This document shows positions 1-43,364 of a stretch of DNA of 43,364 nt, piece after piece (the first letter of the stretch is position 1; each line of letters opens with the position of its first letter). Source of the stretch: Alphaproteobacteria bacterium. GTDB lineage: Bacteria; Pseudomonadota; Alphaproteobacteria; RF32; CAG-239. The stretch spans positions 1-43,364 of the forward strand of contig JAQWBS010000012.1 of the NCBI GenBank assembly GCA_028706255.1. The letters are read 5' to 3'. The notes beneath the pieces are model-generated. The model worked only from the letters and a program-made list of their open reading frames with translations, made no database searches and had not been told where the DNA came from. The position numbers were made by a program, and so were the translations under genes.

Positions 1-313
1 CTCATTTGCCCCGTCGGTGATAGTGCTTATACTTAATCTCTCAACCCTTGTCAAACACTTTTTACATCTTTTTTTATTTTTTTTTCCTTTCTCCCCCAAA
101 TACCTGTTTTTTATATATCTTTTTTTAAACTTTTTTTTACACAATTTAGCTCTCTTTTCTTACGAATCTTTCAAAGCTTATATTTTTTGTCAGTTTTGAA
201 TGAGAATCATAAGATTTTTCTTGATAAATTTTTAAATTTTGTATTATATATAGTAAGTCAACGTTAATTAGCGTTAACTTTGACAACAAGAATCGAATTT
301 TTATAAATAATTA
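1..313. other. Gene-free leader region upstream of infC
   Basis: No convincing gene is seen here. Positions about 55-200 are extremely T-rich, so the short reading frames through it encode Phe/Leu runs and have no ribosome site. Positions 262-277 hold two direct copies of CGTTAA. The promoter and 5' leader of infC must lie at the right end. If thrS is upstream, as in many bacteria, it is outside the window. Confidence 0.6.
221..249 (+). promoter_or_regulatory. Candidate infC promoter
   Basis: TTGATA at 221-226 is a plausible -35 box. It is followed at about 17 bases by the AT-rich TTATAT (244-249), with TATTAT (242-247) as an alternative -10. The region is so AT-rich that chance matches are likely, so this is only a candidate. 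It would give a leader of about 70 bases before the infC ribosome site. Confidence 0.3.
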
Positions 314-325
314 ATGGAGGGTAAT

Positions 326-865
326 ATAGCTAAATTAAGTTTAAATGCGCCAGTACGAGAAGAAGACGGACCACGCATTAATGAAGATATTAGAGTGAAG
401 GAAGTTAGACTTATTGATGAAAACGGAGATAACCGCGGTGTTGTTTCAATTAAAGAAGCATTACAAGTGGCGGCTGATGCAGGTCTTGACCTGATTGAAA
501 TTTCTCCTCAAGTTGCTCCTCCTGTATGTAAGGTTCTTGATTACGGTAAATATAAGTATGAAATTCAAAAACGTAAGAATGAAGCAAAGAAAAATCAAAA
601 AACAATCAGCATTAAAGAGCTGAAGCTTCGCCCTGCGATTGATGTTCATGACTATGAAGTGAAAATTAAACAAGCTAAAAAGTTTCTACAAGAAGGTGAC
701 AAAGTAAAATTCACCTTAAGATATAGAGGAAGAGAAAGCGGACCGGTTAATGGTGGCAAAACTGTTCTTGATAAAGTTTTGGATGATTTAGAAGGAATTG
801 TTAAAGTCGATTCTGAACCAAAAATGGAAGGACGCCAAATGATTATGATTGTTTCTCCGCTATAA
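326..865 (+). CDS. infC: Translation initiation factor IF-3, probable AUA start
   Basis: IF-3 binds the 30S subunit, keeps it from joining 50S too early and proofreads the start codon and initiator tRNA. The N-terminal domain is recognisable from GPRINEDIRV, followed by RLIDENGD and the long lysine-rich linker helix. The C-terminal domain has SIKELKLRP and VKFTLRYRGRE. With the start used here the protein is 179 residues, a normal length. The frame has an ATG at 314, but that codon overlaps the only strong Shine-Dalgarno sequence, GGAGGG at 316-321. The in-frame ATA at 326 lies 5 bases after GGAGG, the ideal distance. E. coli infC uses the non-canonical AUU so that IF-3 can repress itself, so an AUA start would be the equivalent here. 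ATG 314 (183 aa) is the alternative. rpmI-rplT do not follow, unlike in many bacteria. Confidence 0.95.
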   Translation: MAKLSLNAPVREEDGPRINEDIRVKEVRLIDENGDNRGVVSIKEALQVAADAGLDLIEISPQVAPPVCKVLDYGKYKYEIQKRKNEAKKNQKTISIKELKLRPAIDVHDYEVKIKQAKKFLQEGDKVKFTLRYRGRESGPVNGGKTVLDKVLDDLEGIVKVDSEPKMEGRQMIMIVSPL

Positions 866-885
866 TCACCCAAGCTTAAACGTCT

Positions 886-918
886 AAACCCATATAGTTA
901 TGAATATATGGGTTTTTT
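886..918 (+). terminator. Rho-independent terminator after infC
   Basis: AAACCCATAT at 886-895 pairs with ATATGGGTTT at 906-915, giving a 10-bp stem with a 10-base loop and a T-run through 918. It lies 21 bases after the infC stop and ends the infC transcript before ligA. Confidence 0.85.
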
Positions 919-926
919 CATTTTAA

Positions 927-3056
<2,130 letters not shown>

Positions 3057-3060
3057 ACGA

Positions 3061-3093
3061 AAGCCTTTGTTATTTTCATAACAAAGGCTTTTT
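3061..3093. terminator. Bidirectional terminator between ligA and a convergent gene
   Basis: AAGCCTTTGTTAT (3061-3073) and ATAACAAAGGCTT (3078-3090) form a perfect 13-bp stem with loop TTTC. A-rich sequence on the left and a T-run on the right allow it to terminate both ligA and the converging minus-strand gene ending at 3095. Confidence 0.9.
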
Positions 3094-3094
3094 C

Positions 3095-3700
3095 TTAAAA
3101 ATATCTCTTATTGAAATATTTATTTGGATCTCTCTTAAGATATATATTGGTATGACCTCCATATTCACAATCTCGCAACATAATCTCAAGTTTGAATTTT
3201 CCACCCTCAACTTCATGGGCATAATCACTATTGAAATAATCCATTGTCCCATTACTGTTTTCTCCAACATAAAGAGAAATTGTCACATGATTATTAAAAA
3301 GCAAATATCGCCAATCAGTTTCTTTTTCATAATCAAGCATAAAAGATAAATCAGCTCTGCAAACGGCAATAACTTGATCTGTTTGCTCCGAATAATAAAA
3401 ATGAGCAATTTTCACTTTAATCTTTCCAGAAAAATAAAGAAAACAATTATGATACAAACTTGTTTGAACGATAACCTCAGACAATTCTTCAACAGGCGTT
3501 TCATAGTCTAAATGGAAGAATCTTCCACTTTCTCTATCAAGAACATATTCTTGACCACAAAATTTGTTATAAGGCTGAAGTTCTTTCTGCTCAATGAAAT
3601 GAGAAGAACTTTTCCTTTTAGATTTTCTCTGATGATTTATGGCAAATAAAAAACAGCCCACAGATAAAATCGCTACTAAAAGAACCAGATATCCAATCAT
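3095..3700 (-). CDS. Hypothetical single-TM protein (paralogue of the next gene)
   Basis: I do not recognise this 201-residue protein. Residues 2-20 are a hydrophobic membrane segment or uncleaved signal anchor, followed by a basic patch (HQRKSKRKSS) that predicts the rest is cytoplasmic. The remaining 160 residues look like a soluble beta-rich domain. Part of it resembles the neighbouring gene at 3866-4498. Both have an L-x-E-[ST]-G-[RK]-F stretch followed by E-x-P-[VI]-E-x-L-S-x-V, then G-x-[IM]-x-V-[KR]-I. The two may be tandem duplicates, but each has its own terminator and so its own transcript. No catalytic motif is visible. The function is unknown. Confidence 0.75.
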   Translation of the reverse strand: MIGYLVLLVAILSVGCFLFAINHQRKSKRKSSSHFIEQKELQPYNKFCGQEYVLDRESGRFFHLDYETPVEELSEVIVQTSLYHNCFLYFSGKIKVKIAHFYYSEQTDQVIAVCRADLSFMLDYEKETDWRYLLFNNHVTISLYVGENSNGTMDYFNSDYAHEVEGGKFKLEIMLRDCEYGGHTNIYLKRDPNKYFNKRYF

Positions 3701-3812
3701 AAAAAAATAGTTTTAACATTAATAATTATTTAGTTGCGGGGATTATACCTAAAACAATAGATATTGCAATTAGATTTAAGGAAAGATAATTTCCGCTCTC
3801 ATTCCATTAGAT

Positions 3813-3850
3813 AAAAAAAGAACATATATCTATGATGATATATGTTCTTT
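3813..3850 (-). terminator. Terminator of the 3866-4498 gene
   Basis: AAAGAACATATATC (3817-3830) and GATATATGTTCTTT (3837-3850) form a perfect 14-bp stem with loop TATGAT. Read on the minus strand it is followed by a U-tract (complement of the A-run at 3813-3819), so it ends the gene that stops at 3866. Confidence 0.85.
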
Positions 3851-3865
3851 ACAGGTTTTCATTGT

Positions 3866-4498
3866 CTAAGCTCTCAACTTCAGTGTTAAACGGTTAAGAA
3901 CATGTCCTTCATAGTCGATTTGTTCAACTTTGTAATAAACATTCAAAACATCTCCTAATTTATATTTTTTATTATTAGGACACCTAAACACAATTTCATT
4001 TGAAGATATTAATTCAACAACATCTCTTGTTCCAATTCCATGCGTATTTTCATAGTTTGGACAATCTTTCAAACTGATAACTTCACAAATATCATCATAA
4101 TCAACAAGAGAAACTGTTGCAGAGTGATAAGGACTATCTTTTCTATTGTATATTCCTTTGATTCGAACTGGCATTAAGCCTTTAAAATCATATACAAACT
4201 TCCAATGTGCGTCCATTTCTGCAACAACAAAAGATAATGCTTCAATAGGCTCTCCCGAAGCATCGCAAAATTTCCCCGTCTCAAGGTTAAGAAGCAACGC
4301 TACATTTCTATATTTAAAGGAATCCATTGTTGCTTTCACAAAACCTCCTTTTTTAGAAGGGCTCTTTTCCTCAGGATGTAACAACTTACTTTGTAATCGT
4401 CTTATTTGTCGATTAGAAAGCCAGAGCAAAAAAAGTGCTAATGCCAAAACGCCTGAAGCAATAATCTCAAATGTATAAGTTGTAATAAACTCTTTCAT
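3866..4498 (-). CDS. Hypothetical single-TM protein (paralogue of the 3095-3700 gene)
   Basis: This is an unrecognised 210-residue protein with the same build as its downstream neighbour. Residues about 9-27 are a hydrophobic anchor, then comes a basic linker (RRLQSKLLHPEEKSPSKKGG) and a soluble domain. The shared patch reads LLLNLETGKF, then GEPIEALSFVV, then GLMPVRIKG. No clear Shine-Dalgarno sequence precedes the start, so the N-terminus is less certain, although the anchor fits it. It diverges from the dipeptidase gene at 4590, and the 91 bases between them must hold both promoters. The role is unknown. A membrane-tethered cytoplasmic adaptor is only a guess. Confidence 0.75.
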   Translation of the reverse strand: MKEFITTYTFEIIASGVLALALFLLWLSNRQIRRLQSKLLHPEEKSPSKKGGFVKATMDSFKYRNVALLLNLETGKFCDASGEPIEALSFVVAEMDAHWKFVYDFKGLMPVRIKGIYNRKDSPYHSATVSLVDYDDICEVISLKDCPNYENTHGIGTRDVVELISSNEIVFRCPNNKKYKLGDVLNVYYKVEQIDYEGHVLNRLTLKLRA

Positions 4499-4589
4499 AG
4501 ATAAAATAATTTAAGTCATTAATAGTAAATTTAATCATCTGTAATATACAGATGTTATCAATAAGTTCAACCTATCTTAGGATAAGCGC

Positions 4590-5222
4590 ATGCAAAAGAA
4601 TCAACTTTCATCAAAAGACTATATTGAAATCACCCACCCACGATTTATCGTTGATTTAATGTATGCAAGAAAAGATAACATCACAGGGTGTGACGCTTAT
4701 CAAAAAATTGGATTCGGAAACAAGGCATATGTGCATCTTGAACTTTGGAATAAATTAAAAAATATCATCCCTTATTTAGAAGAAACGAATCAATATTTGA
4801 AAATTTTTGACGCTTATCGCCCGCCTCTGGCACATCAAATGATGATTGACCTTGTGCCAATTCCAAACTTTTTTGCGGCTCAACCAGAGCGTTCGCCACA
4901 TTGTCGAGCCATTGCTATTGATGTTTGTCTTTGCAATGAACACCAACAAGAAGATAAATATCCAACAGAAGTTGACGCTTACACGCCTTATTTTGCCGAG
5001 CAAATTCAACAAGGAAAAATGACAGAGTTTCAAGAACACTTAAAAAAAGCCACACATACCTTTGAAGACTCCACTTTTTCCACAGAAATTGCAAACAGAA
5101 AAAAGCTGCAAAAACTTATGGAATCAGTCGGATTGAAATCTTTAGCACACGAATGGTGGCATTATAATCTTGTCGACAGAGAATTTTATCAAAATTTTCC
5201 ATTAGTATCTTTTGGTAACTGA
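4590..5222 (+). CDS. D-alanyl-D-alanine dipeptidase, VanX/DdpX family
   Basis: This family of zinc enzymes hydrolyses D-Ala-D-Ala. VanX does so for vancomycin resistance, whereas DdpX homologues recycle peptidoglycan dipeptide. The 210-residue protein shows the active site clearly. DAYRP carries the catalytic arginine (R77). SPHCRAIAID supplies two zinc ligands (H104, D111). EWWH supplies the general base E188 and the third zinc ligand H191. The family signature is SxHxxGxAxD, and here the glycine is alanine (A107). There is no signal peptide, so the enzyme is cytoplasmic. AGGAT precedes the start. No vanH or vanA genes are next to it, so recycling or self-modification of the wall is more likely than glycopeptide resistance. 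Confidence 0.88.
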   Translation: MQKNQLSSKDYIEITHPRFIVDLMYARKDNITGCDAYQKIGFGNKAYVHLELWNKLKNIIPYLEETNQYLKIFDAYRPPLAHQMMIDLVPIPNFFAAQPERSPHCRAIAIDVCLCNEHQQEDKYPTEVDAYTPYFAEQIQQGKMTEFQEHLKKATHTFEDSTFSTEIANRKKLQKLMESVGLKSLAHEWWHYNLVDREFYQNFPLVSFGN

Positions 5223-5310
5223 TAAATATTATCATTTGGACTTTAAAACAATTTTTTTTCACCTTATATTAAAAGCATGAATAAGTTTTTTTGATTAAGA
5301 GGAAAAAAGA

Positions 5311-5967
5311 ATGTCAACAAATAAAATCATCAGACCATATAGCTTAAAAGAAGAAATCTGGAGCAGTGCCGTTCATGGTGTTGGAATTGCACTTGGTATT
5401 GCTGCGCTTGTTATCTTGGTTGTTTTTTCTTCAATCAATGGCGATGTTTGGGCTGTTGTTTCCAGTGCAATTTTTGGAACTTCAATGATTGTGCTTTACT
5501 CCGCCTCAACGATTTATCATGCCATTCCTAATCCGGAAATTAAGAAAAAGCTCAAAAAATTTGACCATATCTCAATTTATTACCTGATTGCTGGAACTTA
5601 TACGCCATTTTTGTTAGTCAACTTGAGAGGTCCGGTGGGGTGGACAATTTTTGGAATCATCTGGGGCTTAGCACTCATTGGCACAATCTTAAAGCTTTGT
5701 ACGCAAGGAGGTGGCACAAAAGCTTGGTCAATTGCACTTTATTTGATTATGGGTTGGATGATTGTGTTCGCCTCAAAGCAAATGGTTGCCGAAATCCCAA
5801 CAATTGGCTTAATTTTCCTCTGCTTAGGCGGATTATTTTATACGGGTGGTGTTTTCTTCTATGTTTGGAAAAGCAAACAATATACGCACGCCATTTGGCA
5901 CTTCTTTGTGCTTGCTGGAACAATTATGCACTTCTTTGCCATTCTTTATTCATGCGTTTTGAAATAA
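5311..5967 (+). CDS. Hemolysin III / PAQR family membrane protein (TrhA/YqfA-like)
   Basis: This 218-residue integral membrane protein has about seven hydrophobic helices. It carries the family's conserved points: an SxxxHGVGIALG motif in the first helix, YHAIP after helix three, and HAIWHFFVLAGTIMHFF in the last helix, with histidines expected to bind zinc. Bacterial members are called hemolysin III or TrhA and are linked to membrane-lipid homeostasis. Cytolytic activity is documented only for a few. The start follows a good GAGG ribosome site. It has no operon partner: the divergently organised dipeptidase ends 88 bases before it, and a double-hairpin element follows. Confidence 0.9.
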   Translation: MSTNKIIRPYSLKEEIWSSAVHGVGIALGIAALVILVVFSSINGDVWAVVSSAIFGTSMIVLYSASTIYHAIPNPEIKKKLKKFDHISIYYLIAGTYTPFLLVNLRGPVGWTIFGIIWGLALIGTILKLCTQGGGTKAWSIALYLIMGWMIVFASKQMVAEIPTIGLIFLCLGGLFYTGGVFFYVWKSKQYTHAIWHFFVLAGTIMHFFAILYSCVLK

Positions 5968-6009
5968 CAATAGCTCTTTGTTGTTTTTTCAGACACCTCT
6001 TTTGTCATC

Positions 6010-6064
6010 ATTCCCAACTTGATTGGGAATCCACCTTATGGATATTCGGGTTAAGCCCGAATAT
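6010..6064. repeat. Double-hairpin (REP-like) intergenic element
   Basis: Two perfect hairpins stand in tandem. ATTCCCAA (6010-6017) pairs with TTGGGAAT (6023-6030). ATATTCGGG (6042-6050) pairs with CCCGAATAT (6056-6064). ATCCA (6029-6033) and TGGAT (6039-6043) can form a third small stem joining them. The layout resembles the dispersed palindromic elements with CATTCCC...GGGAATCC cores found between genes in many proteobacteria. That likeness is from memory. Only one copy was noticed in this window. There is no T-run, so it is not a typical terminator. Confidence 0.6.
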
Positions 6065-6114
6065 AACAGAAAGCTAAACCTTGTTTTTTCTTCCCTTTCT
6101 CATTCAAAATCGTT

Positions 6115-6223
6115 GCAACAAAAGTTTCATATTTTCGTGACTCATTTTTTCTTGCAAAAAAAAAAAAGAATTATCATTGGTTGTATAAAGAGATTTTTTC
6201 TTACAACTAAGAGGATTCGTGTC
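6115..6223 (+). promoter_or_regulatory. Conserved promoter/leader of a cysteine-rich gene, copy 1
   Basis: This 109-base noncoding stretch is about 90% identical to 43081-43190, the leader of the partial gene at the right end of the window. It contains a run of 12 As and a conserved inverted repeat, GTTGTA (6180-6185) with TACAAC (6202-6207). The ribosome site AAGAGGA follows directly. Conservation of noncoding sequence at this level suggests shared regulation or recent duplication of the whole 5' module. Confidence 0.75.
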
Positions 6224-6937
6224 ATGAAGAAGTCATATTTTATCTTTTTGGGAGCTTTTTTACTCTTTTGTTCAAGCTTTACCTTAACTTACAATGCCTT
6301 CGCTGGCGTTTATTTCATCACCAGACCTGACAGAACTTTCGACGACATTCCTCGTGGTGGAAAAGCATGTCAATTATTGGGATATACTGTCCTTGCTTCA
6401 ACTTGCACCGATGGCAAAGAACCAACCCTCAAATGTCCAAATGGAAATTTCTATAAATCTTGCCAATGTAATATCTATAAGCTTCCATGGAATAATCTTA
6501 ACTGCACTGGCAACAAAATACTTGGCGGAAAAAACTGCGCCGATACTTATTATGAAACTTGCTCCTGCGATCCTAAATTCGCTTATGATACCACAACCTG
6601 CCCCTCTCCTAAGCTCATTTCAGGTGAATCATGTGACGGAAAACAAGAGGCTTGTAACTGTCCAACTGAATATTCTCAAACTTGTACGGGAAATTTTGTT
6701 CCAAAAAATATATTAGATTCCTGTAATGGGAAATATCGTGAATGTCTTTGCGACCCCAATGTGTTTAAGAGCTGTGATTATGGCGGTCAAGAGAGTGCCA
6801 CAAAATGTGAAGATGCGAGTGGTGAGCTTTATTCCAGCTGTCGCACCGAGCCTTTATGTGAAACAGGAGAAGTTTTTTGGGAGAGATTTGTTTGTGAAAG
6901 CACAACCTATAAAATCCCTGATGAATACTTAAACTAA
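6224..6937 (+). CDS. Cysteine-rich secreted protein with Y-x-x-C-x-C repeats (copy 1)
   Basis: This is an unrecognised 237-residue exported protein. Residues 1-28 are a signal peptide ending near NAFA|G. The mature part has about 24 cysteines in repeating units of about 30-40 residues, each with an aromatic residue, two residues, then C-x-C and often D or N, as in FYKSCQC, YYETCSCD, YRECLCD and YSSC. The mature N-terminus has the CQLLGY motif shared with three other proteins here. The upstream sequence stays open to 6023, but the ATG at 6224 is chosen because of its signal peptide and AGAGGA site. The gene at 6962 follows 24 bases later and is probably cotranscribed. With this cysteine content the protein should be disulfide-bonded outside the cytoplasm. 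The function is unknown. Confidence 0.88.
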   Translation: MKKSYFIFLGAFLLFCSSFTLTYNAFAGVYFITRPDRTFDDIPRGGKACQLLGYTVLASTCTDGKEPTLKCPNGNFYKSCQCNIYKLPWNNLNCTGNKILGGKNCADTYYETCSCDPKFAYDTTTCPSPKLISGESCDGKQEACNCPTEYSQTCTGNFVPKNILDSCNGKYRECLCDPNVFKSCDYGGQESATKCEDASGELYSSCRTEPLCETGEVFWERFVCESTTYKIPDEYLN

Positions 6938-6961
6938 AATCTAATTTGATGGAGAAAAGAA

Positions 6962-7504
6962 ATGATAAATTTAAGAATTAAATTACTTATGAAAGGCTTG
7001 GGATTAATGGGGTTGACGGTCTTGATAACGGGCGAACCGGCGACGGCTCAGGTCTGCCAAAAACAACCAACTTGCGAAGAACTTGGCTATGCAAAAGCCC
7101 TCACCGATTGCCCTGACACCGCCCTCAAATGCCCAACTGACCAAACCAAAGTCTTTTGTGCTAAGGAAGAAACAAAAGAAGGATTTATTGTAGAAAATGT
7201 AGCACGATTTGCTTATTATGGTGGCAATGATAGTTTTGCTAAAACTGCTAATGGTCAGTGTATAACGCTTAGTCTTTTTAGGAGTAGCACTGGTAAAACA
7301 AATATTATTAATAAAAATCTTACTACTGTTGATATTTATTCTCTTGTTTTTGGAAATGCTGATGTATCAACAACGATAGCAGAGTGCCAAAACATACTTA
7401 GTAATATCTTCTATTACGGAAAAACAACGACCTTATTCTGTAAATATGTAGATTCACTTAGCGGAAACACAATTTCTGTTACAGATTGCTATGTATTAGA
7501 ATGA
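6962..7504 (+). CDS. Secreted protein with N-terminal cysteine cluster
   Basis: This is an unrecognised 180-residue exported protein. The first 29 residues form a signal peptide with cleavage expected near ATAQ. The mature N-terminus, about 40 residues, has a compact cysteine cluster including CEELGY, followed by a C, then KCP and FC. This cluster corresponds to the N-terminus of the preceding gene and of the protein at 17362. The last 110 residues differ: they are Thr/Ser/Asn-rich with few cysteines and may form a separate beta-rich domain. GGAGAAAAG precedes the start. It lies 24 bases after the previous stop, so the two are probably one operon. The DNA from about 7190 on is more AT-rich than the first third, which might mean the C-terminal domain was acquired separately. 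Confidence 0.82.
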   Translation: MINLRIKLLMKGLGLMGLTVLITGEPATAQVCQKQPTCEELGYAKALTDCPDTALKCPTDQTKVFCAKEETKEGFIVENVARFAYYGGNDSFAKTANGQCITLSLFRSSTGKTNIINKNLTTVDIYSLVFGNADVSTTIAECQNILSNIFYYGKTTTLFCKYVDSLSGNTISVTDCYVLE

Positions 7505-7544
7505 AAATTAACAATTACATTACTTATGAAAAAAATCAGGCGAT

Positions 7545-8327
7545 CTACTTTTCTACAAAGAAAAATTCATAAGATTTTGCGATAAAAACATTAAAATAAA
7601 CAATAAATGGAGAAGAAAGAACGCCCCAAACAAGTGCTGTCACGGCATCAGAAACTTGCGCATCAGCTGAAAAACCACCAACAAGCTCAGAAAATTCTCT
7701 TACGCTGATAAAGCACAAATTCATGATTAAACTGCAAAAGAAAAAGCGCCAATAATTATGCTTAGTCTTCTTAAAGGCAATTGAAATTGACCCACTTTTA
7801 CCGGTCACTGAAGAAATCCACGCGTAAAAAGGACGAAAACAAACAATTGGTGCAGCAAAAACAAAAATGAAACTAACCACCAAATCCAACACATCTGAAT
7901 CTTCCATATATTTTTGCAAAAACATCGAATAATCATCAATAAACTCTACCACATCAAGGGGCAAGTTAGGAATAAACGCAATAAAGAGTGGAAGCATTGG
8001 CAAAGATAAAAGCAATCCTAACACTAAAAAAGTGAGTAAAAATATTTTCGTTGATGGCACAAGCGAATGGAAAATACAATCATGCTTATAACACGGAAAT
8101 AAGCAAAAATAACTTCTGAAAAACACACTCCAAAAAACGTAATAAACCAAAAGCCAAACTAAAAAAAACGGATTGGAAAAATCACCAACAATGAATTTGG
8201 CAAACAAAACCAAAAACATATTTACTAAGACATAAAAGGTCATCTTTTTAGAATTTTGCACAAAATATAAAAAACTTTCTTTCAAAGTTTTTTCAATGTC
8301 CAATTTGCCATATCCAACTTCAGCCAT
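7545..8327 (-). CDS. Multi-pass membrane protein of unknown function, distal gene of the tolQRA run
   Basis: I do not recognise this 260-residue protein. It has about five to six hydrophobic helices: two near residues 25-75, one near 95-120, one near 150-175, and two in the last 80 residues. The overall look is of a DUF-type integral membrane protein. The ATG at 8327 is chosen because AGGAAAAGG lies just upstream and the gap to tolA is then 10 bases. An upstream start at 8357 would overlap tolA by 20 bases. Its place where tolB-pal normally follow tolA suggests cotranscription with the Tol genes and perhaps a role in the envelope. That is inference from position only. Confidence 0.8.
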   Translation of the reverse strand: MAEVGYGKLDIEKTLKESFLYFVQNSKKMTFYVLVNMFLVLFAKFIVGDFSNPFFLVWLLVYYVFWSVFFRSYFCLFPCYKHDCIFHSLVPSTKIFLLTFLVLGLLLSLPMLPLFIAFIPNLPLDVVEFIDDYSMFLQKYMEDSDVLDLVVSFIFVFAAPIVCFRPFYAWISSVTGKSGSISIAFKKTKHNYWRFFFCSLIMNLCFISVREFSELVGGFSADAQVSDAVTALVWGVLSSPFIVYFNVFIAKSYEFFFVEK

Positions 8328-8337
8328 AAGCCTTTTC

Positions 8338-9279
8338 CTAATTAATGTTTCCGTCAAGCGGATTAAACTTCAACAACATTGTTTTCCACATATCATATTT
8401 ATCAGAATAATTCTTCACGAAGATTTGATAAGCATCTTCACAATTATAAACCGCACGTCTAGCGCTTTCAGCTACTGACCTAAAATATGGATCTGAACCA
8501 TATCTTCCTGTGTCTAAAATTTTAACATCTCTAACTTTTCCTTCTGGTGTCAAAAAAGCTCTAATTTCAACAACCATATTTTGAGCCCCTTTTGCCCCAG
8601 GATCTAAATTCCAACAAGCACGCAAACGCCCTGCAATGGCATCAATTTCCGAAATTGAAAGTTCACTGAAATATGAACCACCTGTGCCACCTTCAATCCC
8701 CATATGATTAACCTCTGTTCCTTCTTTGACTGTTGCTTCTTGAGTCACAGGTCCTAAATTTTTCTCAATTGAATCAACGGATGCTAACAAGCTCTTTAAT
8801 GGGTTTGCTAAATCTGGTTTACCCTTTTCTTGCTTAACAGCAGGAACAGAGTTGTTTCCTTTCTTGGTCTCAACTTTTTTAGGTGCTTCAGGTTTAGGCT
8901 GTGGCTTTGTTTTTGGCTTACTTGGTTGAGGAGCAACCATAAAATCTTTCTTTGGTTTCACAGGAGCTTCTTCTGTCTTTTCTTTCTTAGGCGCAGGAAC
9001 ATCGGACTTTCCGTCCTTTTTTCCTGTTTCAGGTGTTGTGAAATTTGAACTCACTTCTTTTCTTTTTTCAACACTAGCTTGTTTATCTTCTTTACCAATT
9101 TTTGCCTTTGGCGGAAGGTTTGTCATCTCTGAGAGTTTTACATCTTTCAAATCTACAATAATTGGAACTTGGCTAATGTGTGTCTTTCGACTAAACCAAA
9201 ACAACGGGATATTAATCATCAAAGCTAATATCACCGCCACATGCAACCCCATAGATCTGTATAAATGTTTTTTCATCAT
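8338..9279 (-). CDS. tolA: TolA-like periplasm-spanning protein with TonB/TolA C-terminal domain
   Basis: TolA links the TolQR motor in the inner membrane to Pal-TolB at the outer membrane and helps constrict the envelope during division. This 313-residue protein has an N-terminal TM helix (residues about 10-28). A long Lys/Pro/Glu-rich linker follows (residues about 55-150, with repeated KP, PK and KPKTKPQPKP). The globular C-terminal domain carries ISEIDAIAGRLRACWNLDPGAKGAQ, typical of alphaproteobacterial TolA/TonB C-termini. It starts 4 bases after tolR and is third in the run tolQ-tolR-tolA. The short Pro-rich linker instead of a long Ala-rich helix is closer to alphaproteobacterial than enterobacterial TolA. 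Confidence 0.9.
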   Translation of the reverse strand: MMKKHLYRSMGLHVAVILALMINIPLFWFSRKTHISQVPIIVDLKDVKLSEMTNLPPKAKIGKEDKQASVEKRKEVSSNFTTPETGKKDGKSDVPAPKKEKTEEAPVKPKKDFMVAPQPSKPKTKPQPKPEAPKKVETKKGNNSVPAVKQEKGKPDLANPLKSLLASVDSIEKNLGPVTQEATVKEGTEVNHMGIEGGTGGSYFSELSISEIDAIAGRLRACWNLDPGAKGAQNMVVEIRAFLTPEGKVRDVKILDTGRYGSDPYFRSVAESARRAVYNCEDAYQIFVKNYSDKYDMWKTMLLKFNPLDGNIN

Positions 9280-9283
9280 ACGC

Positions 9284-9709
9284 TTATTTTTTACCTAATG
9301 GTCGAGGTTCTGTTTTAAGTCCAACTTTATCAAAACCAGCCTCTTTCAAAATCGCCATCAAACCGATAACTCTGCCATATCCCGTGTCCGTATCACCTGA
9401 AATTGTCACCGTTAACTCTTTGTTGTTTTCAAGAATTGCTTTGAGTTTTGCCACAACTTGATCTGCAGGAACTTCATTTTTACCGATGTAATAATAGCCT
9501 TCTTTATCCACGCTAATATTAACTGAAGTGTCTTCACCTGTGAGGTTTTTACCACCCACCTTCGGCAAATCTAAATTAATTCCTGTCGTCATCAAAGGTG
9601 CTGCCACCATAAAGATAATCAAAAGCACCAACATCACGTCAATCATTGGTGTCATATTGATATCAGACTTCATTCGTCTGCGTCCAGATTTTCCAGCACT
9701 AAAAGCCAT
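9284..9709 (-). CDS. tolR: TolR / ExbD-family biopolymer transport protein
   Basis: TolR is the single-TM partner of TolQ in the proton-driven Tol motor. The key membrane motif is visible as INMTPMIDVMLVLLIIFMVAA, with the proton-carrying aspartate in MIDV. The periplasmic domain ends in a DTDTGYGRVIGLMAILKEAG stretch, the usual ExbD/TolR fold. The ATG at 9709 is chosen over 9757 because AGGAGA lies 6 bases before it and it begins one base after the tolQ stop. The result is 141 residues, a standard size. Confidence 0.94.
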   Translation of the reverse strand: MAFSAGKSGRRRMKSDINMTPMIDVMLVLLIIFMVAAPLMTTGINLDLPKVGGKNLTGEDTSVNISVDKEGYYYIGKNEVPADQVVAKLKAILENNKELTVTISGDTDTGYGRVIGLMAILKEAGFDKVGLKTEPRPLGKK

Positions 9710-9710
9710 T

Positions 9711-10457
9711 TTATTCTCCTGCGATTTCGGCTTGAATTGCCGTATCATCAATTTCACGAGAAAGAATTGTTGAAAATTCTGTCATAAAGTTTTCGAGTTT
9801 ACGAGCATATCTATCAATATCAGAGCTGAGTTTGTTATAAGCAATCAAAGCTGGAATCGCTGCAACCAAGCCAAGAGCAGTGGTGAACAAAGCTTCTGCA
9901 ATCCCTGGGGCAATCGTTGCTAAAGAGTTGTTTTGAGTGTAACCCATTGCTGAAAAAGCGTTCATAATTCCCCAAACTGTTCCGAACAACCCAATAAATG
10001 GTGCAGCAGAAGCGGTTGAAGCCAAGAAACCAAGTCTGTTTTCCAAGCTTTCCAAATCTTTATCCATTGCCACATTCATCGCTTTTTCAATACGTTGTTG
10101 CAAAGAAACTCCACGAAGCCCACGATTAGTTTTTGCTTTAAGAATATTACTTCTTTTCCATTCTTTCATTGCCGCCACAAACATTGAAGCCATTGGTTCA
10201 ATGGGACGATTCCCAATGTTGTCATAAAGTCTGTCAAGAGAACCACCTGACCAAAAATTATCTTCAAATTTTTTAGTTAATCCCTTGAGGTGTCTTAGGG
10301 TTGCAACTTTTTCTAAAATGATTGCCCAAGTCCAAACTGAAGAAGCAAAAAGCCCCAAAACCACGAGCTTAATGACCAAATCGGCTGACCAAATCAGAGA
10401 AAAAATTGATAAATGTGACGTTGCATTTGCCACTTCTTGAATTGCTTGTGTTTCCAT
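9711..10457 (-). CDS. tolQ: TolQ / ExbB-family motor protein
   Basis: TolQ is the three-TM stator-like subunit that, with TolR, turns the proton gradient into work on TolA. The first helix (LVIKLVVLGLFASSVWTWAII), the cytoplasmic domain with Lys/Arg-rich helices, and the final pair of helices around PFIGLFGTVWGIMNAF and ALFTTALGLVAAIPALIAYN are all typical. The start at 10457 gives 248 residues and fits the family N-terminus. A GTG at 10490 would add 11 residues. The upstream neighbour is not ybgC, as is usual. Instead a HigA-like gene and a 414-base gene-free region separate them. An inverted repeat at 10498-10524 may be its operator. Confidence 0.94.
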   Translation of the reverse strand: METQAIQEVANATSHLSIFSLIWSADLVIKLVVLGLFASSVWTWAIILEKVATLRHLKGLTKKFEDNFWSGGSLDRLYDNIGNRPIEPMASMFVAAMKEWKRSNILKAKTNRGLRGVSLQQRIEKAMNVAMDKDLESLENRLGFLASTASAAPFIGLFGTVWGIMNAFSAMGYTQNNSLATIAPGIAEALFTTALGLVAAIPALIAYNKLSSDIDRYARKLENFMTEFSTILSREIDDTAIQAEIAGE

Positions 10458-10497
10458 CTTTACGATACCTTCATTATGAATAAAACCCACTCTTGCG

Positions 10498-10524
10498 TAG
10501 CATAAAATTTAACATTAAATGCTA
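10498..10524. promoter_or_regulatory. Inverted repeat between the HigA-like gene and tolQ
   Basis: TAGCAT (10498-10503) and ATGCTA (10519-10524) are perfect arms around an AT-rich centre with further partial symmetry (TTTAAcaTTAAA). It lies 40-67 bases before tolQ, a promoter position, so it could be an operator for a dimeric regulator. The HigA-like protein encoded just upstream is the obvious candidate, but this is untested. Confidence 0.35.
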
Positions 10525-10560
10525 AAGATAATCTTAATATAGTCTGGGAATATAAAAAAA

Positions 10561-10854
10561 TTACTCACTATATATAACTTTATAAGAAATTATACTATCA
10601 AAAAGTTCAGAATTTTTTTCTAATTCTTGCATCAATTCTATTCTGTTTTGAATTTGTAAAAAATAGCCATCTTCAAGTTCAAAAAACTTACACAACCTTA
10701 AGTCAGTATTCGGCGTAATTCGACGACGCCCTCTAATGATTTCATTAATTCTGTTCTGATTCACTTTTAAAAACATCGCAAGTTGATTTTCGCTGATTTC
10801 ATATTTCTCCAAAAACTCAAACTTTAAAAAATCTCCAATTCTTTTATATTTCAT
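10561..10854 (-). CDS. HigA/VapI-type XRE regulator, no toxin partner seen
   Basis: This 97-residue protein has a helix-turn-helix of the HigA antitoxin type: SENQLAMFLKVNQNRINEII, then RGRRRITPNTDLRLCKFFE and an aromatic tail ending the domain. In HigBA modules a HigB toxin gene is immediately adjacent. Here there is no open frame for a toxin on either side: tolQ follows 103 bases on, and the upstream 414 bases hold only repeats. It is either an orphaned antitoxin or an autonomous regulator. It is read in the same direction as tolQRA and may be cotranscribed with them. The DNA target is unknown, and the palindromes at 10498 and 11049 are candidates. Confidence 0.85.
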   Translation of the reverse strand: MKYKRIGDFLKFEFLEKYEISENQLAMFLKVNQNRINEIIRGRRRITPNTDLRLCKFFELEDGYFLQIQNRIELMQELEKNSELFDSIISYKVIYSE

Positions 10855-11048
10855 TCAAACCTCAACACTAATTAAATTCACTAAAAAAGCCTACCACCCT
10901 GACAAAGCACAGAAAAACTTAAATACATATGACATATGCTCATCAAGATACAAACCTTCAAACACTACGCCAAATACAAAACATCTTTCAACTCATATGC
11001 CATCTTCGAACATTACGCTGCTAAACACAAAACACTTACAACTTATAC

Positions 11049-11062
11049 GTTATACGTATAAC
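11049..11062. repeat. Perfect 14-bp palindrome
   Basis: GTTATACGTATAAC reads the same on both strands. The flanks extend the symmetry imperfectly to about 30 bases (11041-11070). The half site GTTATACGT also occurs in the 33-base inverted repeat at 37889-37921. It could be a regulator binding site. Confidence 0.6.
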
Positions 11063-11088
11063 ATATAACTCATTTAAAATCAAACGCT

Positions 11089-11128
11089 TTCTAAATGGAA
11101 ACGACACATTCTAAATGAAAACAACACA
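11089..11128. repeat. 20-bp tandem repeat, two copies
   Basis: TTCTAAATGGAAACGACACA (11089-11108) is followed directly by TTCTAAATGAAAACAACACA (11109-11128), differing at two positions. It lies in noncoding DNA. It may be a slippage product or paired binding sites. Confidence 0.7.
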
Positions 11129-11268
11129 TTAGTTGTATTTGAAATTTTTCTAAAAAATTAAAACTTTTAACAAAATTAAAAACAAAGATAAAGAATCAGA
11201 AACTCACAAAAGTAAAGAGGATAGACATCTTGAGACAATTCTTTCCGTTTAAACATTAGTTTCTTTTC

Positions 11269-11604
11269 TTAAATTTTTTTCCATGTTCTCGTTTTGTTGA
11301 TTTCTTCCTTATCTCTAAAGGCCTGCTCAACATCAACACCGTGCAGATTAGCAATATTTAAAAGGAAAATTAAAACATCCGCCACTTCTTCAGCAACAGA
11401 GGTATTATAAGTTTTATTCGCATCTATCTGCATATTTTTTAAGCTCTTTCGAACCGCTTTAACCAACTCACCCACTTCTTCCATCAGGTAAAAACATTCC
11501 ATAACTTTATCAGTGGTATTAAATCCTCTTTCAATTTTCATTTTGGCAATATATTCTTGTAAATCCTTTAAAGTTGGATTTTGTTTTAAAAACAAATCAG
11601 ACAT
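11269..11604 (-). CDS. MazG-like nucleotide pyrophosphohydrolase
   Basis: This family hydrolyses nucleoside triphosphates to monophosphates and pyrophosphate, cleaning the nucleotide pool. The 111-residue protein is a single all-alpha MazG domain. The metal-binding EExxE is seen in MEEVGELVKAV and the second acidic helix as AEEVADVLIFLLNIAN (ExxD). It is far shorter than two-domain MazG and closer to the small MazG-like/dCTPase group. Substrate specificity cannot be told. The gene starts 11 bases after the preceding hypothetical gene with a GGAG site, as the last gene of the ruvA-ruvB-ybgC run. Confidence 0.85.
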   Translation of the reverse strand: MSDLFLKQNPTLKDLQEYIAKMKIERGFNTTDKVMECFYLMEEVGELVKAVRKSLKNMQIDANKTYNTSVAEEVADVLIFLLNIANLHGVDVEQAFRDKEEINKTRTWKKI

Positions 11605-11615
11605 AAAATTTTCTC

Positions 11616-11885
11616 CTATAAATAGTTTTGATTATATCCCGCAATTCCAAAAACAATTTTGAAATTATTCCTCTTCTTTTTTACAAGTTCAACGCTCCGT
11701 TTTGATACAAAAAAGACCGTTTTAAAAATCCAAAATCTAAAATAATAAGATTTACCGTCCATTTGAATAAACTTCTTCACACGATATTCCGTTCCATCTG
11801 ACTTTTCAATTTCAGTACTATAACCAAGACCAAATTTATTATTATCAAAATCCAAACCAAATTCTGTGAAGATATTCTTTTTCAT
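11616..11885 (-). CDS. Small hypothetical protein coupled to ybgC
   Basis: This 89-residue protein is not recognised. It is basic and aromatic (KSYYFRFWIFKTVFFVSKRS) with no clear membrane helix. Its start overlaps the ybgC stop as TAATG, so it should be translationally coupled, which supports it being a real gene. It occupies the place where tolQ normally begins in the ybgC-tol arrangement. The function is unknown. Confidence 0.65.
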   Translation of the reverse strand: MKKNIFTEFGLDFDNNKFGLGYSTEIEKSDGTEYRVKKFIQMDGKSYYFRFWIFKTVFFVSKRSVELVKKKRNNFKIVFGIAGYNQNYL

Positions 11886-12307
11886 TACAAAACTTCTCTT
11901 TTATATTCCCAAAGTTTTTCAACCATTTTTTCAGGAACACGTTGTGGACGCATTTTAGCCAGTGAAATATAAACCAAAGTTACTTTGATTTTCACTCTTT
12001 CCTCACCATTACAACTCACAATTTGACAAGCTTCAACCGTCGCCCCTTTCACATCTTCAACTTCGCAAGAAATTTCAATCAAGTCATCCAAGCGAGAGGG
12101 CTTAAGATATTCTAATTCTGCACGACGAACAATAAACCCAAATTTATCATCAGATTCTAAATCTTCACGTTGCTCAAAACCAAGGGAGCGCACAAACTCT
12201 GTTCTGGCTCTTTCAGCAAATTTCAAATAGTTTGCATAATAAACAATTCCACCAGCATCAGTATCCTCATAATAAATTCTAATCGGCAATTTATAAAGTT
12301 TAACCAT
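11885..12307 (-). CDS. ybgC: Tol-Pal-associated acyl-CoA thioesterase YbgC
   Basis: YbgC is a hotdog-fold thioesterase that hydrolyses acyl-CoA and is genetically tied to the Tol-Pal system and phospholipid metabolism. The 140-residue protein shows the active-site signature YYEDTDAGGIVYYANYLKFA, with the catalytic aspartate in EDTDAGG, near the N-terminus. The start overlaps the ruvB stop (TAATG) and the stop overlaps the next start (TAATG), indicating tight coupling in the run. In most relatives tolQ follows directly. Here it is about 1.4 kb further on. Confidence 0.94.
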   Translation of the reverse strand: MVKLYKLPIRIYYEDTDAGGIVYYANYLKFAERARTEFVRSLGFEQREDLESDDKFGFIVRRAELEYLKPSRLDDLIEISCEVEDVKGATVEACQIVSCNGEERVKIKVTLVYISLAKMRPQRVPEKMVEKLWEYKREVL

Positions 12308-13356
12308 TACTCATCCTCTCCCAATAAATCCATTTGTTTTATAATTCTTTTTGGTTTTGCCAACCCCAGATATTCATATCCTAAATCAGAAATCATTCTG
12401 CCTCTTGGGGTTCTTTGCAAAAAGCCAAGTTTCAGCAAAAATGGTTCAATCACCTCTTCAATTGTATCTCTTTCTTCGGAAAGCGCTGCCACGAGTGTGT
12501 CAGCACCAACAGGACCTCCTCCATAATTTGTAACGATACAATCGAGATATTTACGGTCAAATGTATCCAACCCATAATCATCAACATCTAAGCGACGCAA
12601 CGCCTTGTCAGCAATGTGTGTATCCGCTTGTGCCAAACCTGACATTGCCCAAAAATCTCGAACACGACGTAAAAGCCTGCCTGCCACTCGAGGCGTGCCT
12701 CGAGAACGTTTCGCAATTTCAATTGCTCCATCTTCAGAAATTGCCATTCCCAAAAGCCCTGCACCACGTACCACAATGCTTGCCAGTTCTTCTGCCGAAT
12801 AAAAATCTAATCTCAAGGGAATTCCAAACCTTTCACGAAGTGGCGTACTGAGCAACCCCGAACGTGTCGTTGCTCCCACAAGGGTAAAAGGTTGCAAATC
12901 GATTCGCACAGAACGAGCCGAAGGACCTTCACCAATAATTAAATCGAGCTGAAAATCCTCCATCGCTGAATATAAAACTTCTTCAATTGCTGGATTAAGA
13001 CGATGAATTTCATCAATAAATAAAACATCATTACGTTCCAAGTTGGTCAGAATAGCCGCTAAGTCGCCTGTTTTTGTAATCATTGGGGCAGAAGTTGCAC
13101 GAAACCCAACGCCTAATTCTTTTGCAACAATAGAAGCCAAAGTTGTTTTTCCAAGCCCTGGAGGACCAAAAAACAACGTGTGGTCTAAAGCCTCACCACG
13201 CATTTTAGCTGCTTCAATAAAAACTTTTAAATTATCACAAACTTGTCTTTGCCCAACAAAATCTTCAAGTTTTTGAGGACGCAAACTCACAGGAGAATTT
13301 ACATCACGTTCATCGCCTTCTTGATGTTTCGGACTAACGATTCTTTCTTCTGTCAT
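12307..13356 (-). CDS. ruvB: Holliday junction branch migration ATPase RuvB
   Basis: RuvB forms hexameric AAA+ rings that pull DNA through the RuvA-bound Holliday junction. It has 349 residues, the normal size. Walker A is GPPGLGKT (residues 64-71) and Walker B is LFIDEIHR (112-119). Sensor 1 and the arginine region appear as [18 protein letters not shown]. The winged-helix C-terminus contains [17 protein letters not shown]. It begins 3 bases after ruvA and overlaps ybgC by one base. ruvC is not in this operon but lies at 25854. Confidence 0.98.
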
Positions 13357-13359
13357 TTA

Positions 13360-14001
13360 CTAAAAGTCCTTTTTCATAAATTTTTTCAAGGCAAGACGAA
13401 TTAAATCTTGCATAGAAGATTCAGGATTCGCTACCAAAACTTCGTTCACAGCTTGATAAGCTTCAATTCTTTGATAGCCCAAATTGACCAAAGCAGAAAG
13501 AGCATCTTCAACTTTAGAATCTTCAACAGTTGCTTGAGCAACAGAGACGACCTCTTCTTCTGAACCGGAAACATCTGATAAAGCAACATCTCCCATTGGC
13601 ACAGTGACCATTTTCCCTTTAAGTTCTGTCACTAATCGAGCGGCAAGCTTCGGACCAACGCCGTTTGCCCTAGCAAAAGAAGCTTTATCCCCAGCCGCTA
13701 TGGCTTGTGCCAATTGACTTCCTGAAAGAACAGATAAAATGTTAAGCCCAACCTTAGAGCCAACTCCTTGCACCTTTGTTAAAGTGATAAACCATTCTTT
13801 TTCTAAAGCATCAAAAAAGCCATAAAGCGAAATGCTATCTTCACGCACAATTGTTTCAATATAAAGCTTAGCCTTCTCCCCTCTCACCAATTTTGACAAG
13901 GTGCGATTAGAGGCAAAAACCAAATAGCCAACACCGTTCACATCAATAATGCAGTAATCTTCGCCAACCGTATCAACTAGCCCATTCAATTTAGCAATCA
14001 T
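13360..14001 (-). CDS. ruvA: Holliday junction-binding protein RuvA
   Basis: RuvA tetramers hold the four-way junction flat and load RuvB. The 213-residue protein has the N-terminal OB domain beginning MIAKLNGLVDTV, two helix-hairpin-helix motifs (VQGVGSKVGLNIL and ANGVGPKLAARLVTELKGK), an acidic flexible linker, and the RuvB-binding C-terminal domain (DALSALVNLGYQRIEAYQAV). It is the first gene of the run, with the gap at 14002-14165 as its likely promoter region. Confidence 0.97.
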   Translation of the reverse strand: MIAKLNGLVDTVGEDYCIIDVNGVGYLVFASNRTLSKLVRGEKAKLYIETIVREDSISLYGFFDALEKEWFITLTKVQGVGSKVGLNILSVLSGSQLAQAIAAGDKASFARANGVGPKLAARLVTELKGKMVTVPMGDVALSDVSGSEEEVVSVAQATVEDSKVEDALSALVNLGYQRIEAYQAVNEVLVANPESSMQDLIRLALKKFMKKDF

Positions 14002-14120
14002 TTCATTCTAACCTTTAAATTTCTATTCTTAACAGAAGTCTATACAAAGATTAAATGCTCTGCAAGTGCTTAATTTATTTAAGAACAAAAAAAGAACAAA
14101 CATCATCTTCCCAAAAAGAT

Positions 14121-14154
14121 AAAAAAAAGACGGTCTTAAAAAAAACCGCCTTTT
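14121..14154 (-). terminator. Terminator after pssA
   Basis: AAAAGACGGT (14125-14134) pairs with ACCGCCTTTT (14145-14154) with one mismatch. On the minus strand it is followed by eight Us (complement of the A-run at 14121-14128). It lies just beyond the pssA stop at 14166 and separates psd-pssA from ruvA. Confidence 0.75.
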
Positions 14155-14165
14155 CATTTTAACTT

Positions 14166-14951
14166 CTAGATATCTTCTTCATATTTCTTTTTCAAATCCA
14201 AAAAGATGAAAACACCGACTGGAATAGAAAGCGCATAAAGAAAGACAGAAATTCCCAAAGTAATCCAAGGTTGACTAATGATGAAACTTGCAAATAAAGC
14301 CACTAAAATCATCATTGGAATAAAGAGATATGTCGGAACTTTAAGTTTCTTTGTGGAAACAGTTGGGATTCGGCTAACCATCAACAAAGCCACCACCAAC
14401 ATAATGCTTGCCATAAAAAAGTTTGAACGCAAGAACTCAAGTTCAGGAAAATCAAAACTAATCATAATTGGCATAATTGCTAAAGCAGCAGCCGCTGGCG
14501 CAGGAACGCCTGTGAAAAAGTTTTGCCAATATGACGGCTGAGGCTCTTCATCCAGCATCGTATTAAAACGAGCCAATCTCATTGCCATACCAATAATGAA
14601 CAACAAGCAAAAAAACCAACCGAATTTTGGAAAATCATACAGCGTCCATTGATAAATCAACACCGCAGGCGAAACACCAAAACTCACAAAGTCTGAGAGA
14701 GAATCAAGTTCCGCCCCAAATTTGCTTGATGTTTTTAACATTCTAGCCACTCTACCATCAAGCATATCAAAAAATGCTGCTAAGAAAATACAGATAATTG
14801 CTTTCGACCATTCTTCATGAATGGCATAGCGAATAGACGTTGCACCAGCACACAAAGCCAACATTGTAACCAAATTTGGTGCAATTTTTCTAAAAGGCAA
14901 AGACTTAAGTTTTTGCTTAGACATAAGAATTTTCTTATTAATTTTTTCCAT
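14166..14951 (-). CDS. pssA: CDP-diacylglycerol-serine O-phosphatidyltransferase
   Basis: PssA joins serine to CDP-diacylglycerol to make phosphatidylserine in the inner membrane. The CDP-alcohol phosphotransferase motif is complete: DMLDGRVARML followed by GAELDSLSD (DGxxAR-x8-GxxxD-xxxD). The 261-residue protein has about seven to eight hydrophobic helices. The start overlaps the psd stop as TAATG, so the substrate-making enzyme is coupled to the decarboxylase that consumes its product. A later start at 14921 (MSKQK...) is possible. Confidence 0.95.
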   Translation of the reverse strand: MEKINKKILMSKQKLKSLPFRKIAPNLVTMLALCAGATSIRYAIHEEWSKAIICIFLAAFFDMLDGRVARMLKTSSKFGAELDSLSDFVSFGVSPAVLIYQWTLYDFPKFGWFFCLLFIIGMAMRLARFNTMLDEEPQPSYWQNFFTGVPAPAAAALAIMPIMISFDFPELEFLRSNFFMASIMLVVALLMVSRIPTVSTKKLKVPTYLFIPMMILVALFASFIISQPWITLGISVFLYALSIPVGVFIFLDLKKKYEEDI

Positions 14952-15661
14952 TATTTTAAATTCCCTTTAACTTGTGGCGCAGTGCTCTCAAGATTCGCAA
15001 GAATTGTTTCACCAGCAACCATTGTTTGACCTAAACAAACTTGAGGCTCAATGCCTTCAGGCAAATAAACATCAAGACGAGAGCCAAAACGGATAAGTCC
15101 AAATCTTTCACCAGCTTTATATTCTTGTGCTTCGGTTGCTTCACACAAAATTCTGCGAGCCACAAGCCCAGCGATTTGAACAAAGGCGATTTCCTTACCA
15201 TTTTTTGTTTTCATTCCAAGAAGTTGTCTTTCATTGTCCTTGCTTGCTTTATCCAAAGTTGCGTTTAAAAACTTACCAGGAACATAAACTGCTTTTGTAA
15301 TTTTTCCTTCAGCAGGAGCACGATTAACGTGAACATTAAACACACTCATAAACACACTCACACGAGTGAATTTTTGTTTTTCCAAACCCAACTCTTCAGG
15401 ACCATTCACTTTGGCAATCATCTGCACGATTCCATCAGCAGGGGAAACGACGACATCTTTAATATCTGGAACAACACGTTCAGGATCTCTAAAAAAGAAA
15501 TAGCACCATACGGTTAAAACAATTCCCACCACACTAAGTGGCTTCCACAGAAGAGCAAGCGCAACCGTAATCAATGCAAAAGCACAAACAAATTTCCAGC
15601 CTTCACTATGAATTTTTGGCAAAACATAACGACGCCAAGAAATTTCAAAAGTTTTAATCAT
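14951..15661 (-). CDS. psd: Phosphatidylserine decarboxylase (short type)
   Basis: Psd converts phosphatidylserine to phosphatidylethanolamine. It is made as a proenzyme that cleaves itself to create a pyruvoyl group. The 236-residue protein is the short form. A hydrophobic region lies near residues 25-58, FRDPERVVP follows, then VSPADG and FMSVFNVHVNR. The cleavage site is the Gly-Ser pair in RFGSRLDVYLP. The ATG at 15661 is preferred over a TTG at 15667 because AAAGGA lies at the right distance. It is coupled to pssA, giving a complete two-step PE pathway. Confidence 0.96.
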   Translation of the reverse strand: MIKTFEISWRRYVLPKIHSEGWKFVCAFALITVALALLWKPLSVVGIVLTVWCYFFFRDPERVVPDIKDVVVSPADGIVQMIAKVNGPEELGLEKQKFTRVSVFMSVFNVHVNRAPAEGKITKAVYVPGKFLNATLDKASKDNERQLLGMKTKNGKEIAFVQIAGLVARRILCEATEAQEYKAGERFGLIRFGSRLDVYLPEGIEPQVCLGQTMVAGETILANLESTAPQVKGNLK

Positions 15662-15981
15662 CTCCAAGATCCTTTCGGTTTATAATTATCGTTGTTCAAA
15701 ATTAAATAAACATATTTTCTGAAAATAAACAAGATATATGTTTTATATACGCTCAAGATATTGCCATTTTTGGGATAAATCGAATTAATTATGAAATTTG
15801 ACATTTTTATTATTGCATTAATAAAAAAATCTTTGTATATATGGGCTGGTAAAGATGCTTATAAAGTATTTTTACTTAGCCTTATAAACTTAGGTTTGTT
15901 TCGGTTGCTGTCGCTTCCCTCACGCACCAATATTTATAAGACCTTGCAGATAAAAAATGTCTGCAAGACATTTTTTACTTA
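15662..15981. other. Gene-poor region before tRNA-Leu
   Basis: The left part must contain the psd promoter on the minus strand. A 63-codon frame at 15791-15982 has no ribosome site and runs into the hairpin before the tRNA, so it is not annotated as a gene. If transcribed to the right, the region ends in two mutually exclusive hairpins at 15943-15976. Confidence 0.5.
15943..15976 (+). terminator. Terminator-like hairpin overlapping an alternative hairpin
   Basis: AAAAAATGTCT (15952-15962) and AGACATTTTTT (15966-15976) form a perfect 11-bp stem ending in a T-run. CTTGCAGA (15943-15950) and TCTGCAAG (15960-15967) form a perfect 8-bp stem that uses part of the same sequence. Both cannot form at once, as in terminator/antiterminator switches. 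It ends 5 bases before the tRNA. Confidence 0.6.
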
Positions 15982-16067
15982 GCGGTTGTGGCGGAATGGT
16001 AGACGCTGCAGACTTAAAATCTGTTGTCCGCAAGGGCGTGTGGGTTCAAGTCCCACCATCCGCACCA
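15982..16067 (+). tRNA. tRNA-Leu (anticodon UAA), CCA encoded
   Basis: The cloverleaf folds by eye. The D-stem is GCG/CGC. The anticodon stem is GCAGA/TCTGT around loop CTTAAAA, with anticodon TAA reading UUA/UUG leucine codons. The long class II variable arm is GTCC-gcaa-GGGC. The T-arm is GTGGG-TTCAAGT-CCCAC. The acceptor strands GCGGTTG and CATCCGC pair except for U5-U68. The discriminator A and an encoded CCA follow at 16064-16067. UUA is a frequent codon in this AT-rich genome, so this should be a major leucine tRNA. Confidence 0.95.
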
Positions 16068-16070
16068 TTT

Positions 16071-16098
16071 AAAGCTCTCCTTCTGGAGAGCTTTTTTT
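16071..16098 (+). terminator. Terminator after tRNA-Leu
   Basis: AAAGCTCTCC (16071-16080) pairs perfectly with GGAGAGCTTT (16085-16094) around loop TTCT, followed by Ts to 16098. It ends the tRNA transcript 3 bases after the CCA. Confidence 0.92.
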
Positions 16099-16203
16099 AT
16101 GTTTAAAAAAACATAAAGCGATAATTGTTTTATTGTATAATTAAATAAGAACGTGTAGAGTACAGAAAAATTTAATAATCCACTTTTTTAGACGGAGCTC
16201 TTT

Positions 16204-17337
16204 ATGGCAAAAATATCTTGGAAAGCAGGCACAATGCTTTCCCCTCTTCCCGCAGCATTAATTTCTTGCGGAACTGTTGAAAAACCCAATGTGATGACAG
16301 CATCATGGACAGGAATTATCAATTCTGAACCAACAATCACTTACGTTTCAATCAGACCATCTCGTTATTCACACGAAATCATTTCAAAGACCAAAGAATT
16401 TGTTATCAATTTAACAACTTTGGCTTTGGCACAAGCAACAGACTATTGTGGCGTTCGTTCAGGAAGGAATGAAGACAAATTCAAAAAAATGAACTTAACC
16501 GCTGGAAAATGCACTCATGTTGCTGCACCTCAAGTTGAGGAAAGTCCTGTCTCTTTAGAATGTCGTGTAATTGAAGTCAAAAAATATGGCACACATGATA
16601 TGTTTATTGCAGAAGTTCTCGGCGTTAATGTTGATGAAACGCTCGTTGATGAAGAAGGACGCCTTGCCCTAGAAAAAGCAGGCATTTTATCCTTCGTTCA
16701 CGGAGAATATTACACATTAGGCAGAAAAATTGGCTCTTTCGGATTTTCAGTCAACAAAAAAAGACTTGCATTTGAAGAAAAAAAGAAAAAAAAGCAAGAA
16801 AATGCTCCAACAGAAATTAAAACAAAATTCAGAAAGAAGCCTGTAAGTTCAGAAGCTAAATTTGATAAAAAACCTGAAGGAACTGGTGAAAAAAGATTCG
16901 AGAAGAAATACAACAGAAGACCTGAAGGAACTGGCGAAAAAAGATTCGAAAAGAAGTACGACAGAAAACCTGAGGGAACTGGCGAAAGAAGATTCGAGAA
17001 GAAGTACGACAGAAAGCCTGAGGGAACTAGTGAAAAAAGATTCGAGAAGAAGTACGACAGAAAACCTGAGGGAACTGGCGAAAGAAGATTCGAGAAGAAG
17101 TACGACAGAAAACCTGAGGGAACTGGCGAAAGAAGATTCGAGAAGAAGTACGACAGAAAGCCTGAGGGAACTAGTGAAAAAAGATTCGAGAAGAAGTACG
17201 ACAGAAAGCCTGAAGGAACTAGTGAAAAAAGATTCGAAAAGAAGTACGATAGAAAGCCTGAAAGAAAAGACGGTGAAAGAAAACCGTTTAAAAAGTCTGA
17301 TTCTTTCAAAAAAAGAGATTTTAAAAGCAAAAGATAA
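16204..17337 (+). CDS. Flavin-reductase-like (FMN split-barrel) protein with tandem-repeat basic tail
   Basis: Residues 1-190 are a flavin reductase/flavoredoxin-like split-barrel domain: an N-terminal PLPAALISCGT, then NVMTASWTG, VSIRPSRYSHEII, FVINL and a C-terminal HGEYYTLGRKIG. Members bind FMN and reduce flavins or act as electron carriers. From residue 191 to 377 the protein becomes an extremely basic tail. Its core is eight tandem 16-residue units of the type PEGTGEKRFEKKYDRK, encoded by eight 48-bp repeats. The tail is probably disordered and may bind nucleic acid or anionic surfaces, which is inference. GGAG precedes the start. The cysteine-rich gene at 17362 follows 24 bases later and is likely cotranscribed. 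Confidence 0.85.
   Translation: MAKISWKAGTMLSPLPAALISCGTVEKPNVMTASWTGIINSEPTITYVSIRPSRYSHEIISKTKEFVINLTTLALAQATDYCGVRSGRNEDKFKKMNLTAGKCTHVAAPQVEESPVSLECRVIEVKKYGTHDMFIAEVLGVNVDETLVDEEGRLALEKAGILSFVHGEYYTLGRKIGSFGFSVNKKRLAFEEKKKKKQENAPTEIKTKFRKKPVSSEAKFDKKPEGTGEKRFEKKYNRRPEGTGEKRFEKKYDRKPEGTGERRFEKKYDRKPEGTSEKRFEKKYDRKPEGTGERRFEKKYDRKPEGTGERRFEKKYDRKPEGTSEKRFEKKYDRKPEGTSEKRFEKKYDRKPERKDGERKPFKKSDSFKKRDFKSKR
16873..17256 (+). repeat. Tandem repeat, eight 48-bp units in frame
   Basis: Units begin at 16873, 16921, 16969, 17017, 17065, 17113, 17161 and 17209, each starting CCTGA(A/G)GGAACT. They differ mainly in GGTGAA/GGCGAA/AGTGAA variants that give EGTGEK, EGTGER or EGTSEK. A ninth unit at 17257 degenerates into PERKDG. 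The unit length is divisible by three, so all frames stay open on both strands. Copy number is likely to vary between strains. Confidence 0.97.
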
Positions 17338-17361
17338 GTACTAACAAGTAAGGAAAAGACA

Positions 17362-17928
17362 ATGACTAAAAGCATAAAACACTTCGTTATAGCCCTCCTT
17401 CTATTTTCAGTTTCATCACCACAAGCAATTGCGGGAGTGAGGTCAATTGTGGAGCCTAATGCCCGACGAGATACGAACTATGAAAACTATCCTTCAACAG
17501 TGGATAAACCTTGTTTTTCTCAAGGTTATTCTTTAGTGACTTGCCCAACAGGGAAAACACCTGAAGACTATTGCCCAAGTGATAGCAATTTCTTCAAAAG
17601 TTGCACTTGCGACTTCAATCTTTATTCCTATTCAGAACAGAATTGTGACACAGCTAAATATGTTTTGAATGGTGAAACTTGCTCAGTACAAGGACAAGTT
17701 TTTTATAAAGGATGTATTTGTAAAAGTGATTTCAAAAAATGTGACACAGGAAGTTTTCCAAGTTCAGAAACTTGCACGGATTCCGATGGCACAAAATATG
17801 CTATCTGCAATGAGGATATTCCGAGTTGTGAAAGCATCGGTTACTTCTCTGCTGTTCCAAGTGGACAAACATGTGAAACCATTAGCAATGAATATATGAA
17901 TTGTTATCGCAATTGTGTTGCACAATAA
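17362..17928 (+). CDS. Cysteine-rich secreted protein with C-x-C repeats (third member)
   Basis: This is an unrecognised 188-residue exported protein of the same type as 6224-6937. Residues 1-25 are a signal peptide ending near AIAG. The mature chain has CFSQGY and later CESIGY, both of the shared CxxxGY type. Units with an aromatic residue, two residues, then C-x-C appear as FFKSCTCD and YKGCIC. About 20 cysteines are present. Its 5' leader is different from the 6115/43081 leader, so regulation may differ. AAGGAAAAG precedes the start. It follows the flavin-reductase-like gene closely and ends in a strong terminator. Confidence 0.87.
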   Translation: MTKSIKHFVIALLLFSVSSPQAIAGVRSIVEPNARRDTNYENYPSTVDKPCFSQGYSLVTCPTGKTPEDYCPSDSNFFKSCTCDFNLYSYSEQNCDTAKYVLNGETCSVQGQVFYKGCICKSDFKKCDTGSFPSSETCTDSDGTKYAICNEDIPSCESIGYFSAVPSGQTCETISNEYMNCYRNCVAQ

Positions 17929-17933
17929 TCCAT

Positions 17934-17965
17934 AAAAAACCGACCTCAAAGGGGTCGGTTTTTTT
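17934..17965. terminator. Bidirectional terminator between cysteine-rich and MFS genes
   Basis: AAAAAACCGACC (17934-17945) pairs with GGTCGGTTTTTT (17953-17964). It has a T-run on the plus strand and a U-tract on the minus strand, so it serves the convergent genes ending at 17928 and 17979. Confidence 0.92.
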
Positions 17966-17978
17966 GACATTCACTTTC

Positions 17979-19373
17979 TTAATGAGAATATCCACCAGCA
18001 TTTTTTGGTGTGAAAAAGAAACAAATAGAAGAAAGCATTGTGAACCCTCCCAAAATCATAAAAGATAAATGAAAAACTTCTAATACATCTTTTTGCGGAA
18101 ACAATTCTTTAAGCACGACTAAACTTGAAGCGCCACAACTTATTCCCAAAACAATCCCAACTTGGATAACCACTGACAACAACGCATTGCCATCATTTGC
18201 ATATTTCTTTGGCAAATCAATCAACGCAAGTGTGTTCATTGCTGTAAATTGGATAGAGTTTGTGAAGCCAAGCAACATTAAGACAAATATAATTTCCAAC
18301 TCTCCAGTACCTTCCTTCACAAAGACCAATAAAGAGATAATGAAGCCAATGAGAAACGTATTAAAAACAAGCAAAAATCTATACCCTAAAGCCTCAATGA
18401 TTTTATTTACACAAAACTTCCCAACAATGCTCGCAATTCCGAGCGTGAGCATAATTGTGCCCGCCTTAGAAGGTGACATATGCAACGCAACTTGCAACGT
18501 CATTGGAACAAGCAAAGGAATTGCGCTAAACCCTAAGCGTGTAATCACATTGCCAATAATGCCAACATTAAACGCTCTCTCCTCAAAAATTTTAGGGTTA
18601 AACAAAGGATGAGGGACTTTTTTAATATGCAACCAAAAAACAGAAAAGAGGAAAAAAGAGAAAAACAGCAAAAACATCTTTGCCTTATCTGACATAACAA
18701 TAAGCCCTGTTCTGTCAGTTAAAACACAAACAAAAACAACAGAGAATGAGAGCGTTAAAAATCCAACCCAATCAAGTTTATCATCAGGATTCCGGCTAAT
18801 CTTCGGCATTTTGAAATAAGCAACCACAGCCAACAATCCAGCAATTGGAAAATTGAGCCAGAAAATCCATTTCCAAGAAAAATATTCAACAATATATCCC
18901 CCCAAAGGAGGACCTAAAATCGGTCCAAGCAATGCGGGTAACATCACAAAGCTCAAAGCTTTCACTAGTCTTTCACGAGGAAAAATCTTAACAATAATCA
19001 AGCGTCCGATTGGGGCTAACATTGCCCCTCCAACACCTTGCAAAGCTCTGGCAAAATTCAAAGCTCCTAAACTATTACAAAAGCCACAAAGCACTGAAGT
19101 AAAAGCAAAGAGAACTAAGGAATAAATGAAAAGCCGTTTTGCTCCAAATTTATCTGCCAACCAACCAGACATAGGCAACAAAAAAGCAACCACCAAAAGA
19201 TAGCTAATCACCACAGATTGAGCTTCAAGCGCTGAAACCCCCAAACTTTTTGAAATAGAAGGTAAGGCAGTATTGAGAATTGTACCATTAATCATCAAAA
19301 TGAAAAAAGCTGCTGAAACGAGCCAAGAAATGATTGAAAAATCTTTTTCGCTCAAATTTTCAACATTATTCAT
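17979..19373 (-). CDS. MFS multidrug exporter, DHA2 type (EmrB/MdtD-like)
   Basis: This 464-residue inner-membrane transporter has about 14 hydrophobic helices. The family motifs are GWLADKFGAKRLF (motif A, between TM2 and TM3), ARALQGVGGAMLAPIGRLII (motif B region) and LLGPILGPPLGGYI (motif C, antiporter type). The opening ILMINGTILNTALPSISKSL is typical of the drug:H+ antiporter-2 group (motif D1). The substrate cannot be told. The ATG at 19373 is preferred because GGCGGA lies just before it. A start at 19406 would add 11 polar residues with no ribosome site. It appears to be a single-gene unit. Confidence 0.9.
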   Translation of the reverse strand: MNNVENLSEKDFSIISWLVSAAFFILMINGTILNTALPSISKSLGVSALEAQSVVISYLLVVAFLLPMSGWLADKFGAKRLFIYSLVLFAFTSVLCGFCNSLGALNFARALQGVGGAMLAPIGRLIIVKIFPRERLVKALSFVMLPALLGPILGPPLGGYIVEYFSWKWIFWLNFPIAGLLAVVAYFKMPKISRNPDDKLDWVGFLTLSFSVVFVCVLTDRTGLIVMSDKAKMFLLFFSFFLFSVFWLHIKKVPHPLFNPKIFEERAFNVGIIGNVITRLGFSAIPLLVPMTLQVALHMSPSKAGTIMLTLGIASIVGKFCVNKIIEALGYRFLLVFNTFLIGFIISLLVFVKEGTGELEIIFVLMLLGFTNSIQFTAMNTLALIDLPKKYANDGNALLSVVIQVGIVLGISCGASSLVVLKELFPQKDVLEVFHLSFMILGGFTMLSSICFFFTPKNAGGYSH

Positions 19374-19485
19374 TATTTTTCCGCCTGCAACCGCATCATT
19401 ACCCATTTATTTATACCAATTCATCAATTAATTATAAACGGTGATTTAATCATTTATTTCAATTTATCAAGGTCAGCTTGTTAAA

Positions 19486-20664
19486 CTACAAGGCAGTGCA
19501 AAAGCTTTTAAGTCTTTCAACTGCCGTTCTAATATTTTCTTCTGAACAAGCATAACTCAAACGAATTGTGCCCTTTGCACCAAAGCTTTCCCCTGGAACA
19601 GTTGCTAAGAATTTTTCTTCAAGCAATCTTAATGCAAAAACATTATCTTCAAGACCAAAAGCAGAAATGTCACACAAAACATAGAACGCACCACTTGGAC
19701 GAACAAATTTCAAATTTGGAATTTCAGCAAGCAATGTGCAAATCAAATCTCTTCTGGTTGCAAAAGCTTTTCTCATCATCTCAACTTCAACATCGGCAAC
19801 GCCTTGAAGAGCTGCCAACGCCCCATATTGTGCAAACGAAGTTGGGTTGCTTGTGGTGTGGCTTTGCAAAGCAGAAATTTTCTTCACCAACCAAAGTGGT
19901 GCTGTCAAATAGCCCAATCTCCAGCCTGTCATTGCATAAGCTTTACTAAACCCATTTACTGTAATTGTAAGCTCGGCAATTTCTGCATTCAAACCGCCAA
20001 TGCTGTAATGTGGAAATTGTGCATCATAAATCAGTTCTTCATAAATTTCGTCAGAAAGCACCATTACATTATGCTTCACCAAAACATCAGCAATTTTTTG
20101 CAAAGATTCTTTTTTGTAAACGCTTCCTGTCGGATTTGAAGGAGAATTCAAAATAAGCAATTTTGTGTTTGGCGTGATAGCTTTTTCCAATTGCTCTGCC
20201 GTAAGTTCATAATTATTTTCTGGCAAAGTCTGAATTTCGACCACTTTTGCACCAGAAGCTTTCACCATTTCAGGATAACTCACCCAATAAGGTGCAGGAA
20301 TGATAACTTCATCCCCTTCCCCACATAAAGCACAAATTGCAGAAAAAACTGAAAATTTTGCCCCAGGAGCAACAACAACTCTATCAACTGAAGTTTGGAT
20401 ATTATTTTTTGCAAATTTTTTGACAATTTCTTGTTTAAGCTCAGGAATTCCGCTAGCCGGTGTGTAGCGAACTTTACCCTCATTCAAAGCTTTAATGCAG
20501 GCATCTTTAATGCCTAAAGGCGTGTCAAAATCGGGTTCTCCCGCAGACATCGAACAAACATCAAACCCAGCTATTTTCATCTCTTTTGCTTTGTTTGAAA
20601 TTGCCAAAGTTGCAGAAGGAGCCAAATTCCCCATAAATCCTTTTGTCAGTTGCAAATTTTTCAT
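19486..20664 (-). CDS. aspC: Class I aminotransferase, probably aspartate aminotransferase
   Basis: This 392-residue PLP enzyme most likely interconverts aspartate/oxaloacetate and glutamate/2-oxoglutarate. It has the N-terminal SAGEPDFDTP, substrate contacts in the NSPSNPTG segment, DEIYEEL, and the PLP lysine K241 in NGFSKAYAMTGWRLGY. These fit the class Ib (Thermus/alphaproteobacterial) aspartate or aspartate/prephenate aminotransferase group. Exact specificity is not provable by reading. It is the last gene of the run prmA-pepP-DUF616-aminotransferase, 15 bases after the previous stop. Confidence 0.9.
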   Translation of the reverse strand: MKNLQLTKGFMGNLAPSATLAISNKAKEMKIAGFDVCSMSAGEPDFDTPLGIKDACIKALNEGKVRYTPASGIPELKQEIVKKFAKNNIQTSVDRVVVAPGAKFSVFSAICALCGEGDEVIIPAPYWVSYPEMVKASGAKVVEIQTLPENNYELTAEQLEKAITPNTKLLILNSPSNPTGSVYKKESLQKIADVLVKHNVMVLSDEIYEELIYDAQFPHYSIGGLNAEIAELTITVNGFSKAYAMTGWRLGYLTAPLWLVKKISALQSHTTSNPTSFAQYGALAALQGVADVEVEMMRKAFATRRDLICTLLAEIPNLKFVRPSGAFYVLCDISAFGLEDNVFALRLLEEKFLATVPGESFGAKGTIRLSYACSEENIRTAVERLKSFCTAL

Positions 20665-20679
20665 AATAAAAATCCTCTC

Positions 20680-21471
20680 TTACACATTGTGATGATTAAT
20701 CTGAAAGTTATCTTTATCAGATTTAATTGCCTTATCCAAGAGATATGTCATTTTCATTCCATTTTTCCAAAGCACATAAAACAAACTCAACTGATCTCGT
20801 TGTGAATGCTGTTCCAAAAGCTCCCACCATTGTTGCATAATTTTAACACATTCTGGGTGGTGATGTTTGCGATAGATGACATTATTCTCAGTTAATCCAT
20901 TTTGTTTAGGATATCCCTCTTGAAGCAAAAAGCTTCTGTGTTCTTCTAATCTTTCTATTTTATCTTTTTTACCCTTAATGCAAGTTTCCAATTCATCATA
21001 AATACACTTTCTTTTACGATGTGGTGGAATAGCCAGAAAAATCGGCGTTGCATGAAACTGTTCAGCAGCATCAAAAAGTTTTGACGTCTTTAGAACAATG
21101 TTCGCATCAATATAAATGCTCTCTTCATATTCAGGAAACAAGAGGTTTGGAAAAAATTTGTGATAGCGGTTGTTTTTATGATTGCCTAAATCATTAAAGA
21201 CAAGCGGTCTAATTTGCCAAGGTCCAACGGTTTTTTTAGCAATAAGTTCTTCATTATCAGTAAAGAAAATATATTCATACGCAGGATTCAAAAACTCATT
21301 CACATTGATTGAATCATAATTCTTACCCGTTGAACAAGTATATATCACGCTTTTAGGCTTATTTTCTGAAATTTCTTGAAAATATTTTTCAATTTTTCCT
21401 TTGAGTGCAATTAAATAATAAATCTCTTTTAGCTTACCTTTTAGTATTCTTCTTTTTTTTCTAAGTAACAT
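20680..21471 (-). CDS. DUF616 (TOD1/MUCI70-like) putative glycosyltransferase
   Basis: This 263-residue protein has the look of the DUF616 group, a glycosyltransferase-like family. The features are VIYTCSTGKNYDS near the start, YEYIFFTDNEE, then RYHKFFPNLLFPEYEESIYIDANI with the DxN that resembles the nucleotide-sugar DxD motif. Later come PPHRKRKCIYDEL, NNVIYRKHHHPE and QRDQLSLFYVLWK. The basic N-terminus lacks a clear membrane anchor, so it is probably cytoplasmic. AGGAAA precedes the start, 20 bases after pepP. The acceptor is unknown. A surface polysaccharide or lipooligosaccharide is plausible, but no other glycan genes are nearby. Confidence 0.8.
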   Translation of the reverse strand: MLLRKKRRILKGKLKEIYYLIALKGKIEKYFQEISENKPKSVIYTCSTGKNYDSINVNEFLNPAYEYIFFTDNEELIAKKTVGPWQIRPLVFNDLGNHKNNRYHKFFPNLLFPEYEESIYIDANIVLKTSKLFDAAEQFHATPIFLAIPPHRKRKCIYDELETCIKGKKDKIERLEEHRSFLLQEGYPKQNGLTENNVIYRKHHHPECVKIMQQWWELLEQHSQRDQLSLFYVLWKNGMKMTYLLDKAIKSDKDNFQINHHNV

Positions 21472-21490
21472 CTTATCTTTTCCTGACCCT

Positions 21491-23188
21491 CTATAAGTGA
21501 CAATAATGCTTCAACCAATCTTTTTCCTCATCTGTTAGATAAGGTGCAAGTTTGTTATAAACCTTTTGGTGATAGTCTTTCAACCATTCACCCTCTTGAG
21601 TAGAAAGCATTTTATTGTCAATTCCTTTCAAGTCAATAGGAATTTGCGTCAGAGGAAAAAACTTCAACATAGATGTTTGTTCATCACGCACAACCTGATA
21701 TAAATTTTCATGACGAATGCCATATTTGCCTTCTAAATAATACCCCGGCTCAATGGAAACAACCACATTTTCAAGCATTGGCGCATATCTAGCAACAGAA
21801 GAAATAGATTGTGGTCCTTCATGAACATTCAAGAAAAAACCAACCCCATGCCCTGTGCCATGTTTATAATCTTTCCCTTCTTGCCACAAGAATTGACGGG
21901 CTAAAACATCAATCGCATGCCCATTAATTTTTGCTGGAAATTTTGCTGTTGCCAAAGCAATGTGCGACTTTAAAACAAGCGTAAAATCATGCTTCATTTC
22001 ATCACTAACATTCCCCACAACCAATGTACGGGTTACATCCGTCGTGCCATTAAGAAATTGTGCTCCGCTATCAAGCAACAGAAAATTATCTTCCGTAATT
22101 TGCTTATTGGTTTTTTCGGTTGGGTGATAATGCACAATTGCACCATTTTCACCAAAGCCTGCAATGGTGTCAAAACTATCTGAAAAGAAATTTTCTTGTT
22201 GACTTCTAAATTCATAAAGCTTCTTGACAATGTCTAATTCCGTTTTTCCAAGTCCTTCTTTTTCAAACCAAAACAAAAACTTAGTCACAGCAACGCCATC
22301 TTTAATATGTGCTTTAATCACATTTTGAATTTCAATTTCATTTTTTTGTGCTTTTTCTTCGCTGATAAAATTGTGAGAAATAAAGGTTTCAATTTTATTT
22401 TTTTCAAAAAGCTTTTTGAAAGCATATGGCGTGCTTTCTTCACAAATTCCGATTTTTGTGCGTTTCATTTTTTTCAACTGAGTTTCAATCTTCGTCAAAG
22501 GCAAAACTTCAAACCCTGAAAACTTTCCTGCTTCCAAATCGTCAGAAAAGACAATAACATCACCCTCTTTTTTAACCAAAGCATACCCTCTAAAAATTGG
22601 TGACGTTGGCAAATAATCGGAACGCAAATTCAGTAACCAAGAAACATCATCGGCCAAACAAGTTAAAAAGGCATCATAAGGGGTTTGATTAATTTCCTCA
22701 ACAATCAGCGAGATTTTTTCTTCTCGAGAGCATCCTGAAAACTCAATCAAATGCTCAAAAACCTCAGGTTTCTTTGTCACCTTAGGGGCTATAAAAACTT
22801 TTTCCACATAAATCGCTGAACGGTCTTTCCCTTTATAAAGCGGAAGCTCTTTAAGAGAAGAAGTCCAAGGATTAAACCCAATTTTAAGCTTAGGATTTTT
22901 ATGTTCTAACTCAACAATAAAATCCACAAACTCACACTGCGACAAGACGTCAACTTCTTCTGAATTTACTTCCAATTTTGCTTGAATGTCATATCTGCCA
23001 TCAACAAATAAATATGCTTTTTTGGGGGTAATAATCATCTTACCAGCCGACCCACTAAACCCTGTAAGCTGAAGCAATAAATTTTCCTCATCAAGCAAGT
23101 CTTGTTCTAAAAAGCAAGTATTCCTTGGAATGTAATAAGCATCTAGCTTATGTTTAAGCAAATTTAATTGTAATTCTTTTAAGGTCAT
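21491..23188 (-). CDS. pepP: Xaa-Pro aminopeptidase (aminopeptidase P, M24B)
   Basis: The enzyme removes N-terminal residues that precede proline. The 565-residue protein is the long three-domain type: a creatinase-like N-domain (GFSGSAGKMIITPKKAYLFVDGRYDIQA), a second similar domain, and the C-terminal pita-bread catalytic domain. The metal ligands are visible: D in LLLDSGAQ, D in TTDVTRT, H in GHGVGFFLNVHEGP, E in SIEPGYY and E in RHENLYQ. The ATG at 23188 overlaps the prmA stop (TAATG), so it is preferred over 23218. It is cytoplasmic, with no signal peptide. Confidence 0.94.
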   Translation of the reverse strand: MTLKELQLNLLKHKLDAYYIPRNTCFLEQDLLDEENLLLQLTGFSGSAGKMIITPKKAYLFVDGRYDIQAKLEVNSEEVDVLSQCEFVDFIVELEHKNPKLKIGFNPWTSSLKELPLYKGKDRSAIYVEKVFIAPKVTKKPEVFEHLIEFSGCSREEKISLIVEEINQTPYDAFLTCLADDVSWLLNLRSDYLPTSPIFRGYALVKKEGDVIVFSDDLEAGKFSGFEVLPLTKIETQLKKMKRTKIGICEESTPYAFKKLFEKNKIETFISHNFISEEKAQKNEIEIQNVIKAHIKDGVAVTKFLFWFEKEGLGKTELDIVKKLYEFRSQQENFFSDSFDTIAGFGENGAIVHYHPTEKTNKQITEDNFLLLDSGAQFLNGTTDVTRTLVVGNVSDEMKHDFTLVLKSHIALATAKFPAKINGHAIDVLARQFLWQEGKDYKHGTGHGVGFFLNVHEGPQSISSVARYAPMLENVVVSIEPGYYLEGKYGIRHENLYQVVRDEQTSMLKFFPLTQIPIDLKGIDNKMLSTQEGEWLKDYHQKVYNKLAPYLTDEEKDWLKHYCHL

Positions 23189-24060
23189 TAAATTTTCTCC
23201 ATCAAAGCGGCACGCCAATTGTCAATTTCATAAACATCTAAAAGCTTTAAACCTTGTTCCTGATGTGCTTGCACCACCCATTCAACTTGGTCTTCAACAA
23301 AGCCTGATAAAATGCAATAGCCCCCTGTTTTCAAGTTTTCATACAAATCTTTAGCCATCTCTATGAGCGGACGAGCTAAAATGTTGGCAATGATAACATC
23401 ATATTCACCATTTTCCGTCACAAAAGAAGCAGCATACCCATTGCTCACCTCAGCAGAAACAATCTTTCCAACACCGTTGTCAACCGCATTTTGACGCGTA
23501 ACCCAAACTGCTTCTTCATCAATGTCAACTGCAAAAATCTTGCTTTTTTCATGCCAAATCTTTGCACAAGCAATTGCCAAGATACCAGAACCACAACCCA
23601 TATCTAAAATTTTATCCGTTTTCACACCAAGTTTTTTCAACTTGCCAATTGCCTGTAAACAAGCTTTCGTTGTTTGATGTTCCGAACCAAACGCTGTCGC
23701 AGCATAAATTTTAATCGGAATTTTATCTGTTTGAGGTTGTTCTTTTTCATGAATTCCGTAAATTAAGAAATCTTCCAGCTCAACGGGAGCAAACTCAATC
23801 ACATTATCTTTGAGCCAATTCTGACTTTCTAAAAGTTCAATTGTATAAGGTAAAAGCTCAATGCCCTGTTCTTTTGCTACTTCTACAAAAGCCTTTTCAT
23901 CAAAGCCAAGTTCCGCATAAGCCACATATTGTTCATTACCTGCTTCAGTATAATTGCAGGAAACCACCTCGAAACACACTTCCAAAAAATCTGCAAACAG
24001 AGGATCAACTTCTTGTCTTTCCTCAAAAGTTATTTGTAAACACTGGCTCATTTGACTCAT
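23188..24060 (-). CDS. prmA: Ribosomal protein L11 methyltransferase PrmA
   Basis: PrmA trimethylates ribosomal protein L11 using S-adenosylmethionine. The 290-residue protein has the N-terminal L11-recognition domain followed by the methyltransferase domain. AFGSEHQTTKACL is the family's FGxGxHxTT-like motif. DMGCGSGILAIACAK is the SAM-binding motif I, AVDIDEEAV the acidic loop, and NILARPL the catalytic-loop motif. A serine stands where most relatives have Gly-Thr-Gly in the FGTG segment. It is coupled to pepP by a TAATG overlap. It diverges from the lipoprotein gene at 24150. Confidence 0.95.
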   Translation of the reverse strand: MSQMSQCLQITFEERQEVDPLFADFLEVCFEVVSCNYTEAGNEQYVAYAELGFDEKAFVEVAKEQGIELLPYTIELLESQNWLKDNVIEFAPVELEDFLIYGIHEKEQPQTDKIPIKIYAATAFGSEHQTTKACLQAIGKLKKLGVKTDKILDMGCGSGILAIACAKIWHEKSKIFAVDIDEEAVWVTRQNAVDNGVGKIVSAEVSNGYAASFVTENGEYDVIIANILARPLIEMAKDLYENLKTGGYCILSGFVEDQVEWVVQAHQEQGLKLLDVYEIDNWRAALMEKI

Positions 24061-24149
24061 CTTTTCTTCTCACCTCATAACGATTTCTTTACTAAATCGG
24101 AATTATATTATATATAACAAATATTACCACTTTAAAAAGAGATTATATC

Positions 24150-24887
24150 ATGAAAAAATTAATGAGCCTATTCACCGTCGGTTTACTCTCTGCTTGCTCT
24201 CTTTACGAAGCAACGAGCAATTTAGACAGCCATATGATTAGTTTTTATGACACCACCCCAACCCTTATCAGTTCGGAGTATGTAACAGATAAATCTTATC
24301 CAAAAGGTGAGGTTTTAACTGCATATATTGGCTACACTGTGGTTGACAATAAAACATATCGCAAAGAAGTTTATCGTAGTGAAGAACTTCGTGCCAATAT
24401 GAATGCCACCATCTCAAGTTTTTCAATGCCGATTAAACTCAAAGTGAACGAAGTTCGCAAAGCTGTTGGACAAGTCCAACTCAAAGACGGTGCTTATATG
24501 CTGCTTGAAGATAATATGCCAAACTATGTTTTCCTCATCAATCCTGAAGGTGAAGTTTTTCCACAAATGGGTGTGATAAAAAACAACCGCCTCACATTAC
24601 TAAATGAAAAAATTTCTATCAGACCAAAAGATTTTCGTTTTGATGTTGTTGCTAAATCAAGTTCAAGCCAAACACGTCCTGTTAAAGGCTTCGACATTAA
24701 ATATGAAGGCATCAATTTAGACCGTATGGTTTTCACTTATTATGATTATAGCAAAAGCGACAGCACAAGTGGCTATTTTGAAAACATCACGTTTCCTTTA
24801 AGCCAAGAAATTGTTGAAATTGAAGGAGCTGGAATTAAAATTTTGAAAGCCACGCCAACAAAGCTTGATTACATTATCATCAAATAG
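24150..24887 (+). CDS. Hypothetical lipoprotein
   Basis: This is an unrecognised 245-residue protein. The N-terminus MKKLMSLFTVGLLSACSLYE is a lipoprotein signal peptide with lipobox LSAC and lipidated C16. The mature protein has no further cysteines and looks beta-rich, with charged and aromatic residues. The sequence after the lipidated cysteine (CSLYE) resembles that of the lipoprotein at 34229 (CALYE), but the rest does not clearly align. Residue +2 is serine, which in enterobacterial rules favours the outer membrane. It is a single gene with its own terminator. Confidence 0.82.
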   Translation: MKKLMSLFTVGLLSACSLYEATSNLDSHMISFYDTTPTLISSEYVTDKSYPKGEVLTAYIGYTVVDNKTYRKEVYRSEELRANMNATISSFSMPIKLKVNEVRKAVGQVQLKDGAYMLLEDNMPNYVFLINPEGEVFPQMGVIKNNRLTLLNEKISIRPKDFRFDVVAKSSSSQTRPVKGFDIKYEGINLDRMVFTYYDYSKSDSTSGYFENITFPLSQEIVEIEGAGIKILKATPTKLDYIIIK

Positions 24888-24892
24888 AATAC

Positions 24893-24922
24893 AAACCTCC
24901 GCCTTAAAACGGAGGTTTTTTT
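24893..24922 (+). terminator. Terminator after the lipoprotein gene
   Basis: AAACCTCCG (24893-24901) pairs with CGGAGGTTT (24910-24918), with a T-run to 24922. It lies just beyond the stop at 24887. Confidence 0.9.
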
Positions 24923-25023
24923 ATTGTATTGTGACTAATTCAAAAAAATCTTGCAGAAAAACAACGACTGGGATATAACCAAGTAAAATTTTATATGTTT
25001 AATTGAGATTAAGGGAGCTAAAA

Positions 25024-25779
25024 ATGTCTGGACACTCACAGTTTAAGAATATCATGTATCGTAAAGGCGCTCAAGACGCCAAAAAAGCAAAAGTTTTTGC
25101 TAAACTTTCTCGTGAAATTACTGTTGCTGCAAAGAGTGGTACCCCAGACCCCGATAAAAACCCAAGATTGCGCCTTGCTATTCAAGCCGCTCGTGCTGAA
25201 TCCATGCCAAAAGACAACATTGAAAGAGCAATCACTAAAGCAAGCCAAGTTGCTGGTGGTTCAGAATATGTGACTGTGCGTTACGAAGGCTATGGCCCTG
25301 GAAATGTTGCTATCATTGTTGAAGCTTTGACAGACAACAAGAACAGAACAGCAAGCAATGTGCGTTCAACTTTTGGAAAACGTGGTGGAAACATGGGCGA
25401 AAGCGGTTCCGTTGCTTTCAACTTTGAAAGAATTGGCTACATTCAATATCCACTTTCTATTGCAAATGCAGATAAAGTTTTTGAAGACGCTTTAAATGCA
25501 GGTGCAAATGATGTTGCTTCTGACAATGAACACCATGAAATTGAAACAATTCCTGATGATTTGGGTGCTGTGACTGAATCTTTAGAAAAAATCTTCGGCA
25601 CACCTTCTGTTTCTCGTTTGGATTGGAAAGCCTTGGTAAAATCTGACATTGATGATGTTGAAAAGGCAAAATCTTTGCTTGGTTTGATTGAAGCTCTTGA
25701 GGATGATGACGATGTGCAACAAGTTTATAATAATGCAGAATTTTCTGAAAGCGTTATGACCGAACTTGAAAACAGCTAA
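25024..25779 (+). CDS. yebC: YebC/PmpR family transcriptional regulator or translation factor
   Basis: YebC-type proteins are conserved bacterial factors first described as DNA-binding regulators. Recent work links them to translation of difficult motifs. The 251-residue protein starts [25 protein letters not shown], the family signature, and carries the middle domain with [25 protein letters not shown] and the acidic C-terminal domain. The ATG at 25024 follows AAGGGAG, so the upstream TTG at 25003 is not used. ruvC follows 74 bases on, as in many alphaproteobacteria, but a terminator-like hairpin lies between. Confidence 0.95.
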
Positions 25780-25806
25780 TCTAGCTTGCACAAAAAGATA
25801 AATTAT

Positions 25807-25842
25807 GTCATTCTAAACTTCATGTTTAGAATGACTTTTTTT
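25807..25842 (+). terminator. Terminator-like hairpin just before ruvC
   Basis: GTCATTCTAAAC (25807-25818) pairs perfectly with GTTTAGAATGAC (25824-25835), followed by seven Ts (25836-25842). The ruvC ribosome site AGGA begins two bases later. It should end the yebC transcript and raises the question of where ruvC transcription starts. Confidence 0.85.
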
Positions 25843-25853
25843 AGGAACAAGAC

Positions 25854-26330
25854 GTGCGAATTTTAGGATTAGACCCAAGTTTGACTTCAACAGGCTGGGG
25901 CATTATTGAAGCGGAAGGCAACAGAATCAAATATGTTGCTGACGGCATCGTCAAAACTGATGCAAAAATGAACCTTGCTGACAGATTGGTAAAATTACAC
26001 GAAGGCATTTGCGAAATCATCGAAACTTATCGCCCTGATGAAGCCGCCATTGAAGAAGTTTTCTTAAACTCAAACCCATATTCTTCTCTGAAATTAGGGC
26101 AAGCAAGAGGCGTGGTTTTCCTTGCACCCGCAAGATATAACATCTCCGTTGCCGAATATGAACCAAACAAAATCAAAAAAGCAGTTGTGGGCGTTGGGCA
26201 TGCTGAAAAAACACAAGTCCAGACCATGATTAAAATCCTCCTCCCAGGGTGTAAACCTAAAAATGCGGATTCTGCCGACGCTTTGGCAATTGCCATTTGT
26301 CATAATAATTTCAGATTAAGTCCTCGCTAA
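25854..26330 (+). CDS. ruvC: Holliday junction resolvase RuvC (GTG start)
   Basis: RuvC cuts Holliday junctions symmetrically, working with RuvAB. The 158-residue protein has the four acidic catalytic positions: D7 in LGLDPSL, E67 or E68 in AAIEEVF, and D139 and D142 in NADSADALAIAICH. The start codon is GTG at 25854 with AGGA upstream. It lies about 12 kb from ruvAB in this window and on the opposite strand, so the three proteins are made from separate units. Confidence 0.96.
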   Translation: MRILGLDPSLTSTGWGIIEAEGNRIKYVADGIVKTDAKMNLADRLVKLHEGICEIIETYRPDEAAIEEVFLNSNPYSSLKLGQARGVVFLAPARYNISVAEYEPNKIKKAVVGVGHAEKTQVQTMIKILLPGCKPKNADSADALAIAICHNNFRLSPR

Positions 26331-26351
26331 ATCATCTTAAAAATAACGCCA

Positions 26352-26387
26352 CAAAAAAACAACCTTGGTTTTTATGCCAAGGCTGTT
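26352..26387 (-). terminator. Terminator after der
   Basis: AACAACCTTGG (26358-26368) and CCAAGGCTGTT (26377-26387) form an 11-bp stem. In minus-strand RNA the single non-Watson-Crick position becomes G-U, and a U-run follows (complement of A 26353-26359). It therefore fits the minus-strand der gene ending at 26428. Confidence 0.75.
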
Positions 26388-26427
26388 AAAACTTAACCCT
26401 TATTTGGTTATAATTTTCAAAGACAGA

Positions 26428-27840
26428 TTAGTCTTTATCTGCATATGGATTTCCTGTTTTGCGAACCATAATTCTAATCGGAATTCCACCTAAATCAAAA
26501 TTTTCACGCAAGCTATTGGTCAAATAACGCAAATAGCTATCTGGCAAGCCTTCAGGATTGCTAGAAGAAATGAAAAATGCAGGTGGTCTCGTCTTAGCCT
26601 GTGTCACATATCTCAACTTAATACGACGCTTATTTTTTCCTAAAGGGGGCGTATTTGCAGCCATTGCATCAGCAAACCAACGATTCAAAACCGCTGTTGG
26701 AATACGCTTATTCCAACGGTCATAAACCTTGAAAGCCGCACTCATCAACTTATCCAAGCCTTCTTTTTTCAAAGCGGAAATTGTCACGGTTGGAACACCA
26801 TCAACCTGAGCCAAAGAGGTCATTAATTTATAGTTCAATTTATCTAATGCTTCTTTACGATTCGCAATGTCCCATTTATTAATGGCAATCACCAAGGCTC
26901 TGCCTTCCTCAACCACGCGGCGAGCAATTGTTAAATCTTGCTTATCTAGAACCGCATCAGCATCCAAAACCAAAATCACCACTTGTGCCATATCAAGCGC
27001 ATATTTCGTGCTTGAAGCAGATAATCTTTCTAAAGAGTCGCTCACTCTTGCCTGACGTCTAAGCCCTGCTGTGTCGACTAATTTAACTTCTCTGCCTTTC
27101 CATTCCCAAGGGATTGTAATTGCATCTCTCGTCACCCCAGCTTCAGGACCTGTTAACATTCTATCATCTTTAAGCAAAGCATTAACCAAAGTTGATTTCC
27201 CAACATTCGGACGTCCCACAATCGCAATTTGAATTGGACGTGCTTTTTCTTCTTCAGTTTCTTCACCAAGCTCGAAAAAACCATCATCATTCACATCTAT
27301 TCTTACGTCATTTTTTACAACGTCTTGTGCGTCATCTGCTTCAGTTGTTTCTTTTTCATAAGCACTCAAAGCATCATAAAGCAAATCAAGCCCCAAGCCA
27401 TGTTCCGCAGAAAAAGGAATTGGGTCACCTAAGCCCAAACGATGAGCTTCATAAATACTATCTTCTTGAAGTCTACCTTCACACTTATTGCCAATGAGAA
27501 TAACTGGCTTTCCACTTTGACGAATGAGCGACGCAAAATGGTCGTCATAAGGCTGAACGCCTTCACGAGCATCAAACAAAAACAAACAAACATCACATTC
27601 ATCAACGGCATATTTCGTTTGCTTCCACATTCTTTGCTCAAGATTATCTTTATTAGAATATTCATAACCTGCCGTATCAACGATAATAAGGTCTAAATCA
27701 CGCAGTCTTGCCGGTGCTTCTTTGCGATCTCTGGTCACCCCTGGCATATCATGAACAATTGCCAATCTTTTACCGACAAGGCGATTAAACAACGTAGATT
27801 TTCCAACATTCGGACGCCCAATTATGGCAACTTTAATCAT
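26428..27840 (-). CDS. der: Ribosome-assembly GTPase Der (EngA)
   Basis: Der has two GTPase domains in tandem and helps mature the 50S subunit. Both P-loops are visible: GRPNVGKST at residues 8-16 and again at 209-217. The DTAG switch II and NKCE (118-121) belong to the first domain, and DTAG and NKWD to the second. An acidic linker (residues about 163-200) joins them, and the KH-like C-terminal domain follows. The length of 470 is normal. It is last in the run TPR-bamB-der, 30 bases after bamB, an arrangement common in alphaproteobacteria. Confidence 0.97.
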   Translation of the reverse strand: MIKVAIIGRPNVGKSTLFNRLVGKRLAIVHDMPGVTRDRKEAPARLRDLDLIIVDTAGYEYSNKDNLEQRMWKQTKYAVDECDVCLFLFDAREGVQPYDDHFASLIRQSGKPVILIGNKCEGRLQEDSIYEAHRLGLGDPIPFSAEHGLGLDLLYDALSAYEKETTEADDAQDVVKNDVRIDVNDDGFFELGEETEEEKARPIQIAIVGRPNVGKSTLVNALLKDDRMLTGPEAGVTRDAITIPWEWKGREVKLVDTAGLRRQARVSDSLERLSASSTKYALDMAQVVILVLDADAVLDKQDLTIARRVVEEGRALVIAINKWDIANRKEALDKLNYKLMTSLAQVDGVPTVTISALKKEGLDKLMSAAFKVYDRWNKRIPTAVLNRWFADAMAANTPPLGKNKRRIKLRYVTQAKTRPPAFFISSSNPEGLPDSYLRYLTNSLRENFDLGGIPIRIMVRKTGNPYADKD

Positions 27841-27870
27841 TCTCTAAATTCCTATTATTCTCTTTATTTT

Positions 27871-29202
27871 CTATCTATAAGCAATCAGTTCTGCATCATC
27901 TGTGGTGAACAAAACATATCCATAAGCGGCAATTGGTGAAATCTCAACGCCTTCACCTAAGTCTGTTGAAGCGGTGATTTGCCCATTATAAGGATTAATT
28001 GCAAACACATAGCCGTTAGAAGTTGCCACCAGAAGCTTTTGCCCAATCAAGATTGGTCCCGCTGCAAAAGCACCAACTTTTTTCTCTAAATCTTTACCTG
28101 CAGAAATTTTTGTGCTCCAAACAATGTCGCCATTGCGTTTATTCAAAGCTGCCATTTCTAAATTACTCGTCAAAACAAACAAAGAATTTCCAACAACAGA
28201 CATTGGGTTCATTGAACCAATTTCTTTTTCCCAAATTCTCGTTCCCGTACGCAAGTCAAGTGCTACAAGCACATTATTATTGCCAACGGCATAAACCACA
28301 TCTCCGTCAATAATTGGATTAGAATTGATAGAGTTAATGCTTGAATTAGAGTTCATACGGTTTCTTGAAATCAAGAAGTCGCTCCACAAAGGAGAACCCG
28401 TGCTAGCTTTGAAAGCTCTAATTTCACCTGTTGAGAAAGCCGCAATCAAAACATCTTTACCATAATTATATGCGGAACTAGCCCCGCCAACTAAAACCGT
28501 TGCTTCACCAATGGTTTTGAAACGCCAAGCTTCTTGACCTGTCATTGCATCAAGGGCAATTAATGTATTGTCAATTGTTTGGAAGAAAATTAATCCCCCA
28601 CCAATCGTTGGTGAAATTCTAATTGGTGCTTCAGCATCAAACTTCCAGATTCTTTTTCCTGTGAAAATATCCAAGGCATAAACACTGCCATATCCTGTGG
28701 TTGCAAAAACTCTTTTCTGCATCAAAGAAACAGCAATTCCCGCCCCTTTCATCGAAACATCTCTTTGCGACTTATCACTTGGTTTTAATTTTCTGTCCCA
28801 AACTTCTTTGCCATCATCAATGCGAATAGCCGTCACTTTTGCTTCTGAATCAATTGTGAAAACAACTCTGCCTGCAACGACCGGAGAGGCAAGCAAATAT
28901 TCACCCTTTGAGCTTCCTTTTCCAAAAGAAAAGTCCCATTTTTTTTCAAACGTTTCACCACTACGTAAATGTGGCATCAAATGTTCTGAACTTCCACCGC
29001 TTTGATACCAACCAATGTTTTCAACTGGTTTAGGCAAAACAACTTTGAACGTGCCAACATAATCTGGCTTGAGATAAGTTTCGCCGTCCAAGGCTTCAAC
29101 TCTTTTGCCTTCTAAGGGAATCTTATCATTTGAAAAAAGACCACAAGAGGCAAGCATCATGCTCGCCCCTAGCATTGAAAATATAATTTTTTTAGAAGTC
29201 AT
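27871..29202 (-). CDS. bamB: Outer membrane assembly lipoprotein BamB
   Basis: BamB is a beta-propeller lipoprotein of the BAM complex, which inserts beta-barrels in the outer membrane. The 443-residue protein has a lipoprotein signal (MMLASCGLF, lipidated cysteine in LASC). About eight PQQ-like propeller blades follow, each with the W or A-[LV]-D-x-x-[TN]-G pattern, for example AIRIDDGKEVW, ALDIFTGKRIW, ALDAMTGQEAW and ALDLRTGTRIW. The ATG at 29202 follows GGAGAGG, so the alternative at 29214 is not used. It lies between the TPR gene and der. Confidence 0.93.
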   Translation of the reverse strand: MTSKKIIFSMLGASMMLASCGLFSNDKIPLEGKRVEALDGETYLKPDYVGTFKVVLPKPVENIGWYQSGGSSEHLMPHLRSGETFEKKWDFSFGKGSSKGEYLLASPVVAGRVVFTIDSEAKVTAIRIDDGKEVWDRKLKPSDKSQRDVSMKGAGIAVSLMQKRVFATTGYGSVYALDIFTGKRIWKFDAEAPIRISPTIGGGLIFFQTIDNTLIALDAMTGQEAWRFKTIGEATVLVGGASSAYNYGKDVLIAAFSTGEIRAFKASTGSPLWSDFLISRNRMNSNSSINSINSNPIIDGDVVYAVGNNNVLVALDLRTGTRIWEKEIGSMNPMSVVGNSLFVLTSNLEMAALNKRNGDIVWSTKISAGKDLEKKVGAFAAGPILIGQKLLVATSNGYVFAINPYNGQITASTDLGEGVEISPIAAYGYVLFTTDDAELIAYR

Positions 29203-29226
29203 TAACCTCTCCAACTCATTTTTTTA

Positions 29227-29928
29227 TTATTTTTCGACATCATTTAAGACAGACAACATATCTTGAACTCTAACTCTCAAGCTCTCAGACAAGTCTGAAG
29301 ATTCTAAAATTTCAGTATAAATTTTTCTAGCTTCAGCAAGATTTCCTTCACGAACTTCCAACATTGCTAAAAGTTCTTTGGCAACATTTGTCCAGCTATT
29401 GCTTGTTGTTGCCAAAGGAGAAAGAAGTGCCACAATCTCTTCTTTTGGAGCAGTATCCAATTTATAAGAAGCCAACTTAATGATAGAGACATCTCTCATT
29501 TTTGAATTCATATTTTTATCACTAATGATTTCTTCAAGTGCAGCAGTAGCTTCGTCCCCTTTACCTTGTTCGAGCAAAACATTAGAGATTTGAACTTTTG
29601 CCAAATCAACATAAATATCATGATTATTTTTAACGATATCATTCAAAACTTTCAAGCTCTCATCATATTTCCCTTGAATTTGCAAATTCAAAGCATAAGC
29701 GTAAGTGTCTGACCAAGTTTGATTCTTCTCACGGTGCCAAACTTTAAAAGTTTCAAAACTAACCGCAAAAGAAAGCACCAAAACCACGAAAATAACTAAA
29801 TACAAACCATATTGCTTCCAAAAAGCAACAAGCCTATCATTTTTCAAATCCTGTTCAACTTCACGAAGCAACTTTTCTTCAGCTTCATTAGATTGAGGTT
29901 TATCATTCTTTTCTGCATTCTTTTTCAT
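29227..29928 (-). CDS. YfgM-like TPR protein, membrane anchored
   Basis: YfgM-type proteins are ancillary to the SecYEG translocon and work with periplasmic chaperones. The 233-residue protein has a charged cytoplasmic N-terminus, one TM helix (LYLVIFVVLVLSFAVSFETF, residues about 36-56), then a helical TPR-like region (ALNLQIQGKYDESLKVL, LLEQGKGDEATAALEEI, LEVREGNLAEARKIYTEIL). The ATG at 29928 with an AGAGAG site is preferred over 29964. Position before bamB and der is conserved in alphaproteobacteria and supports the assignment. Confidence 0.85.
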   Translation of the reverse strand: MKKNAEKNDKPQSNEAEEKLLREVEQDLKNDRLVAFWKQYGLYLVIFVVLVLSFAVSFETFKVWHREKNQTWSDTYAYALNLQIQGKYDESLKVLNDIVKNNHDIYVDLAKVQISNVLLEQGKGDEATAALEEIISDKNMNSKMRDVSIIKLASYKLDTAPKEEIVALLSPLATTSNSWTNVAKELLAMLEVREGNLAEARKIYTEILESSDLSESLRVRVQDMLSVLNDVEK

Positions 29929-30018
29929 TTTAATCTCTCTTCTGCAAATATTAAAACCATACAAACTTTATAGCTTAATTTAAAAAATTAGCAAATTATT
30001 ATTACAAGAAACCACCAA

Positions 30019-31176
30019 CTATTTCAAAATCTCACGAATGAGCAAGTTTCTGACCCATTTTAAGTCATTTATTGGCAATTTTTTTCCAAAAACCATACTA
30101 TCTTTTAACGAGTAAACCACCAAGAAATTACGGTTCAAAGCAGGATTATAGGCAACATCCACCCAAACAATGTCACTTTTTTGCATCTCATCATGCTTGC
30201 GAGAAAAGAGCCAAAACTTGTGAACCACAATAACCTTGTCTTTTTTGATAACAATTTTATCTTTGCGAAATAAAAAGAGAAAACTGAAAAACAAACCTAA
30301 AGAAGCACCCGCTTGAATTAGAAAAACGACGAAATCATTTTCTGCCCGAATACCAGATAAAAAGAACAAGATAAAAGCCGAAACTAAAAGGGCTCCAACA
30401 GCTAAGATATTATAAGCATCAAAAAGAGCTTTCCTAACTTTGATAATAAGCTTATCCCTTCCTTGTTTCACCTGAACAAATTTAGGGTCGTCCGTTTCAT
30501 TTTTTGATAAATCTAAAAGATCTTTTTGATTTAAGAGTGGCTGCGTAAAGACATCAACCTCTTTATAAAGCGGACCATCTGTTGTCACATAAATAATTGG
30601 CTTATTAAAAAATTTTGCATAATGACTAATTAAACTGGTGAAGTTTTTGCGTCTGGTGCCAATGTATAATGGAATAGTCTTATCTTCTTCTTTGTGAAAC
30701 AACTCAATAATATATTTATTACGATTAAACAAGCCATATTGGTAAAATTCGACCCGAAAACGCACCCCTTCATAATCGGCAATTTTCAGATTCTTCAAAA
30801 TCCTTTTCTCTCCAAAAACGGGGCGATGTGTGAGCGTAAAGGATTCCCCGTCAAAGCTAATTTTCTTATAACGAATATAAGATGCCGCCAAAGACCAAAC
30901 AATCCAAAACCCTATTGTGATAATCACAAAATCAAAAAAAGCGGGATTAATCAACGATGCCGTATATTCAAAATCTCTTTCAATCTCATCAAAAACTGTT
31001 TTTTGACTGTTAAACCCATTTAGCAATTCATAAAATCCAATTGCAATTAGCAAAAAAGCAAAGAAAAGCCCTGGTAACAAAAGAAAAAATGCTGCTCTAT
31101 CTGTCTTTCTAGCAGGAGTCTTAGAAATATCAAATTCAAAGTCATTACTAAAATGATCAACCGCTTTATAGTTCAT
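30019..31176 (-). CDS. Hypothetical membrane protein with duplicated TM-pair plus PH-like unit
   Basis: The 385-residue protein is built as two similar halves. Each has two hydrophobic helices (near residues 30-55 and 80-105, then 255-280 and 283-303). Each pair is followed by a soluble domain starting with a KIS/KIV beta strand. The halves align loosely: KISFDGESFTLTHRP against KIVIKKDKVIVVHKF, and YGLFNRNKYIIELF against NPALNRNFLVVYSL. This layout resembles bacterial PH-like (bPH) membrane proteins. The ATG at 31176 follows GAAGG. It diverges from the diguanylate cyclase gene. The function is unknown. Confidence 0.8.
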   Translation of the reverse strand: MNYKAVDHFSNDFEFDISKTPARKTDRAAFFLLLPGLFFAFLLIAIGFYELLNGFNSQKTVFDEIERDFEYTASLINPAFFDFVIITIGFWIVWSLAASYIRYKKISFDGESFTLTHRPVFGEKRILKNLKIADYEGVRFRVEFYQYGLFNRNKYIIELFHKEEDKTIPLYIGTRRKNFTSLISHYAKFFNKPIIYVTTDGPLYKEVDVFTQPLLNQKDLLDLSKNETDDPKFVQVKQGRDKLIIKVRKALFDAYNILAVGALLVSAFILFFLSGIRAENDFVVFLIQAGASLGLFFSFLFLFRKDKIVIKKDKVIVVHKFWLFSRKHDEMQKSDIVWVDVAYNPALNRNFLVVYSLKDSMVFGKKLPINDLKWVRNLLIREILK

Positions 31177-31195
31177 ACTTTCCACCTTCTTTCAC

Positions 31196-31222
31196 TTGTC
31201 AAAACTAGAGGAATGATATAAT
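31196..31222 (+). promoter_or_regulatory. Candidate promoter of the diguanylate cyclase operon
   Basis: TTGTCA (31196-31201) and a consensus TATAAT (31217-31222) are separated by 15 bases, slightly short. This would give a leader of about 105 bases before the start at 31335. The region is AT-rich, so confidence is modest. Confidence 0.4.
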
Positions 31223-31334
31223 ATTTTTTGCAAAGAATCATCTCTTTTTTTGAAACACATCATAAATTTTAGTTTATTTTAACAAATTATAACTAAGATT
31301 GCTTTAAGACTTTAATCAAATTGGTGAGTTTAAA

Positions 31335-33050
31335 ATGAACAGCATAGAAGTTTTTAGTAATAAGACATATTTAGAGCTTTCGCTCTTTGCATTATTTGTG
31401 TTTTTTTTGAGCGTTTTATATTGTTCAAAATCAAACAAATACGCCTCTAGCTTATGGTGCTTATTTGCAGGCATTCTCCTAGAATTCATAGCTTCATGGT
31501 TCGGCTATGGCATCAGCACTTATCAAAAAGAAGCATATTTCAACTTTCTTGTCTTTGTCGAACTCTTAATTTTCTTAGGGGCAACAACTTTTATGGGCAT
31601 TGCTGCCTCCAATTTCTTGGTGGATAAACTCGAAAACCACAACATCACCCTCTCACTTGCCGGATTTGTTTTGGTTGCCATTTCTTATTTTGTGTTCATC
31701 TCTCCGAATGGCATGATGGTGAATAATTTGCGTTTTGTTTTCCCTTTGGTTGGTTTTTTATATCTGGCAGTTGCCCTTTATTCAAAATCTGCACAAGGAC
31801 TAGGTTTTAAGTTTGCTGCCTTACTCAACTCTTTTGCCAGCCTCAGCATTATTTTAGAGATTTTTGGAATTGAATGTTTTCTTAGCTATCAATGGTACAT
31901 CTTACCCACTTTTTATATTGCAATGTCTTTTGCACTCATCATCATTAAAACAGATTATATCATGAACAAACTTAAAGATAGTCATCAGAAAATTCAAAAT
32001 AGCAATACCCAAATTGAAAACATCATCAAAGCTTCCCCTTTCCCAATCGTCATTTCCAAGCTTAGCGATGATAAAGTGCTGGTAGCAAACAACAATGCTG
32101 TCAAACTCTTTGGCATCAGAGAAAATGAATTGGAAAGATATAAATTAAAAGACTTTTTCATTGACCAAGACAACCGCAAATCGCTCAATGAGAAATTAGA
32201 GCAAAAAGGCGAAGTGAAAGACTTTGAGATTTTGGTTAAGTCTGCAACAGGCAACACGCCTTTCTGGCTTTTAACTTCTGCCAACACTATAGACTATAAT
32301 CATGACGTTGCGGTTTATTTGGCTTTCCAAGATATCACCTCTCGCAAAAACCGCGAAGTTTTACTTAAAAATCAGGCCACCCGTGACCCACTTACCTCTC
32401 TATTTAATCGTCGCTATTTTGAAGAAGAAACACAACAGAGAATTAGCAAAAGCATTGCGAATAATAGCTATTTTGCAGTCTTTATGCTCGACGTTGATAA
32501 ATTCAAAAACGTCAACGACACTTATGGACATAAAGTTGGTGACAACGTCCTCATTGAAATTGCTACAACGACTGTTGATGCCTTGAGAAACAATGATATT
32601 GTGGCACGTTATGGGGGTGAAGAATTTGTTGTGTTTGTAAACGTTTCTGATCAAGACAAAGCTTTTGCAGTTGCTGAACGTCTGCGTGAAACAATCGCCG
32701 CCATCAAAATCCCAACAGACAATGCTGAAGAAACAATCAGCGTCACCATTAGTATTGGTATTGCCACTTCAGATGTTTCCAAAGATTTAGGAACACTCGT
32801 AAAAATGGCTGATACAGCTTTATATAAAGCCAAAAACAATGGCAGAAATCGTTGCGAGTTTTTCGAAACAGAAATGGTCAAACAAAACCGTTGCAACGAA
32901 AGTCTGCATCCACTTTTTGAAAAAGAAGAAAATCAGGAAATTTCTTTGCTCGATGGCGTAGAAGCAAACCACATTTTCAGCAGTAATAATAACATTGAGA
33001 ACGAAAAAGAAGACATTTACAATCTCTCAATCAATAAGAAAGAAGAATAA
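31335..33050 (+). CDS. Membrane-bound PAS-GGDEF diguanylate cyclase
   Basis: The enzyme makes the second messenger c-di-GMP from two GTP. The 571-residue protein has about seven N-terminal TM helices (residues 10-205), a short coiled coil, a PAS domain (about 225-345, with VLVANNNAVKLFG) and a GGDEF domain (345-510). The active site GGEEF is intact (427-431). The product-inhibition site RxxD is present as RNND (418-421), exactly five residues before it. It should thus be active and feedback-inhibited. A 60-residue acidic tail follows. The rRNA methyltransferase begins immediately after the stop, so the two are probably coupled. No EAL or PilZ gene is in the window. Confidence 0.93.
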   Translation: MNSIEVFSNKTYLELSLFALFVFFLSVLYCSKSNKYASSLWCLFAGILLEFIASWFGYGISTYQKEAYFNFLVFVELLIFLGATTFMGIAASNFLVDKLENHNITLSLAGFVLVAISYFVFISPNGMMVNNLRFVFPLVGFLYLAVALYSKSAQGLGFKFAALLNSFASLSIILEIFGIECFLSYQWYILPTFYIAMSFALIIIKTDYIMNKLKDSHQKIQNSNTQIENIIKASPFPIVISKLSDDKVLVANNNAVKLFGIRENELERYKLKDFFIDQDNRKSLNEKLEQKGEVKDFEILVKSATGNTPFWLLTSANTIDYNHDVAVYLAFQDITSRKNREVLLKNQATRDPLTSLFNRRYFEEETQQRISKSIANNSYFAVFMLDVDKFKNVNDTYGHKVGDNVLIEIATTTVDALRNNDIVARYGGEEFVVFVNVSDQDKAFAVAERLRETIAAIKIPTDNAEETISVTISIGIATSDVSKDLGTLVKMADTALYKAKNNGRNRCEFFETEMVKQNRCNESLHPLFEKEENQEISLLDGVEANHIFSSNNNIENEKEDIYNLSINKKEE

Positions 33051-34184
33051 ATGAAATGCCCATATAGCAACATTTGTGGCGGATGTACTTTTCTTGAGTT
33101 AGAAGAAAAAGAATATCAAACACAAAAAGTTTCCGAATTTAAAAAAATCATTTCCCAATGTTCACAAAAAGAAATTGCTTTTGCTAACCCTATTTTTATT
33201 CCTGAAGGAACAAGAAGAAGAGCCTCTTTGGCTTTTACTTATGCAAAGAAAAAACTCATCCTTGGTTTCAACGAAAAAGCCAGCAAAAACCTTGTTGATG
33301 TTGAATATTGCCCTCAATTGACGGAAAAGCTCAATCAAACGCTTCCCGCTGTAAGAGAGCTTTTATCAGAACTTTGTCAAACCCCAATAACAGAAAGAAT
33401 TAAAAAAGGCAAAATCAAAACTTCTTTCATCTCACAAGGAGATATCTCCATTTGTGAAGCTGACAATGGCATTGATATTGTGTTGGAATTTTCCGAAAAC
33501 TTAGAATTGCAACACAAACTCATCATTTCAGAAATTTCACAAAAATATGCAGATATCATCCGCCTTTCACATCGCAAAAGTGCATTCGGACAATGTGAAA
33601 CGCTTGCTGAAAAAGCAAAACCATTTATCAAAATTGCCGATATTAACGTCTATATTTCGGCAGGAACTTTCCTTCAAGCCTCAAAACAAGGCGAAACGGC
33701 GTTGCTTGACACTGCAAATAAATATTTAGGGTCAGACAGTGGAAGAATTGCCGACCTCTTTTGTGGCATTGGCACTTTTTCATATCCACTTTCGCTGAAC
33801 AAGAACAATAAAATTACGGCAATTGATTCATCTGCAGAACTCTTGGAAGGGTTTAAAACCTCAATCAATAAAAATATGATTAGTAATATTGAGATTTTGC
33901 AAAAAAACTTATTTAAATATCCACTTGATGAAGCGGAACTAAAAAACATTGACATTATCTTCCTTGACCCACCTCGAGCTGGTGCTTTAGAGCAAGCTCG
34001 CAAGATTTCAGAGACTGGAAGTATCCGCAAAGTCATCTATGTTTCTTGCAATCCAAACAGCTTCGTGAGAGATGCCGATGTTTTGATTGCAGGAGGATAT
34101 AAAATTGATGAAATCACCTTCGTTGACCAATTCACTTTTTCGACTCATTTTGAGTCAGTTGCAGTGTTTACAAAAATAAATTAG
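33051..34184 (+). CDS. 23S rRNA (uracil-5-)-methyltransferase, RlmD/RumA type, without TRAM domain
   Basis: This SAM enzyme methylates a uracil C5 in 23S rRNA. The 377-residue protein starts MKCPYSNICGGCTF. The 4Fe-4S cysteines are C3, C9, C12 and C87. The SAM domain contains DLFCGIGTFSYPL. The nucleophilic cysteine sits in YVSCNPNSF and DPPRAG precedes it. The TRAM domain that begins E. coli RlmD is absent, as in a shorter subgroup, so exact target specificity is uncertain. It directly follows the diguanylate cyclase with no gap (TAA-ATG), so translation is probably coupled. Confidence 0.92.
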   Translation: MKCPYSNICGGCTFLELEEKEYQTQKVSEFKKIISQCSQKEIAFANPIFIPEGTRRRASLAFTYAKKKLILGFNEKASKNLVDVEYCPQLTEKLNQTLPAVRELLSELCQTPITERIKKGKIKTSFISQGDISICEADNGIDIVLEFSENLELQHKLIISEISQKYADIIRLSHRKSAFGQCETLAEKAKPFIKIADINVYISAGTFLQASKQGETALLDTANKYLGSDSGRIADLFCGIGTFSYPLSLNKNNKITAIDSSAELLEGFKTSINKNMISNIEILQKNLFKYPLDEAELKNIDIIFLDPPRAGALEQARKISETGSIRKVIYVSCNPNSFVRDADVLIAGGYKIDEITFVDQFTFSTHFESVAVFTKIN

Positions 34185-34228
34185 ACGGCTATATTAGCAA
34201 CATAAATAATATGAGGAAAACACCCACT

Positions 34229-34744
34229 ATGTTCAAAAAACTTTTAACCTTTTCTGCTTTAGTTCTTTTCCTGAATTCTTGCGCCCTATATGAAGGCAAT
34301 GAGTTTTGCCCTCGGGTCGACATCAAAAGAAACAATGCCTACATTGTTCAAACCAGTAATGTTGCTGAAGAATTTATAATTGAAATGTCAGGTTATGAAG
34401 GCTATTGCTTCTATGACACTCGCATCAAACACGACAAAGCTGTCATCACCCCAATTTTCAAAATCAAACGCATTCACCCGAATGATGTTTCCTCTGTCCG
34501 CTTTTCATATTACACTGAAACCGTCAAAGGACCTCCTGAATATTTAGGTAAGAAAACTTATTTTGCCAATGTCATCATTCCGACAGAAGAAAAAGAAATT
34601 GAATATAAGGCAAAGCCTGTTGAAATCAGAATCCCGCCAAATATGAAATATGAATTTGACATTTTCATGGGCTTGAACCTTTCTCAATCTCAAAAAATAT
34701 ACAATCAAAGAACTTTTGACACGCAACTAGAATTTGGAGAATAA
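34229..34744 (+). CDS. Hypothetical lipoprotein
   Basis: This is an unrecognised protein of 171 residues with lipoprotein signal MFKKLLTFSALVLFLNSCAL, lipobox LNSC. After the lipidated cysteine it reads CALYEGNEFCPRVD, close in style to CSLYE of the lipoprotein at 24150. The mature domain seems beta-rich. The first in-frame ATG is at 34211, but that ATG is itself beside AGGAAAA, which looks like the ribosome site for the second ATG at 34229. The longer form has 177 residues. It lies 3 bases before tkt and is probably part of that transcript. Confidence 0.8.
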   Translation: MFKKLLTFSALVLFLNSCALYEGNEFCPRVDIKRNNAYIVQTSNVAEEFIIEMSGYEGYCFYDTRIKHDKAVITPIFKIKRIHPNDVSSVRFSYYTETVKGPPEYLGKKTYFANVIIPTEEKEIEYKAKPVEIRIPPNMKYEFDIFMGLNLSQSQKIYNQRTFDTQLEFGE

Positions 34745-34747
34745 AAT

Positions 34748-36730
34748 ATGTGTTTTTTTAGAAACAGCCCTGCTCACGATAAAATGGCAAATGCCGTTAG
34801 GATGCTTTCTGTGGAAGCGATTGAACAAGCAAAATCCGGACACCCTGGCTTGCCTCTTGGAGCAGCAGACATTACCACTGTTCTCTTTAGCAAATTTCTA
34901 AAAGTTGACCCAAAAACCCCAAAATGGTTCGACCGTGACCGATTCGTTTTATCTGCAGGTCATGGCTCTGCTATGCTTTATGCCCTATATTATCTCATGG
35001 GATATAAAGACATCTCCATTGAAGACATCAAAAACTTCCGTCAAATTGGTTCAAAAACCGCAGGACACCCAGAATATGGTCATCTCGATGCCATCGACAC
35101 CACCACAGGACCTCTTGGTCAAGGCATCACAACCGCAGTGGGCATGGCAATTGCGGAAAGAAACTTGAATGCAAAATTCGGCAATAAGCTTTGTAATCAC
35201 TTCACATATACCCTTGTTGGCGACGGTTGTTTAATGGAAGGCATTTCAGAGGAAGCAATTTCCCTTGCCGGACATCTCAAATTAAATAAATTGATTGTGT
35301 TGTGGGACAATAATGACATCACCATTGACGGACGTGTCAGCCTTGCCAGTTCAACTAACCAAATCAAACGGTTTGAAGCAAATGGTTGGAACACGATTGC
35401 AATTAATGGACATTGCCAAAAATCAATTGAAAAAGCCATTAAAAAAGCTCAAAAATCAGACAAACCAACCATGATTGCCTGCAAAACAACCATCGGCTTT
35501 GGTGCACCAACAAAGAAAGACACCAGCGGCGTGCATGGAGCTCCACTTGGGGCAGAAGAACTTAATGGCTTGAGAAAAAACTTAAAATGGACAAGCCCTG
35601 CGTTTGAAGTTCCACAAGAAATTTTGAACTTGTGGCGTGAGGCTAGCAAAAAAGCTGAAAAAGAGGCTGCAGTATGGAAAGAGAATGCCAAAGCAGAAGG
35701 CAAAACGTTTAATGACATTATCAGTGGCAAACTTCCAAAAGATTGGGAAAAAGACATAGAAAAGCTTAAAAAGCAAGCCATCAAAGATAAAACAAAAGTG
35801 GCAACGCGTAAAGCTTCAAACATGTGTTTAGAAGCCATCGTACCAAACTTGCCTCAACTTGTGGGTGGCTCGGCAGACTTAACTGGTCCAAACCTCACTT
35901 CTGTTAAAGGCATGAAAGTTATTTCTGAAAAAGATTATTCAGGAAATCAAGTCAACTATGGCATTAGAGAACATGCTATGGGTGCAATTATGAACGGTAT
36001 GACCCTTCATGGGGGCATCATTCCTTATGGTGGCACATTCTTCGTGTTTAGTGATTATCTCAGACCTGCCATGAGATTAGCGGCTTTGATGGAACAAAGA
36101 GTAATTTATGTGATGACTCACGATTCGATTGGCGTTGGTGAAGATGGTCCAACCCATCAACCAATTGAACATCTCGCTTCTTTCCGTGCAATGCCTAATA
36201 TTTTAACATTCCGCCCTTGTGATGTGGTGGAAACTGCAGAAGCTTGGGAAATTGCCCTCACACAAGAAAAAACACCAAGCATTTTGGCATTAACCCGTCA
36301 AAATTTAGAGCTTGTGAGAACAGAAAGCAAAGAAAATTTAACGGCAAAAGGTGCTTATGTGCTTTCTGATGTCAGCAAAGGCAAAAAACGCAAAGCAACG
36401 ATTCTTGCCACAGGCTCAGAAGTTTCGCTTGCTCTCAAAGCTCAAGCAAAACTTAAAGAAGAAAAAATTGAAGTTGCTGTTGTTTCAATGCCTTGCATGG
36501 AACTTTTTGAAAGACAAACCCCACAGTATCAAGAAGAAGTTTTGGGAAATGCGCCAATTGTCGCGGTTGAAGCAGGTTCTAAATTTGGTTGGGAAAAATA
36601 TGTCGGACGCAGTGGAGATATTATCGGCATGGATGGATTCGGAGCTTCTGGCCCTGCTGAAAAACTCTTTGAATATTTCGGAATCACCGTTGAAGAGGTT
36701 GTTGAAAGTATAAAAAACACTATAAAATAG
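34748..36730 (+). CDS. tkt: Transketolase
   Basis: Transketolase moves two-carbon units between sugar phosphates in the pentose phosphate pathway, using thiamine diphosphate. The 660-residue protein has the N-terminal SGHPGLPLGAADIT, GHGSAMLYAL and the TPP-binding motif GDG (158-160) ... DNN (187-189). The pyrimidine domain contains NYGIREHAMGAIMNGM, and MTHDSIGVGEDGPTHQPIEHL and the C-terminal domain follow. All the key histidines are present. It is located 3 bases after the lipoprotein and is the last gene of the run starting at 31335. Confidence 0.97.
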   Translation: MCFFRNSPAHDKMANAVRMLSVEAIEQAKSGHPGLPLGAADITTVLFSKFLKVDPKTPKWFDRDRFVLSAGHGSAMLYALYYLMGYKDISIEDIKNFRQIGSKTAGHPEYGHLDAIDTTTGPLGQGITTAVGMAIAERNLNAKFGNKLCNHFTYTLVGDGCLMEGISEEAISLAGHLKLNKLIVLWDNNDITIDGRVSLASSTNQIKRFEANGWNTIAINGHCQKSIEKAIKKAQKSDKPTMIACKTTIGFGAPTKKDTSGVHGAPLGAEELNGLRKNLKWTSPAFEVPQEILNLWREASKKAEKEAAVWKENAKAEGKTFNDIISGKLPKDWEKDIEKLKKQAIKDKTKVATRKASNMCLEAIVPNLPQLVGGSADLTGPNLTSVKGMKVISEKDYSGNQVNYGIREHAMGAIMNGMTLHGGIIPYGGTFFVFSDYLRPAMRLAALMEQRVIYVMTHDSIGVGEDGPTHQPIEHLASFRAMPNILTFRPCDVVETAEAWEIALTQEKTPSILALTRQNLELVRTESKENLTAKGAYVLSDVSKGKKRKATILATGSEVSLALKAQAKLKEEKIEVAVVSMPCMELFERQTPQYQEEVLGNAPIVAVEAGSKFGWEKYVGRSGDIIGMDGFGASGPAEKLFEYFGITVEEVVESIKNTIK

Positions 36731-36750
36731 CAATTCTTATCATTTTTAAT

Positions 36751-36777
36751 TTGCTATTAATAAAAAAATAATATAAT
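36751..36777 (+). promoter_or_regulatory. Candidate promoter of the outer-membrane protein gene
   Basis: TTGCTA (36751-36756) and TATAAT (36772-36777) are spaced by 15 bases, and the start at 36815 follows 37 bases later. The promoter sits right after tkt. A hairpin with arms AATAGCAA (36726-36733) and TTGCTATT (36751-36758) overlaps it and the tkt stop. Confidence 0.45.
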
Positions 36778-36814
36778 AAGAACAAAACATTGAATCGATT
36801 CTAGGAGGGTTTTA

Positions 36815-37429
36815 ATGAGTAAGAGAGTTTTAACAATTTTATCAGCAATTACAATGTCTTTCTGTTTTGCTGAAACTGCAAAAGCTGATTGTGACGGCAT
36901 CTATTTAGGTGTTCGTGGTGGTGCCTTCAAAGCAAACATGGGCTCAAGCAAAGAAACAACAGGAACAGGCAACAGATTCAATATTGGTGAATATGTCTAT
37001 TCCGTAAGTGGTGCAATTGGTTATCGCTATGAATATTTCCGTTTTGAATTGGAAGGCATTTTGCGTGGTGACACTGAAAAAGATAAAACAAATTCAGTCA
37101 CGGGTATTATTGAAAGCGAGTCTTTTGAATCTAAATCATATATGTTTAACGTTTTCTGGGACCTTTCACCATATACAATGTTCACACCATATTTAATGGC
37201 AGGTGCTGGTATCAGTGACTTGAGCTATACAAAGAAATTTAATACATCACAAGACCCTATGGGCTATGATGAGACAAACTTCACATGGACTGTTGGTGGC
37301 GGTTTATCTGCAAAAGTAACAAGCAGATTCAATATTGACGTTGGTTATCGTTACTTCGACATGGGAAAAATTGCTAAAGCAAGTATCCATGCTCACGAAA
37401 TTTATGGTGGCTTACGCTATGTTTTCTAG
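36815..37429 (+). CDS. Outer-membrane beta-barrel protein (OmpA-like/Opa-type 8-strand porin fold)
   Basis: The 204-residue protein has a signal peptide (ending near AETAKA|D). The mature barrel has alternating hydrophobic strands and several Gly-aromatic patterns, such as YLGVRGGAFKANMG, YSVSGAIGYRYEYFRFELEG, TPYLMAGAGISDLSY, and a terminal strand GGLRYVF that ends in phenylalanine, the BAM recognition signal. About eight strands can be drawn. It resembles the OMP_b-brl family in alphaproteobacterial surface antigens. A strong AGGAGGG site indicates high expression. The function may be structural or host-facing, and this is inferred. Confidence 0.87.
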   Translation: MSKRVLTILSAITMSFCFAETAKADCDGIYLGVRGGAFKANMGSSKETTGTGNRFNIGEYVYSVSGAIGYRYEYFRFELEGILRGDTEKDKTNSVTGIIESESFESKSYMFNVFWDLSPYTMFTPYLMAGAGISDLSYTKKFNTSQDPMGYDETNFTWTVGGGLSAKVTSRFNIDVGYRYFDMGKIAKASIHAHEIYGGLRYVF

Positions 37430-37446
37430 CTAAAAACCCTTAAAGA

Positions 37447-37482
37447 AAAAACCCTCAGTCAATTTCTGACGAGGGTTTTTTT
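37447..37482. terminator. Terminator after the outer-membrane protein gene
   Basis: AAAAACCCTC (37447-37456) pairs with GAGGGTTTTT (37471-37480), extended by GTCA/TGAC after a bulged A, and followed by Ts. It may also end the convergent small gene whose stop is at 37498. Confidence 0.9.
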
Positions 37483-37497
37483 AATAGATTTTCTTAG

Positions 37498-37740
37498 TTA
37501 AACATAACCAACAATTTGTTTTCTGCCAACAAACTTGAGCAACTTTGAAATAAGAGTGGAGCAATTTCCATCTATTGAGATGAAAACGCCTTTGGCGATA
37601 GAATTGACCCCTTCACTCGTTTCAAGTTGAATCTCATGTGGAAGTTTCACATATTCAACTGAACCTCCTTTAAAAATTCCAGCTCCTGCATTGACTAAGT
37701 CTTGAACAAGAACATTCAGGCTTGTTTTGTTATGTACCAT
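37498..37740 (-). CDS. Small hypothetical protein
   Basis: This 80-residue protein is not recognised. The composition is protein-like (VLVQDLVNAGAGIFKGGSVEYVKLP, then GVFISIDGNCSTLISKLLKFVGRK), with no membrane helix and one cysteine. No Shine-Dalgarno sequence is evident before the start. It ends beside a terminator that can act in its direction. It could be a regulator or a fragment of a larger ancestral gene. The region upstream is gene-free. Confidence 0.5.
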   Translation of the reverse strand: MVHNKTSLNVLVQDLVNAGAGIFKGGSVEYVKLPHEIQLETSEGVNSIAKGVFISIDGNCSTLISKLLKFVGRKQIVGYV

Positions 37741-37888
37741 AAGATAAAAAAATTAAGTTAAACAATAATGTGACAAAAATAAAGATATAAGAACCTTATA
37801 ACATACCATCTTTAAAATCTCAAATCATTTTTAAATAAACGACTCCCTCTTTCTTATCTCTTATCTATTAAACTGAGTAAAAACCATC

Positions 37889-37921
37889 TTATCCGTTATA
37901 CGTGTTACGTATAACGGATAA
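37889..37921. repeat. Perfect inverted repeat, 15-bp arms
   Basis: TTATCCGTTATACGT (37889-37903) and ACGTATAACGGATAA (37907-37921) are exact reverse complements around GTT. No T-run follows, so it is not a typical terminator. It could be a dyad operator, a recombinase site or a repetitive element. The inner half site GTTATACGT matches the palindrome at 11049. Confidence 0.85.
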
Positions 37922-38035
37922 TCCTGTATGTAGCAATCATAGAGCTATTATAAAAACTTGAAGAATGCGACTGATAATAAGAAATGAAGAAAAAAATTTT
38001 TGAACGGACTTCTTATATAAAAACTTGATATGTGA

Positions 38036-38125
38036 GGCGAGTAATAAGAATTAAAGAATTTTGCGAGGAAACGTACAAAAAGTACGTGACCGAACAAAAT
38101 ATCTGAAAATTCTGTATTAATCGAC
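38036..38125. repeat. About 90-nt imperfect palindromic element
   Basis: The centre is ACGTAC (38071-38076), AAAAA, GTACGT (38082-38087). Outward, GG/CC, TTTTG/CAAAA, GAATT/AATTC (38048-38052 with 38108-38112) and TAATA/TATTA (38042-38046 with 38115-38119) pair in register, with a few mismatches. The total is about 30 base pairs. This is the structure of ERIC-like or other dispersed palindromic elements. It lies 20 bases past the fliP stop. Confidence 0.7.
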
Positions 38126-38145
38126 CACAGAGCAAGTTTTTTTCG

Positions 38146-38892
38146 TCAGTTGAAAGAACGAACCAAAGACCCTGCCAACATATACCACCCGTCAACGAGT
38201 ACAAAGAAAATAATCTTAAAAGGAAGGGCAATCACTGTTGGCGGAAGCATCATCATACCCATTGACATGAGAATTGAGGCAATGACCATATCAATAATTA
38301 AGAATGGGATAAAAATTAGAAAACCGATTTCAAAGGCTCTGCGAAGCTCACTAATCATAAAAGCAGGAACAGCAACTTTGAGCGGTAGAGATTCAACAGA
38401 TTTTGCATTTTCAACTTTGGCTAAGTCTGAAAAAAGAAGAAGGTCTTTTTCTCGGGTGTTTCTCACCATAAATTCTTTTATCGGTTGACTAGCTTTTTCC
38501 ATGCCTTCTGCAATATCCATTTTATCTTCATACATCGGTTTAACGCCAGCTTCCCATGCTTTTTCGAATGTTGGTGCCATCACAAACATTGTTAGGAAAA
38601 GAGCTAAAGAGACCAAAACCATATTTGGTGGCGTGGTGTTTGTGGCAAGTGCGCTTCGAGCCAAAGAGAAGACCACAATGATTCGGGTGAAAGAAGTCAT
38701 CATCACCAAAATGCTCGGCGCAAGAGAAAGGATACTGATTAAAGCAATCAGATTAAAGATTCGCCCTGTTGCCGTTCCCGTCATATTCTCCCCTGCACTC
38801 AAGGTGAGAGCTTGTGCAAAAACATCAAAAGAAAAGAATCCCGTCAGGAGTAAGGCAACAACAAAAAGCCATGTTTTTTTAGATTTCATCAA
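38146..38892 (-). CDS. fliP: Flagellar type III export gate protein FliP
   Basis: FliP is a core membrane component of the flagellar export gate. The 248-residue protein has a signal peptide (LLLTGFFSFDVFA), then four hydrophobic segments. The family signatures are FTRIIVVFSLARSALATNTTPP, PAFMISELRRAFEIGFLIF, and the highly conserved end DMVIASILMSMGMMMLPPTVIALPFK. It overlaps fliO by 14 bases and is read after it. FliQ, FliR and FlhB do not follow: the gene-free repeat region does. The gene itself looks intact. Confidence 0.96.
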   Translation of the reverse strand: MMKSKKTWLFVVALLLTGFFSFDVFAQALTLSAGENMTGTATGRIFNLIALISILSLAPSILVMMTSFTRIIVVFSLARSALATNTTPPNMVLVSLALFLTMFVMAPTFEKAWEAGVKPMYEDKMDIAEGMEKASQPIKEFMVRNTREKDLLLFSDLAKVENAKSVESLPLKVAVPAFMISELRRAFEIGFLIFIPFLIIDMVIASILMSMGMMMLPPTVIALPFKIIFFVLVDGWYMLAGSLVRSFN

Positions 38893-39211
38893 TTATATCC
38901 TTATTCAAAACGGATGATTTATTCAGCACCAAAGCGTTTGTAGGTGAAAGCAAAACAGCATATTCAACTTCGTCAACTTCCAATAAAACAACTGAGTTTT
39001 TAATATCGATGCGTTTATTTTCCAAAACTTTGATTCTCTGCTTTGGCTTTATTTTTTTCAAAAAAGAATTTTTAGAAACATTGGCTTGAAAATATTTAAT
39101 TGCCCAAACGCACACCAACATCAACCCAAGGACGAACATCAGGGAGAAAAGAGATTTAAAAACCAAAGACCATTCCATAAGTGTTAAACTTTCAAAGATT
39201 TTGCTAGGCAT
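38879..39211 (-). CDS. fliO: FliO-like flagellar protein
   Basis: FliO is a small single-TM protein that helps assemble the FliP ring. The protein has 110 residues, with a TM helix (LFSLMFVLGLMLVCVWAIKYF). A short cytoplasmic beta domain follows, with KPKQRIKVLENKRIDIKNSVVLLEVDEVEYAVLLSPTNALVL. This fits FliO in size and layout, and the overlap with fliP makes it convincing. The ATG at 39211 is preferred to an upstream TTG at 39241, though no strong ribosome site is seen. Confidence 0.8.
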   Translation of the reverse strand: MPSKIFESLTLMEWSLVFKSLFSLMFVLGLMLVCVWAIKYFQANVSKNSFLKKIKPKQRIKVLENKRIDIKNSVVLLEVDEVEYAVLLSPTNALVLNKSSVLNKDIIDEI

Positions 39212-39320
39212 ATAATATTCTTTTTTTGAAGGATAAGTCAATTGAACTGATATCCCTTTGTTGATATTTCAAATGAAGTGTGATATTTTTTTCATCAATC
39301 AGATTTCGACAGGAAAAGAA

Positions 39321-39833
39321 ATGAACGAAGACAGAAAAACCAAAGGGCTAAGCTCCATTGCCGACATCATCACCCCTTTTGCAAAAAAAAGCCTGAATAA
39401 AAGAGGCTTCATTGAGATTGATATGATTATCAATTGGGATAAAATTGTCGGTAAAGACTTGGCAAAATTTTCCTTTCCACAAAAAATTGACTTTAAAAGA
39501 GATCAACGAACCAACGGAAATCTTCACATCCAAGTCATTAGCGGTGCTTTCGCACTTGAACTGAAACATAAAGAAAGATTTGTGCTTGAAAAAATAAACA
39601 CATATTTCGGATATAGCGCAGTTTCTCAACTAATAATTTCACAAAACATGGATTCTTCTTTTGACCAAATGATAGACGAGTCTTTTCACACCCCTGAAAA
39701 AATCCTTGTCACAGAGGAAGAAGAAACTTATATTAATGAAATAACAGCGGATGTAAAAGACCCTGAATTAAAGAAAGTTTTAACCAAGCTCGGTTATAGT
39801 ATTTTTAACTATAAACATCATGAAGAGAAATAA
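39321..39833 (+). CDS. dciA: DciA (DUF721), replicative helicase loader
   Basis: DciA loads the DnaB helicase in bacteria that lack DnaC/DnaI. The 170-residue protein has the DUF721 core: GFIEIDMIINWDKIVGKDLAKFSFPQKI, then LHIQVISGAFALELKHKERFVLEKINTYFGY, followed by a weakly conserved acidic tail. This fits the alphaproteobacterial form. The ATG at 39321 follows AGGAAAAGAA, so the upstream frame start at 39258 is not used. It diverges from fliO. dsbA starts one base after its stop, as in the dciA-dsbA-smc arrangement of relatives, but smc is missing here. Confidence 0.9.
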   Translation: MNEDRKTKGLSSIADIITPFAKKSLNKRGFIEIDMIINWDKIVGKDLAKFSFPQKIDFKRDQRTNGNLHIQVISGAFALELKHKERFVLEKINTYFGYSAVSQLIISQNMDSSFDQMIDESFHTPEKILVTEEEETYINEITADVKDPELKKVLTKLGYSIFNYKHHEEK

Positions 39834-39834
39834 T

Positions 39835-40554
39835 ATGAATTTTGAACGTATCATTAAAAAAATTGCTGCTTTTGCTGCCACCTTTATCATTTTCTTTCTT
39901 GCCTCTGGCACATATCTTTCCCTTAAAGGATTTGAAATGAATCCTGAAGGAAAACTTGTGTTGGTAAGAGAACTCATTGCTGAACCAAGCCAGAGTGATA
40001 AACCTCTTAAAGTGACAACAAATGATAAGGCTCAGCATGTTTTAGGAAATCCTGATGCGAAAGTCACCATTTATGAATATTCATCTTTCGGCTGTTCACA
40101 TTGTGCAGCTTTCCACGTTTTCACTTTGCCACATATTAAAAAAGAATTTATCGACACTGGCAAAGCAAAACTCATTTTTGTAAATTTCCCACTTGATAAA
40201 AGATCCATGCAAGCAGCCTTGCTCTCTGAATGTATCCCTGCAAATGACTATTTTGACTATTTGAACCTCATTTTCAAAAAGCAAAGAGAATGGTCTTTAG
40301 GTTTCAATCCTGAAAAAACATTCATTGAATATGCCTCTTTATTTGGGGTTAGCAAAGCAGATGCTCAAGCTTGTATGAAAAACGAAGACAAACAAACAGA
40401 AATTTTAAGTCAACGCCAAGAAGCCATCAAAACCTATGACATTCAAGGAACGCCTGCTTTTGTCATCACGGATGGTTTACATCAAGAAGTTTTGCACGGT
40501 GCTCCTGAGTTTGAACAAATGAGCAACATCATCAATTCTATGAGTCAAAAATAA
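39835..40554 (+). CDS. DsbA-family thiol-disulfide protein, membrane anchored
   Basis: DsbA-like proteins form or exchange disulfides outside the cytoplasm. The 239-residue protein has an N-terminal hydrophobic anchor (IAAFAATFIIFFLASGTYLSL), then a thioredoxin fold with the active site CSHC (C87, C90) and the cis-proline in GTPAF. The inserted helical domain is present. The ATG at 39835 is preferred, as AAGAGAA falls just before it. It follows dciA by one base. Several secreted proteins in this window are very rich in cysteine and would need such an enzyme, so a functional link is plausible. Confidence 0.9.
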   Translation: MNFERIIKKIAAFAATFIIFFLASGTYLSLKGFEMNPEGKLVLVRELIAEPSQSDKPLKVTTNDKAQHVLGNPDAKVTIYEYSSFGCSHCAAFHVFTLPHIKKEFIDTGKAKLIFVNFPLDKRSMQAALLSECIPANDYFDYLNLIFKKQREWSLGFNPEKTFIEYASLFGVSKADAQACMKNEDKQTEILSQRQEAIKTYDIQGTPAFVITDGLHQEVLHGAPEFEQMSNIINSMSQK

Positions 40555-40597
40555 TCTCTAAAAATCGTAAAAAAATTATAACTTTGTTAAATGATTT

Positions 40598-40918
40598 ATG
40601 GATAATGTGAAGAAGATGAGCAACACGCCAGAAGACATCAAAAAGCTTGAAGAAAGAATCAAACAAGCGGGAGAAAAAAACACACCTTCCGTTCCTAAGA
40701 AAAGCTCTGAGATTTCTCATTCAGCAAAGGTTGGCGTCCGTGTTATTACGGATTTGCTTTCCGCCATCTTCATAGGAGGTTGTATGGGATATTTTTTAGA
40801 TGATATGCTTGATACTAAACCTTTTATGCTTATATTTTTGTTATTATGCGGTGCTGCAGCAGGCTTTCTGAACATATATCGTTTTCTGAAGCAGCAAGAG
40901 GAAGAAAGGGAGAGATAA
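40598..40918 (+). CDS. atpI: ATP synthase assembly protein AtpI/AtpZ-like
   Basis: AtpI is a small membrane protein that helps assemble the c-ring. The 106-residue protein has a charged, proline-containing N-terminus (residues 1-40) and two TM helices (ITDLLSAIFIGGCMGYFL and PFMLIFLLLCGAAAGFLNIYRFL), matching the alphaproteobacterial AtpI form. A second ATG at 40616 could be the start. It is first in the F0 cluster, 3 bases before atpB. Confidence 0.88.
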   Translation: MDNVKKMSNTPEDIKKLEERIKQAGEKNTPSVPKKSSEISHSAKVGVRVITDLLSAIFIGGCMGYFLDDMLDTKPFMLIFLLLCGAAAGFLNIYRFLKQQEEERER

Positions 40919-40921
40919 AAG

Positions 40922-41644
40922 TTGGCAAACCCAATGGAACAATTTGTGATTAAACCCATTTACCCAATTAAATTGGGCGGGTTAGACATCTCTTTCACCA
41001 ACTCCTCTTTGTTTATGGTTTTGGCTGTTTTAATTTCGATTCTGCTCTTTTCCCTTACCTTGAGAAAAAGAGAAATTATCCCTTCAAAAACACAACTTGT
41101 TCCAGAGAGCTTATATAACTTCATCACAGGAACAATCAGAGAAAACGCTGGTGAAAAAGCACTGAAATATTTACCTTTCATCTTCACTGTGTTTCTTTTT
41201 ATTGTCTTTGGCAACTTGCTTGGACTTTTTCCTTATGCCTTCACCTTCACCTCGCACTTAGCTGCGGTTGGCGCAATTTCTTGCCTAGCATTTTTATTCA
41301 ATATTGTCATTGGCATTAAAACTAAAAAAATTGGCTACTTACGAATTTTCTTTCCTAAAGGAATTCCCTTAGCCCTTGCACCGCTTATCATTCCAATTGA
41401 AATGATTTCGTTGCTCTCAAAACCCTTTAGCTTAACCGTTCGTTTGGTAGCAAATATGACCGTTGGACATATCATGCTCAAAATCATCGCCGGTTTTGTA
41501 ATCGTGCTGGGAATTGGCGGGGTTGTCCCTCTTGTTTTCAGCAGTATGATTGTTGTTTTTGAAATCTTTATTTCACTGCTGCAAGCATACATATATACGG
41601 TTTTAAGCTGTATATATTTAAGTGATGCGGTTAATGGTCACTAA
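40922..41644 (+). CDS. atpB: ATP synthase F0 subunit a (TTG start)
   Basis: Subunit a provides the proton half-channels against the c-ring. The 240-residue protein has about six helices. The essential arginine lies in LTVRLVANMTVGH (R174 in this numbering), and FTNSSLFMVL near the N-terminus is typical of alphaproteobacteria. The start is a TTG at 40922, giving MANPMEQF, which fits the family N-terminus. GGGAG lies 9 bases upstream. The next in-frame ATG (40934) is 21 bases from that site and would drop the usual first residues. It lies 3 bases after atpI. Confidence 0.95.
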   Translation: MANPMEQFVIKPIYPIKLGGLDISFTNSSLFMVLAVLISILLFSLTLRKREIIPSKTQLVPESLYNFITGTIRENAGEKALKYLPFIFTVFLFIVFGNLLGLFPYAFTFTSHLAAVGAISCLAFLFNIVIGIKTKKIGYLRIFFPKGIPLALAPLIIPIEMISLLSKPFSLTVRLVANMTVGHIMLKIIAGFVIVLGIGGVVPLVFSSMIVVFEIFISLLQAYIYTVLSCIYLSDAVNGH

Positions 41645-41688
41645 AAATTATTATCAAAATTAAATATATCAATTAAGGAGTATTAAAA

Positions 41689-41910
41689 ATGGATTCTATG
41701 TTATATATCGGTGCCGGCATGTGTGCAATTTCAATGATGGCTGCTGCTTGGGGCGTTTCTCAAATTTGGACAACAATCATCACCACTGTTGGTCGTAACC
41801 CACAAGTTAAAAAAGACGTTGATGTTTATGGTTGGGCTGGTTTTGCTGCGGTTGAAGCGATTGCACTTTATGCACTTGTTATCGCACTTGTTATGCTCAC
41901 AGGAAACTAA
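41689..41910 (+). CDS. atpE: ATP synthase F0 subunit c with unusual first helix
   Basis: Subunit c forms the rotor ring. The 73-residue protein is two helices joined by the RNP loop (GRNPQ). The proton-carrying glutamate is E56 in AAVEAIALYALV. The usual GxGxGxG packing motif in helix one is replaced by A18-x-A20-x-G22-x-S24 with tryptophans at W21 and W27. Small residues therefore remain at the packing positions, but the pattern is unusual. No sodium-binding residues (Gln in helix one near E, Ser/Thr after E) are seen, so it is proton-type. AAGGAG lies 8 bases upstream, a strong site that fits the high copy number. Confidence 0.95.
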   Translation: MDSMLYIGAGMCAISMMAAAWGVSQIWTTIITTVGRNPQVKKDVDVYGWAGFAAVEAIALYALVIALVMLTGN

Positions 41911-41962
41911 TTATCGTTAAGAATTAAGGGCTCAAAGTCAATTAAACGGCGAGCCCCGATAA
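41911..41962 (+). promoter_or_regulatory. Intercistronic hairpin between atpE and atpF'
   Basis: GGGCTC (41928-41933) pairs with GAGCCC (41951-41956). Outside it TTATCG (41911-41916) pairs with CGATAA (41957-41962). No T-run follows. Position just after the c-subunit stop suggests an mRNA-stabilising or processing element that helps make more c than b. That is inference. Confidence 0.6.
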
Positions 41963-41982
41963 ATTCAAAAGGATTGAAGAAT

Positions 41983-42450
41983 ATGCCTCATTTAGACGTC
42001 TCAACTTATGCCTCACAAATTTTTTGGGCATTTACTTGCTTTATCATTTTATATCTTTTCATTTCCGCTTTTGCCACGCCAAAAATTTCTGGCATTCTTA
42101 AAGAAAGACAAAAACTAATTGATGGATATATCCTTAAAGCAGAAGAGATGAAAAAAAAGGCAGAATCTGCGCTTGAAAACTATAATAAAGCCATGGAACA
42201 TGCCAAACTTGATGCCGACAACAAAATCAACAATGCTTTGAAAGAACTTAACGACTTTGTCAGAAACAAAGAAAGAGAAGTTCATAAAGAACTTGCTGAT
42301 AAAGTGGCTCAAGCTCAAGAAGAAGTCAAAAAAAACAAAGAAAAAGCTTTGAAAGAAGCCAATACAGCTTCAACAAAACTTGCTTTAGACATTATCAAAA
42401 AAATTGGCATTCAAGACATCACTGAAAGTGATATTAAGAAATCTGTATAG
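41983..42450 (+). CDS. atpF': ATP synthase F0 subunit b' (AtpF', also called AtpG)
   Basis: In alphaproteobacteria the peripheral stalk is a heterodimer of b and b'. The 155-residue protein starts MPHLDVSTYASQIFWAF, the b' type, with a TM helix followed by a long charged coiled coil (residues about 40-145). The ATG at 41983 is chosen. AGGA lies 10 bases upstream, and a TTG at 41974 would add three residues. It begins 72 bases after atpE and ends 3 bases before atpF. Confidence 0.92.
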   Translation: MPHLDVSTYASQIFWAFTCFIILYLFISAFATPKISGILKERQKLIDGYILKAEEMKKKAESALENYNKAMEHAKLDADNKINNALKELNDFVRNKEREVHKELADKVAQAQEEVKKNKEKALKEANTASTKLALDIIKKIGIQDITESDIKKSV

Positions 42451-42453
42451 AGT

Positions 42454-43023
42454 ATGAAAACAATGAATGAAACTCATCAAGAATATATCACCACCACAGA
42501 ACAAGTTGAACATGTTGCTCACGGGCATCATTACGACCATTTCTACCAAGACCCTGCCTTTTGGGTGGGCATGAGTTTTATTCTCGTTGTTGCTGCTCTG
42601 GCAAAACCAATTGGCAAAATTGTTTCATCAATGATGAAAAACAAAATTAAAAGCATTTCAGACTATATTGACGAAGTAAAACAACTTGAAATTGATTCAA
42701 AAAAACTTCTCAAAATTTACGAGAATAAACTTTCAACAATTGAGACAGAAGTTGGCAAGATTATTGAAAAATCAAATACTGAAATTGAGTTTACCAAAAA
42801 AGCTAGCCTTAAAAGCTTAGAAAAAGAACTCAATCGCAGAAAAGAAGATGTTGAACAACTTATTTTGACTTCAACACAACAGGCAGAAAAAGAAATTTCT
42901 ATTCACTTAAGTGACACAATCGTCTCCCTTGTTCAAAAGACGATACAAGAAAATCTTAAAGCTAAACATCAAGATGACTTGATTGAAAAATCCATTGACC
43001 ATCTGAAAAGCCTTAAAAAATAG
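42454..43023 (+). CDS. atpF: ATP synthase F0 subunit b with His-rich N-terminus
   Basis: The 189-residue protein is the second stalk subunit. A 33-residue N-terminal extension includes HVAHGHHYDHFYQDPAFWV, unusually rich in histidine, before the TM helix (VGMSFILVVAALAKPIGKIV). A long charged helix then runs to the C-terminus. Subunit b in relatives starts close to the YxDPxFWV point, so the His-rich segment is extra here. It could bind metal, but this is not shown. It is the last F0 gene. The F1 genes are not in the window, as in other alphaproteobacteria. Confidence 0.92.
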   Translation: MKTMNETHQEYITTTEQVEHVAHGHHYDHFYQDPAFWVGMSFILVVAALAKPIGKIVSSMMKNKIKSISDYIDEVKQLEIDSKKLLKIYENKLSTIETEVGKIIEKSNTEIEFTKKASLKSLEKELNRRKEDVEQLILTSTQQAEKEISIHLSDTIVSLVQKTIQENLKAKHQDDLIEKSIDHLKSLKK

Positions 43024-43080
43024 CTTTTTTTCAAAGTTTTAAAAAAACCACACCCTAAACTTCCTTTTTCTAAGAACTTC

Positions 43081-43190
43081 GCAACAAAAGTTTCATAATT
43101 TCGCGACTCATTTCTTCTTGCAAAAAAAAAAAAAGGATTATCATTGGTTGTATAGGAAGATTTTTTCTTACAACTATGAGGAGTCGTGCC
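43081..43190 (+). promoter_or_regulatory. Conserved promoter/leader of a cysteine-rich gene, copy 2
   Basis: This 110-base stretch matches 6115-6223 with about 11 substitutions and one A inserted in the poly-A run (13 As here). The inverted repeat GTTGTA (43147-43152) and TACAAC (43169-43174) and the ribosome site ATGAGGAG are conserved. See copy 1. Confidence 0.75.
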
Positions 43191-43364
43191 ATGAAGAAGT
43201 CATATTTCATCTTTTTGGGAGCTTTTTTACTTTTTTATTCAAGCTTCACGTTAACTTACAATGCCTTCGCTGGTGTTTATTTCATTACTAAACCTCAAGA
43301 AAATGTTGTAGGAGTCAGCAATAAACCCTGCCAATTAATGGGTTATATTTATGACAGTTCAAAT
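43191..43364 (+). CDS. Cysteine-rich secreted protein, partial, cut by the window end (copy 2 family)
   Basis: Only the first 58 codons are visible. Residues 1-28 are almost identical to the signal peptide of the 6224 gene (MKKSYFIFLGAFLLF, then TLTYNAFA|G), and GVYFIT is shared just after the cleavage site. It then diverges but keeps the CQLMGY motif. About 90% DNA identity spans leader and signal peptide, ending near 43299. The full length and cysteine count are unknown because the gene runs off the window. It follows the ATP synthase genes but has its own leader. Confidence 0.85.
   Translation, partial: MKKSYFIFLGAFLLFYSSFTLTYNAFAGVYFITKPQENVVGVSNKPCQLMGYIYDSSN

Follow-up and report, generated by a model that had tools for sequence, protein, structure and literature searches.

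Head sequences with a predicted poly-A promoter spacer in a dispersed family of cysteine-rich proteins of an alphaproteobacterium: probable homogenisation by gene conversion and likely tuning of single genes by slippage

The window analysed here (43,364 nucleotides) is an entire contig (C7) of the alphaproteobacterial genome G000, and two of its genes, W6224 and W43191, begin almost identically and then diverge. This arrangement raises the question of how the heads of two genes can remain alike while their bodies diverge. The two sequences are 90.7% identical over 215 columns, from −110 to +105 relative to the ATG (approx. 6114–6328 and 43081–43295), so that the identity of approx. 90% proposed in the initial annotation for 6115–6332 and 43081–43299 was confirmed, with coordinates right to a few bases. 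The alignment stops on both sides of this block: no alignable sequence was found upstream of −110, and past the block the genes diverge as sharply as originally described, yet CQL(L/M)GY, the CxxxGY motif of that description, is present in both proteins. The shared module consists of a 110-base leader followed by 35 codons, and in most of the copies described below the likeness ends at about −111.

All features of the two window copies lie on the forward strand. The leader of the first copy (6114–6223) contains a predicted promoter element, TTGC-A12-GAAT-TATCAT (6152–6177), which at 26 nt is one base shorter than the family mode of 27, and whose predicted spacer includes an A12 homopolymer (6156–6167), one of only 16 runs of at least 11 A in the genome. 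It is followed by a possible 5′UTR hairpin (6177–6210; weak fold, z −1.8) and a ribosome-binding-site-like AAGAGGA recognized by eye (6209–6215). The W6224 gene (6224–6937) encodes a cysteine-rich protein of 237 aa with 23 cysteines, which is predicted to be secreted from a signal peptide assigned by eye to codons 1–27 (6224–6304; MKKSY...NAFA/GVYF). Inspection of the cleavage site, also by eye, revealed no lipobox (AFA/GVYF, with no cysteine at +1). At its 3′ side, the common module extends to about 6328. The next gene (6962–7504) has its own signal-peptide-like start and cysteines, lacks the module, and is a possible operon partner of W6224. A further cysteine-rich ORF with a signal-peptide-like start and no module is located at 17362–17928, and in the C-terminal half of an ORF at 16204–17337 a KKYDRKPEGTGERRFE-type repeat recurs many times in tandem.

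In the second copy the leader (43081–43190) contains the predicted element TTGC-A13-GGAT-TATCAT (27 nt, 43118–43144) with an A13 homopolymer (43122–43134). The W43191 gene (43191–43364) runs off the contig end after 58 codons. Its continuation is ambiguous: an overlap of exactly 110 bases links it to the start of contig C11, yet its last 127 bases are identical to another copy, C4_203906 (an assembly junction). Both candidate continuations are only 51–53% identical to the W6224 protein. The hairpin following the −10-like hexamer was formed by the six poly-A leaders that were folded (z only −1.8 to −0.1); it was absent from the folds of three diverged copies and was not seen by eye in other genera. 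At the gathering threshold, Rfam gave nothing in the window except a tRNA.

Searches with the W6224 protein against Pfam (E≤1), NCBIfam (E≤0.1) and PDB sequences (E≤0.1) gave no match. Its AlphaFold model (mean pLDDT 80, approx. 87–95 over residues 51–210) consists of short strands; a Foldseek search with it returned no match at E≤0.001 (best E 0.07), the weak rows being mostly cysteine-rich rods of the TNFR/EGF type. The model of C10 (605 aa) was poor (mean pLDDT 57) and was not used. The tails differ among copies, two being weakly YdcK-solenoid-like and one weakly bactofilin/hexapeptide-like, all below cut-off: Pfam PF18836 (YdcK beta-solenoid) scored 25.1 bits for P0012 and 25.8 bits for P0014, below the gathering score of 30, and NCBIfam YdcK_fam matched the tails of two copies at E 2e-9 and 1e-13, with 36.6 and 51 bits against a cut-off of 350. 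A scan of other genome contigs, from which records of the same species may be left out, gave no relative of W6224. A seven-row profile search, own-genome proteins included, retrieved 205 proteins at E≤0.001; the named ones among the best 120 belong to an 'Alphaproteobacteria bacterium' MAG, a Pseudomonadota MAG, Candidatus Scatocola and one Enterocloster entry, and suggest an alphaproteobacterial placement for the genome itself. Each of the own-genome proteins listed is represented by a single member sequence. In a wider draw, protein matches were present in 8 of 55 genomes, the genome itself included. The signal peptides suggest that the proteins of the family are exported and may be exposed at the cell surface.

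The initial annotation had proposed that the leader would recur in the genome, always with one signal peptide but with a cysteine-rich body that changes from copy to copy. A search of the whole genome (1.62 Mb in 16 contigs; completeness 99.64%, contamination 1.15%) with positions 6100–6335 did reveal 16 leaders and not just two, all at E 1.1e-13 or better (query included), and additionally a copy that lacks its head, at the very beginning of a contig (C11:1–41, E 2e-9). Chance resemblance is excluded. All 16 leaders are followed by an MKKS start and the bodies are divergent, as proposed; however, only 13 leaders are close (the query and twelve others at 81–92% identity), the remaining three having diverged to 74–76%. 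Among the 13 close-head loci, nine genes could be followed, and their bodies are cysteine-rich and different. Four copies are cut by contig ends (after 15, 15, 19 and 58 codons), and the other 12 comprise nine intact ORFs and three frameshifted ones: C8_101220m (L059), which has lost 11 bases within the signal peptide, C12_72302 (L068) and C8_49309m (L069). These three may be silent donors or may reflect sequencing errors. The ten other readable proteins of the family are 33–55% identical to the W6224 protein, and the 11 together have 19–23 cysteines each in residues 29–210. Behind some of the short copies comes a second gene.

Two further relatives (C11_272484 and C5_6166m) lack the module. 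Approximately 850–2300 bases downstream of the C11_272484 start (L070) we found two tandem genes with a nearly identical start (MNVTYKYSFPAVLGTTFFVPLSS), which have long body segments in common and differ elsewhere, and so form a second small shared-head set.

A regulon extending over unrelated genes of this genome was ruled out, because every leader found, 16 in all, belongs to a gene of this one family. The mosaic genes described below, together with the three frameshifted copies, recall systems in which silent cassettes feed a single expression site (pilE/vlsE/msp2 type), but this arrangement is scarcely credible here: every one of the 16 copies has its own leader, 13 of them with an intact promoter-like element, and of the 12 copies not cut by a contig end, nine have an intact ORF. 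With a head on each copy, and none only on the two relatives and the beheaded contig-end copy, we consider a single expression site ruled out.

The histories of heads and bodies were compared as Nei-Gojobori proportions, the head being defined as codons 1–35. Among seven module copies (21 pairs), pS was 0.09–0.46 in the head versus a near-saturated 0.55–0.82 in the body, and pN was 0–0.07 versus 0.15–0.46. An eighth copy, C2_24283, has a more diverged signal peptide (pS 0.74–0.88 to the seven), and over all eight copies head pS was lower than body pS in 24 of the 28 pairs. In the five shared-head pairs that were tested, head and body differed with Fisher p values of 8e-4 to 4e-23. If the genes had simply been copied whole, and their bodies had then diverged rapidly under positive selection with no exchange, stronger amino-acid constraint on the heads would be expected, as the pN values indicate, and the genome of the same genus (G001) that has four protein matches at 34–40% with no module match and no element makes the amplification look lineage-specific; however, the synonymous differences are also lower in the heads.

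The pair C3_49611/C4_195462 exhibits the reverse pattern, and departs from the expectation of a different body behind each copy. Its mismatches number 11 of 65 in the upstream flank (54/65, or 83% identity), 65 of 197 in the head and only 15 of 430 in the body (Fisher test: head versus body, p 5e-23; head versus upstream, p 0.017). By 40-column windows the identity is 82–90% just upstream, 50–85% over the leader and signal peptide, and 85–100% through most of +120 to +740, with a dip near +600; this profile indicates nearly one body behind two different heads. Directly before the C3_49611 leader lies a G9 run (L063, 6490–6498), one of only four runs of at least eight G in the genome. The gene at the start of contig C11, which is read from codon 23, is a mosaic: it is 100% identical to C4_203906 until approx. 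+186, and then 100% identical to C11_23615 until approx. +505. In addition, C12_72302 and C8_49309m share a tail segment of 539 bp at 97.4% identity, and their mid-bodies align poorly. In the body tree, a grouping of C3_49611 and the other eight copies with poly-A heads, to the exclusion of the three diverged ones, is rejected (AU test, p 4e-5). A C3_49611 + C4_195462 clade was not rejected on head DNA alone (AU p 0.25), a weak outcome from 192 columns with one long branch.

Both the near-identical body under different heads and the perfect identity of one gene to two others in adjacent segments contradict pure duplication, unless both are assembly chimeras, and leave it an improbable explanation. 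The discordance of head and body in synonymous sites, in the reverse pair and in the mosaic upholds the earlier suggestion that the 5′ module is copied or converted between loci, and on these sequence comparisons gene conversion or segment exchange is most likely the best explanation of the conflict.

Five of the 32 contig ends fall in module genes (binomial chance approx. 1e-7), and each has exactly 127 terminal bases in common with another copy, as expected of a junction in a k=127 graph. Breaks at 127-mers imply near-identical copies, and hence probably recent exchange. They also warn that nowhere is the assembly less secure than at the module loci; in addition, a homopolymer in a short-read assembly may be one base too long or too short. 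The five broken ends are what a chimeric or mixed bin might produce if it had inflated the number of copies and mosaics. Such an artefact is nevertheless very improbable: in 12 of the 16 copies the sequence remains readable beyond the head, within longer contigs and between flanks that differ, the completeness and contamination values are favourable to a single genome, and the predicted promoter element recurs in two other genomes (17 times in G008 and 8 times in G071).

This element, which the initial annotation missed, is the better argument for the 'adaptive variation' suggested there, and is not confined to this genome. In 13 of the 16 leaders, TTGC is followed by A11–A14, a few bases and TATCAT, which provides a −35-like TTGCAA and a −10-like TATCAT; the three other heads have interrupted A-runs. 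TATCAT lies 46 nt from the ATG in all but one of the 13, where the distance is 48 nt. The 13 leaders account for most of the genome's 16 separate runs of at least 11 A, the other three, as judged by eye, being located in an intergenic repeat (two) and between genes (one). That repeat (ATTCCCAACTTGATTGGGAATCC / ATATTCGGGTCAAGCCCGAATAT) occurs at several places, including positions 5990–6070 of the window, L104 and L059, and two of its copies end in A11. No tandem CTCTT, and no 4–6-mer in three tandem copies, was found in the 16 heads, three of which are cut short. TTGCAA/TATCAT is probably the working promoter, whose strength may be set by the length of the A-run, with 27 nt as the likely favoured state. 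Counting against this, the predicted spacer (TTGCAA-15-TATCAT) falls short of the sigma-70 optimum, and a consensus promoter scanner that considers spacers of 16–18 nt only called the element in neither window copy. Slippage in the run may occur at useful rates, but the presence of MutS in the genome speaks against it.

We consider it probable that the shared head is homogenised by gene conversion and that its poly-A spacer switches or tunes each gene at random by slippage. Each gene of the family would carry its own head, composed of the predicted promoter, the leader and the predicted signal peptide. Conversion seeded by the identical heads would spread the module and swap segments while the bodies diverge. 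A change in the length of the slippery A-run would move the two boxes relative to each other and so alter the transcription of that gene alone, with the 27-nt element as the favoured state. The outcome could be antigenic or adaptive variation, possibly selected by the host, by phage or by competitors.

Several known systems resemble parts of this arrangement. Vlp genes have a conserved 5′ region and a divergent body. In the Vlp system of Mycoplasma hyorhinis (Citti and Wise 1995), as reviewed in PMC10502178, the promoter region of every gene contains a homopolymeric A-run whose length sets transcription. The present family is likewise a multigene one encoding variable, surface-type proteins, with an A homopolymer in the predicted promoter of 13 of the 16 heads; unlike the Vlp system, the signal peptide looks like type I (by eye), the bodies are cysteine-rich, the genes are dispersed over 1.6 Mb, the host is an alphaproteobacterium, and switching is proposed from sequence. 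For the Opa proteins of Neisseria, PMC4534519 and PMC13183285 describe approx. 11 complete copies with CTCTT repeats in the signal-peptide codons that act as a translational switch. The two families have in common about a dozen complete dispersed copies, each with its own start and a variable, recombining body, and the fact that short-read data leave copies unresolved; the repeat in our case is instead poly-A in a predicted promoter spacer. In nspA of N. meningitidis, according to PMC6389960, the choice of 5A or 6A upstream of the −10 changes the transcript level, but one of its sections bears the heading 'No evidence for phase variation', a precedent that counts against switching. The position of the A-run, and in nspA the effect of its length, are comparable, but nspA is a single gene with only 5–6 A. 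The cassette systems of Anaplasma and Borrelia generate mosaic antigens by segmental gene conversion at one expression site (PMC4534519); mosaic genes occur here too, but with a head on every copy. By analogy, the design of the switch would be Vlp-like and the layout Opa-like, and we assign the module to neither system. In the open-licence literature, no paper was recognized as dealing with the W6224 family of proteins or with poly-A promoters in this group of Alphaproteobacteria. If correct, this reading would mean that slippage-driven variable repertoires of the Vlp/Opa kind exist in small-genome Alphaproteobacteria, where the literature search showed none; it would also provide a clean natural case of a head shaped by conversion and a body by divergence, and would explain why assemblies in the group break at module genes.

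The pattern TTGC-A9-N{1,12}-TATCAT was searched in 152 genomes of the bacterial family. It revealed 48 elements in 10 genomes of three genera (13 in G000, 17 in G008, 8 in G071, 4 in G022 and one in each of six genomes), versus none with the reversed control; the exact element was absent from the other 142. Outside the family, two of 380 genomes, from a class-wide draw of 385, had one match each. Several of the G008, G022 and G071 matches are near contig ends. The module itself, searched as DNA in the 152 genomes with five candidates scored in each, gave short matches in at least ten other genomes.

The length of the element is nearly constant: 27 nt in 34 of the 48, with 24 nt in two, 25 in one, 26 in five, 28 in five and 29 in one. 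The A-run and the remainder compensate for each other, A13 being mostly joined to four bases (18 elements) and A12 to five (15). When A-lengths were shuffled, a mean of 19.0 elements measured 27 nt and 34 was never reached in 10,000 shuffles; for the 40 distinct elements, 26 had this length versus 16.4 in shuffles, a value reached in 2 of 10,000, although these figures are not exact probabilities, as related elements are not independent. A length so nearly constant points to selection on the spacing, which would be expected in a promoter.

Such conservation could also mean that the A-run is a fixed architectural part. Purifying selection, and not conversion, would then maintain the head (promoter, RNA and signal peptide), with the run serving as stiff or bent DNA or marking an alternative sigma class, and the genes being co-regulated with no switching. 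The 27-nt geometry kept across genera with compensation fits this proposal, as do the persistence of the promoter core where signal peptides differ completely, the nearly identical head with somewhat different bodies in two species of one genus (G100 and G106), and the presence of MutS. We nonetheless regard it as unlikely. The leader and signal peptide differ between genera, whereas within a genome the copies are nearly the same, also at synonymous sites; 27 of 58 same-genome pairs with flanks at least 90% identical differ in element length, although the 27 are not independent of one another (L153, L166 or C11_23615 is a partner in many), and in some the difference lies in the bases outside the A-run and not in the run itself; and the reverse pair and the mosaic require exchange.

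ORFs were read behind 30 of the 48 elements, six in G000 and 24 in other genomes. Among these 24, signal-peptide-like starts were found in 20: seven long cysteine-rich ORFs (start judged by eye), five cysteine-poor ORFs with GGAIYN-type repeats that are beta-helix-like by eye, and eight that are short, frameshifted or cut by a contig end. Behind three elements nothing was readable, and one ORF is unrelated (G075, A9). The cysteine-poor proteins, with GGAIYN/GTIGDITG repeats, follow the element at L127, L138, L141, L150 and L152 (G071 and G008), so the element is not tied to the cysteine-rich family. In G008, MKHSVLCLSS/A is the head behind six of the 17 elements, which reveals head sharing in that genome too. 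On this basis we put forward, as a tentative extension that is slightly more apt to fail than to hold, a contingency regulon at the family level in little-studied Alphaproteobacteria: a slipping poly-A promoter with a favoured 27-nt state would stand over unrelated surface-protein families in several genera, each genome would homogenise its own head by gene conversion, and any new body placed behind the head would become independently and randomly switchable.

Poly-A is not needed for head sharing, as seen in G023 of another genus, where an unrelated head (MKSISRVILLSTVGLLAYG) recurs at loci L106–L116 with TTGCAT-17-TATGTT and no poly-A; its parts gave 27 matches, some of only 21–24 bp and several at contig ends. 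In G011, a related A13 element precedes a cysteine-rich ORF, but is not among the 48 because it has TAGTAT in place of TATCAT. Just past the signal peptide at L119 of G022 there are short repeats coding for HSH/HTHT-like residues, where the reading frame is broken, and these could be a second slippage site, located in the coding region.
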